In this document: positions 1-64,000 of the stretch, piece by piece
Position numbering within the stretch: the stretch's first letter is position 1
Layout of the letters: the number at the start of each line of letters is the position of its first letter
Assembly (NCBI RefSeq): GCF_032854445.1
Contig: NC_088305.1
Coordinates: forward strand, 27,924,628-27,988,627
Origin: Liolophura sinensis
Lineage: Eukaryota > Mollusca > Polyplacophora > Chitonida > Chitonidae
Direction: 5' to 3'
Length of the DNA stretch: 64,000 nt
Notes under the pieces: generated by a model
Seen by the model: only the letters and a program-made list of their open reading frames with translations
Database searches by the model: none
Told to the model about the DNA's origin: nothing
Translations under genes and position numbers: made by a program

Positions 1-32
1 TTAAGCACATGCAGTTGTCTCCCTTGTTCCAG

Positions 33-185
33 AGGCCAGCATTGACCTACAACCACCAGCAGAGGCCCCTGCAGGAACACGAGGACTGGACATACTGTTT
101 TATGATGATAGCCCAGAAACCATGCTGAGTCCAGGCATCAAGCTGGCAGACACAGCCTCAGAGTTTGGCCTACCTAACTTACCTG
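33..185 (+). CDS. Internal exon of an unidentified acidic protein (partial gene, continues left of window)
   Basis: The exon begins after a pyrimidine-rich acceptor (…TTGTTCCAG) and ends at a GTACC donor. It reads through in one frame as an acidic, proline-containing stretch with segments such as GLDILFYDDSPE and ASEFGLPNLP. It ends in phase 1, and the split glycine codon is completed exactly by the next exon at 504, so the two exons form one continuous frame. The entering phase suggests that two bases of a split codon are carried in, and the start of the protein lies outside the window. I do not recognise the family. The composition (Asp, Glu, Ser, Pro, no hydrophobic segments) suggests a soluble, largely disordered C-terminal region. 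The exon call is supported by the phase match; the function is unknown. Confidence 0.6.
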
Positions 186-503
186 GTACCAGTACATTTA
201 TTGTAGCTTTTGTTCTATAGAATGAGCTTGGATAAGACTTTGTTTGATTTCTTAGTCCGTTGATTCTTTCTTTGTTATTTCCTTTTTTTTCTGTATTGTT
301 AATTTTCTGTCTATTGTCTCTATTCTCTCAAACTTTATTCCTTTCGTACTAATTTGTTAAACTTAATACCAAATATTTCCTTTCCGAAACCAGATTTCTT
401 TAATATGGCTGACATGATAGCCATAAAATCTACACCTTTTGTTTTTAGATCTGTTTTTAGACAGGACTGGTAATCCAACTTAAGTCTTTCCTATCTTGTA
501 CAG

Positions 504-655
504 GTGACACTCCACCATCCCCACAAGATGCTGACTCTCACCCCATGTCAGGAGCAGATAGTGAGGAAGATTCAGCAGAGGAGCTGTTACAGGAGCTACA
601 GAATGTCCAGCAGCAGATCAACCTACTACAGGATCAGTTTGGCATAGAAGAATAG
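504..655 (+). CDS. Terminal coding exon of the same unidentified protein, with stop codon
   Basis: It follows a TTGTACAG acceptor and completes the glycine codon split at 185. It encodes about 50 residues: a Pro/Ser/Asp-rich stretch, the acidic run SGADSEEDSAEE, and a short heptad-like segment (ELLQELQNVQQQINLLQ) that could form a coiled coil. It ends …QFGIEE and a TAG at 653-655. A coiled-coil C-terminus after an acidic linker is common in adaptor or scaffold proteins, but nothing here names the family. A degenerate second copy of this exon lies just downstream at about 702-803. No other reading frame shows comparable coding character. Confidence 0.6.
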
Positions 656-701
656 AGATCTGCAAATCTCCACCACTTTCACTTTGAGACATACAACAAC
701 A

Positions 702-803
702 ACCAGGCACTGATTCTCACCTCATGTGAGGAGGAGACTCTGAGGAAGATTCAGTAGAAGAGCTGTGGCAGGAGGTCTGCAAACAGATCAACAGGATGAG
801 TTA
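702..803 (+). pseudogene. Degenerate duplicate of the preceding terminal exon
   Basis: The stretch from GCACTGATTCTCACCTCATG to the second CAGATCAACAGGATGAG resembles the exon at 525-640, with shared blocks CTCACC-CATGT, GAGGAAGATTCAG, AGAGCTGT and CAGATCAAC. It contains in-frame stops (for example TCAGTAG where the exon has TCAGCAG) and a deletion of the NVQQ region. It is a short tandem duplication that has decayed inside the 3' UTR. Confidence 0.6.
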
Positions 804-1323
804 TTGACCATTATCATTTGTAAAAGACCAATGTTTCTAAATATAATTCAACAAACATTTTATATCTGTGTTTACTAACAGTAAACTTTGAATGAATACC
901 CACAGCGCCATTATATGTACATGTAAGTCAGAGGGGTGAAAACATTGAGAATGGGTTTCATAGTGGAAGAAGCACTATTTATAGAGACCAGACCTGTACA
1001 GAAGTAAGAGATATTAATATCTCGGCGATTTAAAAAAAAAAACATTCATACACAGAGTGCAGCTTTATAAATGGATGTTCTGTCTAACTCCTATTACCAT
1101 CGATCTATGCAAAAAGGAAAAAGAGGAGCTCAGCTCTGTCTACTTCAAGTACGCAGATTGTTATGAAAGAGCTAATTTTAACGTTATCTAAGCTCATTCT
1201 TTAAAGGAAAAACCGGTCAAAATCAAAGTATGGACATCATCAGCTAGAACACTTAAAACTCTTGCAAAAAAGTACATGTACGACCAGTTATATTTTTCTA
1301 TTTTTTAAAAAGGCAATTAGGCA

Positions 1324-1505
1324 TTTGAATTTAGAGGTGGGCTTTATTGGCCATACTACCACTGTTCAGGAACTCTGACATCACAGGAAGTTTTTCCAAA
1401 TTTAAACCGGACATTAAATGTTGGAATAGATCTTTTTCTACATGAGTAAAAAGAGTTCTCAAACACCATCAGAATAACCAATAAGGCCCATCATAGAATT
1501 CAAAC
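1324..1505. mobile_element. Imperfect terminal-inverted-repeat element (MITE-like)
   Basis: The left arm (TTTGAATTTAGAGGTGGGCT followed by TTATTGGCCA) is matched in reverse complement by the right arm around 1466-1505 (AATAAGGCCCATCA…AATTCAAA), roughly 25 of 34 positions. There is no coding capacity in between. The target duplication is not clear. Confidence 0.35.
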
Positions 1506-2395
1506 ATTTGAATGTCTTAAGCACTTTTCAAAACATCTGAATCGTAAAATAACTGTATTTTTAGGCATAGCTTTCAGTTGTCTGTCTGAAGAGCTTACTT
1601 CAGATTGTAGCTTTTGTTTTTCTTTAATACTACTAAACATGAATGTTTTATACAGCAAGAATACTGTCAGTTATTGAGAGTTACAGTTCAGTATTGCCAT
1701 CTTAAACTACATGTAGTGTAAACATGTATAAGTTTAAACAAGATTTTGTGATTGGTTTGATTCATTTTATAGCTCTGTAAGGCCATAAGATTTTTGAACT
1801 TATACAACAATGGGGGTCAGTTTTATGGCTGGAGGATACCGGACTGCTCGAGGTAAACCACCGTTCTTTGGTAAGTCACTGACTCACATTCTCACTTGTA
1901 ATTGGTATTACTTTCTTCATCTGTTTGTTATACCTTGGGATTTGGACCTCTCGTATCCATTATCCAAGAACATCATATCCTTGAGTACATGGATGTGCGC
2001 TAAAGTGTGTAGCACAGCTGTAATGACCTTCTGACGTTCGCAGCCTCTCATACTACACAATTTTGTATTTTTTCAACAGAAAGGCACATTAACATCAGCT
2101 ATGCCACCTTAGTATCAGAGAATAGGAGGCACACAGCAAACGATATATGAAAGGGTACTATAAAACATAGAGTATGGTTCTAAGGAACACAAAGCTGAGT
2201 ATGCCATAAACAAAAAATGAGAAAATGATTTTCTTATAATTTATATTTCATAATAACCTCTATTTTATGCAGATTTTCTGTGAATTGTTGAAAAAGTTCG
2301 GAAATGAAGTCATTAATGAACATAACAGGCACTTGGGACGAGATTAGAGCTACCATAACGGAATGTCGTCCCAATAAAGTTGTTTTCACAGCTGT

Positions 2396-3329
2396 CACCA
2401 TTCACTTATGAAAACTGTAGTTTAGAGCCAATTTTACACATCAAGAAGAAAGCTGATAACTTTTTTTGTACTTTTATATGCTAGGCCACATTATATACTA
2501 GTATACATACTAAGAAACAGAACCCAAGCATTCCTTGTATTCACTAAGGAGCTGAATGAAGGGTTAATGTGGCTTGATATTTAAGAGGTTTCTGTCATCA
2601 TACCACCTGTATTTGTTACCTTTCACCTTCACCACCTGACACTACTGGTAGTGAAATTACAGGTGTACGAGTAATTATATAGAGTCCAAGGTGTTCTTTC
2701 ACAAAACTTGATAACTCTACCTTCCTGACGGTTTCCGTACACACAGCATGACCTTTATTACAGTTTTGCACTATTCATTTTCATTTTTGGTATAATCAAC
2801 GATCAGGCTTTATAAAAGGGGACACATGTTTGTGTTGCTGTGAATACGCTCTGGAGATTTTAGTTTTGTCTTAAAACATTTTTTTTAATTAATTAATGTT
2901 ACCCAGCATATTGGTTCATATATTATTTTTTAGTTATTTTCCCCCATGTGCGTATTTCCTTTTTTATTGCCATGAAATGTTGTATAATTGAAAACACCAG
3001 AAAGCCACCCCCACACAATTACTGGGCCCACAGTGTGGCTTGTTAGGGCACAAACATTATGACTGTCTGTAGTAATGACATTTTACAGACTGGGTAGAGG
3101 AATGCTGTAGTAATGCTATGATATCGCTATGGTATATAAACTAGGGTAAGTGTGATTTATGTGGGTGTCTGCACTGTACTCTGGTGGATTACTTTATTTT
3201 TTAAAGCCTTGGACAGGCAATTTTTGAGGTTACCCCATATCCTCCTTTTTTTTTTGTCACACGAAATTTTATGTTGTATTGTTGGCAGAAAGAATACCTT
3301 ATTTGAACATAAAAGTGCTGTTTTAGTCT
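2396..3329. other. Intergenic, AT-rich, nothing recognised
   Basis: Only poly-T and TTAA-rich low-complexity sequence and short chance open frames are visible between the presumed 3' end of the first gene and the 79-bp repeat array. Confidence 0.5.
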
Positions 3330-3460
3330 GACCATTATGTCTAGTGATAGTTGCAGAGATGATGGCTGTTGTGATCATAAATATGCTGTTTTGAAAGACT
3401 AGTCACACCATTGTGTTGTTAGTTGCAGAGACAATTGTTGTTGTGATGTGATGCTTTGAA

Positions 3461-4590
3461 TGCCCTTATCTGGCCATTATTTTGTATTTCCTTTGAAGAG
3501 AATTGGTGGTAGTTGTGATCATAAGTGTCCTGTTCGGAATGGCCTTATCTGGCCATTATTTTGTATTTCCTTTGAAGAGAATTGGTGGTAGTTGTGATCA
3601 TAAGTGTCCTGTTCGGAATGCCCTTATCTGGCCATTATTTTGTATTTCCTTTGAAGAGAATTGGTAGTAGTTGTGATCATAAGTGTCCTGTTCGGAATGC
3701 CCTTATCTGGCCATTATTTTGTATTTCCTTTGAAGAGAATTGGTAGTAGTTGTGATCATAAGTGTCCTGTTCGGAATGGCCTTATCTGGCCATTATTTTG
3801 TATTTCCTTTGAAGAGAATTGGTAGTAGTTGTGATCATAAGTGTCCTGTTCGGAATGCCCTTATCTGGCCATTATTTTGTATTTCCTTTGAAGAGAATTG
3901 GTAGTAGTTGTGATCATAAGTGTCCGGTTCGGAATGGCCTTATCTGGCCATTATTTTGTATTTCCTTTGAAGAGAATTGGTGGTAGTTGTGATCATAAGT
4001 GTCCTGTTCGGAATGGCCTTATCTGACCATTATTTTGTACTTCCTTTGAAGAGAATTGGTGGTAGTTGTGATCATAAGTGTCCTGTTCGGAATGGCCTTA
4101 TCTGGCCATTATTTTGTATTTCCTTTGAAGAGAATTGGTAGTAGTTGTGATCATAAGTGTCCTGTTCGGAATGGCCTTATCTGGCCATTATTTTGTACTT
4201 CCTTTGAAGAGAATTGGTAGTAGTTGTGATCATAAGTGTCCTGTTCGGAATGCCCTTATCTGGCCATTATTTTGTACTTCCTTTGAAGAGAATTGGTAGT
4301 AGTTGTGATCATAAGTGTCCTGTTCGGAATGGCCTTATCTGGCCATTATTTTGTATTTCCTTTGAAGAGAATTGGTAGTAGTTGTGATCATAAGTGTCCT
4401 GTTCGGAATGGCCTTATCTGGCCATTATTTTGTATTTCCTTTGAAGAGAATTGGTAGTAGTTGTGATCATAAGTGTCCTGTTCGGAATGCCCTTATCTGG
4501 CCATTATTTTGTATTTCCTTTGAAGAGAATTGGTAGTAGTTGTGATCATAAGTGTCCTGTTCGGAATGGCCTTATCTGGCCATTATTTTG
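3461..4590. repeat. Minisatellite, 79-bp unit, about 14 copies
   Basis: The unit runs from GCCCTTATCTGGCCATTATT through TTTCCTTTGAAGAGAATTGG to GTGTCCTGTTCGGAAT. It recurs with a constant 79-bp step (for example the TCCTGTTCGGAAT block at about 3530, 3609, 3688 and on to 4557) and very few differences. Diverged half-units containing GTTGCAGAGACAAT flank the array at about 3330-3460 and 4600-4700, which suggests an older repeat that was recently homogenised. The length is not a multiple of 3 and no coding role is suggested. Confidence 0.95.
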
Positions 4591-4759
4591 CATTTAGCTG
4601 TTGCCCTCGTACTGTTTACATTAAGTAATAGTTGCAGAGACAATAGTTCTTGTGAGTATAAATGTGCTGTTCTGAACGGCCTATTCAAAACACTGCCATG
4701 TAATATTTGCCCTGAGCGTATTGTATACCTTTGGTATGGTGAGGATCTCTTTCAGAATT

Positions 4760-5090
4760 GACTACATGTATAAGCTAACTTATTATAAATTGTATACTGA
4801 GCCGTCTGAATCCACAGAATGGTTTCATCTTTACATTATATATAGTCTTTCATGAACTTTTGGCAGCATTCAATGCATTATTGTTAAGGACTTTTGCCAT
4901 AATTATTTCCGTTATTAAAAATACGTTCCTTTTTTGTGTATTACATATAGATACTATGTATTTAAAGATCATTATATTTTGATTTGTACATACATGTACA
5001 TGCCTGAGTGTTAAAAAGTAAGTTTCGTTAAAATAAAAATATGTTTTTGGTGCCATATGAAGTCATGCTTCTCATTTGTGTTCTCTCAAA
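4760..5090. other. Intergenic, AT-rich, nothing recognised
   Basis: AT-rich unique sequence between the 79-bp array and the first SINE copies. Only short chance open frames. Confidence 0.5.
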
Positions 5091-5091
5091 A

Positions 5092-5250
5092 AAGTATTTA
5101 TTTATTTATTTGATTGGTATTTTACGCTTCTACTCAAGGATATTTCACTTATACGACGACCAGAATTACGGTGGGAGGAAACGACCGTCCACAGGCTGGT
5201 GACAGATTTTCCCAGGTACGGCCAGAGAGGAAGTCGGGACTCTCAAGAAG
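5092..5250 (-). mobile_element. SINE family A, 5'-truncated copy
   Basis: On + it starts with the (TTTA)n end of the tail and TTTGATTGGTATTTTACG, then the diagnostic body block ATATTTCACTTATACGACGA and GGTGGGAGGAAAC. Read on the - strand this is the 3' half of the family A consensus. The tRNA-like head is absent. Confidence 0.8.
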
Positions 5251-5361
5251 TATGTGTGTTTATGTAGTGCGCAATGTAAGCAAGAGGTGTATCACAGGTA
5301 CACAATTTGGTACTCATTAAATAACTATAGGTGCATAAAGATGATGTATACAAGGTACACA

Positions 5362-5596
5362 TTGATTTATTTATTTGATTTGTGTTTTACGCCGTACTCA
5401 AGAATATTTCATTTATACGACGGCGGCCAGCATTATGGTGGGAGGAAACCGGGAAAGCCCACGACCATCCGAAGGTTGCTGACAGACCTTACCACGTACG
5501 GCCGGAGAGGAACTCACAGTGACCGCATTGGTGAGAGGCTCCTGGGTCATTGCGCCGCACTAGCGCGCTAACCAACTGCGGCACGGAGGCCTTAGG
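5362..5596 (-). mobile_element. SINE family A, near full length with internal deletion
   Basis: It contains the (TTTA)n tail, the conserved body (TACGACGGCGGCCAGCATTA, GGGAGGAAACCGGG) and the tRNA-like head, which read in reverse ends with GCCGCACTAGCGCGCTAACC and the CGGAGGCC terminus. About 20 bases are missing between the GGGCAGAGCC region and the CCCACGACCATCC block. Confidence 0.88.
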
Positions 5597-6687
5597 TACA
5601 CATCGATGTTCCTGTGCAAATTTGTGAAAAATTAAGGTGTGCCCTTGATACACGTGTGTGTTTTAGAGGGTGGCCTGTGATGTAATCACGTTATATCCCA
5701 TCAAGTTCCTATGTACTTCACGCAACTGCAGAGACTGGATACCCTTGGAGACAAAATTGAAATGTGGTCGACGTACTAGTTTCTTCTGACAGTCATCACC
5801 TGAAGTCAACATTTCTATGTGGTACTAGCCTCGTAAGACAGTTTTCAAGGGAAGTAAAGATTGAAATGTATTTGTTTCATAATACGGTTTTCAAAGAAAA
5901 ACAAAAATGTAACGTAATGTACTTACTAGCTTCGTAAGGTAGGCAGAATTGAACCATAAGCCCGCCTACCTACATGTAGTGATTGTTTTTCATCGGGGAA
6001 AGTCCGAGAGAGAGCCTCAGAAAGCAAACATGCAAGCTTAGATATCTGTCTTGTCTTATGTCGGCATACACTGGTGAAACCCCAAACAACTTTAATCACT
6101 GTTATTGCAGTACCTATTGTTGTAACGAAGTTTAACCATGAATAAATTTGTAAATAGTGTCCACATTGTTATAACGATGCGGCACAAATTACTTACTAGA
6201 CAAACAGCTATAGGAAAGTACCCATGCCGCCGATTTTAAAATGTTTAGGCTATGACACGATTTGAGATCGAATCCCTTTCAGTGGGTCTCTGTTTTAAGG
6301 GAAATGGAGAGCTACAACAACAACAACAAAAAAGAAATGAAAAAAGTTTGTTTTCAATGCATATTTTATATGTATTAATAACCAATAATTGTTATGCATA
6401 TTTTCCGTCGGTGGTCGAAAATTTTTGGAAGGGGAGTCATTGATGAGTTTAGCGCTCCCATTCGTTAACTCTTGTTTGGACTGCTATAATAGTTGATGTC
6501 ACGATTGCAGGTTACTAATTTTTAGGACTGACCGCTGGGACCTTGGGAAGACTGTGGAGTAAAGCTATTTTTACGACCAAAGAAGAAAGCTGATGAGCTT
6601 TTTTGTCCTTTATGTAAGTCTTAGACACATCCTCAAATGCATATACTGAGAGATAGTATAAGTAAACGTTCCATGTAACCGGAAAAT
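5597..6687. other. Intergenic, nothing recognised
   Basis: Unique sequence with a short CAACAACAACAA run near 6316. No exon with credible splice sites was found on either strand. Confidence 0.45.
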
Positions 6688-6833
6688 GTCTTCCAGCAAC
6701 TTGGGGATAGTCGTGGGTTTCCACCGGGCTCTGCCTGGCTTCCTCCCACCATAATACTGATCGCCGCCGTATATGACTGGAATGTTTTTGCCTGAGTACG
6801 GCATATAACACCAATTAAATAAATCAAATAGGC
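6688..6833 (+). mobile_element. SINE family A, 5'-truncated copy
   Basis: The body (GGGATAGTCGTGGGTTTCCA, GGCTTCCTCCCACCATAATA) and 3' end (CCTGAGTACGGC…ACACCAATTAAATAAATC) are present. The tRNA-like head is missing. Confidence 0.8.
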
Positions 6834-7094
6834 CAACGCGCGAGGGAAATCACCAGCACGACGCTTATCTCTGCAACCATCTGACAAATATCCGGGAATT
6901 TGGATTCAAACACGTGATTTCAATTACATGAGCACAATTAAGCTCTGTTTATTGTAAATTGAAATGTCATATATTACAAAGCATATAGTCATCTGAATAA
7001 TGAAATGGGAATTCAAGTTCTTAAAGAGCAAAGAAACAGAATGTGGTGTGCTTGATTTTCAAACTTCCTAATAATGGTTTGACGAACGCTTTAA

Positions 7095-7985
7095 GTATAG
7101 CCTACATACCCTGTCGCCTGACAGCTGTGAGGAAGTACGTCCCGGTCTATGTATAGCCTACATACCTTGTTGCCTGACAGCTGTGACGAAGTCCGTTCCG
7201 GTCTAAGTGTAGCCTACATACCCTGTCGCCTGACAGCAGTGATGAAGTCCGTTCCGGTCTGAGTATAGCCTACATACCTTGTCGCTTGACAGCAGTGACG
7301 AAGTCCTTTCCGGCCTGAGTATAGCCTACATACCCTGTCGCCTGACAGGAGTGACGAAGTCCGTTCCGGTCTGAGTATAGCCTACATACCCTGTCGCCTG
7401 ACAGCTGTGACGAAGTCCGTTCCGGTCTGAGTATAGCCTACATACCTTGTCGCCTGACAGCAGTGACGAAGTCCGTTCCGGTCTGAGTATAGCCTACATA
7501 CCTTGTCGCCTGACAGCAGTGACGAAGTCCGTTCCGGTCTGAGTATAGCCTACATACCCTGTCACCTGACAGCAGTGACGAAGTCCGTTCCGGTCTGAGT
7601 ATAGCCTACATACCCTGTCGCCTGACAGCAGTGACGAAGTCCGTTCCGGTCTGAGTATAGCCTACATATCCTGTCACCTGACAGCAGTGACGAAGTCCGT
7701 TCCGGTCTGAGTATAGCCTACATACCTTGTCACCTGACAGCAGTGACGAAGTCCGTTCCGGCCTGAGTATAGCCTACATACCCTGTCGCCTGACAGGAGT
7801 GACGAAGTCCGTTCCGGTCTGAGTATAGCCTACATACCCTGTCGCCTGACAGCAGCGACGAAGTCCGTTCCGGTCTGAGTATAGCCTACATACCCTGTCA
7901 CCTGACAGCAGTGACGAAGTCCGTTCCGGTCTGAGTATAGCCTACATACCTTGTCACCTGACAGCTGTGACGAAGTCCATGCTAA
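7095..7985. repeat. Minisatellite, 56-bp unit, about 16 copies
   Basis: The unit runs from GTATAGCCTACATACCCTGT through CGCCTGACAGCAGTGACGAA to GTCCGTTCCGGTCTGA, repeated every 56 bp. Variants alternate at a few sites (CCCTGT/CCTTGT, GTCGCC/GTCACC, CAGCAG/CAGCTG/CAGGAG). The first two units are the most diverged. Confidence 0.95.
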
Positions 7986-7989
7986 TATA

Positions 7990-8504
7990 TACTTGCTAAT
8001 ATATATTAATTTATGGTATACAATCATTATAGCGGAAAGTATGGTGAGATGAAATTTCCCTAAGGGTAAATATCGTAAATAAACACAACAAAAACGCAAA
8101 AGCCACGAAACATTTACCAAATGCGTTGGCATTCTGAAAATAGGCTTGGTACAACTTCGAACTGAGGTTTGATTGGTATCACTATATATTATCAACTAAC
8201 TTAACCAGTTGCAGACATGAAATGCATCTACATATGCACGATTCTGACCTACTAGAGGGTGAGCCGGGGCACGTATAAAGCAGACAACACTGGTATGCAG
8301 TATAAGTCACTACATTACAAATACAATTATTTGTTACTTTAGTTTTAAGTAATTAGCTACAGTTAGTTAGTCATTGCTAGTTAGTTAGTTGATTGCTGCA
8401 TAACTCATGTAGTATTCTGGGATCTAGATTTGTCATTTGGTATCGGGCTAACAAAACCGCATCTGCCAATTAAACTAAAAAGAAATAGAAAGACAAAAAA
8501 GAAA
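7990..8504. other. Intergenic, AT-rich, nothing recognised
   Basis: Unique AT-rich sequence with small TTAGTTAG repeats near 8360-8395. No exon is recognised. Confidence 0.5.
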
Positions 8505-8511
8505 AAAACGC

Positions 8512-10005
8512 AACAATCTGTTAATTTTAATAGAAAATCTGTTGCCTACTGATGCTAAAATGTAGTCCGTTATTATGACATAGTGTGTCATACTAGTATT
8601 CAACATACTATCTGTGTTGAATTCAGAGATGGTGTGTATTATATTTCCCCAAGTGTGTCATACTAGTATTCAACATATTATCGTGTTAGTATAGTATAGC
8701 CTTTGTGTTGAATTCAGAGATCATGTGTATTATATTTCCCCAAGTGTGTCATACTAGTATTCAACATATTATCATGTTAGTATGGTATAGCCTTTGTGTT
8801 GAATTCAGAGATGGTGTGTATTATATTTCCCCAAGTGTCATACTAGTATTTAACATATTACCGTGTTAGTATAGTATAGCCTTTGTGTTGAATTCAGAGA
8901 TCGTGTGTATTATATTTCCCCAAGTGTGTCATACTAGTATTCAACATATTATCGTGTTAGTATGGTATAGCCTTTGTGTTGAATTCAGAGATGGTGTGTA
9001 TTATATTTCCCCAAGTGTGTCATACTAGTATTTAACATATTACCGTGTTAGTATAGTATAGCCTTTGTGTTGAATTCAGAGATGGTGTGTATTATATTTC
9101 CCCAAGTGTGTCATACTAGTATTCAACATATTACCGTGTTAGTATAGTATAGCCTTTGTGTTGAATTCAGAGATCGTGTGTATTATATTTCCCCAAGTGT
9201 GTCATACTAGTATTCAACATATTATCATGTTAGTATAGTATAGCCTTTGTGTTGAATTCAGAGATGGTGTGTATTCTATTTCCCCAAGTGTGTCATACTA
9301 GTATTCAACATATTATCGTGTTAGTATAGTATAGCCTTTGTGTTGAATTCAGAGATCGTGTGTATTATATTTCCCCAAGTGTGTCATACTAGTATTCAAC
9401 ATATTATCGTGTTAGTATAGTATGGCCTTTGTGTTGAATTCAGAGACCGTGTGTATTATATTTCCCCAAGTGTGTCATACTAGTATTCAACATATTATGG
9501 TGTTAGTATAGTATAGCCTTTGTGTTAAATTCAAAGATCGTGTGTATTATATTTCCCCAAGTGTGTCATACTAGTATTCAACATATTATGGTGTTAGTAT
9601 AGTATAGCCTTTGTGTTGAATTCAGAGATCGTGTGTATTATATTTCCCCAAGTGTGTCATACTAGTATTCAACATATTATCGTGTTAGTATAGTATAGCA
9701 TTTGTGTTGAATTCAGAGATCGTGTGTATTATATTTCCCCAAGTGTGTCATACTAGTATTCAACATATTATGGTGTTAGTATAGTATAACCTTTGTGCTG
9801 AATTCAGAGATCGTGTGTATTATATTTTCCCAAGTGTGTCATACTAGTATTCAACATATTATGGTGTTAGTATAGTATAACCTTTGTGTTGAATTCAGAG
9901 ATGGTGTGTATTATATTTAACAGAATAAACTGCTCAAGTAACAGAATACATTCTAACATCACTCAGACAAAAGACTGGCTGTTCAATTTAACAGACTTTT
10001 TTAGA
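8512..10005. mobile_element. TIR element (MITE-like) carrying an internal satellite array
   Basis: The left end (AATCTGTTAATTTTAATAG, GAAAATCTGTTG…GATGCTAAAATGTA) and the right end (ACATTCTAACATCACTCAGA…CTGTTCAATTTAACAGACTT) are imperfect reverse complements over about 50 bp. Related ends occur at 45064-45181 and 58925-59165. Nearly all of the interior is the 91-bp array. There is no transposase frame, so it is non-autonomous. Confidence 0.65.
8580..9915. repeat. Minisatellite, about 91-bp unit, 15 copies, inside the TIR element
   Basis: The unit runs TAGCCTTTGTGTTGAATTCA, GAGATCGTGTGTATTATATT, TCCCCAAGTGTGTCATACTA, GTATTCAACATATTATCGTG, TTAGTATAGTA. The block GTTGAATTCAGAGA recurs 15 times from about 8614 to 9888 at steps of 88-94 bp. 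The unit shares words with the interior of the sister element near 58990-59090 (TGTTGAATTAACAG, GTGTGTTATATTTAACAG), so the array seems to have grown from element sequence. Confidence 0.93.
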
Positions 10006-10012
10006 TTACGAA

Positions 10013-11790
10013 GTAATCAATCACAATATACACAAATATCTTAAAACCGTGCGACAAAATTATTATTCTAAGTTAATTTTTTTTATTGCATATATATTCT
10101 TAAATAAGTAGGATATAACAAAGGTCAACTCCCACCGGTGACTAACAGAATGTGTTTCTGGAAAATTGTAATATCCGATGAACATATACGCTTGCACGAT
10201 TGTAAGCCACATTATTCGTTCCATATGTAAATCAGGTTTTAACGTTACAGCTCATGTACGCTGCATGTAGGCCTGTACATATGGCATTCCTATCCGTTAC
10301 ATGAATATATCATTTTTGACAGCCTCACGCAAGGCTTCATTCATTCCCATCAACCCCACGGAGACGTCACATAAATTTACATCAAGCTGACGGCCTACCA
10401 CAAAATCATTCATATTTAATATCTGCGTGAGGACTTGAATAAATATTTCGATATACATATGTAAAAATAAATGTTTGTTTTGATAGTGCAGAAAACAGCT
10501 ATCCGTTCTGAGTCGGTTTGGTTGTATATGTAAAGGCCTGTATAGCTGACAGCCATGTAGCTATCTCTCTCTGTCTTTCTGTTTATCGGCATATTATGCC
10601 AATTATTCATCCAACATGTTTTTCCATCAATGGCCAGTCCCTTGAGCAAAAAAACAGCTGCGAGTACTTCTTCGTGGACGAATATACCCTCTGAAAAGGG
10701 CTGTGTGCAAATTTGCACATTCACATTGACGTGTACCACTGGTACACACAATTATGTGGATGTGTGTTTTTGCCACAGTATATTAATTCACTTACAGCAT
10801 ACAGAGAGCGAAACCAGAGCAGAGGGGATACTGTGATAATTGGTGAATGGTCACATGCGGGCAATCGGGGAAATACGGTCTCTTGTCAAATTACATCAGT
10901 TACGGTTTTAGTCTAAAAGTTCGCGTAAATGCTTAAATAGTAGCAAATTACACGCCCCAGGCACCAATACTATACACCCTTCGTGTACACAATAATATTT
11001 TAGAGATGACCAGTACTTTTCAGCAAGAACTACATGTACAAATGATAGAAATGACAAAAGGGGTCCAGCATGGATTCGATCTCTAGATCTGATTTGATGA
11101 AAGGCCACAAGTTGCAAATTGTATGTATAGTATACGTTGATGCAGTCTATTAAGCTCTGTGTATACGCGCATGTACACACATGTGGTATTTGGCATGTGT
11201 TTCTAATAAACTATACCGATATTTATTTAACACTATAAATGCCCCTTTAAATGTCTAAGTATGCTGCATTCTTAAGAAAAGCTGCAAGACCAGCGCTTGC
11301 AAAAGTTCTGTGCAGCTGTCGTTGGTATGTCAGGGCGCTCTGACTTTTGGATTTTTTTTTTAACTTTTATAATTCGATTAAGGTTAATTACCATATATAT
11401 TAACTAACAGACGAACAAAATGGCAGGTTGAAAATTGAGCCCACACATTTGTTTTGCCTGTCAACATTGACAAATATGATATGAAATTATATCGAACAAA
11501 ATTAAAGTACGTTAAGAAAAGAAATTCTTTATGACAGTGTTAAAAGTTAGCTGTACATGCTATTGTTGTTGTATAGCACAGAGAATGTGTGCATAACAAT
11601 GCGCAATGCTACAGAAAAGAGAAGCTCATTTGCAATGGAAAAAGAGAATATAGCGCATCGTGAACGGACGAAATCGCAATGTACGATACGATCGCAATGT
11701 TATGCAGATGATCACATACGTTGTGACATTTAGTTTAACCAAATGATTTTTAACGCGATATCAAACAATGTTAAAAACGGCTATATGTTT
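10013..11790. other. Intergenic, nothing recognised
   Basis: AT-rich unique sequence. Open frames up to about 111 codons on either strand (for example 10416-10751) show no domain, no splice logic and no codon pattern that sets them apart from background. Confidence 0.45.
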
Positions 11791-11794
11791 ACAC

Positions 11795-12140
11795 AAGCTG
11801 AAACCTGTACAACAATATAGCTGAAAACTTGCAATAAATAACACGTTGTAGCTGAAACCTGTACCGCAATATAGCTAAAACTCGCAATAAATACTACGTT
11901 GTAGCTGAAGCCTGTATCGCAATATAGCTGAAACTTGCACTAAATGACACGTTGTAACTGAAGCCTGTAGACCGCAAAACAGCTGAAACTTGTATAGATA
12001 TAAATAACACGTTATAGCTGAAGTCTGTGCCGCAATAGTAACTGTGCCGTATAGTAATAAATAACACGTTATAGCTGAAGTCTGTGCCGCAACATGTGGT
12101 GGAAATTTGTGAGTAATGTAGCTGAAATAGGTATAGATCC
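11795..12140. repeat. Degenerate tandem repeat, about 55-65-bp unit, 5-6 copies
   Basis: The core words AACACGTTGTAGCTGAA, GCCTGTACCGCAATATAGCT and GAAACTTGCAATAAAT recur five or six times with substitutions and indels. This is an older, partly decayed minisatellite. Confidence 0.8.
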
Positions 12141-12180
12141 ACTGTAATAGACACCACTTTCTTTCGGCAACAAATTAGGT

Positions 12181-12421
12181 GGGGTCTCTGTGGCCGAGGT
12201 GATTAGCGTGCCAGTGCGGCGCAATGACCCAGAGACCTCTAATCAGTGCAGTCGCTGTGAGTTCAAGTCCAGCTCATTTTGACTTCCTCTCCTGTCGTAA
12301 CGGAGGGTTTGCCAGCAATCTGCGGCTGTGCCCGATTTTCTCCCACCATAATACTGGCCGCCGACGAATAAGAGAAATATTCTTGAGTACGGTCTAAAAC
12401 ACCAGTTAAACAATAAATAAG
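12181..12421 (+). mobile_element. SINE family A, full-length diverged copy
   Basis: It begins GGGGTCTCTGTGGCC with an A-box-like TGGCCGAGGTGATTAGCG, a B-box-like GTGAGTTCAAGTCC, the conserved body (ACCATAATACTGGCCGCCGA) and an AAATAAGTAAAT tail. Many substitutions indicate an old insertion. Confidence 0.88.
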
Positions 12422-12761
12422 TAAATTAAGTATTATCGATGGCCAGCGGTAGACAACTCTGCATATCTACTATGGAAAGTTGCGCATAAAGATCAATACA
12501 TGCTCGTGCAAGAGCCTTAAATTTATTCCTCCTCAAATATAATTAGAACGGGCTAGGCGCCGGCGGGGAATTCGGGGAATCAATATTTTCCCTGATTACA
12601 ATTGATTAATTGTCAGCTAACACGACCTCGTGTGGGTGCGTTTCATCGGTAATGCCTTAAAGGAGTGAAGAAAACACGGTGCCATGAGCATTAGCTAATG
12701 CAGCCGGAGAACTTGGCGGACAGTGAAAGAAGCGTTCGTACAATAATGGCACAGGTCTACA
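12422..12761. other. Intergenic, nothing recognised
   Basis: Unique sequence between a SINE and the left inverted flank of the LINE region. Confidence 0.45.
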
Positions 12762-12858
12762 GCAAACATCTGTATGGTGGCCCATATACGACATTATCCC
12801 TTTTTTGAACTTTTGTAACTTTTTGTTAGGTTTCTACCTGAGTGGTGGTAGCGGTTTC
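12762..12858. repeat. Left arm of a long-range inverted repeat flanking the LINE remnant
   Basis: GGTGGCCCATATACGACATT and TTTGAACTTTTGTAACTTTT followed by TGTTAGGTTTCTACC occur in reverse complement at 15958-16062, about 3.1 kb away. Between the arms lie one SINE and the collapsed LINE. Confidence 0.75.
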
Positions 12859-12924
12859 AATTCTAACGAATGATGCACGCCATGATCAGTTCTGAAACCA
12901 AGTAGTGTTCACATTAATGCATTA

Positions 12925-13107
12925 CGGTCGCTGTGAGTTCAAGACCAGCTCATGCTGGCTTCCTCTCCGGCCGTACGTGGGAAGGTCTGCCAGCAACCTG
13001 CGGATGGTCGTGGGTTTCCGCCGGGCTCTGCCCGGTTTCCACCCACCATAATGCTGGCCGCCGTCGTATAAGTGAAATATTCTTGAGTACGGCGTAAAAC
13101 ACCAATC

Positions 13108-13137
<30 letters not shown>
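12925..13137 (+). mobile_element. SINE family A, 5'-truncated, long poly-A tail
   Basis: It starts within the head just 5' of the B box (GTGAGTTCAAGACCAG), has an intact body, and ends ACACCAATC followed by about 28 A. The pure A tail and low divergence suggest one of the younger insertions here. Confidence 0.9.
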
Positions 13138-13140
<3 letters not shown>

Positions 13141-13171
13141 TAATGCATTATAACATAGAGATGAGAATGAA

Positions 13172-14690
13172 CTATACTCTAAATTTTCTCCTAGCACACG
13201 GAAGCAGGAACCTTACTGTAGCTTCGAAGACTCTGCCAGGCTTCTTGCCAGGCCTTAAAACATTGTCTGGGGAGGGGTCTTTAATGCCAGCACAGAGTAG
13301 TTCAGCATAATAGCGATGTTTCTGGAGAGTGTATTGTGGGCATCGGAACAACATATGCTCAATTGTTTCCTCAACTTGGCAATGATCACAAACACTCGTA
13401 TCATGTAAACGAAATCTGTTTAAATAAGAATTCGTTTGAATGTGCCCGGTCCTCAGTCTGTTGTATAGGATTTCTGCTCGCCTGGAAGAAAGACTAACAA
13501 GGTGAGAATTAGAAACACTGTTATTAAAATTATAAAAATATCTCCCTGTAGTGGAGGTGTTCCAGTCTACCTGCCAAATTGAAATAAAATTCCGCTTAAA
13601 TATATACATTGCTTCTGAAACAGACAAAGACACATGTTGAGCCATATGTAAATGAGACGGCGCTTGTTTCTCTAGCTTGTTTGTTTATTCACTACTTGCA
13701 ATACTAGAATGACCTGGGACCCGCTCAAAACAGATTTCTACACCTTGGTAGAATAAACAGGTACATAAATGAATTTCTGGGACACAAAATGCACAGCCGG
13801 TTTTGTCAGTATCCAGATACTTTAAGGCATCTGTAAAAACCTGTAGATAGTGGCTCGACGTTCTGGCAATATAATCCCTTGAGAAAAGGGAGACAAACTC
13901 TGAGTTATCTGTCTTTTTCACTTCTCTGGGTAACGCTTGTGAAATATTCGGTTGACGTAACTTCCATGGAGGAAACGCAGGAATAAAATTGTACCACATT
14001 TGAATGATCTGCATTGTGTCGTACATACATATACTAAAGGGTTCTCTTTTTCTCCTAGTACCTTCAAACAGAATATCACAATGGCATGGTCTGAAAATGT
14101 CAGTTGCTGAGTTCCCATGTGAAGCCATGAACTTCACTCCAAATTGCAGTCAAGTCCATAATCTAATCGTGAACGATAAGCGCTCGATACATTAACAGCA
14201 TGTACAGCTAACTTATATTGTCTTCTCCGGGAGAAGACTCCTTCTTAGCTGAAAGACCTTATTTAACTCAGGAAGTGAAAACTATTCATTTATGGCCAAA
14301 TCATCGAATAAAACATTCTCAAAAGAATTGGAGTTTTCCATGTTTTCCTTGCGTTCCGGAAATTCCGGATCGTTGTTGTCCGAACTTGATACATATGCAA
14401 AGTTATCTGCTAAAACATCACATTTTTCTTTGTCTGTACCGGAGGCTGTCATACCGGTACTCAGTATAGGAATAGCTGAGTGCTTACGATTTCCGCTGAT
14501 TGCTTTCACCTGGGACCACACGGTCTAAAGAGAAGTGCGATTGGTGATATTTGAGCAATATTTACGCCAGTGGGCTTTCTGTGTTTGCTTAATAACACGC
14601 TGTGCAACAGCCTTGCAACGTTTATATTCAATGATATCTTCATAAAGACGCGTACGACATGCCCTATTCTTTGTCGTTTCCTGTCCCTAC
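13172..14690 (-). pseudogene. LINE ORF2 remnant (RT fragments, RNase H, C-terminal zinc-binding region)
   Basis: Read on the - strand, pieces of a non-LTR retrotransposon ORF2 appear in order. About 14690-14290 is a pre-RT segment with KRCKAVAQRVIKQTQKAHWR and WSQVKAISGN. Around 14215-14245 is SPGEDNIS, resembling the RT motif SPGPDGI. Near 14160 is RSRLDYG. About 13980-13800 is an RNase H start (YLQVFTDALKYLDTDKTG, with the usual D-G become D-A). At 13645-13172 is the C-terminal region with LRTGHIQTN, CDHCQ and HMLFRCPQY, the usual C-x2-C…H-x4-C arrangement. The endonuclease and the RT core including the YxDD box are missing, and several stops and shifts separate the pieces. ORF2 with RNase H points to the I/R1-like group of LINEs; the clade is uncertain. 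It is dead. Confidence 0.85.
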
Positions 14691-15380
14691 GGACAGTTTT
14701 CAGTGCAGCTGCATAAGACACTCTTTCAGTTGCTTTTATGAACTGCGCTTTGCTCACCTCTTTATAGCCTTGGTATGCAGCACTTTGTTCCCCCCCCCCC
14801 CCCCCCAACAGTAACAGCATTTTGGGGACTCCAAATTAGGACAATTGGGAAACTCATGTGCCCCACCACATCGAGGACACCTGTCTGGCCCTTTACAACG
14901 CATTGCTATATGCCCTATTCTCTGGCATTTGTAGCAACGAACCATAGCAAGAATAAACTGTTTAACTGAAAATACCTGATAAACCAATTTTACTTCTTCT
15001 GGGAGTGATTTATGGTCAAAATGTAGTATCATTACGTTGCTAGGAGACTTATTCTTTCAGCACTTTAGCCTTTCAACTTTACAAAATTTCTCGGATTTCA
15101 GGACATCCAAAATTTCGTCCGGAGATATATCGTCCCAATTGCCGTATATAACAACCTTTAGCAAAGACTTGTTTTGTACAGTGCAGGTTATATCTCTACC
15201 CATGATACTTTTTAGTCTCAGCAGTTTGCTACATTGTCCTCAAGAAATACATGTCACAATCAAATCCCCCGACCTCATTTTTCTAACCGACTTTACATTA
15301 TCCACTGCCTGTTGTAATTCTACTCCTAACTTTATAGGACTGAAGGCCGCGATAGGGACATTACCAACAGCCGACATTAT
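14691..15380 (-). pseudogene. LINE ORF1 (gag-like, CCHC zinc knuckles) remnant
   Basis: On the - strand the frame from about 15375 reads MSAVGNVPIAAFSPIKLGVE, SVRKMRSGDLIVTC and then a stop. It continues through SPDEILDVLKSEKFCKVERL, another stop, and from 15032 reaches CYKCQRIGHIAMRC and CPRCGGAHEFPNC, two adjacent zinc knuckles typical of LINE ORF1 nucleic-acid-binding proteins. A run of 16 C/G at 14791-14806 then breaks the frame, and SAAYQGYKEVSKAQFIKATE continues in another. ORF1 joins ORF2 sequence directly near 14690, so ORF1's end and the endonuclease are deleted. Known role: binds element RNA. Here it is non-functional. Confidence 0.85.
14791..14806. repeat. Homopolymer C16 inside the LINE remnant
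   Basis: Sixteen C on + fall within the second zinc-knuckle region and shift the frame. The exact length may also be unreliable in the assembly. Confidence 0.9.
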
Positions 15381-15938
15381 AACATCCAGGCTGCTATTTA
15401 TACAGTCCTGGCTGAGAGTTGTCTCTTTTGGCTTTTTACCTCGAGTATAATTTTCGCGAGTATCATCTTAGGGAGACCGGCTTCGTTTACTTTCGGCAAC
15501 AGAAGTTTGAGTTTGTAATACGTCCATGCCTTCCACTTGCATCGACAAGTGAAGTTAGTACACTGACAGTTATTGGGATACTCCACCCGCGGGGCGCCTC
15601 GGGTAAGGGACAAGACAACAGGAGCAACATATTTGCATAGTTAAATGTTTATATACATACGTACATACAATCTGATTCTAAGTGCGAGAGCTGTCTGTGT
15701 GGCACGTGACAGAGCTGGCTCAAAACACCTCCGTACTCTATGGCCTCTCAAACCGGCCTCCGCTTCTACCTGAGTGAAAACGGTTTTCAGCATGACGGAG
15801 AAAGGCGTGCATGAGACAAGTCACATGGAATTCCACACGACCTCCCTATAGAGTACAGTTTCTGTAGCCAAAATGATTTTATCTTCCATTAATAGCTCGT
15901 CCTTAAGAAACGAGAACGAGGCTTCTTGCGTCACGTGA
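15381..15938. other. LINE 5' border region and unique sequence
   Basis: The 5' end of the LINE cannot be placed; it may extend to about 15620 (a 71-codon open frame on -). Beyond that no feature is recognised up to the inverted flank. Confidence 0.35.
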
Positions 15939-15979
15939 GTTTCCACCTGGGTGAAAACCGTTTCCACCCAGGTGAAAAC
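15939..15979. repeat. Two tandem 20-bp near-palindromes
   Basis: GTTTCCACCTGGGTGAAAAC is followed at once by GTTTCCACCCAGGTGAAAAC. Each is nearly its own reverse complement, and the pair is both a direct and an inverted repeat. Confidence 0.8.
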
Positions 15980-16062
15980 GTGGTGGAAACCTAACAAAAA
16001 GTTACAAAAGTTCAGAAAAAAAGGAAAATGTCGTATATGGGCCACCGTACATCTGCTTTCAT
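15958..16062. repeat. Right arm of the long-range inverted repeat
   Basis: GAAACCTAACAAAAAGTTAC, AAAAGTTCAG and ATGTCGTATATGGGCCACCG are the reverse complement of 12762-12858 with few mismatches. Confidence 0.75.
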
Positions 16063-16180
16063 CACCCTATATATGTTTCCAATCTTTTAATTTCTGTGAC
16101 ATTTTGAGGAAGACGGCAGAGAAATGGAAACAATCTACTTGTTAAGGGTCGAGGATGTATATAGCAATTGTACACATATG

Positions 16181-16275
16181 GTTTATTTATTTATTTATTT
16201 ATTTTTTTTTTACGCCGTACTCAAGAATATTTCACTTATACGACGGCGGCCAGGGTTATGGTGGGGGAAATCCGT
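16181..16275 (-). mobile_element. SINE family A, 5'-truncated copy
   Basis: (TTTA)n and poly-T tail, then TACGCCGTACTCAAGAATAT and TACGACGGCGGCCAG. It breaks off after GGTGGGGGAAAT. Confidence 0.82.
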
Positions 16276-16529
16276 TACACATACATATTACATACGGATA
16301 TTTGGTTACGTCTACGGATATACGCCGATATACATATAAGTAGGAAACAACATACAGATTGGCTAAATGACTAACCAGCTTCAGTAACGGATGTATTGCA
16401 TAACTCACTGATTTGCTCAATAATTACTACATTACCACTAATTATAGAATAAAGGAAGATTGACTGACGTACAGACGGATTTTGATTCAATTTTGAGAGT
16501 CAGTACTTCTGCATGCAAAGCGTATTGCA

Positions 16530-16796
16530 ATTTTTTTTTATTTGATTGGTGTTCTCCGCGGTACTGAAGAATATTTCACTAATACCACGGCGGCCAACAT
16601 TATATGTTTGAAGGAAACCGAGTCAAGCCCGCGGGAAACCCACGACCATCTGCGGGTTGCTGGCAGACCCTCTCACGTACGGCCGGGGAAGAAGCCAGCA
16701 TGAGCTGGACTTGAACTCGCAACCACCGTATTGGTGAGAGGGTCTTGCGTCATTACGCCGCGCTGGCACGCTTATGACCTTGGCCACGGAGGCCCC
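16530..16796 (-). mobile_element. SINE family A, full-length copy
   Basis: Tail, body (ACGGCGGCCAACATTATA), B box in reverse (GGACTTGAACTCGCAACC) and A-box region down to GGCCACGGAGGCCCC are all present on the - strand. Confidence 0.9.
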
Positions 16797-18394
16797 TGTA
16801 ATTAGATAGTCCAGATATAGGCCTACATAAGGATCAAGAAAGTGCAGAGTTTTGCTCACGTATTAACTTGCTTTGTCACAGGCCTTAACCACTTATAATA
16901 TTTTGAAATATACCTATTTGCAGAAACAAATGGCATAAGAGTGCCAAGAGAGTTGAAAATGTTGTTGAAGGATGATACAGCCATACAGAAACTCAGCATT
17001 AGACCTCAAGTGTAGGATGAGTTCATGACAATTGATAACACATGCACATGAATTTCGTGGATGAGTGGTTAATATGAAAATTAAAGATGCTCGTATTGCC
17101 GTTTGCGCAACCCCCATCAATATGTCGTGCTTGACTTCGGCATGTATAAACATGCCAAAATTCGGTCGATCATTATGTATGCATGTGAAACATTTCTGGA
17201 TATGGCGTTAGACAGCAACCCATAGCAATCTAACGCAATACAGTGCATCATTTAGCAGGTACCTTGTTAAGTGTGGTGGGTAAACTGGTTTCCCCACTTT
17301 CATCAACAAACCACGTGATTACCGTTATATTATGTGAAGTACCCTGGAGTGTCAGGTAAAACACCGATCAAACCAAACTGCAGGACGGGACTTTCTTTAC
17401 ATATACGCCCATGCTACAGCACTTATTAACTAAATGGAACAAGTAAACGTTCAAAAGGCGTGCTACCCTAATTCGTCAATCTATTCAACTACCTCTGCAA
17501 CCAATAATTTGAGTCATTCTGGGAGAACTATGGGGTTTAGAGAAATAATTTGCGCAGCTTAATACAGCTTGCATCTTTAGTGACACTAACAAATCATTTT
17601 AGCATCATTTTCATTATAATTGTGTGCATAAATTTCACTGAAAAAAATACTTTAGCGGTCGAAAATGTTGAAGATTTACGGAATGTTTACGGTTACAGCT
17701 ACACGTTATGCTTCCTGGATAAATCTGGCGACCTCCAAGCTGATTTTTTCTCCCAGCTTTCAAGCATAATGCTGACATTTTCTGTCTGAGATATTTCACA
17801 AGTATCTATTTTGGGCTAGCACGAGTTGGAGACAAAACGCCTATTTTAGTTTACATTAGAATAAAGAGCTAGCTTGTTCCTTGCTGCATTACGTACAACT
17901 GCATGTATGACATTTCGCGAACTCCCGTTGTTCTGCAGACTTCACACGCCAACCTTTGACGAAAACGGCCATCTTTACGTGTCAACATCGTAAATGGTTA
18001 TCTTAAGGCCGTGTCAAAATTTAGCCAGGCTTTTTTGGCTCACGGAAAACACATCGAACTTTTGAACTGCGGTGCAGCCGATTTTTTTCTCCGTAATGAA
18101 AACGAACCATCGTCTTTTTATGTCCACCCAGGAATGTTTGCAGGGGATTATTCTTACAAGGTGCGAACATTTTGGGATTGATCTGACTATTTCGGCTGCC
18201 GGTGTTTGAGACAGACCCAAAGCTATCCCTTTATTGATGCGTTAAAACTGACGTCATTGACTTCATGTTTCTTGCAATGCAGTCCTTTCGACCAAAAGGC
18301 CGCTCCAGTTCAGTTTTTTGGTTTATGGCTACATCTTGGAACCACCGTCAAACATCGTTAAACGCTGTTGTTTGCCTCAGTTTCCTCTTACCAT
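16797..18394. other. Intergenic, one diverged dispersed repeat, otherwise nothing recognised
   Basis: It holds a stretch (17480-17700) that recurs at 20236-20450, and a possible worn SINE tail near 17355 (AAAACACCGATCAAAC). No exon is recognised. Confidence 0.45.
17480..17700 (+). repeat. Dispersed repeat, copy 1 (unclassified)
   Basis: GCTTGCATCTTTAGTGACAC, AACAAATCATTTTAGCATCA and AATTTCACTGAAAAAAATAC match 20236-20450 in order and orientation at an estimated 75-80 percent by eye. Confidence 0.65.
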
Positions 18395-18830
18395 ATCCCG
18401 ACCGCCGTCATACATGGTGATGCACCGATGTTTTCTCAGTTTCCTCTAACCATAACCCGACCGCCGTCACATGGTGATGCACCGATGTCTTCTCAGTTTC
18501 CTCTAACAATAACCAGACCGCCGTCACATGGTGATGTTCCGATGTCTTCTTGGTTTCCCCCAACAATAACCCGACTGCCGTCACATGGTGATGCACCGAT
18601 GACTATTTGGTTTCCTCTAACTATAACCCGACTGCCGTCACATAGCGATGCACGGATGTCTTCTCAGTTTCCTCTAACCATAACCCGACCACCGTCACAT
18701 GGTGATGTTCCGATGTCTTCTTGGTTTCCTCTGACTATAGACCGACCGCCGTCACATGGTGATGCGCCGATGTCTTCTCGGTTTCCTCTAACCGAAACCC
18801 GACCGCCATCATACATGGCGATGCGCCGTG
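18395..18830 (+). repeat. Minisatellite, about 57-bp unit, about 8 copies, derived from SINE-like sequence, open in one frame
   Basis: The unit is roughly GGTGATGCACCGATGTCTTC, TCAGTTTCCTCTAACCATAA, CCCGACCGCCGTCACAT. The block GTTTCCTC…ACCATAA…CCGCCGTC matches the reverse body of SINE family A (GGTTTCCTCCCACCATAATG, CTGGCCGCCGTC). With a length divisible by 3 the array stays open on + as repeats of PPSHGDAPMSSQFPLTITR, and the frame runs from 18368 to 19108 (246 codons). More diverged, proline-rich copies with TTTCCTCC and CCGCCATACATTCA continue to about 19060. There is no start context, splice signal or domain supporting a protein. I treat the frame as a by-product of the repeat. Confidence 0.85.
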
Positions 18831-19060
18831 TTTTCCCTAGATTTCCCCCATCAAAATATCAACCGTCGTCATATTTGGCAAGCCGCGATTTCTTTGTTGT
18901 TTTTTCAGGTTTCCTCCACCCTAATCTCCTCCCAGAAAACCCACCCCCGCCATACATTCACCATGAAGTGCAGTTGTTTCCTCCTCTGGTTTCCTCCACT
19001 CACAGCCCCATTCCTCCCATAAAACCGCCATACATTCATGATGAAGTGTTTCCCCTGGTT

Positions 19061-19484
19061 TCTTCACCATATAAACCACATGATCCGCAAACCAATGAAT
19101 ACAATTGAAATCGCCTAACAGTTGTTAAAGTTCCCAAAGAAAGACTTCATTTTTCGGCCTTACGCAAGCGAGAAAAGTAAACACAGTTTGTCAATAATTA
19201 TCGAAGCCCATGCAAGCTTCAAAAAAAAAAAAAAAAAAAAGAAAGAAAGAAAGAAAAATTGCGCAGACGTTTTTATCGAGTCCGCTATACAACATGTTAG
19301 GTAATGCCTTTATACATATAACACCATTATAACGCTAACGTCTGAGGTTCGAATCCAGATCTGGCTGACGGCTGGCCTAGATGTATACTTTTATGTCTGG
19401 GATTTTATCTGGTAGATAGCAAACTACCTGAACGACTACATGAAGGAAGTCATAAAATGCTCCATCGATTATTTCTTATTTTTT
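19061..19484. other. Intergenic with A-rich run
   Basis: It contains about 22 A followed by (GAAA)n at 19220-19258 and, near 19345-19375, a B-box-like GAGGTTCGAATCCAGATC that could be a worn SINE head. No gene is recognised. Confidence 0.4.
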
Positions 19485-19620
19485 TTAAATTTTTTTATTT
19501 ATTTATTAATTAATTTATTTGATTGGTGATTTACGCCGTACTCAAATATAGCTCCAATATTTCAATTATACGACGACGGCCGGTGAGAGGAAACTAATCA
19601 ATAGTGAAGAGAGGCTCATT
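19485..19620 (-). mobile_element. SINE family A, truncated diverged copy
   Basis: Long TTTA-rich tail, then TTTGATTGGTGATTTACGCC and TATACGACGACGGCCGGTGA. It breaks off shortly after. Confidence 0.75.
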
Positions 19621-21437
19621 AGACAGACCGCGGGAAAATATGCTCAATAATACTCATTTTTTTCCCGTTGGTGCATTGAAATGTTTGATTATTTTGTAGA
19701 TCAGTTTCTAGAGTGTAAGAGTATATATTTTACTATAATTATATGAGGCACATCCAAGGATAAAACTCTACCGGAATAAAATTATATAATCCATAAAATG
19801 ATTAGCAGTTTGCATGAGGTTCCAAGTTTAAGTATTGGGAAAATAATTTAAAAATAGATCTACATTTATACTAGCATACAAAAATTCAGAATTCAGAGAA
19901 CAATCTTGATTTTGTGACATTCTTGTGTACAGACTGTACGAGTAACATAGAAACAATAACCCATTTGATGCATATAACTGTGTTTGATGGAGTGACGTTG
20001 ATCGTCAAATTAGCGCACCCTACTGAGCGCTGGTCGTTATAAAAGCCATTGTACTGGAGAGGACATGAAAAAATAACCAGAAATGTAAAAAAAGTCTTTT
20101 TTTATTTTAGTAAGGCAATTTATTAAATGCTAGTTCGTTCTGTATGGCATCAGCGTACAGCTGCTACTCCTCTAAGTGTGTTTGAATATGCATCGGTACA
20201 GTATCGAAAAGCACACATAAATACACCTGTATGCTCTAATTATTTGACCTTTTCAACCACCACTGCGACCAGTATTTTGAAACATTTTGAGAGAGTTATG
20301 GAATGCAGAGTAAATTGCAAAGTTTTATTAAGCTTGCATCTTTGGTGACACAAACAAATCATTTTTGACGTCATTTTCATAACAATTGTTTGCATAAATT
20401 CCAATGAAAAAAATGCTTCAGATTTCGACAAAAGTTTGAAGATAAACAATAATTATATGTATATACGAACGCTTCCCGTACATCTCCCCTGAAATATCCT
20501 AATCAGCACATGTAATTTGCCAACAGTAAATATAAGGCGAAATCATTTATCAAGACTAAGTACATTGAGTACTTTTTCTTTGATTCTACACACGTCGACA
20601 TTGCATGGATTTTTGTTTTTTCTTTTCGTCTTCAGGTCTGGGTTCAATGGGGGTAAATAAGTAAAATCTCCATGCCACAAGGCTGACCCCACACTCGGGA
20701 GCCTCACCCTTTAAACCCCAGGCAGTTACACACATATATACATGAATATATGTATACAACTGCTGATCTATACATATTTCCGTTGGTTGGTAAAGCAGCC
20801 CACCGCGCTCAGCTCAGCAGATTCTCTGGGTGCATAGCCGTCCACACAGAACACCACTGACCTCGGTGAATGGTCAATATTCAGCCTTGCTCAATCAATG
20901 TCACCCGCCGGATAAATTCCTCTTGCATAAAAAATTGACAAAAGAATTTGCCACAAAAAAAAAAAAAAAAAAAAAAAGATATTGTTACGTGGGCTAAAAA
21001 AAGCAAAGGTGGACACAAGAGTTAAGGCTGTGTCCACAAGCTTTCCAAGGCTAAATTTATCTTATTTGCTACTTTAACAACGCGAAGGTGAAAGGGCCAT
21101 ACATGGATCCCAGGCTGGTGCGGCTCGGAAGATGTTTGTTCTCAGATCAAAGGCAACGTTCCACAACTTGAGGATTTTCAAACCGTAAAAGTGCAGCCCG
21201 CGAACAGCGTCACAGATGACAGACAGGAAATGAAGAGCAGTTTTGTTCACGAATCCTGAAATCTTGTATGGACGCAGTGTTGTCTGGTCCTGCGGAAGTC
21301 CGAGAGTGCTGTGAGATTAGAAAGGTTGCGCAGGCCCAGGGAAGCTGTATCTGTTGATGGATCAACTGGCTATTTAATTTATATGTTACCTTGTGTATAT
21401 CTCCGTCATATAGGTCTAGCTATACTATATAGATCCA
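19621..21437. other. Intergenic, one dispersed repeat copy, otherwise nothing recognised
   Basis: AT-rich. It includes copy 2 of the 17.5-kb dispersed repeat and a 24-A run at 20955-20978. No exon is recognised. Confidence 0.45.
20236..20450 (+). repeat. Dispersed repeat, copy 2 (unclassified)
   Basis: It shares AAGCTTGCATCTTTGGTGAC, CAAACAAATCATTTTTGACG and CATAAATTCCAATGAAAAAA with 17480-17700 in the same orientation. The spacing is 2.75 kb. Confidence 0.65.
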
Positions 21438-21690
21438 CAAAGATTTATTCATTTATTTCATTGGAGGTTAACGCGATAAATGAGGGGTTAGGGAGCGTGT
21501 GCCCGGGTTATGAACGACCGACCGGCCTTTTGCATGTTAATGACGAACACTGCCACGTGACGTACAAATTTAGTCACCATTACCCCAATCACAAGCAATC
21601 AGAGTGGATGAACTGACAAATTCACGGCCCAAGACCGGGTTTGAACCTGCACCTCGTGCGTTCTAGAGTTTAACAGGCAGCCAGCTTACA
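21438..21690 (-). mobile_element. SINE family C (second tRNA-headed type), copy 1
   Basis: Read on -, it has a B-box-like GGTTCAAACCCGGTCTTGGG near the head, then GTTCGTCATTAACATGCAAA and an AT-rich tail with ATGAAATAAATGAATAAAT. The same order of blocks (GGTTCAAATCCGGCCTTGGG, GTTCGTCAGTAACATGCCAA, ATCAAATAAATCAATAAA) recurs at 55895-56237. Confidence 0.65.
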
Positions 21691-21691
21691 G

Positions 21692-21950
21692 TGTATTTAT
21701 TTATTTGATTGGTGTTTTATGCCGTACACAAGAATATTTCACTTATACGACGGCGGCCAGCATTAAGGTGGGAGGAAACAGGGCAGAACCCGGGGGAAAC
21801 CCATAACCATCTGCAGGCTGCTGGAGGACCTTCCCGCGTACGGCTGGAGAGGACACCAGCTAGAGCTTGACGAGCTCACAGCAACCGCATTGATGAGAGG
21901 CTCAAGGGTCATTGCGCCGCGCTGGCACGCTAATCACCTCGGCCCATCGA
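21692..21950 (-). mobile_element. SINE family A, full-length copy next to family C
   Basis: (TTTA)n tail, TTGATTGGTGTTTTATGCCG, body with GGTGGGAGGAAACAGGGCAG, and head ending GCCGCGCTGGCACGCTAATC. It lies immediately beside the family C copy in the same orientation. Confidence 0.9.
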
Positions 21951-22855
21951 AGACAACATACATCTACATTCCCGGCTATACCCTGTGACAGTATATGCTA
22001 ACTAGTACCTGACCTACCGTATTTCACCTAAAATTTAGCTACACACCAAGGTGTTTTCAGGTTTGTTTTGAATGCAAGATGAAATCCCATATATTGCTAA
22101 ATATAATTACGTTTCTGCACCATGAATATTTATGACCTTTATTTGCCTGTAAAAATGCACTTTTGGGCCGAAATTTCTCGGTCAAGCACTGCACACCCCT
22201 TTATGCTGAGAACAAAGTCGGGGAAGAAGGGCCTACAAGTTGTAGATGTATGATTTGCATGTCTCTGAACACGTGTCCCCCTGTTTACCATGCGGTATGC
22301 GGTCGCACTAACCGGTCACAAAAAGAGTACTTCCGTCACCCGCACCTTCATAATGTAAACGTTTATTAAGCCGAGTCGCCACTTCGGAAGTCTCGTCAGT
22401 TCGCGCAGGATTGGATGAGACTAGGCGGGAGAAAAAAAGAAAGTCAGCCCTGGAGAAATAAAGGTATAGGATTTCTGGTATTCTGATAGACGTCCCGGAA
22501 GTTAGAGCGTGGGCGAAAATGGTCTTCGTAGTGTTATATAATAGAAAAAGGCTCAATTTTGAATCGCTGTCAATATGGTGTATTGGTTGGATTTGTATAA
22601 CTTTCAGCTTTTCAGATTGTCTGAGGTATTTCTGCAGAGATAATCTTTCTTTGCACATCCACGGCCTACCCGTCACTGACGGAATGGAAAACATGGGCCG
22701 TTTTCCCTAGGCCTCAACATGAGGTGGCCATTTTGATTTCGCCCACGATAGGGCGATCACGTGATTTCCAACTTCTGGGCCGTCGTACAGAATAGTGAGA
22801 ATCGTCACCAGCAGTTCGGTCAGTAAAAAAAGTAACCACCACTCAGTATTGTGAG
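21951..22855. other. Intergenic, relatively GC-rich after 22150, no gene recognised
   Basis: A 128-codon open frame on - (22308-22694) and overlapping frames on + have no recognisable domain. The segment 22730-22770 contains TCACGTGA and the stem-forming CGCCCACGATAGGGCG. A promoter or a short unknown gene cannot be excluded. Confidence 0.35.
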
Positions 22856-22873
22856 GCAGATTATTTTTCTTGT

Positions 22874-22879
22874 TTTATT
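22874..22879 (-). terminator. Candidate poly(A) signal AATAAA for C1GALT1
   Basis: AATAAA on - (TTTATT on +) with a GU/U-rich stretch at about 22825-22850, at the point where AT-rich unique sequence gives way to GC-richer sequence. Confidence 0.4.
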
Positions 22880-24473
22880 GACACAATGTAATCTAAACTG
22901 GCATTTTGATTATCAGACACACAGACACGGCGTCATGTAACGTGACACGAATATACAAGACACTGGTATCCACACAGAGCACAAAGATATGGGATGTAGA
23001 CGATGAAACCACAAGGTTTGTATGACTTTATATCACAAGACAAGCTTTACACGAAAGAAAACAAATTGTGAACACATTTTTAACATGAAAAGGAAAATCT
23101 TAACATCTGTTTTAATGAACAATGCTTAACCTAAAATTGCTGTATATAAACGACCGACTGTGACCAGCGCTTGACAGCAAGGAAACAGAAAGGCTTTTAG
23201 CTCCATTCTTACACGTGTAGGTAGTACAAGCAATGTGAACATTCTCTACATGAAGTATAGACACACGTGCAAAACTGAATTTAAAAAGAAATAAAAGTTA
23301 ATAATATTGGCTAACTTTCAATGACTTGATTAACTCATTTTAATACTTCCTTGGTACCCTGCTTTCTGTATTTCAACTTCTGCGGTGGTATTTTATTTGT
23401 AGCACAGTACAGAACTTTCACTAGCCTAACGAATTAGACCTAACAATTCGATACAAGGTATCATTAACATACTAGGTCTAATTCATTGGGCTAAACTATC
23501 ACCACAATTATTATACAAGAACTAAAAAATCCTGGAAAACAAAAAAAAAAAACATCAGTTATATGAAGAAAGGCAATATTTGTGCAGCACTCGCAATATT
23601 CAATATCTGACTATCAAGCTATACACTAGCAGCATATAATCAATGGCAAAAAAGGAACAAACAAAAAAAAAGGAATGAAGAAACACTGTCAGGTGCAGGA
23701 CTAGGAATTAAATCCTGATGTGACATTGATGATTTTATAATATCTTACGTTTTCCAAGAATGTTGATGCCATTCTTTCCCTATACATTTACTTCTGCCAT
23801 AAATTGCACATAAAATAATACAGTGTTAATTCACCTTCTGTAAAGAGTATACATAATTTAAAAACTCAGCTTTTGGGGCGAAAAAAGGACAAAGGCCACA
23901 AATACGAACAAAGACTAGATCCTGATTTGCTTGATACTGTAATAAATATATTGAAAGTAGACTGATTTTTGTTTACAATTAAAAAAGTTAAAATTACTGC
24001 TTCAAAACAATTTAAATGTCTTAATGCAAGCACCTATAAATAAGATAAATATAAAGTACATAAGAAAGGACTTGTTTGCTTTCGACATCAACTGAACACA
24101 CAAGTATATAAATGAACACAGTGGGATCTGTTACCAGACTTTCAGATATATGACTTCGAGGTCTTCCTGCATTCCTGGAAGTTGCACAGGTTTTCCCATG
24201 CATATACTTGAGGTTGCACTTTGCAAATGCTAAAATTCTTCCTCTAATCTAGATGTATAAAATAAACTACTGAGACTTACGCTTATTGCCAAAAAAAGAC
24301 TCAAAAGACTTTACAGAAAACAAATAAAGCTTACTGTTTTTATATATTGAGAACATACTGGATTTGCCCAACTTTCCGTATGTGCATGAGCGAGACCACA
24401 CAGAACTTCCATGAATAAAGAAGCTTTCATGAGACTACACATGCCCAGATACAGATCTCCTCTCAAAAGTACT

Positions 24474-24672
24474 TCTGAACAAAAGGTAAAAAGAATATTT
24501 CTGAACAAAAGGTAAAAGGAATACTTCTGAACAAAAGGTTAAAGGAATATTTCTGAACAAAAGATTAAAGGAATACTTATGACAAAAGGTTAAATGAATA
24601 TTTCTGAACAAAAGGTTAAAGGAATACTTCTGATAAAAAGGTTAAAGAAATATTTCCTAACAAAAGGTTAAA
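24474..24672. repeat. Short tandem repeat, 26-bp unit, about 7 copies
   Basis: TTCTGAACAAAAGGTTAAAG plus GAATAC/T, repeated with small changes, inside the presumed C1GALT1 3' UTR. Confidence 0.85.
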
Positions 24673-25683
24673 GGTTATCCAAATCGAGACAATTTTGTCA
24701 CATACAAAACAATTTAATGATTACTTAATTAATGAGAGATTTTCTGTAATTTTACAACAGGCAAAAACAAAGAATGACATTTCAATCAACAAAAGGCTAC
24801 TCTAGACATGCAATAAAATCACAAATTTCATTCTGAAGGTAATAAAATTAAAGGTAATTTAAGGATACACACCGTTGTAGTTATTTTATTTGAATCACAG
24901 TGGATTTAAGTTTTCGGTGACATTTTATACCCTGAACTAAAGATAACCTGCCATCATAAATAAAATACAGTCAACCCAATAAACTGAAGAAAACTCAGCT
25001 TAACAGCTTAGCAGAACTCATCTGTTCATGCACCTGATTATTTGGCTCAAATTTGCATACATCTTTGTTCTGCATTTCACCTAAAATCTGGACAGTAAAA
25101 TGTACAAACACAGCCCACAAAGGAATCAAAAATGACACCTTTGATGCCAACACTTCGGTTTTTCTGATAAGAAATTTAACTTCACAAAAAAACACCATTT
25201 TTTAAGTGGCCAAATAAGGTGGATGAATCAATCAGGATCAAGCAAAATGTGTCACTTGAGAAATGCTAAACTTCAGGTGAAATATAGTGATTTGTTTGGT
25301 GGGATGTGAAGTAAAGCACGTATACAAATGCAAAACCCAGGCATTTTACAAAATAAAATTACGCAAAAAGATAAACATCTGTGTGCGAGTATTCCTTTTT
25401 AGTTTAAAGGACATTCTAGTCTGTAGCTCTCTTGTAAATGTTGCTCTGCTTTGAAAAACAAACATTTCAGCAAAACCATGAAGATCAATGGCTCAAAAAT
25501 GACAATTTTTAACATGGGGTAGTATATAAAATACAGAAAGTTAATCAAAAGGATTAGATTAAACTTCTGAATTATAGTATTGGATGGGTTTGGGTATTAA
25601 ATCTTAAAAGATTAATAGCATTCTGCTGGTAAAAAAAAATGTGAAAACTGCCAAGTTAAAAGATGCTGTAAAGCGAAGACATC

Positions 25684-25759
25684 ACTCTGCGCTGTGATGT
25701 TACTCTGCACTGTGACATCACTCTGCACTGTGACGTCACTCTGCACTGTGACGTCACTC
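25684..25759. repeat. 18-bp tandem repeat with two perfect CRE palindromes
   Basis: Units of ACTCTGCACTGTGACGTC, four copies. TGACGTCA occurs exactly at 25731-25738 and 25749-25756, and near-matches (TGATGTTA, TGACATCA) occupy the earlier units. Confidence 0.8.
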
Positions 25760-26926
25760 CATTGTCGTAACAATGTACGCGCCAGCACAAGGACCAGTGA
25801 CAAGAATGTATAAAACAATTTATTTATTTTCTCAGAATGTTTTTTCTCTGAATTAAATGCGTTCAAATGCTGTCATTCTAATGTGGAATTTATGGACCAT
25901 TGTGACAACCGTAGAGGCCAGTTACATATACATGTATGTGTAGAAAAGATACATGTTTTTTACTTTAATTTTCAATTTTGTAAGAAAATATTGTGAGGTT
26001 CACGTGTAATGTGTATTCAGGTATTATTCTGCAAACATACAAAAAGAATTTCCCAAACACTGAGCACTGTTTTGTCTACAAAAATCTAAACCTTTGACAT
26101 GTAATGTAAATGTTTATTGTGACAGTCATAGAATACTGTAGAATTTTTCACTTCAATACGATGGTAGTCAGGTTTATCAGTGGGGGACAATGTCTTTATC
26201 AACAGTTTTACATAAACAACGAAAATGACACAACAATACTCTCGCAATGCATCCAAATAAACTGCATGTAAACACGACAGGAAAAGACTGGGCAAAAATC
26301 CTTCGTAGAATTCACACACACACGTAGATTATGGAGGTCAGTTGAGAATATACTGTGAGCAACCACTTTTTTATCTCCTCAGAAAAGTGGCCATCTTAAT
26401 TTTTAGGTCTTACACGGTCGTTGTTTGCAAACACCAAAAATCCTGTACATTTACACGTGATTTCTATTCACAAATGGATCATACACCATCAATGTCAAGT
26501 GAAGTGGACTTGGTAAACCCATCGGTGGCACAAAATTCTTAAAATATCTTAGTCTGCAGAGTAAAAAAAGTTCTGAAACTATTACGTAAAGTATTGCTAA
26601 AAAGAATTTGCACAGTTTCTTTTGATATGCAATGACAATTAGCATTTCAACTTTCCTTTTAAAACTTACTAAGATGAAAAAGGAACAAACAATTATCAGA
26701 GGAAAAGATCATTTTGAACTGTGAGTAGTGGGTCACGTTTGATTCAATGATTTAAATATATCATTTACATCGTGCAAATTTATCTTTACAAAAAATAGCA
26801 CGTTTCTGATTTGATCAAATCAATCATCACAGGCATTTAATCACATTTTCAGGTTTTTGATCTTTATATAAATATGTACAAGTAAATACATACACACGAG
26901 ACACAAAATATGGCAAAAAGCTTGTG

Positions 26927-27157
26927 TTACCTCCCTTCATTACCACTCTTCTGTGATGTTTGGTTAGCATTGGTTTCTTGGGTGATCTGTTGGACTGGAG
27001 AGAGTTTGTCAACCTTGTTTTCTGGAGATGCACTGCAGTATTTTCCCACACTGTGGCCGTAAGGTTTTAAATGATAGACAAAGTATTCAAGAACGTACAT
27101 CATGTTTGGCGGGACGTAGTGAAACGTGATGGAATGATCACTGCAGCATTCCGGGCC
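26927..27157 (-). CDS. C1GALT1: C1GALT1 coding exon 3 (C-terminal exon)
   Basis: Core 1 beta-1,3-galactosyltransferase, final exon. It follows a TTTTTGTTTCAG acceptor in phase 0 and begins GPECCSDHSITFHYV, the signature that follows the catalytic region in this GT31 subfamily, with the paired cysteines. It continues YVLEYFVYHLKPYGHS and an unconserved hydrophilic tail to TAA at 26929-26927, 76 residues in all. The family's tail is variable, so the length is unremarkable. The frame is clean here, unlike the preceding exon. The reading phase matches the end of exon 2 only if the two one-base losses in exon 2 are allowed for. Confidence 0.93.
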   Translation of the reverse strand, partial: GPECCSDHSITFHYVPPNMMYVLEYFVYHLKPYGHSVGKYCSASPENKVDKLSPVQQITQETNANQTSQKSGNEGR

Positions 27158-28135
27158 CTGAAACAAAAACATGAACAACCAATTACAACACCATGCTTAC
27201 ATTTTTACAACAACGACAATTTTCAAGATAATAGATAAATTCTGGGTAAACTTTCGCACAACTTAGTCTGCAAATTTTCCTGCATAAATACCATACTACG
27301 GAGCTACAGCATGAAAAAATGGCTAATAATCTTTGTCCACAAGATACAAAGTTTCATGAAAGCGCCGTACCATCAGGGTCACTCTGATATCTGGTATGTG
27401 AGAGGTTTGAAAGTCTCAGAAGAGATTGTGGGCCACTGACGACTTGTCCATTTCCAAGACCTTGATGTTAGTCAATGGCCTGTGTTACAGCTTCTTACTG
27501 ACTTTTGGCAATTTTCCGAGCAAAAACTTATAACGTCACACTGATCCCTAAGGAGTATAGGGCTAGCCAGCTACCCGTCCATTAGTCTGAGTGGACGGGT
27601 GAAATAGAAAACTGGTGCTATCTGGACACCTTGTTTTCAGCACTTTTAACATGGAAGAGATAGGAGAAAATAAAATCTGGACACCCTGTTATAACAAAAT
27701 AGCATCAAAACGGGATGTTTGGATACCCTATTTCACATTTCTGGTTAATCCCTGCTGTGGAGTCCACTGAATCTTCCCCCAGCGGCCGCAGCTGACCAGA
27801 TCAAAGAACAAACTACACCACTGATAGCCATGACCTACATGCATGAACCACTTTTAACAAAACAAGCAAATTATAGAATTTATAGCTCACCCTATAAATA
27901 CGCAAAACCCATGCACAGATAAAGCTTGTTTTCGACCATGGGCATCAAAACAAATCTGTACATATAATTTTGTTGCAATCGGACTAGATTTGGAGCCATT
28001 ATTGCACAAAAATCAAAAAAAACTCATGTACTGATAGTCTCAAATTTAATATCCCTCCCTTTAACAAGTTCACAATAGTGCGATATGAAGAGTTGTGAGA
28101 AATATATGCGGGGTCAATTTTAAAAACTGACTTAC
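27158..28135 (-). other. C1GALT1 intron 2
   Basis: Bounded by GTAAGT (28135-28130 on -) and CAG (27160-27158). It contains a perfect 9-bp stem (ACCCGTCCA / TGGACGGGT, 27573-27581 and 27592-27600, 10-nt loop) and three spaced GGACACC(C/T)TGTT-like words. No other gene is seen. Confidence 0.85.
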
Positions 28136-28807
28136 ATCTTTCGGAGGGTAGTAACTGTAAGGTCCAATACCAGTTTGTTTGGAATGAGACCATGGATCAG
28201 GTGATGTTCAGGAATGAATGGGTGGAACCTCTCACGCCCAAGCTCATCCCGGCTGTCCTCTGCAACAACACCCGCCTTCTCAAGACATCGTCCGATTTCC
28301 ACATCCTCCGAGCCACCAGTGTCCTGGCGACATGTCGAACCTTCGTTCAAAGCGTCAGAAACTTTTCCACAGCGGTTTTGCTCAGGACATATCCAGCACC
28401 GCCGCTCATGTATCCTTGCTTCACATACGGTTTAAACCGCTTCCCAAAGTACACCGGTTTCTTGGGATCCCACTTGCTTAGGAGCAGCCTCAGATTTTCC
28501 ACGATAACATACGTATCATCGTCTGCTTTCAGAAACCAATCGGCTTTGTCCTTGTAATTCTCGTAGACGTACTTGTACGCTGCTTTGGTCTTGCCCCAGA
28601 GATTATTTCTTCCCTCGGACACCTGTAAGCTGACGGCAGGAAGATCAGGATCGTCCACCGAACTCATGAAGACCAGCAGATTGCACCGCTTGCCCCACGT
28701 GGCCTGGACATGCACCGCCTTGGTTTTGTGGTTCTTTGGCTGAGTAAGAACCCAGCAAAGAACCCGCACCTCATGAGACAATCTGACAGCTTCTGCTGAG
28801 GACTCTT
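28136..28807 (-). CDS. C1GALT1: C1GALT1 coding exon 2 (catalytic domain), with two frame breaks
   Basis: Core 1 synthase transfers galactose from UDP-Gal to GalNAc-O-Ser/Thr in the Golgi lumen, making the T antigen. The exon enters after CCCTTTTGCAG in phase 2 and reads [23 protein letters not shown] and [13 protein letters not shown] (the metal-binding DDD, GT31 DxD site). It then reads [20 protein letters not shown] and, in the next frame, [20 protein letters not shown] and [10 protein letters not shown]. All are hallmark blocks of the family in the right order. Two net one-base losses break the frame: at the AAA run 28359-28361 (in AVEKF^SDAL) and near 28173-28180 (in LIPNK^…YSYYPPKD). The donor GTAAGT is perfect. 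With those bases the protein would be about 380 residues, close to the human 363. So it is either an assembly or read error in an intact gene, or a recent pseudogene. Confidence 0.93.
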
Positions 28808-29379
28808 CTGCAAAAGGGTAAAAAGAAAAGAAAATACAGAACTCTTAATGACTCTTAATGTGGCTTATAACGCCAAGTCAGCAATATCCTGAGAACATAT
28901 TTGAAGCAAGCAATGTTCTTTTTGATGTGACAATGAGAATATATCCAAATTCAAATGAATAGACATACATGTTTTAATCTAGTTAAAAGAATAAAACCTC
29001 AAGTTAAACCTGAAAAACCAAAACATCTCTGACCTATATACAATCCTACAAAAATCATCTACGTACAGTGTGTATATAACATAAAGAAGAACTAACTTTT
29101 ATGATATACATGTAATTAGATCAATGGCCCTCAAATTTTCAATGAAAGCATCATAAGCAATGGTGTCAACATGACCCATTTCACAATAAAATGTAGCAAA
29201 AGGACATATAGTATGTAACTTGCTTGTTGATATATAGGTACATCTCACCATTTATCACCATCTGTGGCATAAAGATTTTTATTACATGCCTCCTAGCACC
29301 ATGTCTTGGTGCAAAAATGCAGTGATGTTCATTGCTCTTCATTCAACGTCACTGGTCACACTTTTGCTTAATCCTGTGT

Positions 29380-29590
29380 AACAGGGGTGTTGACAGGAAT
29401 GCAACAGGGGCGTTGACAGATGTGAATGCAGGGGTGTTGAAAGATGTGAATGCAAGAGGGGCATTGACAGATGTGAATGCAACAGGGGCGTTAACAGATG
29501 TGAATGCAAGAGGGGCAGTGACAGATGTGAATGCAACAGGGGCGTTAACAGATGTGAATGCAACAGGGGCGCTGAAAGATGTGAATGCTG
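29380..29590. repeat. 27-bp tandem repeat, about 8 copies, open in frame on +
   Basis: The unit GATGTGAATGCAACAGGGGC plus GTTGACA. Length 27 keeps a + frame open (DVNATGALT repeated) and two - frames open as well. Intronic; no sign of expression. Confidence 0.88.
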
Positions 29591-30366
29591 AACACCTGTC
29601 AGATCTATATGTAAATACAAGCTGTTGTCTAAAAATACATCCACAAGTAACAATTGCTCTCATCAGCAATAAGGGATGAAATGTGTAACAGCTTGAGGGA
29701 AAAGGCATCCAGAGAATACCGGTAGCGCCTGACTGAGCAGTATGCAAATGTTCAAGTCATGCGATACATTTAAATATTGATCTCTAACCCCCGCCAAAAA
29801 AGTAGAATGATTGACACAGTCATATGCAGATATTATCCTCTAATTATACAGTGCCAAGATCTTGCCAATAAACAACAAGAAGGACTAAAATTATTATACT
29901 GTCACAACTATGGCTGTTTATTGTATGGGTAGGACTTGCAGACCAGCGGCTTCATATGTTATGGAGTTGTAAATCACTTGTGGTGGACAAAAACTGTAGG
30001 TAGTTACTATACAAATTTACCACAGATGTCTGTGATAGGTAAATCACGAGCTGCATTTGGCAACCCATGTACTATGGGAGGCAATCGCAACACCTGTGAA
30101 TAGCTGAGAAACATGGTGGGCTATGAGGTACATAAAAGACTTCCCTCATTCAATGATTCCCTATCCTATGGGTGTACTAAGGGTAGGCACTGCAACCCTA
30201 TGATTGGCCAAAAACTTAAAACCAACTCGACACTGTCACTGAGACTACCAACGACAGCATCCGACCCCTCTCATAATACCCTCTCACCTTACTCCATCAC
30301 ACAAGCTAAATAGCTGTTACATGTACCAGTGTGCTAATAGGCTATTCTTGATGGTCACCAAAATTA

Positions 30367-30598
30367 ACTTATTTGTTTTACGCCATAAATCAAGAATAAT
30401 TTCACTTGTACGGCAGCAATCAAGCATTACGACGGGAAGAAACTCGCATGCAGGTTGCTGACAGACCTTTACATGTACAGCCAGAGGGAAACCAGCATGA
30501 GCTGGGTCTTGAACTCACGGCGACCACATTGGTGAGAGGCACCTGTGTCTTTGCGCCACGGTGGCATGTTCACCACCTGGGCCACAAAGCTCCCCTCC
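30367..30598 (-). mobile_element. SINE family A, near full-length, strongly diverged
   Basis: Worn body (ATCAAGAATAATTTCACTTG, AAGCATTACGACGGGAAG) and head (TCTTGAACTCACGGCGACCA) are recognisable in order on the - strand. Confidence 0.78.
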
Positions 30599-30691
30599 TA
30601 CCTGTATAGTGTACCTCTATCCAATCATCCGAAGTCAGGCACAGGGGTTCACAAATAATCCAACAGCTGAGAATTTGGTCATCGGGAAATA

Positions 30692-30960
30692 ATAGGGGAG
30701 TTTTGTGCTCAACCTCTTTTATCATTAAAGGTAAAAACCAGGTCCTACTGTATCATGTGGCCGTCAAATATGCTGCACAGCTATCTTCATCACATTTACT
30801 ACAACATGGGCCTCTGCAAAAGTGTTTCAAAAAAGAAAACAGAAGAAAAGTGAGGAGATGAACATTGCAGGACTAAGAAATTCCTAAAGAAAAGAGGTAT
30901 AAATTGTACCTCTAAAATTGTACCTCTGGAATCTCATGATGAGACTGGTGATTGGAATTT
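30692..30960. repeat. Diverged partial copy of the element at 31073-31444
   Basis: It shares ATAGGGGAGTTT, AAAGGTAAAAA, CCTACTGTAT, CACATTTACTACAACATGG and a CCTAAAGAAAAGAGG…TACCTCTGGAA block with 31073-31345 in the same orientation. Confidence 0.7.
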
Positions 30961-31072
30961 TGATGTCAACAAAGGTTGTCAACATAAATGTAGCTGATTA
31001 CATGCAGAGGTAGCCTGTCAACATCATTTAAGTGTTGTACCTTCAATGTCATTGTTACTACACAGATCCTCG

Positions 31073-31444
31073 ATAGGGGAGTTTCAAGTTCCAACTCTTT
31101 TTTTTTTTAGCTAAAGGTAAAAAAAAGTCCCACTGTATTACGGGACCTGTCAAAAATGTTAGGCAACTATTGTGTTATCCACATTTACTATAACATGGAA
31201 ATCTGACAAAAGCTACACAAAGAGTTATTTGGAGTAGACAAATGATGGTGAAAATTGAGGAACTGAGCATTTGTGAACTTGCGAAGTTTCTAAGGAAAGA
31301 GGAGTTATCTGTGCCTCTGGAACACGGTGGGACAAGTAATAGGTAAATTTAAGTCTATAGAAGTTGCCTAACAGTTTTCCTCGGTCACATCATACACAAG
31401 AACTGTTTTTACCCTCTACAAATTAAAACTCGAAACTCCTGTAT
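31073..31444. mobile_element. Short element with inverted ends ATAGGGGAGTTTC…
   Basis: The left end ATAGGGGAGTTTCAAGTT and the right end AACTCGAAACTCCTGTAT are reverse complements with about 3 mismatches over 18. It is 372 bp with no transposase. A partial second copy lies 380 bp upstream, so this is a repeat family rather than a chance hairpin. Confidence 0.55.
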
Positions 31445-33392
31445 TAGTGTTCATATTAAAGCTCAAACCTGAGTTAAACAAAGGAATTTCCTTAACGCCA
31501 CTCTAGGTATAAAAGCTTGGTATGGTAATTTTGTTTTTTTTTCATTATATAGGAGGATAAAGTTGGAAATTGTAATAGGAGGGTCACCAGAAAAAAAAGG
31601 CTTAGTTGCTGCCTAAAAAAATGCAAATCTGCATTTACACACTATTATATGTGTATTTAAAAAATGGGAGGGTGGGTGGTATGGGTTGGACAATTTCACT
31701 GCTCTTAAAAAATTCACGAAAAGCAACTCTAAGTTTATGGTCAATGTGAGAAATAAAACAAATTTATACCCCCAATTTTCTTTTCAAATATTCATTTTGG
31801 TGCACATGTCTCAGATTACCCTTTATCTAAGCACACATGTACTTTCCATAGGCTATATGTTGACTTTACAGCCAGGAAAAAAATCGGCACCTGGCATTGT
31901 ATTTATCACAAAATGATAAAAACTACTAAACAAAGCATGCATGATATCTACATGTACACACCCTGATGCTTGCTGTCAGGGATGTGCATAGACACACCCT
32001 GTAGACAGATGTTTAAACCTTATCTGACCTCAAATCCTCTAATGATTCTCAGAGCACAGCCCACCCCACAGAACTCTGCCCCACCCTACTTGTATGTCTT
32101 ACCAGGTTTCACTGGCATGTTAAAGCTGTGTTCCAGCCCACCCCTTCCTTCAAACAAGATACATAGAGGTATAGGCCTCTGTCCCTATTTGACCTGACCT
32201 CACATACAGTACAAAGACACATGTGTACCAACAGAGGCCACAAATCAAATAAACAAACACTTGGGTTTGGATTGAATTAGCATCTGTCTTATAGGACTGG
32301 GTGCATATTGGATCTGTTTATGCCCTTGGAGGAGTCTAGTGACCTCCAAGACCGTCTATGTTCCTCTAATGACAAATTACGCCTTCTGTTATTCACTTAC
32401 TACATCTCATTTTCGCTTTGCTGCTTTTTTTCTTCCCACCCACCATAAACCAGTAATTACCGGTTTTCTTTTGTTTCCGGGTACAGTAACATCAAAGAGA
32501 TCTTTGGAAGAGTTTAGCTTCAAGCTAATACACAGCTTGGCTGCCACTGAATCAAACTATTATTTTAGCTTCAACATTTACCACATTCTCAAGTTCTCTG
32601 TCTGATGTGGACTCACAACAGATTTTTTCAATGAACTTTGTTTTTGTAACAGACATGTACATGTAGGCCATTATGGGTAACTATTTGTTGCATCTTCAAA
32701 AGAGTACTCTGTTTTTTTAAGTTAACTTTATTTCTGTAGCAGACAGGCAGGCCACTATCGGTTAATTGCTTGTTTCTTCTTAAGACTGTTTTCATAGCAG
32801 GCCCCAAAGCAGTCATTACCGGGAATTTTGGGCAATCCTGGCAGCTGATAAACAAGCCTAAACTTGCAATAGCTGCCACATACATTTCTACAAAAAGTTG
32901 ATGGGTTCTTGCACATGCCAAGTAATTCATTAAGTGAATGGCCAAAGTCAAAAAATAAAATGCCAAAAATGGACAGGCTGACAGGCAGAGTCATTTAATA
33001 TAAATTCATAAAGATTCCTATCACAGGTAAACAGGGCCATGAAACACAGTCCTAACATCAAGATGTCCTGAATAATCGAGAAGTCCACAAAAAGGCGTCC
33101 GTTTATGTCAAATAAAGAAATTCATTTGTTAAGGTCTGAATAATTTACTTTAACAAATCCTCTAGTGACCAACTCACTTCGGGTTATCATCACTAAATAA
33201 AATAAAATTAAATTAATAAATCAATGTTCATCTGTCAGAGCTGGGATACAACATGCTCTTTTTTGTCCGTCTCTGAAGTATGGAAAAACATCCTACATAC
33301 ATGTAAAAAATGAATTTCACTGGCATTACTTTATTCCTCTACAGTGTGAAGCTGTTCAAGAAGTTGTTTAATGGCTTAAAACACAAACAGAT

Positions 33393-33490
33393 TTTATTTA
33401 TTTACTTGATTGGTGTTTACGCCATACTCAAGAATATTTCAAAAATGACTTCAGCCAGCATTATGGTGGGAAGGAACCAGGCAGAGCTTA
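33393..33490 (-). mobile_element. SINE family A, 5'-truncated copy
   Basis: TTTGATTGG-like tail, CATACTCAAGAATATTTCA and GCCAGCATTATGGTGGGAAG. It ends after the CAGGCAGAGCT block. Confidence 0.8.
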
Positions 33491-33857
33491 AAACACGAAA
33501 GCAAATTAAATCCATAAAGAGTTAATGATTATATGTGGTATAAAATTGAACAAGAAAAATAGGGAAGAGTAGCACATAGAAGAGAATGATACCAGGAAAT
33601 CCTGTGTCAAGCCAGCCTAATGACTGAATCAGAGCTCTCAAACATGTCTGTTTTTCTGCTAGACCTTAGGCCACACCAGTTTAACTTTGTGCTTTATGGG
33701 AAAGTCCACATTAAACACTCCTACAATCGAATAAAAACAAAACTTTCAATGAACCATTTAATTCTGTAACGAACTTGATATTTTTATGACTTTCCTAGGT
33801 TTTTTTCTCAAAGCCTTCTGATCAAATAAATCTCTTCAACCCAAAAAAGTAGTCCAT

Positions 33858-33964
33858 GGCCCAGTTTCATCTGTCGTACGATATTTTGTACGTGACCATC
33901 ACCGTACCATTGTTCTACATGTGCGATTATCAAACATGTACAACATATTTGTGAAACTGGGGGC
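33858..33964. mobile_element. MITE with GGCCCAGTTTCA ends, copy 1
   Basis: It starts GGCCCAGTTTCA and ends TTTGTGAAACTGGGGGC, with the interior CGTACGATATTTTGTACGTG and CACCGTACCATTGTTCTACA. The interior is closely shared with 60725-60866, whose ends are GGGGCAACTTTCACAAAG and its complement. No coding capacity. Confidence 0.7.
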
Positions 33965-34616
33965 AGATTATTTTTAGATCGTCCTTTAACACAGGAAAAA
34001 GACATATTCTGCCTGTAAATCAGCAATTGAAATCGATGTGGCCTTATGGGGAAAAAAAACAACCTAGTCATAACCCAGATCTGTTTCACCTCTCTTCCCC
34101 ATCATCCTCCCGCCACCCCCCAACACCCCCCAACACTACAGTCATCAGTTGACAAGAGTCAGGTCGTGAGAAAAAATCATCAGAAGCTAAGAGAACCATT
34201 TTCTACAAGCAACATGTACACAGGCGGCTGTATAATAAGCCTTCTACACAGACCTTGACTTCCAACACCAGAAGGATTCTTCTTGTATTCACACAAAAAA
34301 GAAACAGGGCCCAATACAGCTTTCTAATTTGAGCACCCACTCAGTAGGCTAATTTGGACTAAAACAGTTTCAGATTGTACCCCATATGAAATCAATATCT
34401 TCTCTACCCGACATAAGTTTTAAAATTAATGAGGAGTCTTTGTACAGTCAGTATGGACGCAGTGAAATGTTTCAAACAATGAAGTTAAAACTTATCAGAC
34501 AATGTTCCCTGTAACAGGAGATTTTTAAGGGTATGCTGTAATTTGTGCAACTCTGAAAGGTATCAAAATATCCTTATATTTGGCCCTGCAAAAGTATGCT
34601 GAATGACCTAAAATTT

Positions 34617-34761
34617 TTTAGTTATTTATTTATTTGAGTACACCGTACTCAAGAATATTTCACTTATACAGCGGTGGCCAGCATTATGGTGGGAGGAAAA
34701 CTGGGCAAATCCCGGGAGAAACTGACAACCATCCGCAGGTTGCTGGCAGACCTTCCCACTT
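34617..34761 (-). mobile_element. SINE family A, headless copy
   Basis: Tail and body present (CACCGTACTCAAGAATATTT, GCCAGCATTATGGTGGGAGG). It stops at GGCAGACCTTCCCA. Confidence 0.85.
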
Positions 34762-34976
34762 ATGACCTAAAATTTCATCCATGATTAAGTTGCACTTTTT
34801 CTTGATCCTGCAAATGGCTGAAAATGGCTGATTTTCTTTCTTTCAGATTGTTTTAAATTCTTTCCTGTTCCCATCACGCACACAGAAGTGTGAAAAACTC
34901 AGGACAGTTCTTGATCAAACAAACTACATACGTACAGTGCAACAGTGGACAGGACTTGAAAGTTGTTGAATTTAAT

Positions 34977-35128
34977 TTTTTATTTATTTATTTATTTGAT
35001 TGGTGTTTTATGCCGGACTCAAGAATATTTCACTATACGATTGCGGCCAGCATTATGGTTGGAGAAACCGGGCAGATCCTGGGCGAAACCCATGACCATC
35101 TGCAGGTTGCTGGCAGACCTTCCCATTT
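34977..35128 (-). mobile_element. SINE family A, headless copy truncated at the same point as its neighbour
   Basis: Tail (TTTATTTA)n and body; it ends at GGCAGACCTTCCCA exactly like the copy at 34617-34761, 216 bp away. Confidence 0.85.
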
Positions 35129-35699
35129 GTTAATTTAGCAACATTTACCACTACATGTATCAATCTTTAATAGTAAACAAGAAGTTTAATCTTTTATTAA
35201 GATTGCAGAATGAATGATTATAGACAGTTTTATGCCATATCAGCGATATTTAGGAGACAAGATGTGTCAACCAGAAATCCATACAGTTTTCAGTAGCAAC
35301 ATCCAAAATCAAACAAAACCTCTACAGAAATATGTTCTTCAGAAGGAATCTCAAAAAAAAGTTTTTTCAGAACAAAAATGGCTCTAGATATAGTGCTGTC
35401 TGATTAGCCACAGACTGATGATCTCTATCTGGAGTGACACTATATTGGAATTATCTAGAAGAGTGGCGCATAACAGAACTGCTGATACAGTTTAAAAAAA
35501 ACAATGGGCCCTGTTAAATTCTCCATGTTAAAAAAGGAGCTGAGACTGCATGTTTCTCATTACATGTAAGTATCTACTGATTTGTGCAATATCCGAATTC
35601 CAAAAACACACACAATGTTACCATTACATGGCTGGAATATTGCTGACGTGGCATCGTGGCCAAAAGCATTAAGATAAAATGAATGAATGACTGCGGTTT

Positions 35700-35755
35700 A
35701 ATGCCACATTGCCACATTTCACATTGCCACATTTCACATTGCCACATTTCACGTG
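35700..35755. repeat. 15-bp tandem repeat, about 3.5 copies
   Basis: CACATTTCACATTGC repeated. Confidence 0.85.
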
Positions 35756-37019
35756 TTTGCCTACATTCTGAATGGATGTGCATTACATGTATACTTGTAT
35801 AAAATCGCAAGTTAATATGCATGACGTTTAAATCATGCGCTATCATGCACACGTACACGCTGATGTAAAAATAAGTTCACAGTTTTGTTTGTGGCTGTAA
35901 CAGAGTTTTTGATCGTACATATTCATGTACGGTCATTTGCATGTAAAACAAGGGCTGGTAAGGGCGTCATGACCTGACCCAGCCTATGCATTATTAATGG
36001 CAATATTGTTACATTATAATATTACAAACAGCTGTAGAGCTGATTAAGAATAGAGTCTTTTTTTAGCCATTTCGTACACTGACAGCGATAATGTAAAAAG
36101 CATCCCATTAATGTAATATTTTACGTGAAGTTTTTCACACGCACACCCAACTAAAAAGTATCAATCATATATAGTCATATAAATCATGTAAATACTGCAG
36201 AATTTCTGAACTAGAAATAAAACCCAGAGCAGGTTTTGCTTGCTACATGTGCATGGGTAGCTCAGCCTTCTGGCTCCATTTTCTGTTGCTAAATGTTTTG
36301 TATGTGCTTTTTATAACAAACCGCAGTCTAAGATGTTATTTACTCTTTCTCGCTTCTCATGCCAGATGAATGTGAATTAATATGTTTAAGTTTGGGAACA
36401 CATTTAGAAAACTCAAGTTTTTGTTGAGATTATTTGACTGATCACACTGGAAACTTAAACACATGGATTATATACATCATGTACCTCATTAAGTTGTGTT
36501 TTTACTTGAAAAAATGTTATTGTTCTCGGCTACGGTTTCCTTTCACCCCACCCTTCCCCCGAAATACTTGTACTGTCAATGGAGCAGGAAATGCTGCGTC
36601 AAGCCAGGTGCAGGTTACCCACTTGCCCTGAAGTCTCACAAGAGTTGGAATAACAGACTGTGAGAAGGACAGTCATGCTACTCTGGGGTGTATCGCCAAC
36701 AATGAACTGACATACATGTTATCAGAGGATATTAACCATCCATCTTCATCAAAATGTACAACTGTCCTTCACGAAAAATCCAGTCCAAAACATCCTTCAG
36801 CAATCTGTTTCCCCTATTTTCAAATTCCCACAAGTTTTGAAAGGGTTTTGGTAGAAAATACAGATTTCTTATTACATTAAGTGAATTCTTATTAATAAAT
36901 ATCAATACCACATCACCAATTTCATAAAAACAATGGAAGTCTTGTCTAAGACATAACAGTTAATCCAAGGCTTAAGCCACAGCAGATTATTGACCAACAT
37001 GACCAAGATCTGATTTACT

Positions 37020-38295
37020 AGTAGATGTAGTCAGTACAGCAGACATCCAGGCGCTTTAGTAGTACACGTAGTCAGTACAGCAGACATCCGGGCACTTTAC
37101 CAGTACATGTAGTCAGTACAGCAGACATCCGGGCACCTTAGTAGTACATGTAGTCAGTACAGCTGACATCCAGAGGCTTTAGTAGTACATGTAGTCAGTA
37201 CAGCAGACATCCGGGCACCTTAGTAGTACATGTAGTCAGTACAGCTGACATCCAGAGGCTTTAGTAGTACATGTAGTCAGTACAGCAGACATTCGGGCAC
37301 CTTAGTAGTACACGCAGTCAGTAAACCAGACATCCGAGCACTTTACTGGTACATGAAGTCAGTACAGCAGACACCCGGGCGCTTTACTAGTACACGTAGT
37401 CAGTACAGCAGAAACCTGGGCGCTTTACTAGTACATGTTGTCAGTACAGCAGACATCCGGGCGCTTTAGTAGTACATGCTGTCAGTACAGCAGACATCCG
37501 GGTACTATACTAGTACACGCAGTCAATACAGCAGACATCCGGGCACTTTAGTAGTACATGTAGTCAGTACAGCAGACATCCGGGCACTATACTAGTACAC
37601 GTAGTCAGTACAGCAGACACCCGGGCGCTTTACTAGTACATGTAGTCAGTACAGCAGACATCCGGGCGCTTTACTAGTACATGTAATCAGCAAAGCAGAC
37701 ATCCGGGCACTTTACTAGTACATGCTGTCAGTACAGCAGACACCCGGGCACTTTACCAGTACATGTAGTTAGTACAGCAGACATCCAGGCACTTTACTAG
37801 TACATGTAGTCAGTACAGCAGACATCCGGGTACTTTACTAGTACACGTAGTCAGTACAGCAGACACCCGGGCACTTTACCAGTACATGTAGTTAGTACAG
37901 CAGACATCCAGGCACTTTACTAGTACATGTAGTCAGTAAAGCAGACATCCAAGCACTTTAGTAGTACATGTAGTCAGTAAAGCAGACATCCAGGCACTTT
38001 ACTGGTACATGTAGTCAGTGCAGCAGACATCCGGGCGCTTTACTAGTACATGTAGTCAGTACAGCAGACATCCGGGTACTTTACTAGTACACGTAGTCAG
38101 TACAGCAGACACCCGGGCACCTTACCAGTACATGTAGTTAGTACAGCAGACATCCAGGCACTTTACTAGTACATGTGGTCAGTACTGCAGACATCCAGGC
38201 AATTTACTGGTACATGTAGTCAGTGCAGCAGACATCCAGGCACTTTACTAGTACATGCAGTCAATACACCAGACATCCTGGCACATTACTTGTAC
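37020..38295. repeat. Minisatellite, 41-bp unit, about 31 copies, with higher-order 123-bp blocks
   Basis: The unit runs CTAGTACATGTAGTCAGTAC, AGCAGACATCCGGGCACTTT, A. Variants (TACACGTAG, GACACCCGGG, CCAGTACATGTAGTTAG) recur in fixed three-unit order, for example from about 37739 and 37862, exactly 123 bp apart, and again near 38105. This shows that blocks, not just single units, were copied. It lies in C1GALT1 intron 1. Confidence 0.95.
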
Positions 38296-40650
38296 ATGTA
38301 TGAGTCAGCGGCAAACAGATGACCAGGTGAAAGATAACATGGGAAGGAATAGGGAAATGAGCAACAATGGACGATATTCAGAAAAGTACAGCTGGTAATA
38401 ACCAGAAATGATAGTGTGTATGACAACAGAACAAAGTGCTCAATACACATATATATATAAACATGAACTTTACCAAAACCAAAGGCTGTCAAGAAGAGAT
38501 TTGCATTAATGCCCAAGATATTCAGACAATCTTTTCACCGCTGTGCGTGAGCGAGTAAGTTTGTCAGCAAATACCCTGATGTCTGCGGTCTCAAATACAA
38601 AGAATTATTAAATGTGATAGGACACTGCCAAACCATTATCTCTCTTGTATATTTTCAAAAATTAAATTTTTTATCTGTCTCTGAGTGGATGATACATTTT
38701 TTGGGCAACTGAAAGTGAAGTTAGTTGGCAACATTTTAGGCCATCAATTTGATGATAATTGTATACTGGTAGTTTCATTATCGGAGTGTAACTGTGCAGT
38801 TTAAAGCTTGTATCCAGGCATGCATAGCTCTGCAATGCTGTAGCATCTGGTCAAACTTGCAGCGTGGGGAAAGGGGATATTGGAGGGTGGTGCGAGGAGG
38901 CTGAACAGGGACTTACTGTGGTTAAATTCCAGGTGGGTGGGATGAGTTTAGCTAGGGCTTTTTGTTTTACGCAAATTGGAATACTGCAGGGAAGGGAGGG
39001 GATTGTCACTTATCTATTTGTTGCAATTGTTTAAAGGGAACATGCAAGTAACCCAGATCTATGGAAAAGTAAGTTTTATAGGATTGGGAGGGGAGGGTAT
39101 GGGGTGGGGTCAAGGGTGTTCTCTGGTCCAACCAAAAAGCAACTCTGAAGCACTGCAGCTGCTTGTCCTGCAGACGGCCAGGGATACAGGGTAATCATCA
39201 ATGGAGTCTTAAGAAATATATGTACATGTAAGCTAGGATAAAGAATTAATACAGGCTATACAGGATATTTTGGGCGAAAAATTGATCAGCGCACACACTT
39301 GTACTAACAAATTTTTGCTATTATAGGAGACCAATAAAATAATTACCGTTCACAAAATATCCCTCTCATCTGTGCACATGTTACCATTCGAACTCAGTGA
39401 TGAAGTCCATAAGATTTATAATGCCAGATGCATTGTAACTTTTTCAAACCTTAGAATAATTTTATTTTATCATTTCTTCCCCCATAAATAGGACACATGC
39501 AAGTCTGATTTTTCCTGACAGGCAACGATTTAAGCTACATGTATTTGATATGATTAGCAAATATGGATTTTTGGATACAAATCTCTGGAATAGCCTCTGT
39601 TAGGACGATGGGTGTTAGGTATGGTGCTGGGGGGTTAGCTTCTGAGGTGGGTAGTACTGTCTTCCATCAGAGGTCAGGGGTTAGAGGTCATCAGGCTAAT
39701 AGGGAGAGACTTGGACACCAACACATAACAATAGCATGTACTGTGGGTTGTAACCCTTGTTTTCCAAATATACTCAGGCTCTTCAATATGCACTCTCTGT
39801 TTCCAAAAGTTCTATATTTATGATAAAAATCACATACACTACCATTGGTACTCAAGATTTTAATATGTTTAAATTATTTTTAAAATCTAACTACAGCTAC
39901 CTCGACCAGCAACGCTGTCAGACACTTTTAACACAGCTTAAAACCATGCATACATCTCCATCAAAGTCCATCAAAGTCCACAAAAAAGACATCCACACGA
40001 CATGCTTGATTGCACACCAGACATCGCATGGAACAAACATGGGACTCATATGCCCAAATAAAATTATATTTAAATTATTACAAAATTACACCAGGTACAC
40101 AGGGCTCTTGATCTGGACAAGTGGTTAGTCCCTAACTAGAGGGCTGAGGTGTTATTTTTTTCACCCTGTAAATCCTATGGGAAAGAGGGGACAGACGTTA
40201 TCTCTTAACACCCTGGCAAGGCTAGTATTGAGCAGCTCTAGCTAGATGGACTATGTCTAACTCTGGTGTAGGCCTGCATGGCTTGCACTTAATTCATAGT
40301 TATAGTACTGCACAAATTTTGCACTCCATTTATATGCAGAAGTGGCTTGAACAGCTGATGACAGATCATGTATCCGTACAGGAAACACTGCTCCCATTGT
40401 CAATGCTTCAGAAACAAACCCACGCCCACAAAATCAAGGCTTCAAAAACGGAGTTATCATTTCTTCCCCCATTTCCGCCACTGTTGCATTTTTGTTCAAA
40501 CTTTCGCCTCCGATTCGACACCCAACAAAATTTCAAGAGTTTTAACAAATCACAGGTGTTTGGACACTCAATTACAGGCAGCTAATCGTCCGTTTGGCCA
40601 GTGGTCAGATCAAACAAGAAGACAGACACTGAGACAGTGATGAAGTTTAC

Positions 40651-40888
40651 CTTCGTGCGCTACTGCGTTTGAATCTTCCCAGCGCATGACGGTGTCCGGG
40701 CCCTCAGCCCCATCCAAGTGCCCGTGAACATGAGGGTTGTCCGGCACGAACTGAGCAGCACCGAACCCTGCTCCGCGAGGTTTGGGCGTCACCAGCTGGT
40801 TACTCACGGCCAAGAAGTATGTAATGCTGATACCCAGTGATATTCCAACCGTAAAAGTCACCAGACTTCCTTTTGGCATACTTGCCAT
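40651..40888 (-). CDS. C1GALT1: C1GALT1 coding exon 1 (cytosolic tail, signal anchor, stem)
   Basis: The start is taken at the ATG 40888-40886 (context AAGATGG). It encodes MASMPKGS, a 20-odd-residue hydrophobic segment (VTFTVGISLGISITYFLAV) and a hydrophilic stem, the type II Golgi-membrane layout of this enzyme. The donor GTAAAC leaves phase 1, completed by AA of exon 2 to give Glu, so 79 residues plus one base fit exactly. An in-frame upstream codon run (MCVFLSLHKNEEK before MASM) exists, but the nearer ATG gives a membrane topology typical of the family. The stem contains a His-rich DNPHVHGHLDG that also resembles stems in this family. It pairs with exon 2 over an 11.8 kb intron. Confidence 0.9.
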
Positions 40889-41715
40889 CTTTTCTTCGTT
40901 TTTGTGCAGAGACAAAAACACGCACAACGCCTATCGCTACAACATCGCGTTGTTCAAGTGCTGCTCTCCTATTGCGACTATTCCCTGCCTCTGAATGTAG
41001 AGAACTCCACAGCTCAGGAAGAGGGTCTACAGGGGAGGGTGTCGACTAGCGAAAAACTTCTCTGGGTTTGTACTGTGTATGTATTTAACATTACAGAGAA
41101 CTTCATTTAACATTGTAGTGCTCACTCAGTTTTCTCCCTTTGGAGTTAAGCTGAAATGGAAATTGTTCTCTTGGAACATTCATAGACTACTTCATCACAT
41201 CATCTGCAAACTGAAATGAAAAATGCGAAATTAGCCTGCGCAATTAACTTACAGCCCAGCTACTGTACCAACTCTAGCTTTTCATGTTAGCTTTAAAAAA
41301 ATTGCGATTTCTCTATGATTCAAATAATCTGTTACTTCTTGATGAAATGATGGAGATATATCCCATGATCGTTCATACTACTCCTTTACATGTTTTCAAA
41401 TTCAGCAGGGAGCCGCGGGGAGGGGATTGAGGGGAGGGGGTTTGAGGGGGGGGGCTCAAAGGGCGCGGATCCTTTAAGAAGGACGCGAAAGGAAGGACGC
41501 TTTCCGCGTCTGCCGCGGACGAACGAAGATTGCGCTATTGTTACAAACTCGCATTCTGCGAGGTCGCGAAGGTCGCGGTCAAAGATGGACGCTATCCGCC
41601 ACTGACAATAATTAAGCCTGAATATGTCTCCAGTCTCCACTCCCACGCTACCGCCGGCATAATATGTGACGACAATACATGTACGTAACGGATTTACCAC
41701 CGACACAATCAACTG
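40889..41715 (-). promoter_or_regulatory. C1GALT1 5' region with GC-rich, CpG-dense segment
   Basis: Upstream of the start codon, 41400-41590 is rich in CG dinucleotides (CTTTCCGCGTCTGCCGCGGA, GAGGTCGCGAAGGTCGCGGT) and includes G-tracts at 41417-41455. It is a plausible promoter, but no TATA or clear initiator is assigned. Confidence 0.3.
41417..41455 (+). promoter_or_regulatory. Potential G-quadruplex
   Basis: Five G-tracts of 4 or more (GGGG A GGGG ATTGA GGGG A GGGGG TTTGA then a 9-G run) with loops of 1-5 bases, on the strand opposite to the C1GALT1 coding strand, about 550 bp upstream of its ATG. Confidence 0.6.
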
Positions 41716-41870
41716 TATGTATTTATTTATTTCATTGCTTGTTTTACGCCGTACTCAAGAATATTTATCTTATACGACGGCGACCAGCATTATGGTGAGA
41801 GGAAATCGGGCAGAGCTCTAGGCAAACCCACGACCATCCGCAGGTAGATGACAGATCGTCCCATGTACGA
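41716..41870 (-). mobile_element. SINE family A, headless copy
   Basis: Tail, TACGCCGTACTCAAGAATAT, body GACCAGCATTATGGTGAGAG. It stops near GATCGTCCCATGTACGAG. Confidence 0.82.
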
Positions 41871-41967
41871 GATCATGACTCAAGTTGTTTTCTCGGATAT
41901 CCATCATGACAGTGATGTGGCCATATATGCATATACGTAGGTATATATTTCAGATGTCTACCTTACC

Positions 41968-42175
41968 AACCGGCCCCGATGGCTCGGTTGGTAAAGCGTC
42001 CGTTTCGGGGGCGGTAGATTCGGAGTCAGTCCTGGGTCGGGTCGCAACTAAGACCTTAAAAGAGGAAGTTATAGCTGCCGCCGCACGACTGGTTGACCCG
42101 TATCAGTGTAATGGCTCAGGTGCGGCGCCTTAATTGCCTTCAGTAAATCACGCCAAGCAGAAGAACTTCCTCCAC
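41968..42175 (+). mobile_element. SINE family B (tRNA-headed), 3'-truncated copy
   Basis: The head ACCGGCCCCGATGGCTCGGT TGGTAAAGCG resembles an A box. Then come TCAGTCCTGGGTCGGGTCGC and the family B core GACTGGTTGACCCGTATCAG TGTAATGGCTC. The tail (GATGTTAAACC-type) is missing. Confidence 0.78.
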
Positions 42176-42344
42176 TTTGGATTTCTAAAACTTCTTTGAC
42201 TATAATTCTTCCCGTGCACTTCAAAGCTGAACGTCAACTTTGTCTTTCTGTATAGAAGATATTAATGACGTAATGTTATACAGATTATAAAATATTAATC
42301 TCTTCGCTGCTATTTTTGTGATATCGGAGTAATATGAATTGAAT

Positions 42345-42574
42345 GGCGCAATGAGCCAGGAGCCTTCCACCAGTGCTGTCGCTGGGAGTTTCAAGTCCAG
42401 CTCATGCTCACTTCCTCTCTGATCGTAGGTCTACGTGGGAAGATATCTCAGCAACATGCGGATGGTCGTGGGTTTCCCCGGGTTCTGCCCGGTTTCCTCC
42501 CATGATTCTGGCCACCGTCGTATAATTGAAATATTCTTGAGTACAACGTAAAAGACCAATTAAATAAATAAATA
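42345..42574 (+). mobile_element. SINE family A, nearly full-length copy
   Basis: It starts within the head (GGCGCAATGAGCCAGGAGCC), has a B-box-like GGGAGTTTCAAGTCCAGC, the body, and ends CCAATTAAATAAATAAATAC. Confidence 0.88.
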
Positions 42575-42936
42575 CCGTGAGTCAATTTGATCAACATTCG
42601 TTTGGCTTTTTAATAAATTGTGGCGGTCAGTTTAACCTTTGGTAGGTTACTGACGAATTGATGCTGGCCTACAGATATCCATACTTGGTGGAAGTCAAGT
42701 GGTCTTCAACGAACGGTTTATTACAAACGGTCACAGGAGCATCGTGCTATGGTCACCTATATAGGTGCCTCCATGTAACTTCAAAAGGAATTTACCTTTT
42801 CTGACAACTTAAAATTAATAAAACCTTTCTGCTGTCCTAAACTATAGAACTACATGTATATACATGTACGATTGAGAAGTTTCATATGAAATTTCATTCA
42901 TAATGCCCTTAATATTGTCGGTAAGAATTTTGATCA
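42575..42936. other. Intergenic, nothing recognised
   Basis: Unique sequence between two SINE copies; no exon. Confidence 0.45.
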
Positions 42937-43122
42937 TGCTGGCTTCCTCTCCGGCCGTATGTGGGAAGGTCTTGCAACAACCTGCGGGTGGTGGTGAGTT
43001 TCCATCTGGCTCTGCCCGGTTTCCTCCCACCATGATGACGGCCGCCGTCGTATAAGTGAAATATTCTTGAGTGCTGCGTAAAACACCAGTCAAATAAATA
43101 AATACATAAATAAATAAATAAG
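42937..43122 (+). mobile_element. SINE family A, 5'-truncated copy
   Basis: CATGCTGGCTTCCTCTCCGG, the body, and a longer (AAAT)n tail to 43122. Confidence 0.88.
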
Positions 43123-44700
43123 AATTTTGAAACTATTTAAGTTTTACACCATTCTAACCCAAAATCGTCAGTGTAGGCATTCTAGCCTTTGAATATAAAA
43201 CTTGAAATTAAGACATTATATAAGGTCGACAGTGCTTTATTAGCTGGTCCTTTATGACATGTACATCAAAGCCGCACGTAGGCAAATATGCATACATCCA
43301 TACCAGCATTCATATGCTGAACACCAGCCTGTTACAAAGCGTCAACTTCGGCTCACCATTAACTTGCGGCATAGGCCGAGATGCAGTCTATACATGTAAA
43401 AATGCCGTGGGGCGCAAACCGTGCTGATACAGCTGGTATAATTGCTAATAGGGCACCGGATATCACTTTCATATTAATAATAAATAACATTGCGTGTTTA
43501 GCACTGCGGTCACATACATTAGCGATACATTGTTTGGACACGAATATGTAGGCCTACCGATTAATACATCTATTTTGAAGCGTGACAAATCTGTGTTCAA
43601 GAAAGACAAATTAAAAAAATTAACCATATAAAAAAAAGAAATAAAAAAAAAACCATACACAAACAGATATTAATTTGCGAGCTCCATTGTCTACGACACA
43701 CATATCGCTACACCTCGAGAAGATATCGGACGAATTCCCATACGGTACATTTTTACAGCGTTTTACGTTAGATTTACATGCATAACTAATGCGGGAAAGT
43801 CACTCTGGATGCAATAGTGTGTCGAGTTACCTCCCCTGTACCTTGCGACGACATTTCAGCCCAACTCACATTCGCCAAAATAGGCCTATCTCATGTTTAC
43901 TCATGAAATATGAAGTCCAGAAACTAATCAGGATATCAGTAAACAATTAAAAGCAATATAAAAAATCAGAAAACTCCATATAGTTAATCGAATGTTCGAT
44001 ATCAGCATACGCCGCACCTAACTATATCACAATGCATTCCTATCACAGCCAAATAAAACATTTCCAAAAGGAAGTGAAAGAAGACCTCTTTTAGGTGAAA
44101 CAAATTCAAGGAATTAGACAAATATATGAGTAAAACGTTGTTAAGGTAAGCAAATTAAACGGACAATGGGAACAAGTACTAAGCCACAACCTTTCATTAA
44201 ATATGTCCACTTTCATTTCAGTAAAGAAAAAAAACTAAAAATGCGAAATACATTTAACCCTTCCAGATTTGATTTGATGAAGGTTGTAAATAAAAGTAGG
44301 TACAACATGTCAAACTATCTGAATAACGTTAAAATACATATAATGTCACGTGTACCGTATTAAAACGATTTTGTTTTTTATTGTAAACTTTTAGCGCCAT
44401 TTAAACCTATATATTGTTTTTTTTTCAGTACCGGTAACCGATTACTGATTCAGATTAACACTTCACTTTTTTTTTTGGAGAAAATTTTTTTCTCTACATA
44501 TATAATTATAAAATAATGGTGACGCGAATAGAATCAACATTTTTATAAATAACCAAGATTGTGACGAGTATAGAATTTTTCTTGAAGTTAAGCCGTAAAA
44601 TGTACTAACGCTTTTTCAATCGTTTTATTGAAGATACAGAGGATATCGGACTTGCTTTTCGAGTAAGGAAAATGTTCAGGTTCACATCTATATGTTTAAC
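43123..44700. other. Intergenic, AT-rich, nothing recognised
   Basis: Unique AT-rich sequence. Short open frames only, none with splice support. Confidence 0.45.
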
Positions 44701-44704
44701 TCAT

Positions 44705-44860
44705 AAATTGGTTTCATCTCTTAAGGCATCGCCTTATGCTTCGATTTGGTTTCCTCTTAGGAGCCATAAATACAACCACACTCAGAACTGGTTTCCTGTC
44801 TTAAGCCTTACCAATCCCGCTTTATTCTGAATTAAGTTTCCTCTCTTTTAGATCGTATAT
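44705..44860. repeat. Degenerate tandem repeat, about 42-bp unit, 4 copies
   Basis: GGTTTCATCTCTTAAGGC, GGTTTCCTCTTAGGAGCC, GGTTTCCTGTCTTAAGCC and AGTTTCCTCTCTTTTAGATC are spaced about 40-45 bp apart. Confidence 0.6.
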
Positions 44861-45063
44861 CAGTAACACTTTTCCAACTATATTTGCTCTTAGCCCAAAG
44901 AGACAGAAGTTTAATTTTAAAATTTAAACTAAAATGTAACTCGGAAGTATATTTATTAACATATCGCCAGACTTTGCTTCATGCAATAGACATATACAAG
45001 TATATATCGTACAACAATGTTTTACATTGAATTATATGGTCCTCAATAATAATACATAATAAT

Positions 45064-45181
45064 ACTCTCAAAAAAATAATCTGTTAAATTTAACAGTATT
45101 ATGTTATAACAACAGAATACATGCTAGCATCACTCAGACAACAGACTTTCTGTTAAAACTAAGAGATTATTTTTCGAGTGT
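45064..45181. mobile_element. MITE with TA target sites, copy 2 of the 8.5-kb TIR family
   Basis: The ends CTCTCAAAAAAATAATCTGT and (reverse) CACTCGAAAAATAATCTC match. TA is present at both borders. The inner block ATGCTAGCATCACTCAGACA ACAGACTTTCTGTTAAAACT is shared with copies at 9.9 and 59.1 kb. It is about 118 bp long with a shortened interior. Confidence 0.7.
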
Positions 45182-45672
45182 AATAAACTTAAACATTACC
45201 ACCACCACTATCATCACCACAATCGTAGCAATGGATAAGCTGAATAATAATAGCAATAATAATGATAATTAGTACAGCTGTATAGGAATTATTTAGGTCA
45301 GAATGTTTTGAGCGTGTATGTAAGATTTGCGCAAATAAAGTTGTATAGTTTACTGACTCAGGAAAATACATACATCTTCAAACATACCAAGCCATACTTT
45401 TAAGCAGCCATATTGGCTTCATCATGGAGGCATGTTGGGGGCTATACGTACAATACAACTATTAATGACGAATACATCAAATGTACATTTCCATACACGA
45501 TGCATAAAAAACCAAAGCACGAAAATGGCAATTTCTCCAAAAAATTTACAATTTTAAATCTCAATTCACCTGAGATATAGATATATGTATATAGAGCATT
45601 CACAGTTTACATTGCAGTCCGCACGCATAAAGCTGACGGATTTCACCAAATATTTAATGCTTGGAATTCAAA
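45182..45672. other. SCRN 3' flank / 3' UTR
   Basis: AT-rich sequence between the MITE and the secernin stop. AATAAA-type signals on - are not decisive. Confidence 0.4.
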
Positions 45673-46151
45673 TCACTTGTAAAATTTTATCTCGGTGTCG
45701 ACGACGTCCTTAAACAAATCGACGATTTCTGGATATTTGGCTTCATTGAAATTTTTAAGGAATTCTTGCACGTCTTCAATGCATTCGTTTTCCAGATGTT
45801 GCATTGTTTCTCGCAGCTTCTGGCCTTGTGGAGACCCTTCCGCCATAAGTTTCCTCCCTTTCTCGTGCATTCTGTAAAGTAGGTGGCGCTGGTCTGAGGT
45901 TTCCTGCGAACCAGCCTCGATGCCGGATAGAGTGCCCTTCCCTATCACAGGATTTGGGCAAAAGACAAACGGCTTGAAAACAGACAAATTGGGGTCAGGG
46001 GTCGCCGTCAGCCAGTGAGAACACGGGACACTGGAACTACGTGGTGTGAGAACAGACACCTGGCTGGCGGTCGTCACTATGTCTCCATGGAAACTTATAC
46101 TGCTATTTACATCACGTAAGACTGAAAACATACTCTCCAGACAAAAGCTTC
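45673..46151 (-). CDS. SCRN: Secernin coding exon 5 (C-terminal)
   Basis: Last exon of secernin. It enters after TTGTTTTACAG with two bases completing a glycine codon from exon 4. It reads FCLESMFSVLRD, DIVTTASQVSVL, HWLTATPDPNLSVFKPFVF and DQRHLLYRMHEKGRKLM, then a helical tail with DVVDTEIKFYK and TGA at 45675-45673. TASMVSVLP, TATPDPSRSVFKPFIF, RRHxLYxxH and the D-TEIKF end are signature segments of vertebrate secernins 1-3. It adds 158 residues and has no frame disruptions. Confidence 0.96.
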
Positions 46152-46770
46152 CTGTAAAACAAGTAAAAACGTTTGACAAAATAAGTTAAACCAAATCAGC
46201 AATATCACTGTGATAGTTGGTGATGTATGTGTGCTGTTAACAATATCACATCTGACCTTAAAGTCGTCTTCCGACTGTTCAAGACAACACTTAATTTATA
46301 TCACCATGGAAGGAAATAAACATATCTGGAGCGAAATAAATGATTAGATTGTTATCATTTATTTCAGACCAGTTTACGCGATAAGATAAAAGAACACTAC
46401 GACACTTTGGGACACAAGCAAGGTTCGAGACTACTAAATAGTATTAGTTTATTACGCTTCGTAAATCCGGGTGAGCGGAATGTTCCTTTTAAGGTAGGTT
46501 TTTATTGTAAGAGTTAGGGACACTTTCTTCTGCATTGCTTTTCATTTTGGGAGGAAACTATAATTTAACACCATCTGTTTGAAGGAGAAATTTTCGATTT
46601 CGCGTTGATAAGCCATTGCTGAACTGTCTAGGGAACGTGTTTGGAGTGTGCAAAGAGTTCCGATCTAAAGGGAGGCAATTTCCCTTTCTGAGCATACCAA
46701 AACAGAGCAACCTAAAGCCATGGCTGGCTTAAAAGGCTGCATTATCCATATTTAGTAGGGAGCAACTCAC
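46152..46770 (-). other. SCRN intron 4
   Basis: Donor GTGAGT at 46770 and acceptor ACAG at 46152. Unique sequence, no repeats recognised. Confidence 0.85.
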
Positions 46771-47004
46771 CATCTCTGGACAAAGATTCCATGAGTCCCT
46801 TCCCGCTCTGCAATCTATTTTCGGGTTTTTGAGCGTCCGTGAGCGTCATGCCGGAGTACTCCGCCGAAAACGCCTTCGCAAAATCAAACTCTCCATCTTC
46901 GGGTTTCCAGAATCCCTGTTCTTGAGCCGTCTCCAGCAAACCTTGGGACATCGCGTCGATTTTTGTGGAAATGGACAGCGCATTAGATATATTCCTCACA
47001 CCGT
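46771..47004 (-). CDS. SCRN: Secernin coding exon 4
   Basis: It enters after TATTCGCCACAG; its first two bases complete an Asn codon split from exon 3. It reads GVRNISNALSISTKIDAMSQ, GFWKPEDGEFDFAKAFS and SGKGLMESLSRD, paralleling GVRNISNQLSI…GWWDGQGEFDFAxxFS of other secernins. The donor GATG|GTGAGT leaves phase 1 and is completed in exon 5 to Gly. 77 full codons, no stops. Confidence 0.96.
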
Positions 47005-48089
47005 CTGTGGCGAATAAACAAGAGTACAAGTATAAATCCACTAGTCGCCATGTTCCATGCTCATAACCTAAAAGCCTCCAGGCTTCTTTGATGGCGAAGA
47101 GGCTAGTTGTTCAAAACTTACCCATTGACTGATTGTTAATTTTTCACTTACAACGTGGCTGCCAGTATTATGAGCGGAAGGAAACACGAGTGCCACAAAC
47201 ACAAACGAAACCAGCGATATTTGGCAAGTTACTGTCAGACTTTCCACACACGTGACACACACATGTGCACATATATTGCTGGTCTTCAACAAAACCAAAG
47301 TTGCGCAAACGCTATTTGTCGCCAGTGCCACACAATGGACTACGATCCGATCCTTGGCTTTCACAAGTACAATGTGGTGCGCAGATATCGAGATTCTGTA
47401 GGATCTGCTAGATGCTGCAAAATTTCAATTAATTTCACAGGGTATGACTTCAAAAACGAGGGTATCAAGGATATTCCATCAAATCTAGATCTAACAGCAG
47501 ACATTCGAATACCAGTCGTGAGCCATAATGTACGTTGCAGATCAAATATCGCAAGAGCAACTTCAAGCACATCGTTCAACACAACACAAGGAACTAATAA
47601 AAAATATGTAATGTAAAAAAACACCCTCCGGATCGAGTCGCGTATAAGAAGAGACCCTCCACATTTTTCAGAAAGTTATACCAACGCGATCGCTCTAGTT
47701 TACAATGAATATACTTATCCTGTGAAAAATATGCAAAGAGTGTGTCAAGAATCTTTGGCGCTCTGATTTATTATTGTGTGTAACTCCCCTGAACCGCTGG
47801 CTAGAGGCGATCTATGCATCGTTTTTAATAAAACTGACACGACGGGTATGTGAGAAATTGCACTCTAGGCGCTACTGAGGTACAAAATTTTGATTGACCA
47901 CAATTTTAGCTATATTCTATCATGGTTCACGAATTTGGTCAGCTGCAAAAACTGACGTTCAAAACAAATGAACTCAACGTTCATTTCGAGCGCAAGCTTA
48001 AACATTTAACCCAGACAAAAACATGTATAGAGCAAGCCTGGTTACACGCGCCAAAAAAAAGGCAATTTTCGAAGAGTTTTTATACGTAC
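47005..48089 (-). other. SCRN intron 3, with a worn SINE-like remnant
   Basis: Splice signals are GTACGT (48089 on -) and CACAG (47005). The segment 47150-47255 shows weak family A body similarity (GCTGCCAGTATTATGAGCGG AAGGAAAC), which explains the 153-codon open frame on + here. Nothing else is recognised. Confidence 0.75.
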
Positions 48090-48295
48090 TGGTGACCTGT
48101 TCGGCTGCCCATTGCTGACCGGCCGTCTCTAACACCCAGGCCTCCTGGCGGTCGGCGATGATGAAGCTGTTGTGGTAAGTCCACTGACTGAAGGCTTCCT
48201 CTTGACAGCAGGGCCCCGACTGACCGTACTTCTCCAGGAGGGAGGTGATGATGTCAAGGGCGCCTTTAGCGGAGTCGCCACGCTCGAGGCCAAGC
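48090..48295 (-). CDS. SCRN: Secernin coding exon 3
   Basis: It enters after TTTGTTTCCACAG, completing Arg from exon 2. It reads LGLERGDSAKGALDIITSLL, EKYGQSGPCC, YHNSFIIADRQEAWVLETAG and QQWAAEQVT. These match the family segments LGLERGxTAxxALDVI, YHNSFLIADRxEAWVLETAGxxWAAE, part of the Ntn-hydrolase-like core. 68 full codons; the GTACGT donor leaves phase 1. Frame intact. Confidence 0.96.
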
Positions 48296-49410
48296 CTGTG
48301 GAAACAAAACTGGTGTAAACGTAACTGACTCGGTAACTGATAAAGTGACTGTCTGCCTGGATGACTAACTGAATCATTTTCTGACTGACTGTCTGTTTCG
48401 ATTAATGCCTGAGTCACTTTCTGACTGACTGTCTGCTTGGATGACTGCCTGAGTCACTTTCTGATTGACCGTCTTCTTGGATGACTGTCACTTTCTGACT
48501 GATTGTCTGCTTGGATGACTTTCTGAGTCACTTTCCGACTGACTGTCTGCTTGGATGACTGCCTGAGCCACTTTCCGGCTGACTGTCTGCATGGATGATT
48601 GACTGATAAAGAGATTACAGGATAGAGGGGAAAACACGTGAATGACGACCTGACAGTGTGCTAATTGCCAAATGGTTACACCTAACCGGTGAAATACGAC
48701 CTCTTATCAGTTTACCTCAGTTGGGGCCTAACTCTAACTGTTCATGTAAATGCCTATATAAACAGTAGCAACTTACACAGCTCCTTGCAGCATGACTTAA
48801 GCAGAATTAGGTAAAACCATGGAGTGATGTTGATTGCAATTTATTACATGCCATGTGAACCTCTCAAAAATTCTGACAGGCTGTTTTACTAACTGGCTGA
48901 CTTACCAGCTGCATTGCTAATACATATTTTGCTTAACTGACTCATATACTAGCTGGCGGTTCGAGTGAATGACTGATAGAATGCCTTGAAATATTTTCAA
49001 TTCTGGCGCTATGCTTAACTCAACTTAAACCCTTGAACCCATCTACCAACTTAAACTCATCCCTCGGGCTGTATAAACATGGCGCACTTCTTATATCGCC
49101 GTTGTTTATTATTTATTTACGTATTAATTTAATTGCTGGATGGAGTGGATTGACTAGAGTGCTGTGAATCTAGGTGTCGAAATAGACATTCGTACACCAG
49201 CCGTCAACCGAAACACCTGACAAATCCCATCACATAAAGCGAGCCTCAGCAGAATCAAACTTGCTCTTTATTGTCTTTGAAGGTACCGACCACAGCTTAA
49301 AGACTACAGAATAAAAATTATAGCCACGAGAATGACCCAAATGTTTCGTCGCATTTCATTCGTCATGATGTATGTATTACAGCTTTCACTGACTGTCACG
49401 TACGCTATAC
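48296..49410 (-). other. SCRN intron 2
   Basis: GTATAG donor and TTCCACAG acceptor. It holds the 40-bp CTGACTGACTGTCTG-type repeat (48370-48610); the rest is unique. Confidence 0.85.
48370..48610. repeat. 40-bp tandem repeat, about 6 copies, in SCRN intron
   Basis: GACTGACTGTCTGCTTGGAT GACTGCCTGAGTCACTTTCT repeated with indels. One unit is shortened. Confidence 0.88.
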
Positions 49411-49598
49411 CTGACAAAGTCTGCACCAATCAGCTTCTTCCCCTGGTCTCCTTGACTACACAGCTTGGTCCAGACAGACGTATTGCCGATACAAACCCCG
49501 TGCTCATTGGCTCCCATCTCTGCTCCCCAGCTCCAGGTGGGTTTACTGAGGATTAGAGAGTGCGTGTGACCCACCTGCTCCACATCCAGAAATGTACA
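49411..49598 (-). CDS. SCRN: Secernin coding exon 2 (C69 signature)
   Basis: It enters in phase 0 after GGGTGATTTTCAG and reads [20 protein letters not shown], then [16 protein letters not shown], the most conserved motif of the secernin branch of peptidase family C69, and SVWTK. GADFV ends the exon, whose donor (CAG|GTATAG) splits an Arg codon completed in exon 3. Most vertebrate members have SRPxWLWGAEMG; here it is [12 protein letters not shown]. 62 full codons and no disruptions. Confidence 0.97.
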
Positions 49599-51038
49599 CT
49601 GAAAATCACCCAGATTCATTGATTGATGTATTACGTGTTAAGACATGAGATTCATGGATATTTGGAATATATACGACAGGTTTATGACTTCAAGAAACAC
49701 AACAGAGGTCAGACGAAAATTAAAAAAAGTATATAGCCTAATAAACATTACATATCATCTAAAATGTCTAGCTTTGCTAGTGTTTAATGCAAATTTTACT
49801 ACCACTTGAATAATGTCTGCGAATGTATTTTTATGGTTTAACGTCGTAACATTTTTTCAGTCAAATCACGACAAGGAGACATTCGATGTGTGTACATATA
49901 CTGTGTCTTCTTGTGGCAGGGCGAGTCCATGCTGCCAAAGTGCTGCCGCCACTTAAGTATCATGCGGAAGACACCAAACATGACACCCACTCAGCCACAT
50001 TATACTGACACAGAATCAACCAGTCTGTTTCCTTGCTCTGCCCAAGCGATACAGCAAAACAAGTACCATTTTTATAGTCTTTGGTATGACCCGGGTCTCT
50101 CGACATCGTATAATGTCTTCCCCAACTGGACAATGCAGTGCACTCCAACGGTATTCAGTGTAAAAACCATTCGTCAGCGACCTAGCGCCAGTTTGAAAAA
50201 CGATCTATTATTAGAAGCTATTACAAGATTACTGCCTCAGAACCAATCGTAATATTATAACACGTATTTAAGCGCTGTGAGACATTTCTGTTGAAGTATA
50301 AAGTATATTGCATGCGATTTAAATCCCATTTTGTCGCGAACCTCATGATACTCCTGACTTTGTTTTTGGTTGTTGGGTGAGGCTAAGTGTTAGACTTTGC
50401 CCTATCCTGTATAGTCATAATAAAAATATACAAAAACAGCATCGGGTTAAAGCCTTCGGCTAAAAGAAGGTAAAAAAAATATAACCCTTTTCGCTTGTGT
50501 GCTTTTTTCCTAGCCAATTATCCAAGAAAAAAATAAACTGTATGGTGGTCACTCAAGGTTAAATTTGTTTTACATTCATTATTATCGGGTATAAAGTCAT
50601 GTGTAAATCACCACCCTTGACTGATTGACTGAAGAAGGAATGTCTTCTAAACAGATTAAACGAAGTATTTTGGAATTATATATATGTAGCGCAAAATACC
50701 AATCAAATGAATAAATATAATATTACACATTCACACCATAATACCTTATAGAATGTTCGAAGACAGTTAATCCTTCCTGCCTTTTAAGGAATTTCTGCAG
50801 TTCCTTACAAATAATGAAATTTCCGAAGTGCAGATTTCCTTAAGAAGAAAACACATGTGCATTTAAAAAATAGACCCCACAATCAAGAAGAACATCTTCA
50901 CCAACAACTTCCCCGATGTCACATGAGCTCCTCATTTCTGCTAAAAAAAACGTTACGTATTATAAAGTTATGAGAACGAGAACTTTGAACGCTGTCACTC
51001 TATTAAGTTTGACCTTAAAGAGGTGTATAAAGATGTAC
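49599..51038 (-). other. SCRN intron 1
   Basis: Donor GTACAT (51038) and acceptor TTTTCAG (49599). It contains a family B SINE (49835-50120). The rest is AT-rich with no other gene. Confidence 0.85.
49835..50120 (-). mobile_element. SINE family B copy in SCRN intron
   Basis: On -: a GAGACCCGGGTCATACC B-box-like head part, the core GACTGGTTGATTCTGTGTCA GTATAATGTGGCTGAGTGGG, then CGCATGATACTTAAGTGGCG and the terminal ACGACGTTAAACC. The same core is in 41968-42175 and 57813-58130. The open frame of 120 codons on + here is a shadow of it. Confidence 0.8.
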
Positions 51039-51182
51039 CTTGAGCTTCATGCCTGCCGCATTGTCCTGAGCAGGGACATAGACAACCTCCTGCACCTCCG
51101 TGGGTGGTCGGTCCGAGTTTTTCCCGAAGATCACGTTACCACCCGCAGTCGCTGGGGGAAGGGCCACGAATACGTCAGACAT
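51039..51182 (-). CDS. SCRN: Secernin coding exon 1 (start; N-terminal nucleophile position is Ser)
   Basis: Start ATG at 51182-51180. It encodes [15 protein letters not shown], then [11 protein letters not shown] and [12 protein letters not shown], and 48 codons end at AAG|GTACAT in phase 0. The match to the secernin start (C-D-x-FVALPPAT…[19 protein letters not shown], as in SCRN3) is strong. In secernins the nucleophile is the Cys of C-D-x-F; here that column is Ser2, exposed if the initiator Met is removed. A likely acceptor (TTTGTTTTCTGCAG) lies at 51209-51207, giving a 24-base leader. That acceptor, the leader, the ATG and the first seven codons form the innermost unit of the 60-bp array extending to 52925. 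A further upstream non-coding exon is probable but not identified. Together the five exons give 416 residues, the usual length. Confidence 0.94.
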
Positions 51183-52925
51183 TATCGACAAGGTGAGCTT
51201 GTGTTTCTGCAGAAAACAAACAGGTCAGGAATACCTCAGACATTATCGGCAAGGTGAGTTTGTGTTTCTACAGAAAATAAACAGGTCACGAACACGTCAG
51301 ACATTATCGGCAAGGTGAGCTTGTCTTCCTACAGAAAGTAAACAGGTCAGAAACACGTCAGACATTATCGGCAAGGTGAGTTTGTCTTCCTATAGAAAAT
51401 AAACAGGTCACGAACCCGTCAGAGACTATCGGCAAGATGAGTTTGTGTTCTTACAGAAAATAAGCAGGTCATGAACACGTCAGACATTATCGGCAAGGTG
51501 AGCTTGAGTTCCCACAGAAAATAAGCAGGTCACGAATACCTTAGACATTATCGGCAAAGGTGAGTTTGTGTTCTTGTAGAAAACCAACAGGTCAGAAACA
51601 TGCCAGACATTATCTTCAAGGTGAGCTTGTGTTCCTACAGAAAGCAAACAGGTCAGAAACACGTCAGACATTATCGGCAAGGTGAGTTTGTCTTCCTATA
51701 GAAAATAAACAGGTCACGAACCCGTCAGAGACTATCGGCAAGATGAGTTTGTGTTCTTACAGAAAATAAGCAGGTCATGAACACGTCAGACATTATCGGC
51801 AAGGTGAGCTTGAGTTCCCACAGAAAATAAGCAGGTCATGAACACGTCAGACATTATCGGCAAGGTGAGCTTGAGTTCCCACAGAAAATAAGCAGGTCAT
51901 GAACACGTCAGACATTATCGGCAAGGTGAGCTTGAGTTCCCACAGAAAATAAGCAGGTCACGAACACGTCAGACATTATCGGCAAGGTGAGCTTGAGTTC
52001 CCACAGAAAATAAGCAGGTCATGAACACGTCAGACATTATCGGCAAGGTGAGCTTGAGTTCCTACAGAAAATAAACAGGTCACGAATACCTTAGACATTA
52101 TCGGCAAAGGTGAGTTTGTGTTCTTGTAGAAAACAAACAGGTCAGAAACATGCCAGACATTATCTTCAAGGTGAGCTTGTGTTCCTATAGAAAGTAAACA
52201 GGTCAGAAACACGTCAGACAGTATCGCCAAGGTGAGCTTGTCTTCCTATAGAAAGTAAACAGGTGACGAAAAAGTCAGACATTATCCTCAAGGTGAGCTT
52301 GTGTTCCTACTGAAAATAAACAGGTCAGGAACACGTCACACATTACCGGCAAGATGAACTTCTGTTTGTACAAAAAAAAAACAAAAAAAAAAACAGGTCA
52401 CGAACACGTCAGGCATTATCGACAAGGCAAGCTTGTGTTCCTACAAAAAATAAGCACGTCAGACATTATCGGCAAGATGAGCTTGGGTTCCTACAGCAAA
52501 TACACAGGTCACGAATACGCCAGACATCATCGGCAAGGTGAGCTTGGGTTCCTACAGAAAATACACAGGTCACGAATACGTCAGACATTATCGGCAAGAT
52601 GAGCTTGGGTTCCTACAGCAAATAAGCACGTCACACATTATCGGCAAAGTGAGCTTGTGTTCCTACAGAAAATAAACAGGTAACAAACCCGTCAGACATT
52701 ATCGGCAAGGTGAGATTGTGTTCCTTAGAAAGTAAACAGGTCAGAAACACGTCAGACATTATCGGCAAGGTGAGCTGGTGTTCCTACAGGACAAAACAGG
52801 TGACGAAGAAGTCAGACATTATCGGCAAGGTGGACTGGTGTTCCTACAGAAAGTAAACAGGCCACGAATACTTCAGACATTATCTTCAAGGTGGGCCAAT
52901 CTTCATACAAGATAAACAGGTGGTA
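51160..52925 (-). repeat. Minisatellite, about 60-61-bp unit, about 29 copies, each copying the SCRN splice acceptor and start codon
   Basis: On -, each unit reads CTGTTTATTTTCTGTAG then GAACACAAGCTCACCTTGCC GATAATGTCTGACGTGTTCG TGAC, i.e. pyrimidine-rich acceptor, leader, ATG TCT GAC GTG TTC GTG. The innermost unit is the real SCRN exon start (51160-51220). On + every unit carries GGCAAG|GTGAGC, a consensus 5' splice site. Multi-unit blocks recur: a segment starting near 51379 is repeated about 303 bp (five units) later, and one near 51525 about 550 bp (nine units) later. This indicates unequal exchange. Units of 60 and 61 bp mean that no frame stays open throughout. Confidence 0.93.
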
Positions 52926-54625
52926 CCGTCTGCCTAACCAGCCCAGTTAATATTTGTAAAATGTTTTCGCCCATAGTCAAGTCAATCAAAATGGGTTCAT
53001 TCAGGGTTCATTGTTCATTAGACTCATTTTGCGTATGCAAGCACATTATACAAAGTAAAGTCTTAAAACTGTATTTAGTGTCAATATGTTGTTGTTCATT
53101 TATCTAAATAAATAAACCAATGTAAAAATGAAAAGAAAATAATAAATGTAAATAGTACGTGAAATGCATATGGAAAAGTAGCATGTGTGTTGCAGTAATT
53201 TGGTATGACTTTCAGCTGGGACTCAAGTAAAAGAGTGCAACATTTTTCGTATGATTCTCACAAACAATACAAAACCTGCTCTGGTATGAATTTTTCAAAT
53301 CTATAATTCGAACGCGACTTGATGAGACGCACGCTTCAATGTTGTTGGTACACTCCGAGGCATGACACGTAGTATAGCAATCTAAACTCATTTTCTTATA
53401 CTGCATGGTGCTTTTATACTGTGTAAAGGAATGTTTACACTGGATGTAACGACATGGAATGGGAATGCATACAGTTATATGTTTACATAATTAACGTGAA
53501 GAAAACATCATGCAGGCATATACCCCGCTCAGTTTTCACTCTGCTTGTGTCCAAATTTTACAATTTGGACTATTATCAGTGAGACTTTAAATATGTAATT
53601 TGCGATCTGTGTGCATAAATCGGGATAATACAGGGAAATGCGGATCAAGATTTTCATGTTTTTTTTCTTGTACATGTAGCATGAAGCATGTCGAAACGAT
53701 ATATAGTGACATAATTAAATCCGCCCCATGCAATATACATGCACCTAACCCAGAACTCACGTAAAGCTTATATAGGTATATTCAGAACACGATAGTATAT
53801 AGAACTCGTCGATACGGAAATGTAGTATGCAGTAGAATCAACTTTTCATGTCCACTAAATTTCCGCAGATTTCGCTCCTTGAGCACGCATAAATGCATTG
53901 AAACGTGATACATGAGAAAAACAAGAGAATAACATTTCGTAAAAATCACGTCTTGACGCACTTAACGTGTTCTTAATGTTGTCGGTAGCTGTCACTCAGG
54001 GTCATGCTTGGGTCTACAGGTGCTTGTGACTGTGATGGTCATTACAAGGCCGCCGGCAGATGTACAAGAAACATACAGGCGATGAACATGCATAGCCTGG
54101 AATGACATCACTGACCGAGAAACAGGCCACATTCCGGCCTGACTGACAGCTGCACAGATGGATCAATTATGTCGGATTTCATTCAAGCCCAGCTGGAAAT
54201 GAACAACCCGCTGCATCACGCGAAACGGGCAGTTTGCCTAGACATATATACCAAGCCAAGCCGCCATATAGGAGAAACGCGACTTCCTGGAGAATAGCTT
54301 ATATACGTACATGATTCATACAGTGTCGACCGGTGTAGAGAGTCTAGGTCTGTTATACATCAGTCTAACGGAGTATTTACCCTTATGGACAAAAACAGAA
54401 ACTGACATACCTATATATTACCAAAACACCGGGTGTTGATAAAGATGGCTGAGTGCTGGTTATAACCGGTAGACCTAGGAGTCTTGACGCGCCGGCGAAA
54501 TCAAGATTTCCTGTCTGTATAATGTTATGTTAATAACTGCATCAGTTTCGCAGACTACCTTCCGACTCGATCAGTCCCTTCGCCAACATTCGGCAAAGTT
54601 CGGCTTCGGGAAAACCAACCAACAT
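52926..54625. other. Intergenic upstream of SCRN, nothing recognised
   Basis: Unique AT-rich sequence. The SCRN promoter or a 5' non-coding exon could lie here but no signal stands out. Confidence 0.4.
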
Positions 54626-54627
54626 CG

Positions 54628-54652
54628 GTAGGCAGGCAGGCAGGCAGGCAGG
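54628..54652. repeat. Short (GGCA)n microsatellite
   Basis: GGCAGGCAGGCAGGCAGGCA, about 6 units. Confidence 0.9.
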
Positions 54653-55006
54653 TCATAGATGCAGCATTGATCCACGTACTGGTGTAGATCCCGGCATCCC
54701 GAGGCTTAACGAGATCATCGTGACCTACTGGTGCCATGCATTGCTGCTGCGGCTGCCTAATGCTTCATTCCGTTCAGTTATACCGTTACCATGCTGGCTG
54801 CACATCAAGCAGTCGCGGCAAAAGGAATAAGACAAGTTTTGATAAAAGAAAATAAATAAGAGAAAAACAAAAAACATAATAGAAAAAAAAATATAAAATA
54901 AATAAAAAAAAACAACAACAATTGGCGGAGGCTGGTTTGGACTCATAGTCAAAGAGTTGAACAAAAGAAAAGAAAAAGAACTACTTATACATGAAAGTAT
55001 GGTACG
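54653..55006. other. Intergenic, A-rich low complexity
   Basis: A/AAATA-rich stretch 54835-54920; nothing else recognised. Confidence 0.45.
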
Positions 55007-55010
55007 TTAA

Positions 55011-55188
55011 AGGGATACAGAATCGATTCTGATTGGCTGATGTGAAAGGTAGGCAACTCCAGGCTATGACTAGGCTTAGCTGAATTTTAGGTATGGTGCA
55101 TTTATTCAAGCGCGACCAAGGCTGCAGGGTTTTAACTCTGGAAACTCTATCCCCATTCTCAGCCAATCAGTTCCGATTCTGTATCCCT
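55011..55188. mobile_element. MITE with TTAA target duplication (piggyBac-type)
   Basis: TTAA at 55007-55010 and 55189-55192 flank a 178-bp element. The ends AGGGATACAGAATCG plus TTCTGATTGGCTGA are reverse-complementary over about 34 bp with few mismatches. It is too short to code. The TTAA duplication is the piggyBac superfamily habit. Confidence 0.8.
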
Positions 55189-55192
55189 TTAA

Positions 55193-55894
55193 TATGACAA
55201 AAAAAAAAAACATTGTGTGTATACATGTATATATCCGGGGAGACATAGTGCAATCCATCTATGTCGTTTATCTAATTTCGGTGTATTTTACATACACACC
55301 GATATATCCAATAGTGGTTTGAGCCTCCATCTCGTGAACACGACATGCTCATGGTTCAAACCCCAGTCGGGTAACCCTATACCCTACCAATAACCCTAGA
55401 ATAGAACAGTGCTTGTAGCAGTAAGTTTGCTTTAATAAATGTAAATGGAAGGTCTGATTGACCTTGAGTGTGTATGTAACGTCATTTAACCAGGTGTAAT
55501 GTCTGCCACTGGACCGATTCCACAGGGCGAATTTGGACTTAAGTTACAATTCAAAACATCCGTAATTTTTACACACATTTGTCTTAAAGTAACACTTTTC
55601 CAGTGGCCCAAATTTTAACACCTTCAGTTAAAAATTATACGTGTTTTATCCACATCATTCAAAAACGGCTTTGTTGAATCGGCACCTGGTGTCTTCGGCA
55701 TATCATGTATCTTTTCTTCAGGTACAGCACTGCAGATTTGACAACATCAGAGACCCATGCCTATTACGTAAAGGCGTCGTCTACGCTCCTCTCTTGGAAG
55801 AATTATATATAGGTAATACTCGCTGCGAGATCGAGGAACGTTTATAGGCATCGTCGTGATTTGGTTGAAATTCCACTAAAAACCCGTTATTTAC
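55193..55894. other. Intergenic, nothing firm
   Basis: A B-box-like ATGGTTCAAACCCCAGTCGG near 55350 may be a worn SINE head. No gene is recognised. Confidence 0.4.
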
Positions 55895-56237
55895 TCGCCG
55901 GGAGATAGGGAACCATGACCATCTAGTGTGTGAAGGAGCTTGCCTGTTAATCGCTAGAACACACGTATGTAGGTTCAAATCCGGCCTTGGGCAGGGAATG
56001 TGTAGAGATTAGCTCGCTTTCACTGCTTCTGGTGACAGTAAGTCGTCGACGACGCTTTTGTAGCCGATTGTGCAGTCTACACGTTGGAAAGTTCGTCAGT
56101 AACATGCCAAAGGTCGATAGTTTACCTCGTCACTCAGGTTTCCTCCACCCAAGAAGCTGGACGCCTTCATATAAGAGGGAAAATCTTGTGAATAATGTTA
56201 AATCACAATCAAATAAATCAATAAACTCCAAACAAAC
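55895..56237 (+). mobile_element. SINE family C, copy 2
   Basis: The head has AGGTTCAAATCCGGCCTTGG; then come GTTCGTCAGTAACATGCCAA, GTTTCCTCCACCCAAGAAGC and a tail ATCAAATAAATCAATAAA. It is colinear with 21690-21438. Confidence 0.65.
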
Positions 56238-56327
56238 AATTAAACAAATCAACAAAATATAATTTAAAAAAAAAAATCCGTTTGTGAAACTATAGTAAGC
56301 CTTCATGTTATATTTACTTTAGGGTCT

Positions 56328-56442
56328 TATTTATTTATTTTTTAATTTTATTTGATTGGTGTTTTACGACGTACCCAAAATTTTTCACTTACACGATGGC
56401 GGCCAGGATTATCGTGGGAGGAAACCATCAAGACCATCCGCA
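56328..56442 (-). mobile_element. SINE family A, truncated copy
   Basis: TTTGATTGGTGTTTTACGAC, ACACGATGGCGGCCAGGATT, GTGGGAGGAAACC. It ends at CATCCGCAGG. Confidence 0.82.
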
Positions 56443-56589
56443 GGTTTATTTGGCGTTTAAGCCATACGTCGACACATGTCCATATCCAAGCTCAGTGATA
56501 ACCAGAGTATTGTGGAATCTTATTACTCCAAATCATTTTTACATATTTTGCAAAGTCTTGTGGTAATTGAACCTACAAGTCAAGCGGCA

Positions 56590-56860
56590 GATGTGAATAG
56601 GACAGAGAGTGCTGGTATATAGCAGGACAAAGGGGTGTGGATAGAAGGACAAAGAGGTGTGTATAGAAGGACAAACAGGAGCGATTGGAAGGACAGAGAG
56701 GCGAGATTAGGAGGACAACGGTGTCCAAATAGAAGGACAAAGACGTGCAAATAGGAACACAAAGACGTGAGAATAGAAGGGCAAAGAGGTGCGAATAGGA
56801 ACACAAAGACGTGAGAATAGAAGGACAAAGAGGTGCGAATAGGACAAAGAGGAGCAAGAA
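56590..56860. repeat. About 22-bp tandem repeat, about 11 copies
   Basis: AGAAGGACAAAGAGGTGCGAAT with variants (AACACAAAGACGTGAGAAT). The open frames of 94-118 codons on - (CPSILTSLCSY-like) are by-products. Confidence 0.85.
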
Positions 56861-57131
56861 GATCGACAGGGGACGGAGTGCGTGCGTGGGTATGTGGTGG
56901 AGAATGAAACCAGCAAGTTAGATGCCATGCAGGCAAGCATGTGAATCTGCTTATATCAACATATATACGTAATGTTCTTCGCTGCCTAGGTCTGAGATCT
57001 GTTTCATTCTTCTCAGCTTAGCTTTCAAAAAGACATGTGTGTTAAGGTGGAAGCTAAGCTGGAAACTTGGCCAACCGATCTCAGAACAAATCGCTGCAGT
57101 TAGTTTTACTGCAGTCAGCTGTCATTTTACG
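56861..57131. other. Intergenic, nothing recognised
   Basis: Unique sequence between the 22-bp repeat and a SINE fragment. Confidence 0.45.
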
Positions 57132-57224
57132 TATATTTATTTATCTGCATGATTTGCGCCATAGTCAAGAATATTTCACGTATGGCACGGCGGCCAGCAT
57201 TATAATGGGAGAAAACCTGGTCAG
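57132..57224 (-). mobile_element. SINE family A, truncated diverged copy
   Basis: CATAGTCAAGAATATTTCAC and GGCACGGCGGCCAGCATTAT. It ends after AATGGGAGAAAACCTGG. Confidence 0.75.
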
Positions 57225-57812
57225 TTAAGGTTGTTGCGCACATAACTGGTTGTACTTATGCCTTATGTTCTATAAATATATCGGTAAAATACAGGTGGTC
57301 TTTTTTCGTCTTTTTCAACGGAGGAATTAATTATTCGAACCAAAACTCACTTTGGTGTGTTTATACACGCGCGAATAATTTAAAGTCGTTAATTTTATAT
57401 TGTTTGATTCTCAAGATCTTACATACTGTAAATATACATCAATGATCTTTATAGTAATGTAGAGCCTGCCATCGTGCATAAACCAGTAAGGCAGTCTATA
57501 ACACACGGGATACTTTGACCGATGGGTTGTGTCTTTCAGCCTGGTGATGTCATTCAGAAATGTATTTAAAAACATTCAAGATAGCACGTACTTCATCGTC
57601 GACGCACAGATTCTAGCACTTATAACTGGCCACCCATGGTATCGAACAAACTCGAGCGTCCAGCAATATATGTTAACCACATATATGAACGTTGCTTCCT
57701 ATATAATAGATGAGCTAGAGATAAGCGAATGATGGCATACTGCCATTGCATTCTTGCAGTGGGAAGTGCCTTGGTACATACACGGTATACTGTAATTCTT
57801 CAACCTTTTCGA
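57225..57812. other. Intergenic, nothing recognised
   Basis: Unique AT-rich sequence; the 67-codon open frame at 57529 has no support. Confidence 0.45.
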
Positions 57813-58130
57813 ACCGGCCCCGACAGCACAGTTGGTAGAGCGTCCGTAGAGCGTCCGTAGAGCGCCTACTCTGGTAGATCCAGGGTCAATCCTGGGTCGG
57901 GTCACACCTGAGACCTGAAAAGGGGAAGCTGTAACTTCCTCGCTCAGCGTTCAGCATTAAAGGGATACTGCAACGACTGGTTGACCCGTATCAGTCTAAT
58001 GGCTCGGGCAGTTCGGCTTACTTTCCTTCGTCTCAGTGAAGCAGCACTAGATAAAGGAGGCTCATAACATGCAGACTAAGGATTCCTTCGTCGTCATACG
58101 GCTGTAAGATGTTAAACCCCAAGCACTCAC
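57813..58130 (+). mobile_element. SINE family B, most complete copy
   Basis: Head ACCGGCCCCGACAGCACAGT TGGTAGAGCG, B-box-like GGGTCAATCCTGGGTC, core GACTGGTTGACCCGTATCAG TCTAATGGCTC, then CATACGGCTG and the terminal GATGTTAAACCCCAAGCACT. A 12-bp word (AGCGTCCGTAG) is triplicated in the head at 57839-57866. Confidence 0.85.
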
Positions 58131-58205
58131 TCAACCTTTACGCATGTTTGCAAGATGTTTATTAAAGCATATTCTGAAGCCATTATTCTCTGGAGATAAT
58201 GGCTT

Positions 58206-58225
58206 TTATATATATATATATATAT

Positions 58226-58281
<56 letters not shown>
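58206..58281. repeat. (TA)n microsatellite, about 76 bp
   Basis: Nearly pure TA, one AGA interruption around 58228. Confidence 0.97.
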
Positions 58282-58284
<3 letters not shown>

Positions 58285-58924
58285 AATCACGTCAAGTTTT
58301 AAGACTAAGTATATTTGGATTGTAGATAAGTTATGGTTTTTGTCTCATGCATCACATTGTTCCACGTGACTCCAAGTAGTCTATAACTAATTACGTGAAG
58401 ATCCATAGGTTAGCGATCACATGGATACATTGTTGTAAAAACCACTGCACCCAAACTGCTGGGTGAAACTTCTGCATGCATGCCTCCATGCAGTACAAAT
58501 GTCTTGCGAGTCGAGGTGACATTTCTCTATGCTTGGCTGCACAAATCTTTTGCTTGGCCCATACAGTTCTTACAAGTAGATGTCGCAGGCATAGAACTTG
58601 CTATTGATGCTTGAAAGGGTTTAGGTCCATTGAAGTTCATTGAGGGCTAGAGACTTAAGCCTATAATTCTAGTGTATTGTCAGCTGGGGTGCATATATTG
58701 ATGGCCCACTGCAAGACCAGAAAGCTGTTTTTTCGATACTGTTAAGTCTGCAAGACTATTTATGTATATAACTAACATTTTATTATGTTCACAACAACGT
58801 TTATTAAATTCGTATTAATTATTGCTGTACTAATTACAAATGAACACCTCATAAAATAATATACCACTTTTGTGAACTATATGATACGAACGGATGAGCA
58901 GATTCCCGTGCAGCTGCACATAGA
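58282..58924. other. Intergenic, nothing recognised
   Basis: Unique sequence; no exon or repeat assigned. Confidence 0.45.
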
Positions 58925-59165
58925 AACATTTTCTGCTGATTTTAACAGAAAGTCTGTCATCTGAGTGGTGCTAGAATGTATAGTGTCATTATAACACAAT
59001 ATTCTGTCATATTCAACACAATATTCTGTTTGTCATATAGAAGCTTTATGTTGAATTAACAGAAAATGTGTGTTATATTTAACAGAATAATCTGCTGAAT
59101 ATATTCTACCATCACTCAGACAACAGAATTTCTGTTAAATCTAACAAATTATTATTATTTTTTGA
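58925..59165. mobile_element. MITE with TA target site, copy 3 of the 8.5-kb TIR family
   Basis: The left arm TTTTAACAGAAAGTCTGTCA TCTGAGTGGTGCTAGAATGT and the right arm ATTCTACCATCACTCAGACA ACAGAATTTCTGTTAAATCT are reverse complements with few mismatches. The outer right end TTTTTTGACAG precedes TA. The interior contains ACAATATTCTGT repeats, the likely seed of the 91-bp unit seen at 8.6 kb. Confidence 0.75.
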
Positions 59166-59295
59166 CAGTATAGATGCATGGATGTGATATATTAATTACG
59201 TCTCAATCATTTAGTAAACGCGGAGTCCGATGGATTAATTATTGTAATAACCATTACCAATATGCAATTAATACAGTATACTTTACATTATACAT

Positions 59296-59480
59296 TGAAT
59301 AATTTATTTATTTCATTGATTTCATTAGTATTTTACGCCATACTCAAGAATATTTCACTTATACGACGGCCAGCCAACATAGTGGTGGAAAGAAAATGGG
59401 AAGAGCCAAGGGGATACCCACGACCATTCGCAGCCCTTCCCACACACCGGGGACTAAGCCAGAATAAGCTGGCCTCGAAT
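59296..59480 (-). mobile_element. SINE family A, diverged copy with deletions
   Basis: CGCCATACTCAAGAATATTT, ATACGACGGCCAGCCAACAT and CCCACGACCATTCGCAGC. The middle is shortened; part of the head-proximal region (AGCTGGCCTCGAATAC) remains. Confidence 0.78.
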
Positions 59481-59857
59481 ACATTGAATAATATTTAATG
59501 TAATGATTGTGACATAACCAATTCTATACACTTAATTATACTGAAAGCATAAAAGCCGACATATTTGCTGTATCGTACATTTCACGTCAGCTAAAATAGG
59601 GGTGTTCCGGCCGAACAATATGACTGAAATATTTGACCATATGCCCACATAGGCCCTAAAGATGTTATACCGGAATTGATTTTTAAAATAACGTGAAGAA
59701 AACACTAAGCAATATTGCCGACATGATTAAGATTTACACTCGATAAAGAGCATATTTTTAAAGTATTTAACGATCAATGAAGCGTGCAGTCACAGAAGGC
59801 TTTTGTAAAATAAACCCCGCGCTTATACTAAACACATGTCAACCGTGGCCAGGTTTT
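59481..59857. other. Distal upstream region of citrate synthase
   Basis: Nothing recognised apart from AT-rich sequence. Confidence 0.4.
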
Positions 59858-59870
59858 CGACCTTTGACCT
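59858..59870 (-). promoter_or_regulatory. DR1 nuclear-receptor element upstream of citrate synthase
   Basis: On - it reads AGGTCAAAGGTCG, two AGGTCA-type half sites one base apart, the DR1 layout bound by HNF4, RXR-heterodimer or COUP-TF type receptors. It is 108 bp from the start codon. Such receptors control energy metabolism in animals; occupancy here is inferred. Confidence 0.5.
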
Positions 59871-59889
59871 TTGAAAGAGCGTTACCAAG

Positions 59890-59909
59890 CTCCCATAATG
59901 CATTGCGGG
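59890..59909 (+). promoter_or_regulatory. ZNF143/Staf-like core promoter motif
   Basis: CTCCCATAATGCATTGCGGG follows the pattern TCCCAnnATGCAnnGCG of the ZNF143/Staf motif, 69 bases before the citrate synthase ATG. That is the usual TSS-proximal location for this motif in housekeeping and mitochondrial genes. Confidence 0.5.
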
Positions 59910-59977
59910 TCTTGTGCGTTCGTTCTTCCTCCCACAGACTCCTACTGGCACGGCGTGCGCTACACTTCGTCTGCAAA

Positions 59978-60025
59978 ATGTCACTTGTACGAACATTGGC
60001 GACACGATGCATGCTGTATAACAAA
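59978..60025 (+). CDS. CS: Citrate synthase, coding exon 1 (mitochondrial targeting)
   Basis: Citrate synthase condenses acetyl-CoA with oxaloacetate in the mitochondrial matrix. This exon supplies MSLVRTLATRCMLYNK, basic and amphipathic with no acids, as expected for a targeting presequence. The ATG context is AAAATGT. The donor AAA|GTGAGT leaves phase 0. The match rests mainly on exon 3, with exons 1 and 2 linked by phase and by the presequence character. It sits 69-120 bp after candidate promoter motifs, in GC-richer sequence. Confidence 0.85.
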
Positions 60026-60724
60026 GTGAGTATATCTTGTGTCTTTAGGACAGGAGACCTCCGATTTATGAACCGTATATGTATCAAAATGCTGTCTAAA
60101 ATGCAAACTTATAGGTCAAGATCTGTCGACTTCGATCTTGAGTGGGCATTTTTCACAAGTTCAAAGTCATCTCGACTGGCAGATTTGCCGTTCATTTTTT
60201 TTACATCTAATTGTATTTAAACATTCTTTAGTTTTCATGCGAAGTAAGCAAACATTTTGATTTGTTTGCAGTAAAATGTTTAACGCATATTTGCTTTAGT
60301 GTTTGATGTGATTGTTTGACAGCTGTCGTATTCATGTCTGAAATGATGAAAAGATCTCGACATCTTTGGGAAAGACATAATTGATGGTGCTTCACTTGGC
60401 GATTGTTCATTTAAAACTTTAATTTATAATTACTTAAGGCAGGCCTATATTTTGAAACAGATCGATATTTCAGGGAATCCCTCTCTTCTGCAATGAAATG
60501 GAATCCAAAAGGTTTCCCTTCATTCTTGCCCATTTATTCTAATGTAGGAAAAATACTTTTCTCTTGCTCACAGCTGCGAGCCTGACTCTGATTCGAGTGC
60601 CACAGCCACAAGAGTTACCCTAAGAAAGACATGCAATGTGTCGTAGTGTATGAAGAAGGATATTGCTTAAGTAATTTCTTCAAATAAATGCAAAATTTTC
60701 ATCCACAACTGTTACTGGTAATCT

Positions 60725-60866
60725 GGGGCAACTTTCACAAAGTGGTGTAAGATATTTTTTTTTGCTTGCATATTTGTCGTACGGTATTTTGTACGTTGCT
60801 ATTAACGTACCATTGTCCTATATGTGCGATATCGTACCGGTACGACATCTTTGTGAAAGTGGCCCC
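60725..60866. mobile_element. MITE with GGGGCAACTTTCACAAAG ends, copy 2
   Basis: The left end GGGGCAACTTTCACAAAG and the right end CTTTGTGAAAGTGGCCCC are reverse complements with one mismatch. The interior GTCGTACGGTATTTTGTACG TTGC…ACGTACCATTGTCCTATA is shared with 33858-33964. Confidence 0.8.
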
Positions 60867-60926
60867 AGACTTACTAGCTGAAAATAACTCAGCCCTTGCA
60901 GAAGTATTTTTTAGTCTAGTACCTTG

Positions 60927-61244
60927 GGGGTGCCTCTGTGGCCAAGTGGTTTGCACATCAGCATACCGCATAGTCTGAATTTTGACAAGACCTTACCTCA
61001 GACATTGTGATAAGCCTGATGGTATGCTGCAGTTCTGATGGAAAGTCGCCTCATTTAAAAGGATCACCAATGCCGTAGCTGTGAATTCAAGTGCTGAACT
61101 TTTTCTCCGAATTTATGTGCGAAGGTCTACTACCAATCTGTGGATGGTCGTGGGTTTCCCCCAGGCTCAGCCGGGTTTCCTTCCACCATAATCCTATAAA
61201 TGAAAGATTTTTGAAAATGGCATAAAACTCCAATCAAATAAATA
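60927..61244 (+). mobile_element. SINE family A, old copy with an insertion in the head
   Basis: It begins GGGGGTGCCTCTGTGGCCAA GTGGTTTGC (A-box-like). After about 90 divergent bases it resumes with CACCAATGCCGTAGCTGTGA ATTCAAGTGC, the body and an ACTCCAATCAAATAAATATG tail. Confidence 0.65.
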
Positions 61245-61422
61245 TGAAGTAAAATCTAGCACCTTGCCTTCTGGCAATTCTGCTGATGTAGGACAAGGAA
61301 TCAGGGCACCAGACTAAAATGATCTCTTCTGTGATGGCTGTGCACAACTGTGATGAATTCTCTGGGATAAGTCAGTGTGTATACTGCAGAAAAAGGCGGT
61401 AACATGAAATCTCACTTCACAT

Positions 61423-61691
61423 GGGGCCTCCGTGGCTCAGTCGGTTAGCGCGCTAGTGCAGCGTAATGACCCAGGAGCCTCTCACCAATGCGGTCGCTGT
61501 GAGTTCAGGTCCAGCTCATGCTGGCTTCCTCTCCGGCCGTAAGTGGGAAGGTCTTCAGCAACCTGCGGATGGTCGTGGGTTTCCCCCAGGCTGTGCCCGG
61601 TTTCCACCCACCATAATGCTGGCCGCCGTCGTACGAGTGAAATATTCTTGAGTACGGCGTAAAACACCAATCAAATAAATAAATAAAAAAA
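61423..61691 (+). mobile_element. SINE family A, best full-length copy (reference for the window)
   Basis: 269 bp. The start is GGGGCCTCCGTGGCTCAGTC GGTTAGCGCGC (A box TGGCTCAGTCG) and the B box is GTGAGTTCAGGTCC. The body contains GGATGGTCGTGGGTTTCCCC and ACCATAATGCTGGCCGCCGT CG; the 3' end is GAGTACGGCGTAAAACACCA ATC and an (AAAT)n tail. Head and boxes show tRNA ancestry, with transcription by RNA polymerase III expected. The low divergence from other copies suggests relative youth. Confidence 0.93.
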
Positions 61692-62100
61692 TCTCACTTC
61701 ACATAGTAATTTTCATGGTTGTGCCACTTGGATCAGTTACATTTGTACTTCTCACAAAGAAATGATCGTATAGTGGATAGAAGTGAAGATATGATAAACA
61801 ATGTCTGTGTGTTCTCTGGTCAGATCTGGGTGACATGTTGGACTTTTTAGGAGTCCACTGAAAAGGCAAGGAGATGCACAATGATACGTGCACGACCATA
61901 AAATCCAAGAAAATAGTCCCCAGTTCTAAAGCTTTCAATTGTTTTTACTTGTATAAAATATCATGAGTTTTGGAAGATAATTTACTGGAGGACTAAAAAC
62001 GTGTAAAACAAAAGCCATCAATTGTTGTCTTGTTTTGTTTTAACATTTGTTGAGAAAAGAAGTTTGTGGCTATTACAAGTCTCTTTGTTTCCTCCCACAG

Positions 62101-62160
62101 AATGCATTACCTTCAGCTTTCAACATTAGCAGCAGACAAGTCAGTGCAAGCTCATCAACA
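62101..62160 (+). CDS. CS: Citrate synthase, coding exon 2
   Basis: Sixty bases, exactly 20 codons, between CCTCCCACAG and GTAAGT, phase 0 at both ends. It encodes NALPSAFNISSRQVSASSST, the end of the targeting region; the mature-protein segment (SASSSTNLKD as in animal CS) begins across the next junction. Confidence 0.9.
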
Positions 62161-62855
62161 GTAAGTTTACCCGCAAATTGTGAATTTATGACAATTGAAC
62201 TTTATATTTAATGTTGCCACTATATATTTCTGTGTCATCATATTGGTAACATGTTTATTGGAAACCTCATGTTAATTTAAATTGTTTATTGGCACTTGGC
62301 ACTAGTCAGAGGCATGTGGAGCACTCCAGTATTTAAACAAGGATCATGTGAATGAAGCAGATAAATTTTGTGAAGAATTTTGACATAATTGAAATTGTTG
62401 ACATAAATCTTCATGAATAACATACACACTCATGACCATATAAATGATAAATTTATTGTTGACATGGGTTATGCTGTACATGAACTGTACAAATTTTCAT
62501 GCATATTGCATGATTGTTATCAAAGGACCTCCCCTCTGTTTCATCAAAATGTTCCTGAGGATTATGTAAAGCTCTAGTGAATTGCATGTAATATCTGAAT
62601 AGAACTGAACAATTGTGAGATCATAACTTTTATGACAGATGGATACTGCATGTTTCATTTTCTACTATTCTCATTTAGTGCCCTTTATTGTTTCCCACGT
62701 GTGGTTTGATGAGAAAGAAACATAACTCATCTCTAAATCAGTAGTTTTAATATCTTGAGATTCTTTAGAATTCAAACTTGAAACTTAGATATACATATAT
62801 GTAGCACAGTGTTGATCAAGTTCACAAGGACCTATATTATCTTCTGCAATTGCAG
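62161..62855 (+). other. Citrate synthase intron 2
   Basis: GTAAGT to TTGCAG, AT-rich, no repeats recognised. Confidence 0.88.
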
Positions 62856-62963
62856 AATCTCAAAGATGTGCTGTCAGATTTGATACCCGGCAAGCAGAAG
62901 GAGGTGGCAGAGTTCCGTAAGCAATATGGCAATGCAAAGGTCGGAGAGGTCACACTGGACATG
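62856..62963 (+). CDS. CS: Citrate synthase, coding exon 3
   Basis: Thirty-six codons between CAATTGCAG and ATG|GTGAGA, phase 0. NLKDVLSDLIPGKQKEVAEF, RKQYGNAKVGEVTLDM corresponds to TNLKDILADLIPKEQARI…FRQQHGKTVVGQITVDM of animal citrate synthases, the N-terminal helix region of the mature enzyme. The catalytic His, His and Asp lie in exons beyond the right edge, so activity cannot be judged here. No frame problems. Confidence 0.95.
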
Positions 62964-64000
62964 GTGAGAGAAATTTGGTTATTGTGGTTCAGCCAGTGAC
63001 ATGTTCTGGTGTCCAGAGCAATGGAACATTTTGAAAGTGGTCAACTGTTCAGACAATACTGCCATGTAAATCACATGTAACATTATTAACAGTGTTGGAC
63101 ATTAGACATTTGCTAAACCTGTCCTCCACCATGTAAAAATTATCTCAGTGCTCGGTGTATTAAGTTCTCCTAGTATCTCACATCTGGACGTCTGGCAAAG
63201 ACTGGACAACTTTTAACGCCTTAGATGTTTTGTTTTCAGTGCAGAAAAAATAGAAATACAGCTGTAAATTTGTGTTATGTAATGGTATTGTCTGTCCAGA
63301 ATGCTACATTAGTTGAGCGGCTTTACTGTAGAGTTTTAAACTTGAGGTGCCAGGGCCTAATCTGGCAGAAGGGCAGAGGGGCGCTGAAGGTCACATCATT
63401 GTTGAATATTTTGATTCTCATACATTTTTAAGGTTCTCGGTTCCTACGGTTGACCTCCACCCCACGTGCACACCACAACACGTAACTAGCCCGAAAATTC
63501 AGTCTAAGGATGGCTTGTATTTGTTGATATGTGCAGAACTCTGCCATCCCAGATGACATGTGCATCTGATCATCACATTGTATCATAGCTACCCCAGGCC
63601 ATCATTAAAAAGTTGTTTGTTGCTGTTAACAAACCCTGTTTTTTGGAGTTGAGTCTGTCGGTCGGCATTTTTTTTTTTTTTTCTTTTTTTTTAAATTGAA
63701 AGTAATTCCCGGCTCGCATAAGCTAACTGCTAATTGTATTATCGCGGGTCCAATTTTCGTCACCTGCTTCAGGGCATACATTTCCGATTTTAAACACTCT
63801 TTAAAAACTTTGTTGTTTTCATAACCAAGTTCTTTCACACTGAAGTCAAATATTCTTCTTGATTCTGAATCCAAGATTAAATTCAAGTAAATTTACGAAT
63901 TTAAACCTAAACAACTGAAGTTGAAAGGCATACATTGCTTTTGCCACTGTGGCAAAGGGACGCAAATCTGCTTTTACCACACAGAAATTATATTTGCCAA
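62964..64000 (+). other. Start of citrate synthase intron 3 (runs off the window)
   Basis: Unique AT-rich sequence. On - an open stretch of 86 codons (63886-63626) is followed by an A-rich run (63690-63668), which could be a small retrocopy or a chance. No exon 4 is seen. Confidence 0.5.

Follow-up and report, generated by a model that had tools for sequence, protein, structure and literature searches.

Minisatellites which duplicate exon-intron boundaries have been described in amphioxus under the name of mirages, and the genes concerned include Adh3, the globins BflGb6 and BflGb9, TnC and PGBD5 (PMC3087553, PMC3902484). According to these papers the splice signals of a mirage are present in many but not all of its units, and the units are homogenized within a cluster. 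The repeat in BflGb6 consists of the 3' end of an intron and the 5' part of the following exon, and RT-PCR suggests that regular splicing is left undisturbed by the mirages (PMC3087553). Length instability has also been reported for the lancelet mirages.

Three other kinds of repeat are related to the subject. Intron gain from tandem duplications of AG/GT proto-splice sites (Rogers; Zhuo et al.; Gao and Lynch, cited in PMC3087553) likewise involves intragenic copies of splice signals, whereas the chiton array to be described lies within an intron which presumably was already there, and no new intron or exon is seen in it. The internal tandem repeats of human genes (PMC2812944) are minisatellites whose units average about 30 bp, and some of them activate cryptic splice sites and form new introns; these cases come from genes in segmental duplications and have their repeats inside exons, whereas in the chiton the real junction appears to be the seed. 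The C. elegans element CeRep25B (PMC4039745) is an intronic minisatellite too, it has been linked to multiple alternative splicing and an influence on splicing was suggested, but it occurs at many places on two chromosomes, carries regulatory motifs and does not consist of copies of a gene's own junction.

The array at a secernin-like gene of a chiton (Liolophura sinensis) shares with the amphioxus mirages that it is a minisatellite-like tandem duplication of an exon-intron boundary. The differences are that the host is not a cephalochordate, that the chiton unit includes a leader and a start codon, and that there are 29 units against 6 and 3 in two haplotypes of BflGb6. The initial annotation of this DNA knew of no described equivalent. 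That view fails, PMC3087553 offering a direct parallel in BflGb6 and PMC3902484 another in PGBD5. The secernin array is already described in principle and is one of several such arrays in the chiton genome; the occurrence of mirages outside the cephalochordates and their recurrence in one chiton genome are possibly new. The open-licence literature searched contained no mirage from molluscs or chitons, which is not proof of absence.

Anatomy of the array

The features of the gene are listed below with their positions in the window, by which we mean the whole 64-kb stretch of DNA that was analysed. All are on the minus strand, and a slash in a splice site marks the junction.

51165 to 52893, minus strand: tandem array with a 61-bp unit of acceptor, leader, ATG and first codons (TRF, unit alignment)
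Out to about 52922, minus strand: degenerate outermost unit of the array (unit alignment)
51228 to 52926, minus strand: 28 decoy units upstream of the innermost one, with 34 ATGs, none of which starts a reading frame that joins that of the gene
51207 to 51226, minus strand: innermost 3' splice site ending in gacctgtttgttttctgcag, the presumed working acceptor (score 9.7, best of 58 AGs)
51183 to 51206, minus strand: 24-nt 5' leader of the first coding exon (from the sequence)
51180 to 51182, minus strand: start codon of the secernin-like gene (from the sequence)
51039 to 51206, minus strand: first coding exon (predicted donor AAG/GTACAT)
49411 to 49598, minus strand: second coding exon (boundaries by splice consensus)
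45673 to 46151, minus strand: last coding exon with the stop codon (acceptor by splice consensus)

The minisatellite at 51165-52893 is reported by TRF with a period of 61 bp, 28.5 copies, 82% matches and a score of 2072, which is far beyond chance. Our own partition of the array gives 29 units, 24 of which are distinct, with a mean pairwise identity of 0.793 in the unit alignment. On the minus strand the innermost unit reads TTTGTTTTCTGCAG, followed by the leader (51206-51183) and an ATG with its A at 51182. This unit is continuous with the open secernin frame, and the remaining copies lie outward in the predicted intron. The homology found by TRF ends at 51165, so the array takes in the acceptor together with 42 nt of exon sequence, the boundary being called by splice consensus. 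Tandem copies of acceptor, leader and start codon directly upstream of the first coding exon had been proposed from the beginning, and they are borne out by TRF and by the 29 units. The proposed contents of the innermost unit also stand, except that it was credited with the first seven codons, and the 42 nt include 18 coding nt or about 6 codons.

It had further been stated that every unit carries TAG/G, which is too strong. TAGG is present in 15 of the 29 units, an ATG in 26 and the exact sequence ATGTCTGACGTGTT in 10. When the unit alignment was inspected by eye the AG was found to be lost in five units, U14, U13, U12, U11 and U06, which have TGTGGG (a regular-expression count gives seven, U24 and U21 being short with an AG beyond its search range). 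An AG thus stands at or near the acceptor position in 24/29 units, and splice signals are present in many units but not in all. The similarity within the array takes the form of identical inner units and block duplications. Mean identity is 0.66 for the outermost unit and 0.81 for the innermost one, and the interior units U20, U21 and U24 are low as well (0.59-0.71). The repeats span the boundary, the junction is the edge copy and many units hold splice signals, as in a mirage.

A genome search with the secernin unit, in which very common words were skipped, gave 16 matches, all of them within this array on C11. The unit is found at no other locus and was therefore made in place; copies at other genomic places, by which a dispersed mobile element or an introner would be recognized, were not seen. 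Nor did the single assembly contain a second copy of the secernin locus.

The joined exons 1-3 match PF03577 (Peptidase_C69) in Pfam with 24.6 bits against a cut-off of 23, and a gene with such a match we take to be a secernin. The match spans residues 106-178, so exon 1 itself lies outside the matched stretch. The last coding exon alone had no Pfam match, and a PDB search with exons 1-2 had none. A paralogous secernin exon at C11:15227997 has an acceptor with a score of 7.2, a 14-nt leader and an ATG, and is without an array at its acceptor. In the remainder of the window an Rfam search (of all 64 kb) gave nothing. There are 70 stop-to-stop frames of 85 aa or more, and a Pfam search with 10 of them gave a zf-RVT match below cut-off as its sole match; two further frames had no Pfam match. 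A separate 40-bp array at 48346-48606 in a secernin intron ends about 50 nt before the acceptor of exon 3 and does not cover it.

Splice sites, start codons and the reading of the array

We consider it probable that the array is a mirage, that is, an intronic minisatellite which was seeded across the junction, has grown by slippage, leaves the exon-proximal acceptor in use and is largely neutral. Tolerated repeat growth, and not a switch, is the most likely description of what is seen at this gene. The anatomy, the near-identical blocks and the exonic edge of the array are direct observations in its favour. The seed would be a tandem duplication straddling the 3' splice site of the first coding exon, and slippage or unequal exchange, also of multi-unit blocks, would have enlarged it into a 5'-UTR intron, the existence of which we infer together with the mechanism of duplication. 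The exon-proximal unit would provide the working acceptor and the initiation site, and the other approximately 28 units would normally leave with the intron. If a decoy were used now and then, the leader would be extended by about 61 x k nt with short uORFs, giving less protein of unaltered sequence. Plausibly this is the only effect that the array has, the decoys being mostly inert.

The acceptor scores come from a matrix for which 72 called acceptors of the chiton genome, with a median score of 10.2, were the training set. With 9.7 the innermost AG is the best of the 58 AGs in the array, the decoy maximum being 8.8, and this could be a hint of selection between units. Among the decoy AGs ten out of 57 surpass the 10th percentile of the called chiton acceptors. 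A motif resembling a branch point, CTGAC, precedes the innermost AG by 19 nt. Since it is also found 16-30 nt upstream of 15 of the 20 array AGs scoring above 3 (the innermost included, thus 14 of 19 decoys), the branch point does not single out the innermost AG and was rejected as a discriminator.

Upstream of the real start the array has 34 ATGs on the sense strand, none of which is in frame and open into the gene, so no longer protein would result from reading through the array into the mature leader. Sixteen of the 34 open frames of 22 codons, 15 of these stopping in the next unit, and the last such uORF (51243) overlaps the real ATG out of frame. If the array were part of the mature leader, the only possible result could be a leader which represses. 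The expectation that a pre-mRNA reading through the array contains many competing 3' splice sites and ATGs holds good with these counts.

It had also been suggested in the initial annotation that the copy number tunes the expression of the gene. For this the outer acceptors would have to be used in a measurable share, the uORFs would lower translation or trigger decay of the message, and the number of units would set the share. The ten decoys above the 10th percentile and the sixteen 22-codon frames, including the one across the real start, speak for such a control, and PMC4039745 links intronic minisatellites of C. elegans to alternative splicing. Against it, the acceptor segment is the most variable part of the unit. 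The difference from the consensus is 0.130 in the acceptor segment, 0.101 in the ATG part and 0.080 in the leader, and the ranking is the same when only distinct units are used (0.137, 0.111 and 0.085). Units without AG have been amplified to five copies, which speaks against upkeep of the acceptors. The lancelet mirages are reported to leave splicing undisturbed (PMC3087553, PMC3902484), and comparable arrays are present at other junctions of the chiton genome, so a role specific to this gene is not needed. Tuning by copy number thus finds no support here, and we regard it as unlikely.

Less likely still is the alternative that the gene has no 5'-UTR intron, that transcription starts in the array or just downstream of it, and that the units act, if at all, as DNA, by providing binding sites or spacing. 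An upstream exon and a promoter of the secernin-like gene were looked for and not found, and a scan of the sense strand at 50900-53600 gave no donor above the 10th percentile, as this alternative would have it. It should be mentioned that the scan is strict and also misses the predicted donor of exon 1 at 51039; the partner donor would accordingly be farther off or weak. Against a start in the array stands the good acceptor which immediately precedes the ATG. Of the ATGs in the window (2,700 on the two strands, those of the array included) only 1.3% have an equally good acceptor within 45 nt, and the paralog has a like layout with an acceptor whose score of 7.2 is equalled at 6.6% of the same ATGs.

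The unit also has splice signals on the other strand. The presence of consensus 5' splice sites there, claimed from the first inspection, was confirmed: the antisense sequence AAGGTGAG occurs in 20 of the 29 units, and the plus strand of 51100-52950 has 33 donors and 4 acceptors above the 10th percentile of called chiton sites. The plus-strand AAG/GTGAGC or AAG/GTGAGT reaches scores of 10.9-12.1, the median of the called real donors being 10.0. One could imagine from this that the seed was a donor junction of a plus-strand gene and that the secernin exon 1 was merely overlapped, which we find very improbable. The edge of the array lies inside exon 1, the unit holds the acceptor, the leader and the ATG of secernin, and the plus-strand frames of 113 and 127 aa are without known relatives (no Pfam match for that of 113 aa). 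Antisense donors reach p<0.05 against matched noncoding DNA in just 1 of 32 other arrays; they are therefore treated as incidental in the secernin array, and they look so. An assembly artefact is very improbable. Tandem arrays can be misassembled and the assembled copy number could be off, but an array of 1.7 kb fits within an average HiFi read (mean 8,347 bp in the genome paper), and 24 of its 29 units are distinct.

Duplicated junctions elsewhere in the chiton genome

Junctions were collected from two arbitrarily chosen families, the myosins and the SNF transporters, with loci taken non-randomly as those of the best-scoring exons. Use was made of 46 of 81 myosin matches (44 of them inside retrieved loci) and 42 of 109 SNF matches; duplicates and sites with a consensus score below 5 were left out before counting. 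The junctions were called with a consensus matrix and re-scored with the matrix trained on the same 72 acceptors and 64 donors. Six of the 136 called junctions have at least two nearby copies of their own junction-spanning 24-mer, five of 79 in myosin (1/40 acceptors, 4/39 donors) and one of 57 in SNF (0/32 acceptors, 1/25 donors). With a threshold of one copy instead of two the number is 7/136. At the same loci the corresponding rate is 13.8% (myosin) and 7.6% (SNF) for noncoding positions, and 1.0% and 0.07% for exon interiors. The junction rate lies between the two, as expected of a neutral process which is pruned at exons. A targeting of minisatellites to junctions was considered and rejected as unnecessary, since junctions are duplicated at a lower rate than the noncoding positions around them. 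The arrays over junctions are sufficiently accounted for by a high overall rate of minisatellite growth.

The arrays described below are:

L023 990-1514 (66 bp x 8) and L016 520-1075 (31 bp x 18), G000:C12:683158-688414: donor-side arrays of myosin C12
L025 9-705 (32 bp x 22): acceptor-side array over an exon start of myosin C2
L066 and L050, G000:C8:50216724-50218844: intron of SNF C8

Two of the six duplicated junctions belong to one myosin gene, that on C12, and both of its arrays reach 16 nt into their exons. The true acceptor of myosin C2 is equalled or exceeded in score by 17 decoys. The donor-side cases are five in all; myosin C12 (686.7k) and myosin C11 have 7 decoy donors each which at least equal the true site, and the remaining three have 1, 2 and 2. 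A seventh duplicated junction, in SNF C8, was found afterwards and stands outside the 6/136. Its intron of 2,119 bp contains 42 copies, the true one included, of a 44-bp unit made up of the acceptor and the start of the next exon (GGIYWLQL), the first copy beginning 30 nt after the donor. Among the decoys 27 AGs are above the 10th percentile and 6 are better than the true acceptor. The array is interrupted by an insertion with a tRNA-like sequence, which by eye is SINE-like.

In all seven of these other duplicated junctions decoys equal or beat the true site, and the true site is the strongest at secernin alone. The idea that the true site is always the strongest was rejected on this ground, and site strength alone is not a general rule for the choice. 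Conserved domain sequence reaches right up to the junction in these exons. The exon-proximal site is therefore presumably the one used, even where decoys are as strong, and it is probably the position next to the exon (exon definition) that decides. We suggest, tentatively, that it is common for chiton introns to lengthen by copying their own splice junctions head to tail, and that they do so independently of the lancelets. If our small sample were representative, thousands of junctions would be correctly spliced amid equally strong decoys. Position by the exon, and not site strength, would then govern splice-site choice, and in the number of junction units much unrecorded polymorphism would be stored, from which new exons and introns could be made.

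The wider genomic pattern, more than secernin, deserves to be followed up. It extends the boundary-duplicating minisatellites, which in the literature found are confined to lancelets, to a mollusc, and at several genes. Such arrays are natural experiments on splice-site choice, with dozens of near-identical acceptors or donors per intron whose usage can be read from RNA-seq, and the tandem-duplication model of intron gain would become testable in a lineage with current examples.

When 32 arrays were compared with matched noncoding DNA, p<0.05 was reached for sense donors in 6, for sense acceptors in 2, for antisense donors in 1 and for antisense acceptors in none. The sense-donor positives include four junction cases, in L016 (two arrays' worth of donors), L031 and L057, and two arrays to which no junction was assigned, L046 and L016 2178-3131. 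A 49-bp array at L059 1855-2333 has, on the strand antisense to the gene, the sequence CAAGGTGAGCT, which is like the antisense donor of the secernin unit.

The share of sequence taken up by arrays found by TRF is 6.0% in 48 kb of random sequence and 12.9% in the window; for the two exon sets it is 12.5% and 6.4%. In the genome paper the class 'Other (simple repeat, microsatellite, RNA)' is given as 0.08% and unclassified repeats as 14.04%; the latter may hold some of the TRF arrays. Other large minisatellites of the window are located at 37014-38300 (41 bp), 8613-9918 (91 bp), 3458-4595 (79 bp) and 7094-7978 (56 bp). At 18362-19105 an open frame of 248 aa, possibly coding and with no Pfam match, runs over a 57-bp repeat present 8 times.

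Amphioxus was considered as the host and rejected. Its GFP family was not found, which is weak evidence, as the 14 controls were negative too; the mitochondrial gene order given below also speaks against it. Finally, contig G000:C99 of 108,685 bases has seven COX1 matches about 15.5 kb apart and is apparently a concatemer of the mitochondrial genome. One strand carries cox3, nad3, nad2, cox1, cox2 and atp6 (from translations of open frames, COX1 by tool), the other nad5, nad4, nad4L, cob, nad6, nad1 and the LSU rRNA (the rRNA by tool), a gene order of the kind found in chitons and other early molluscs.
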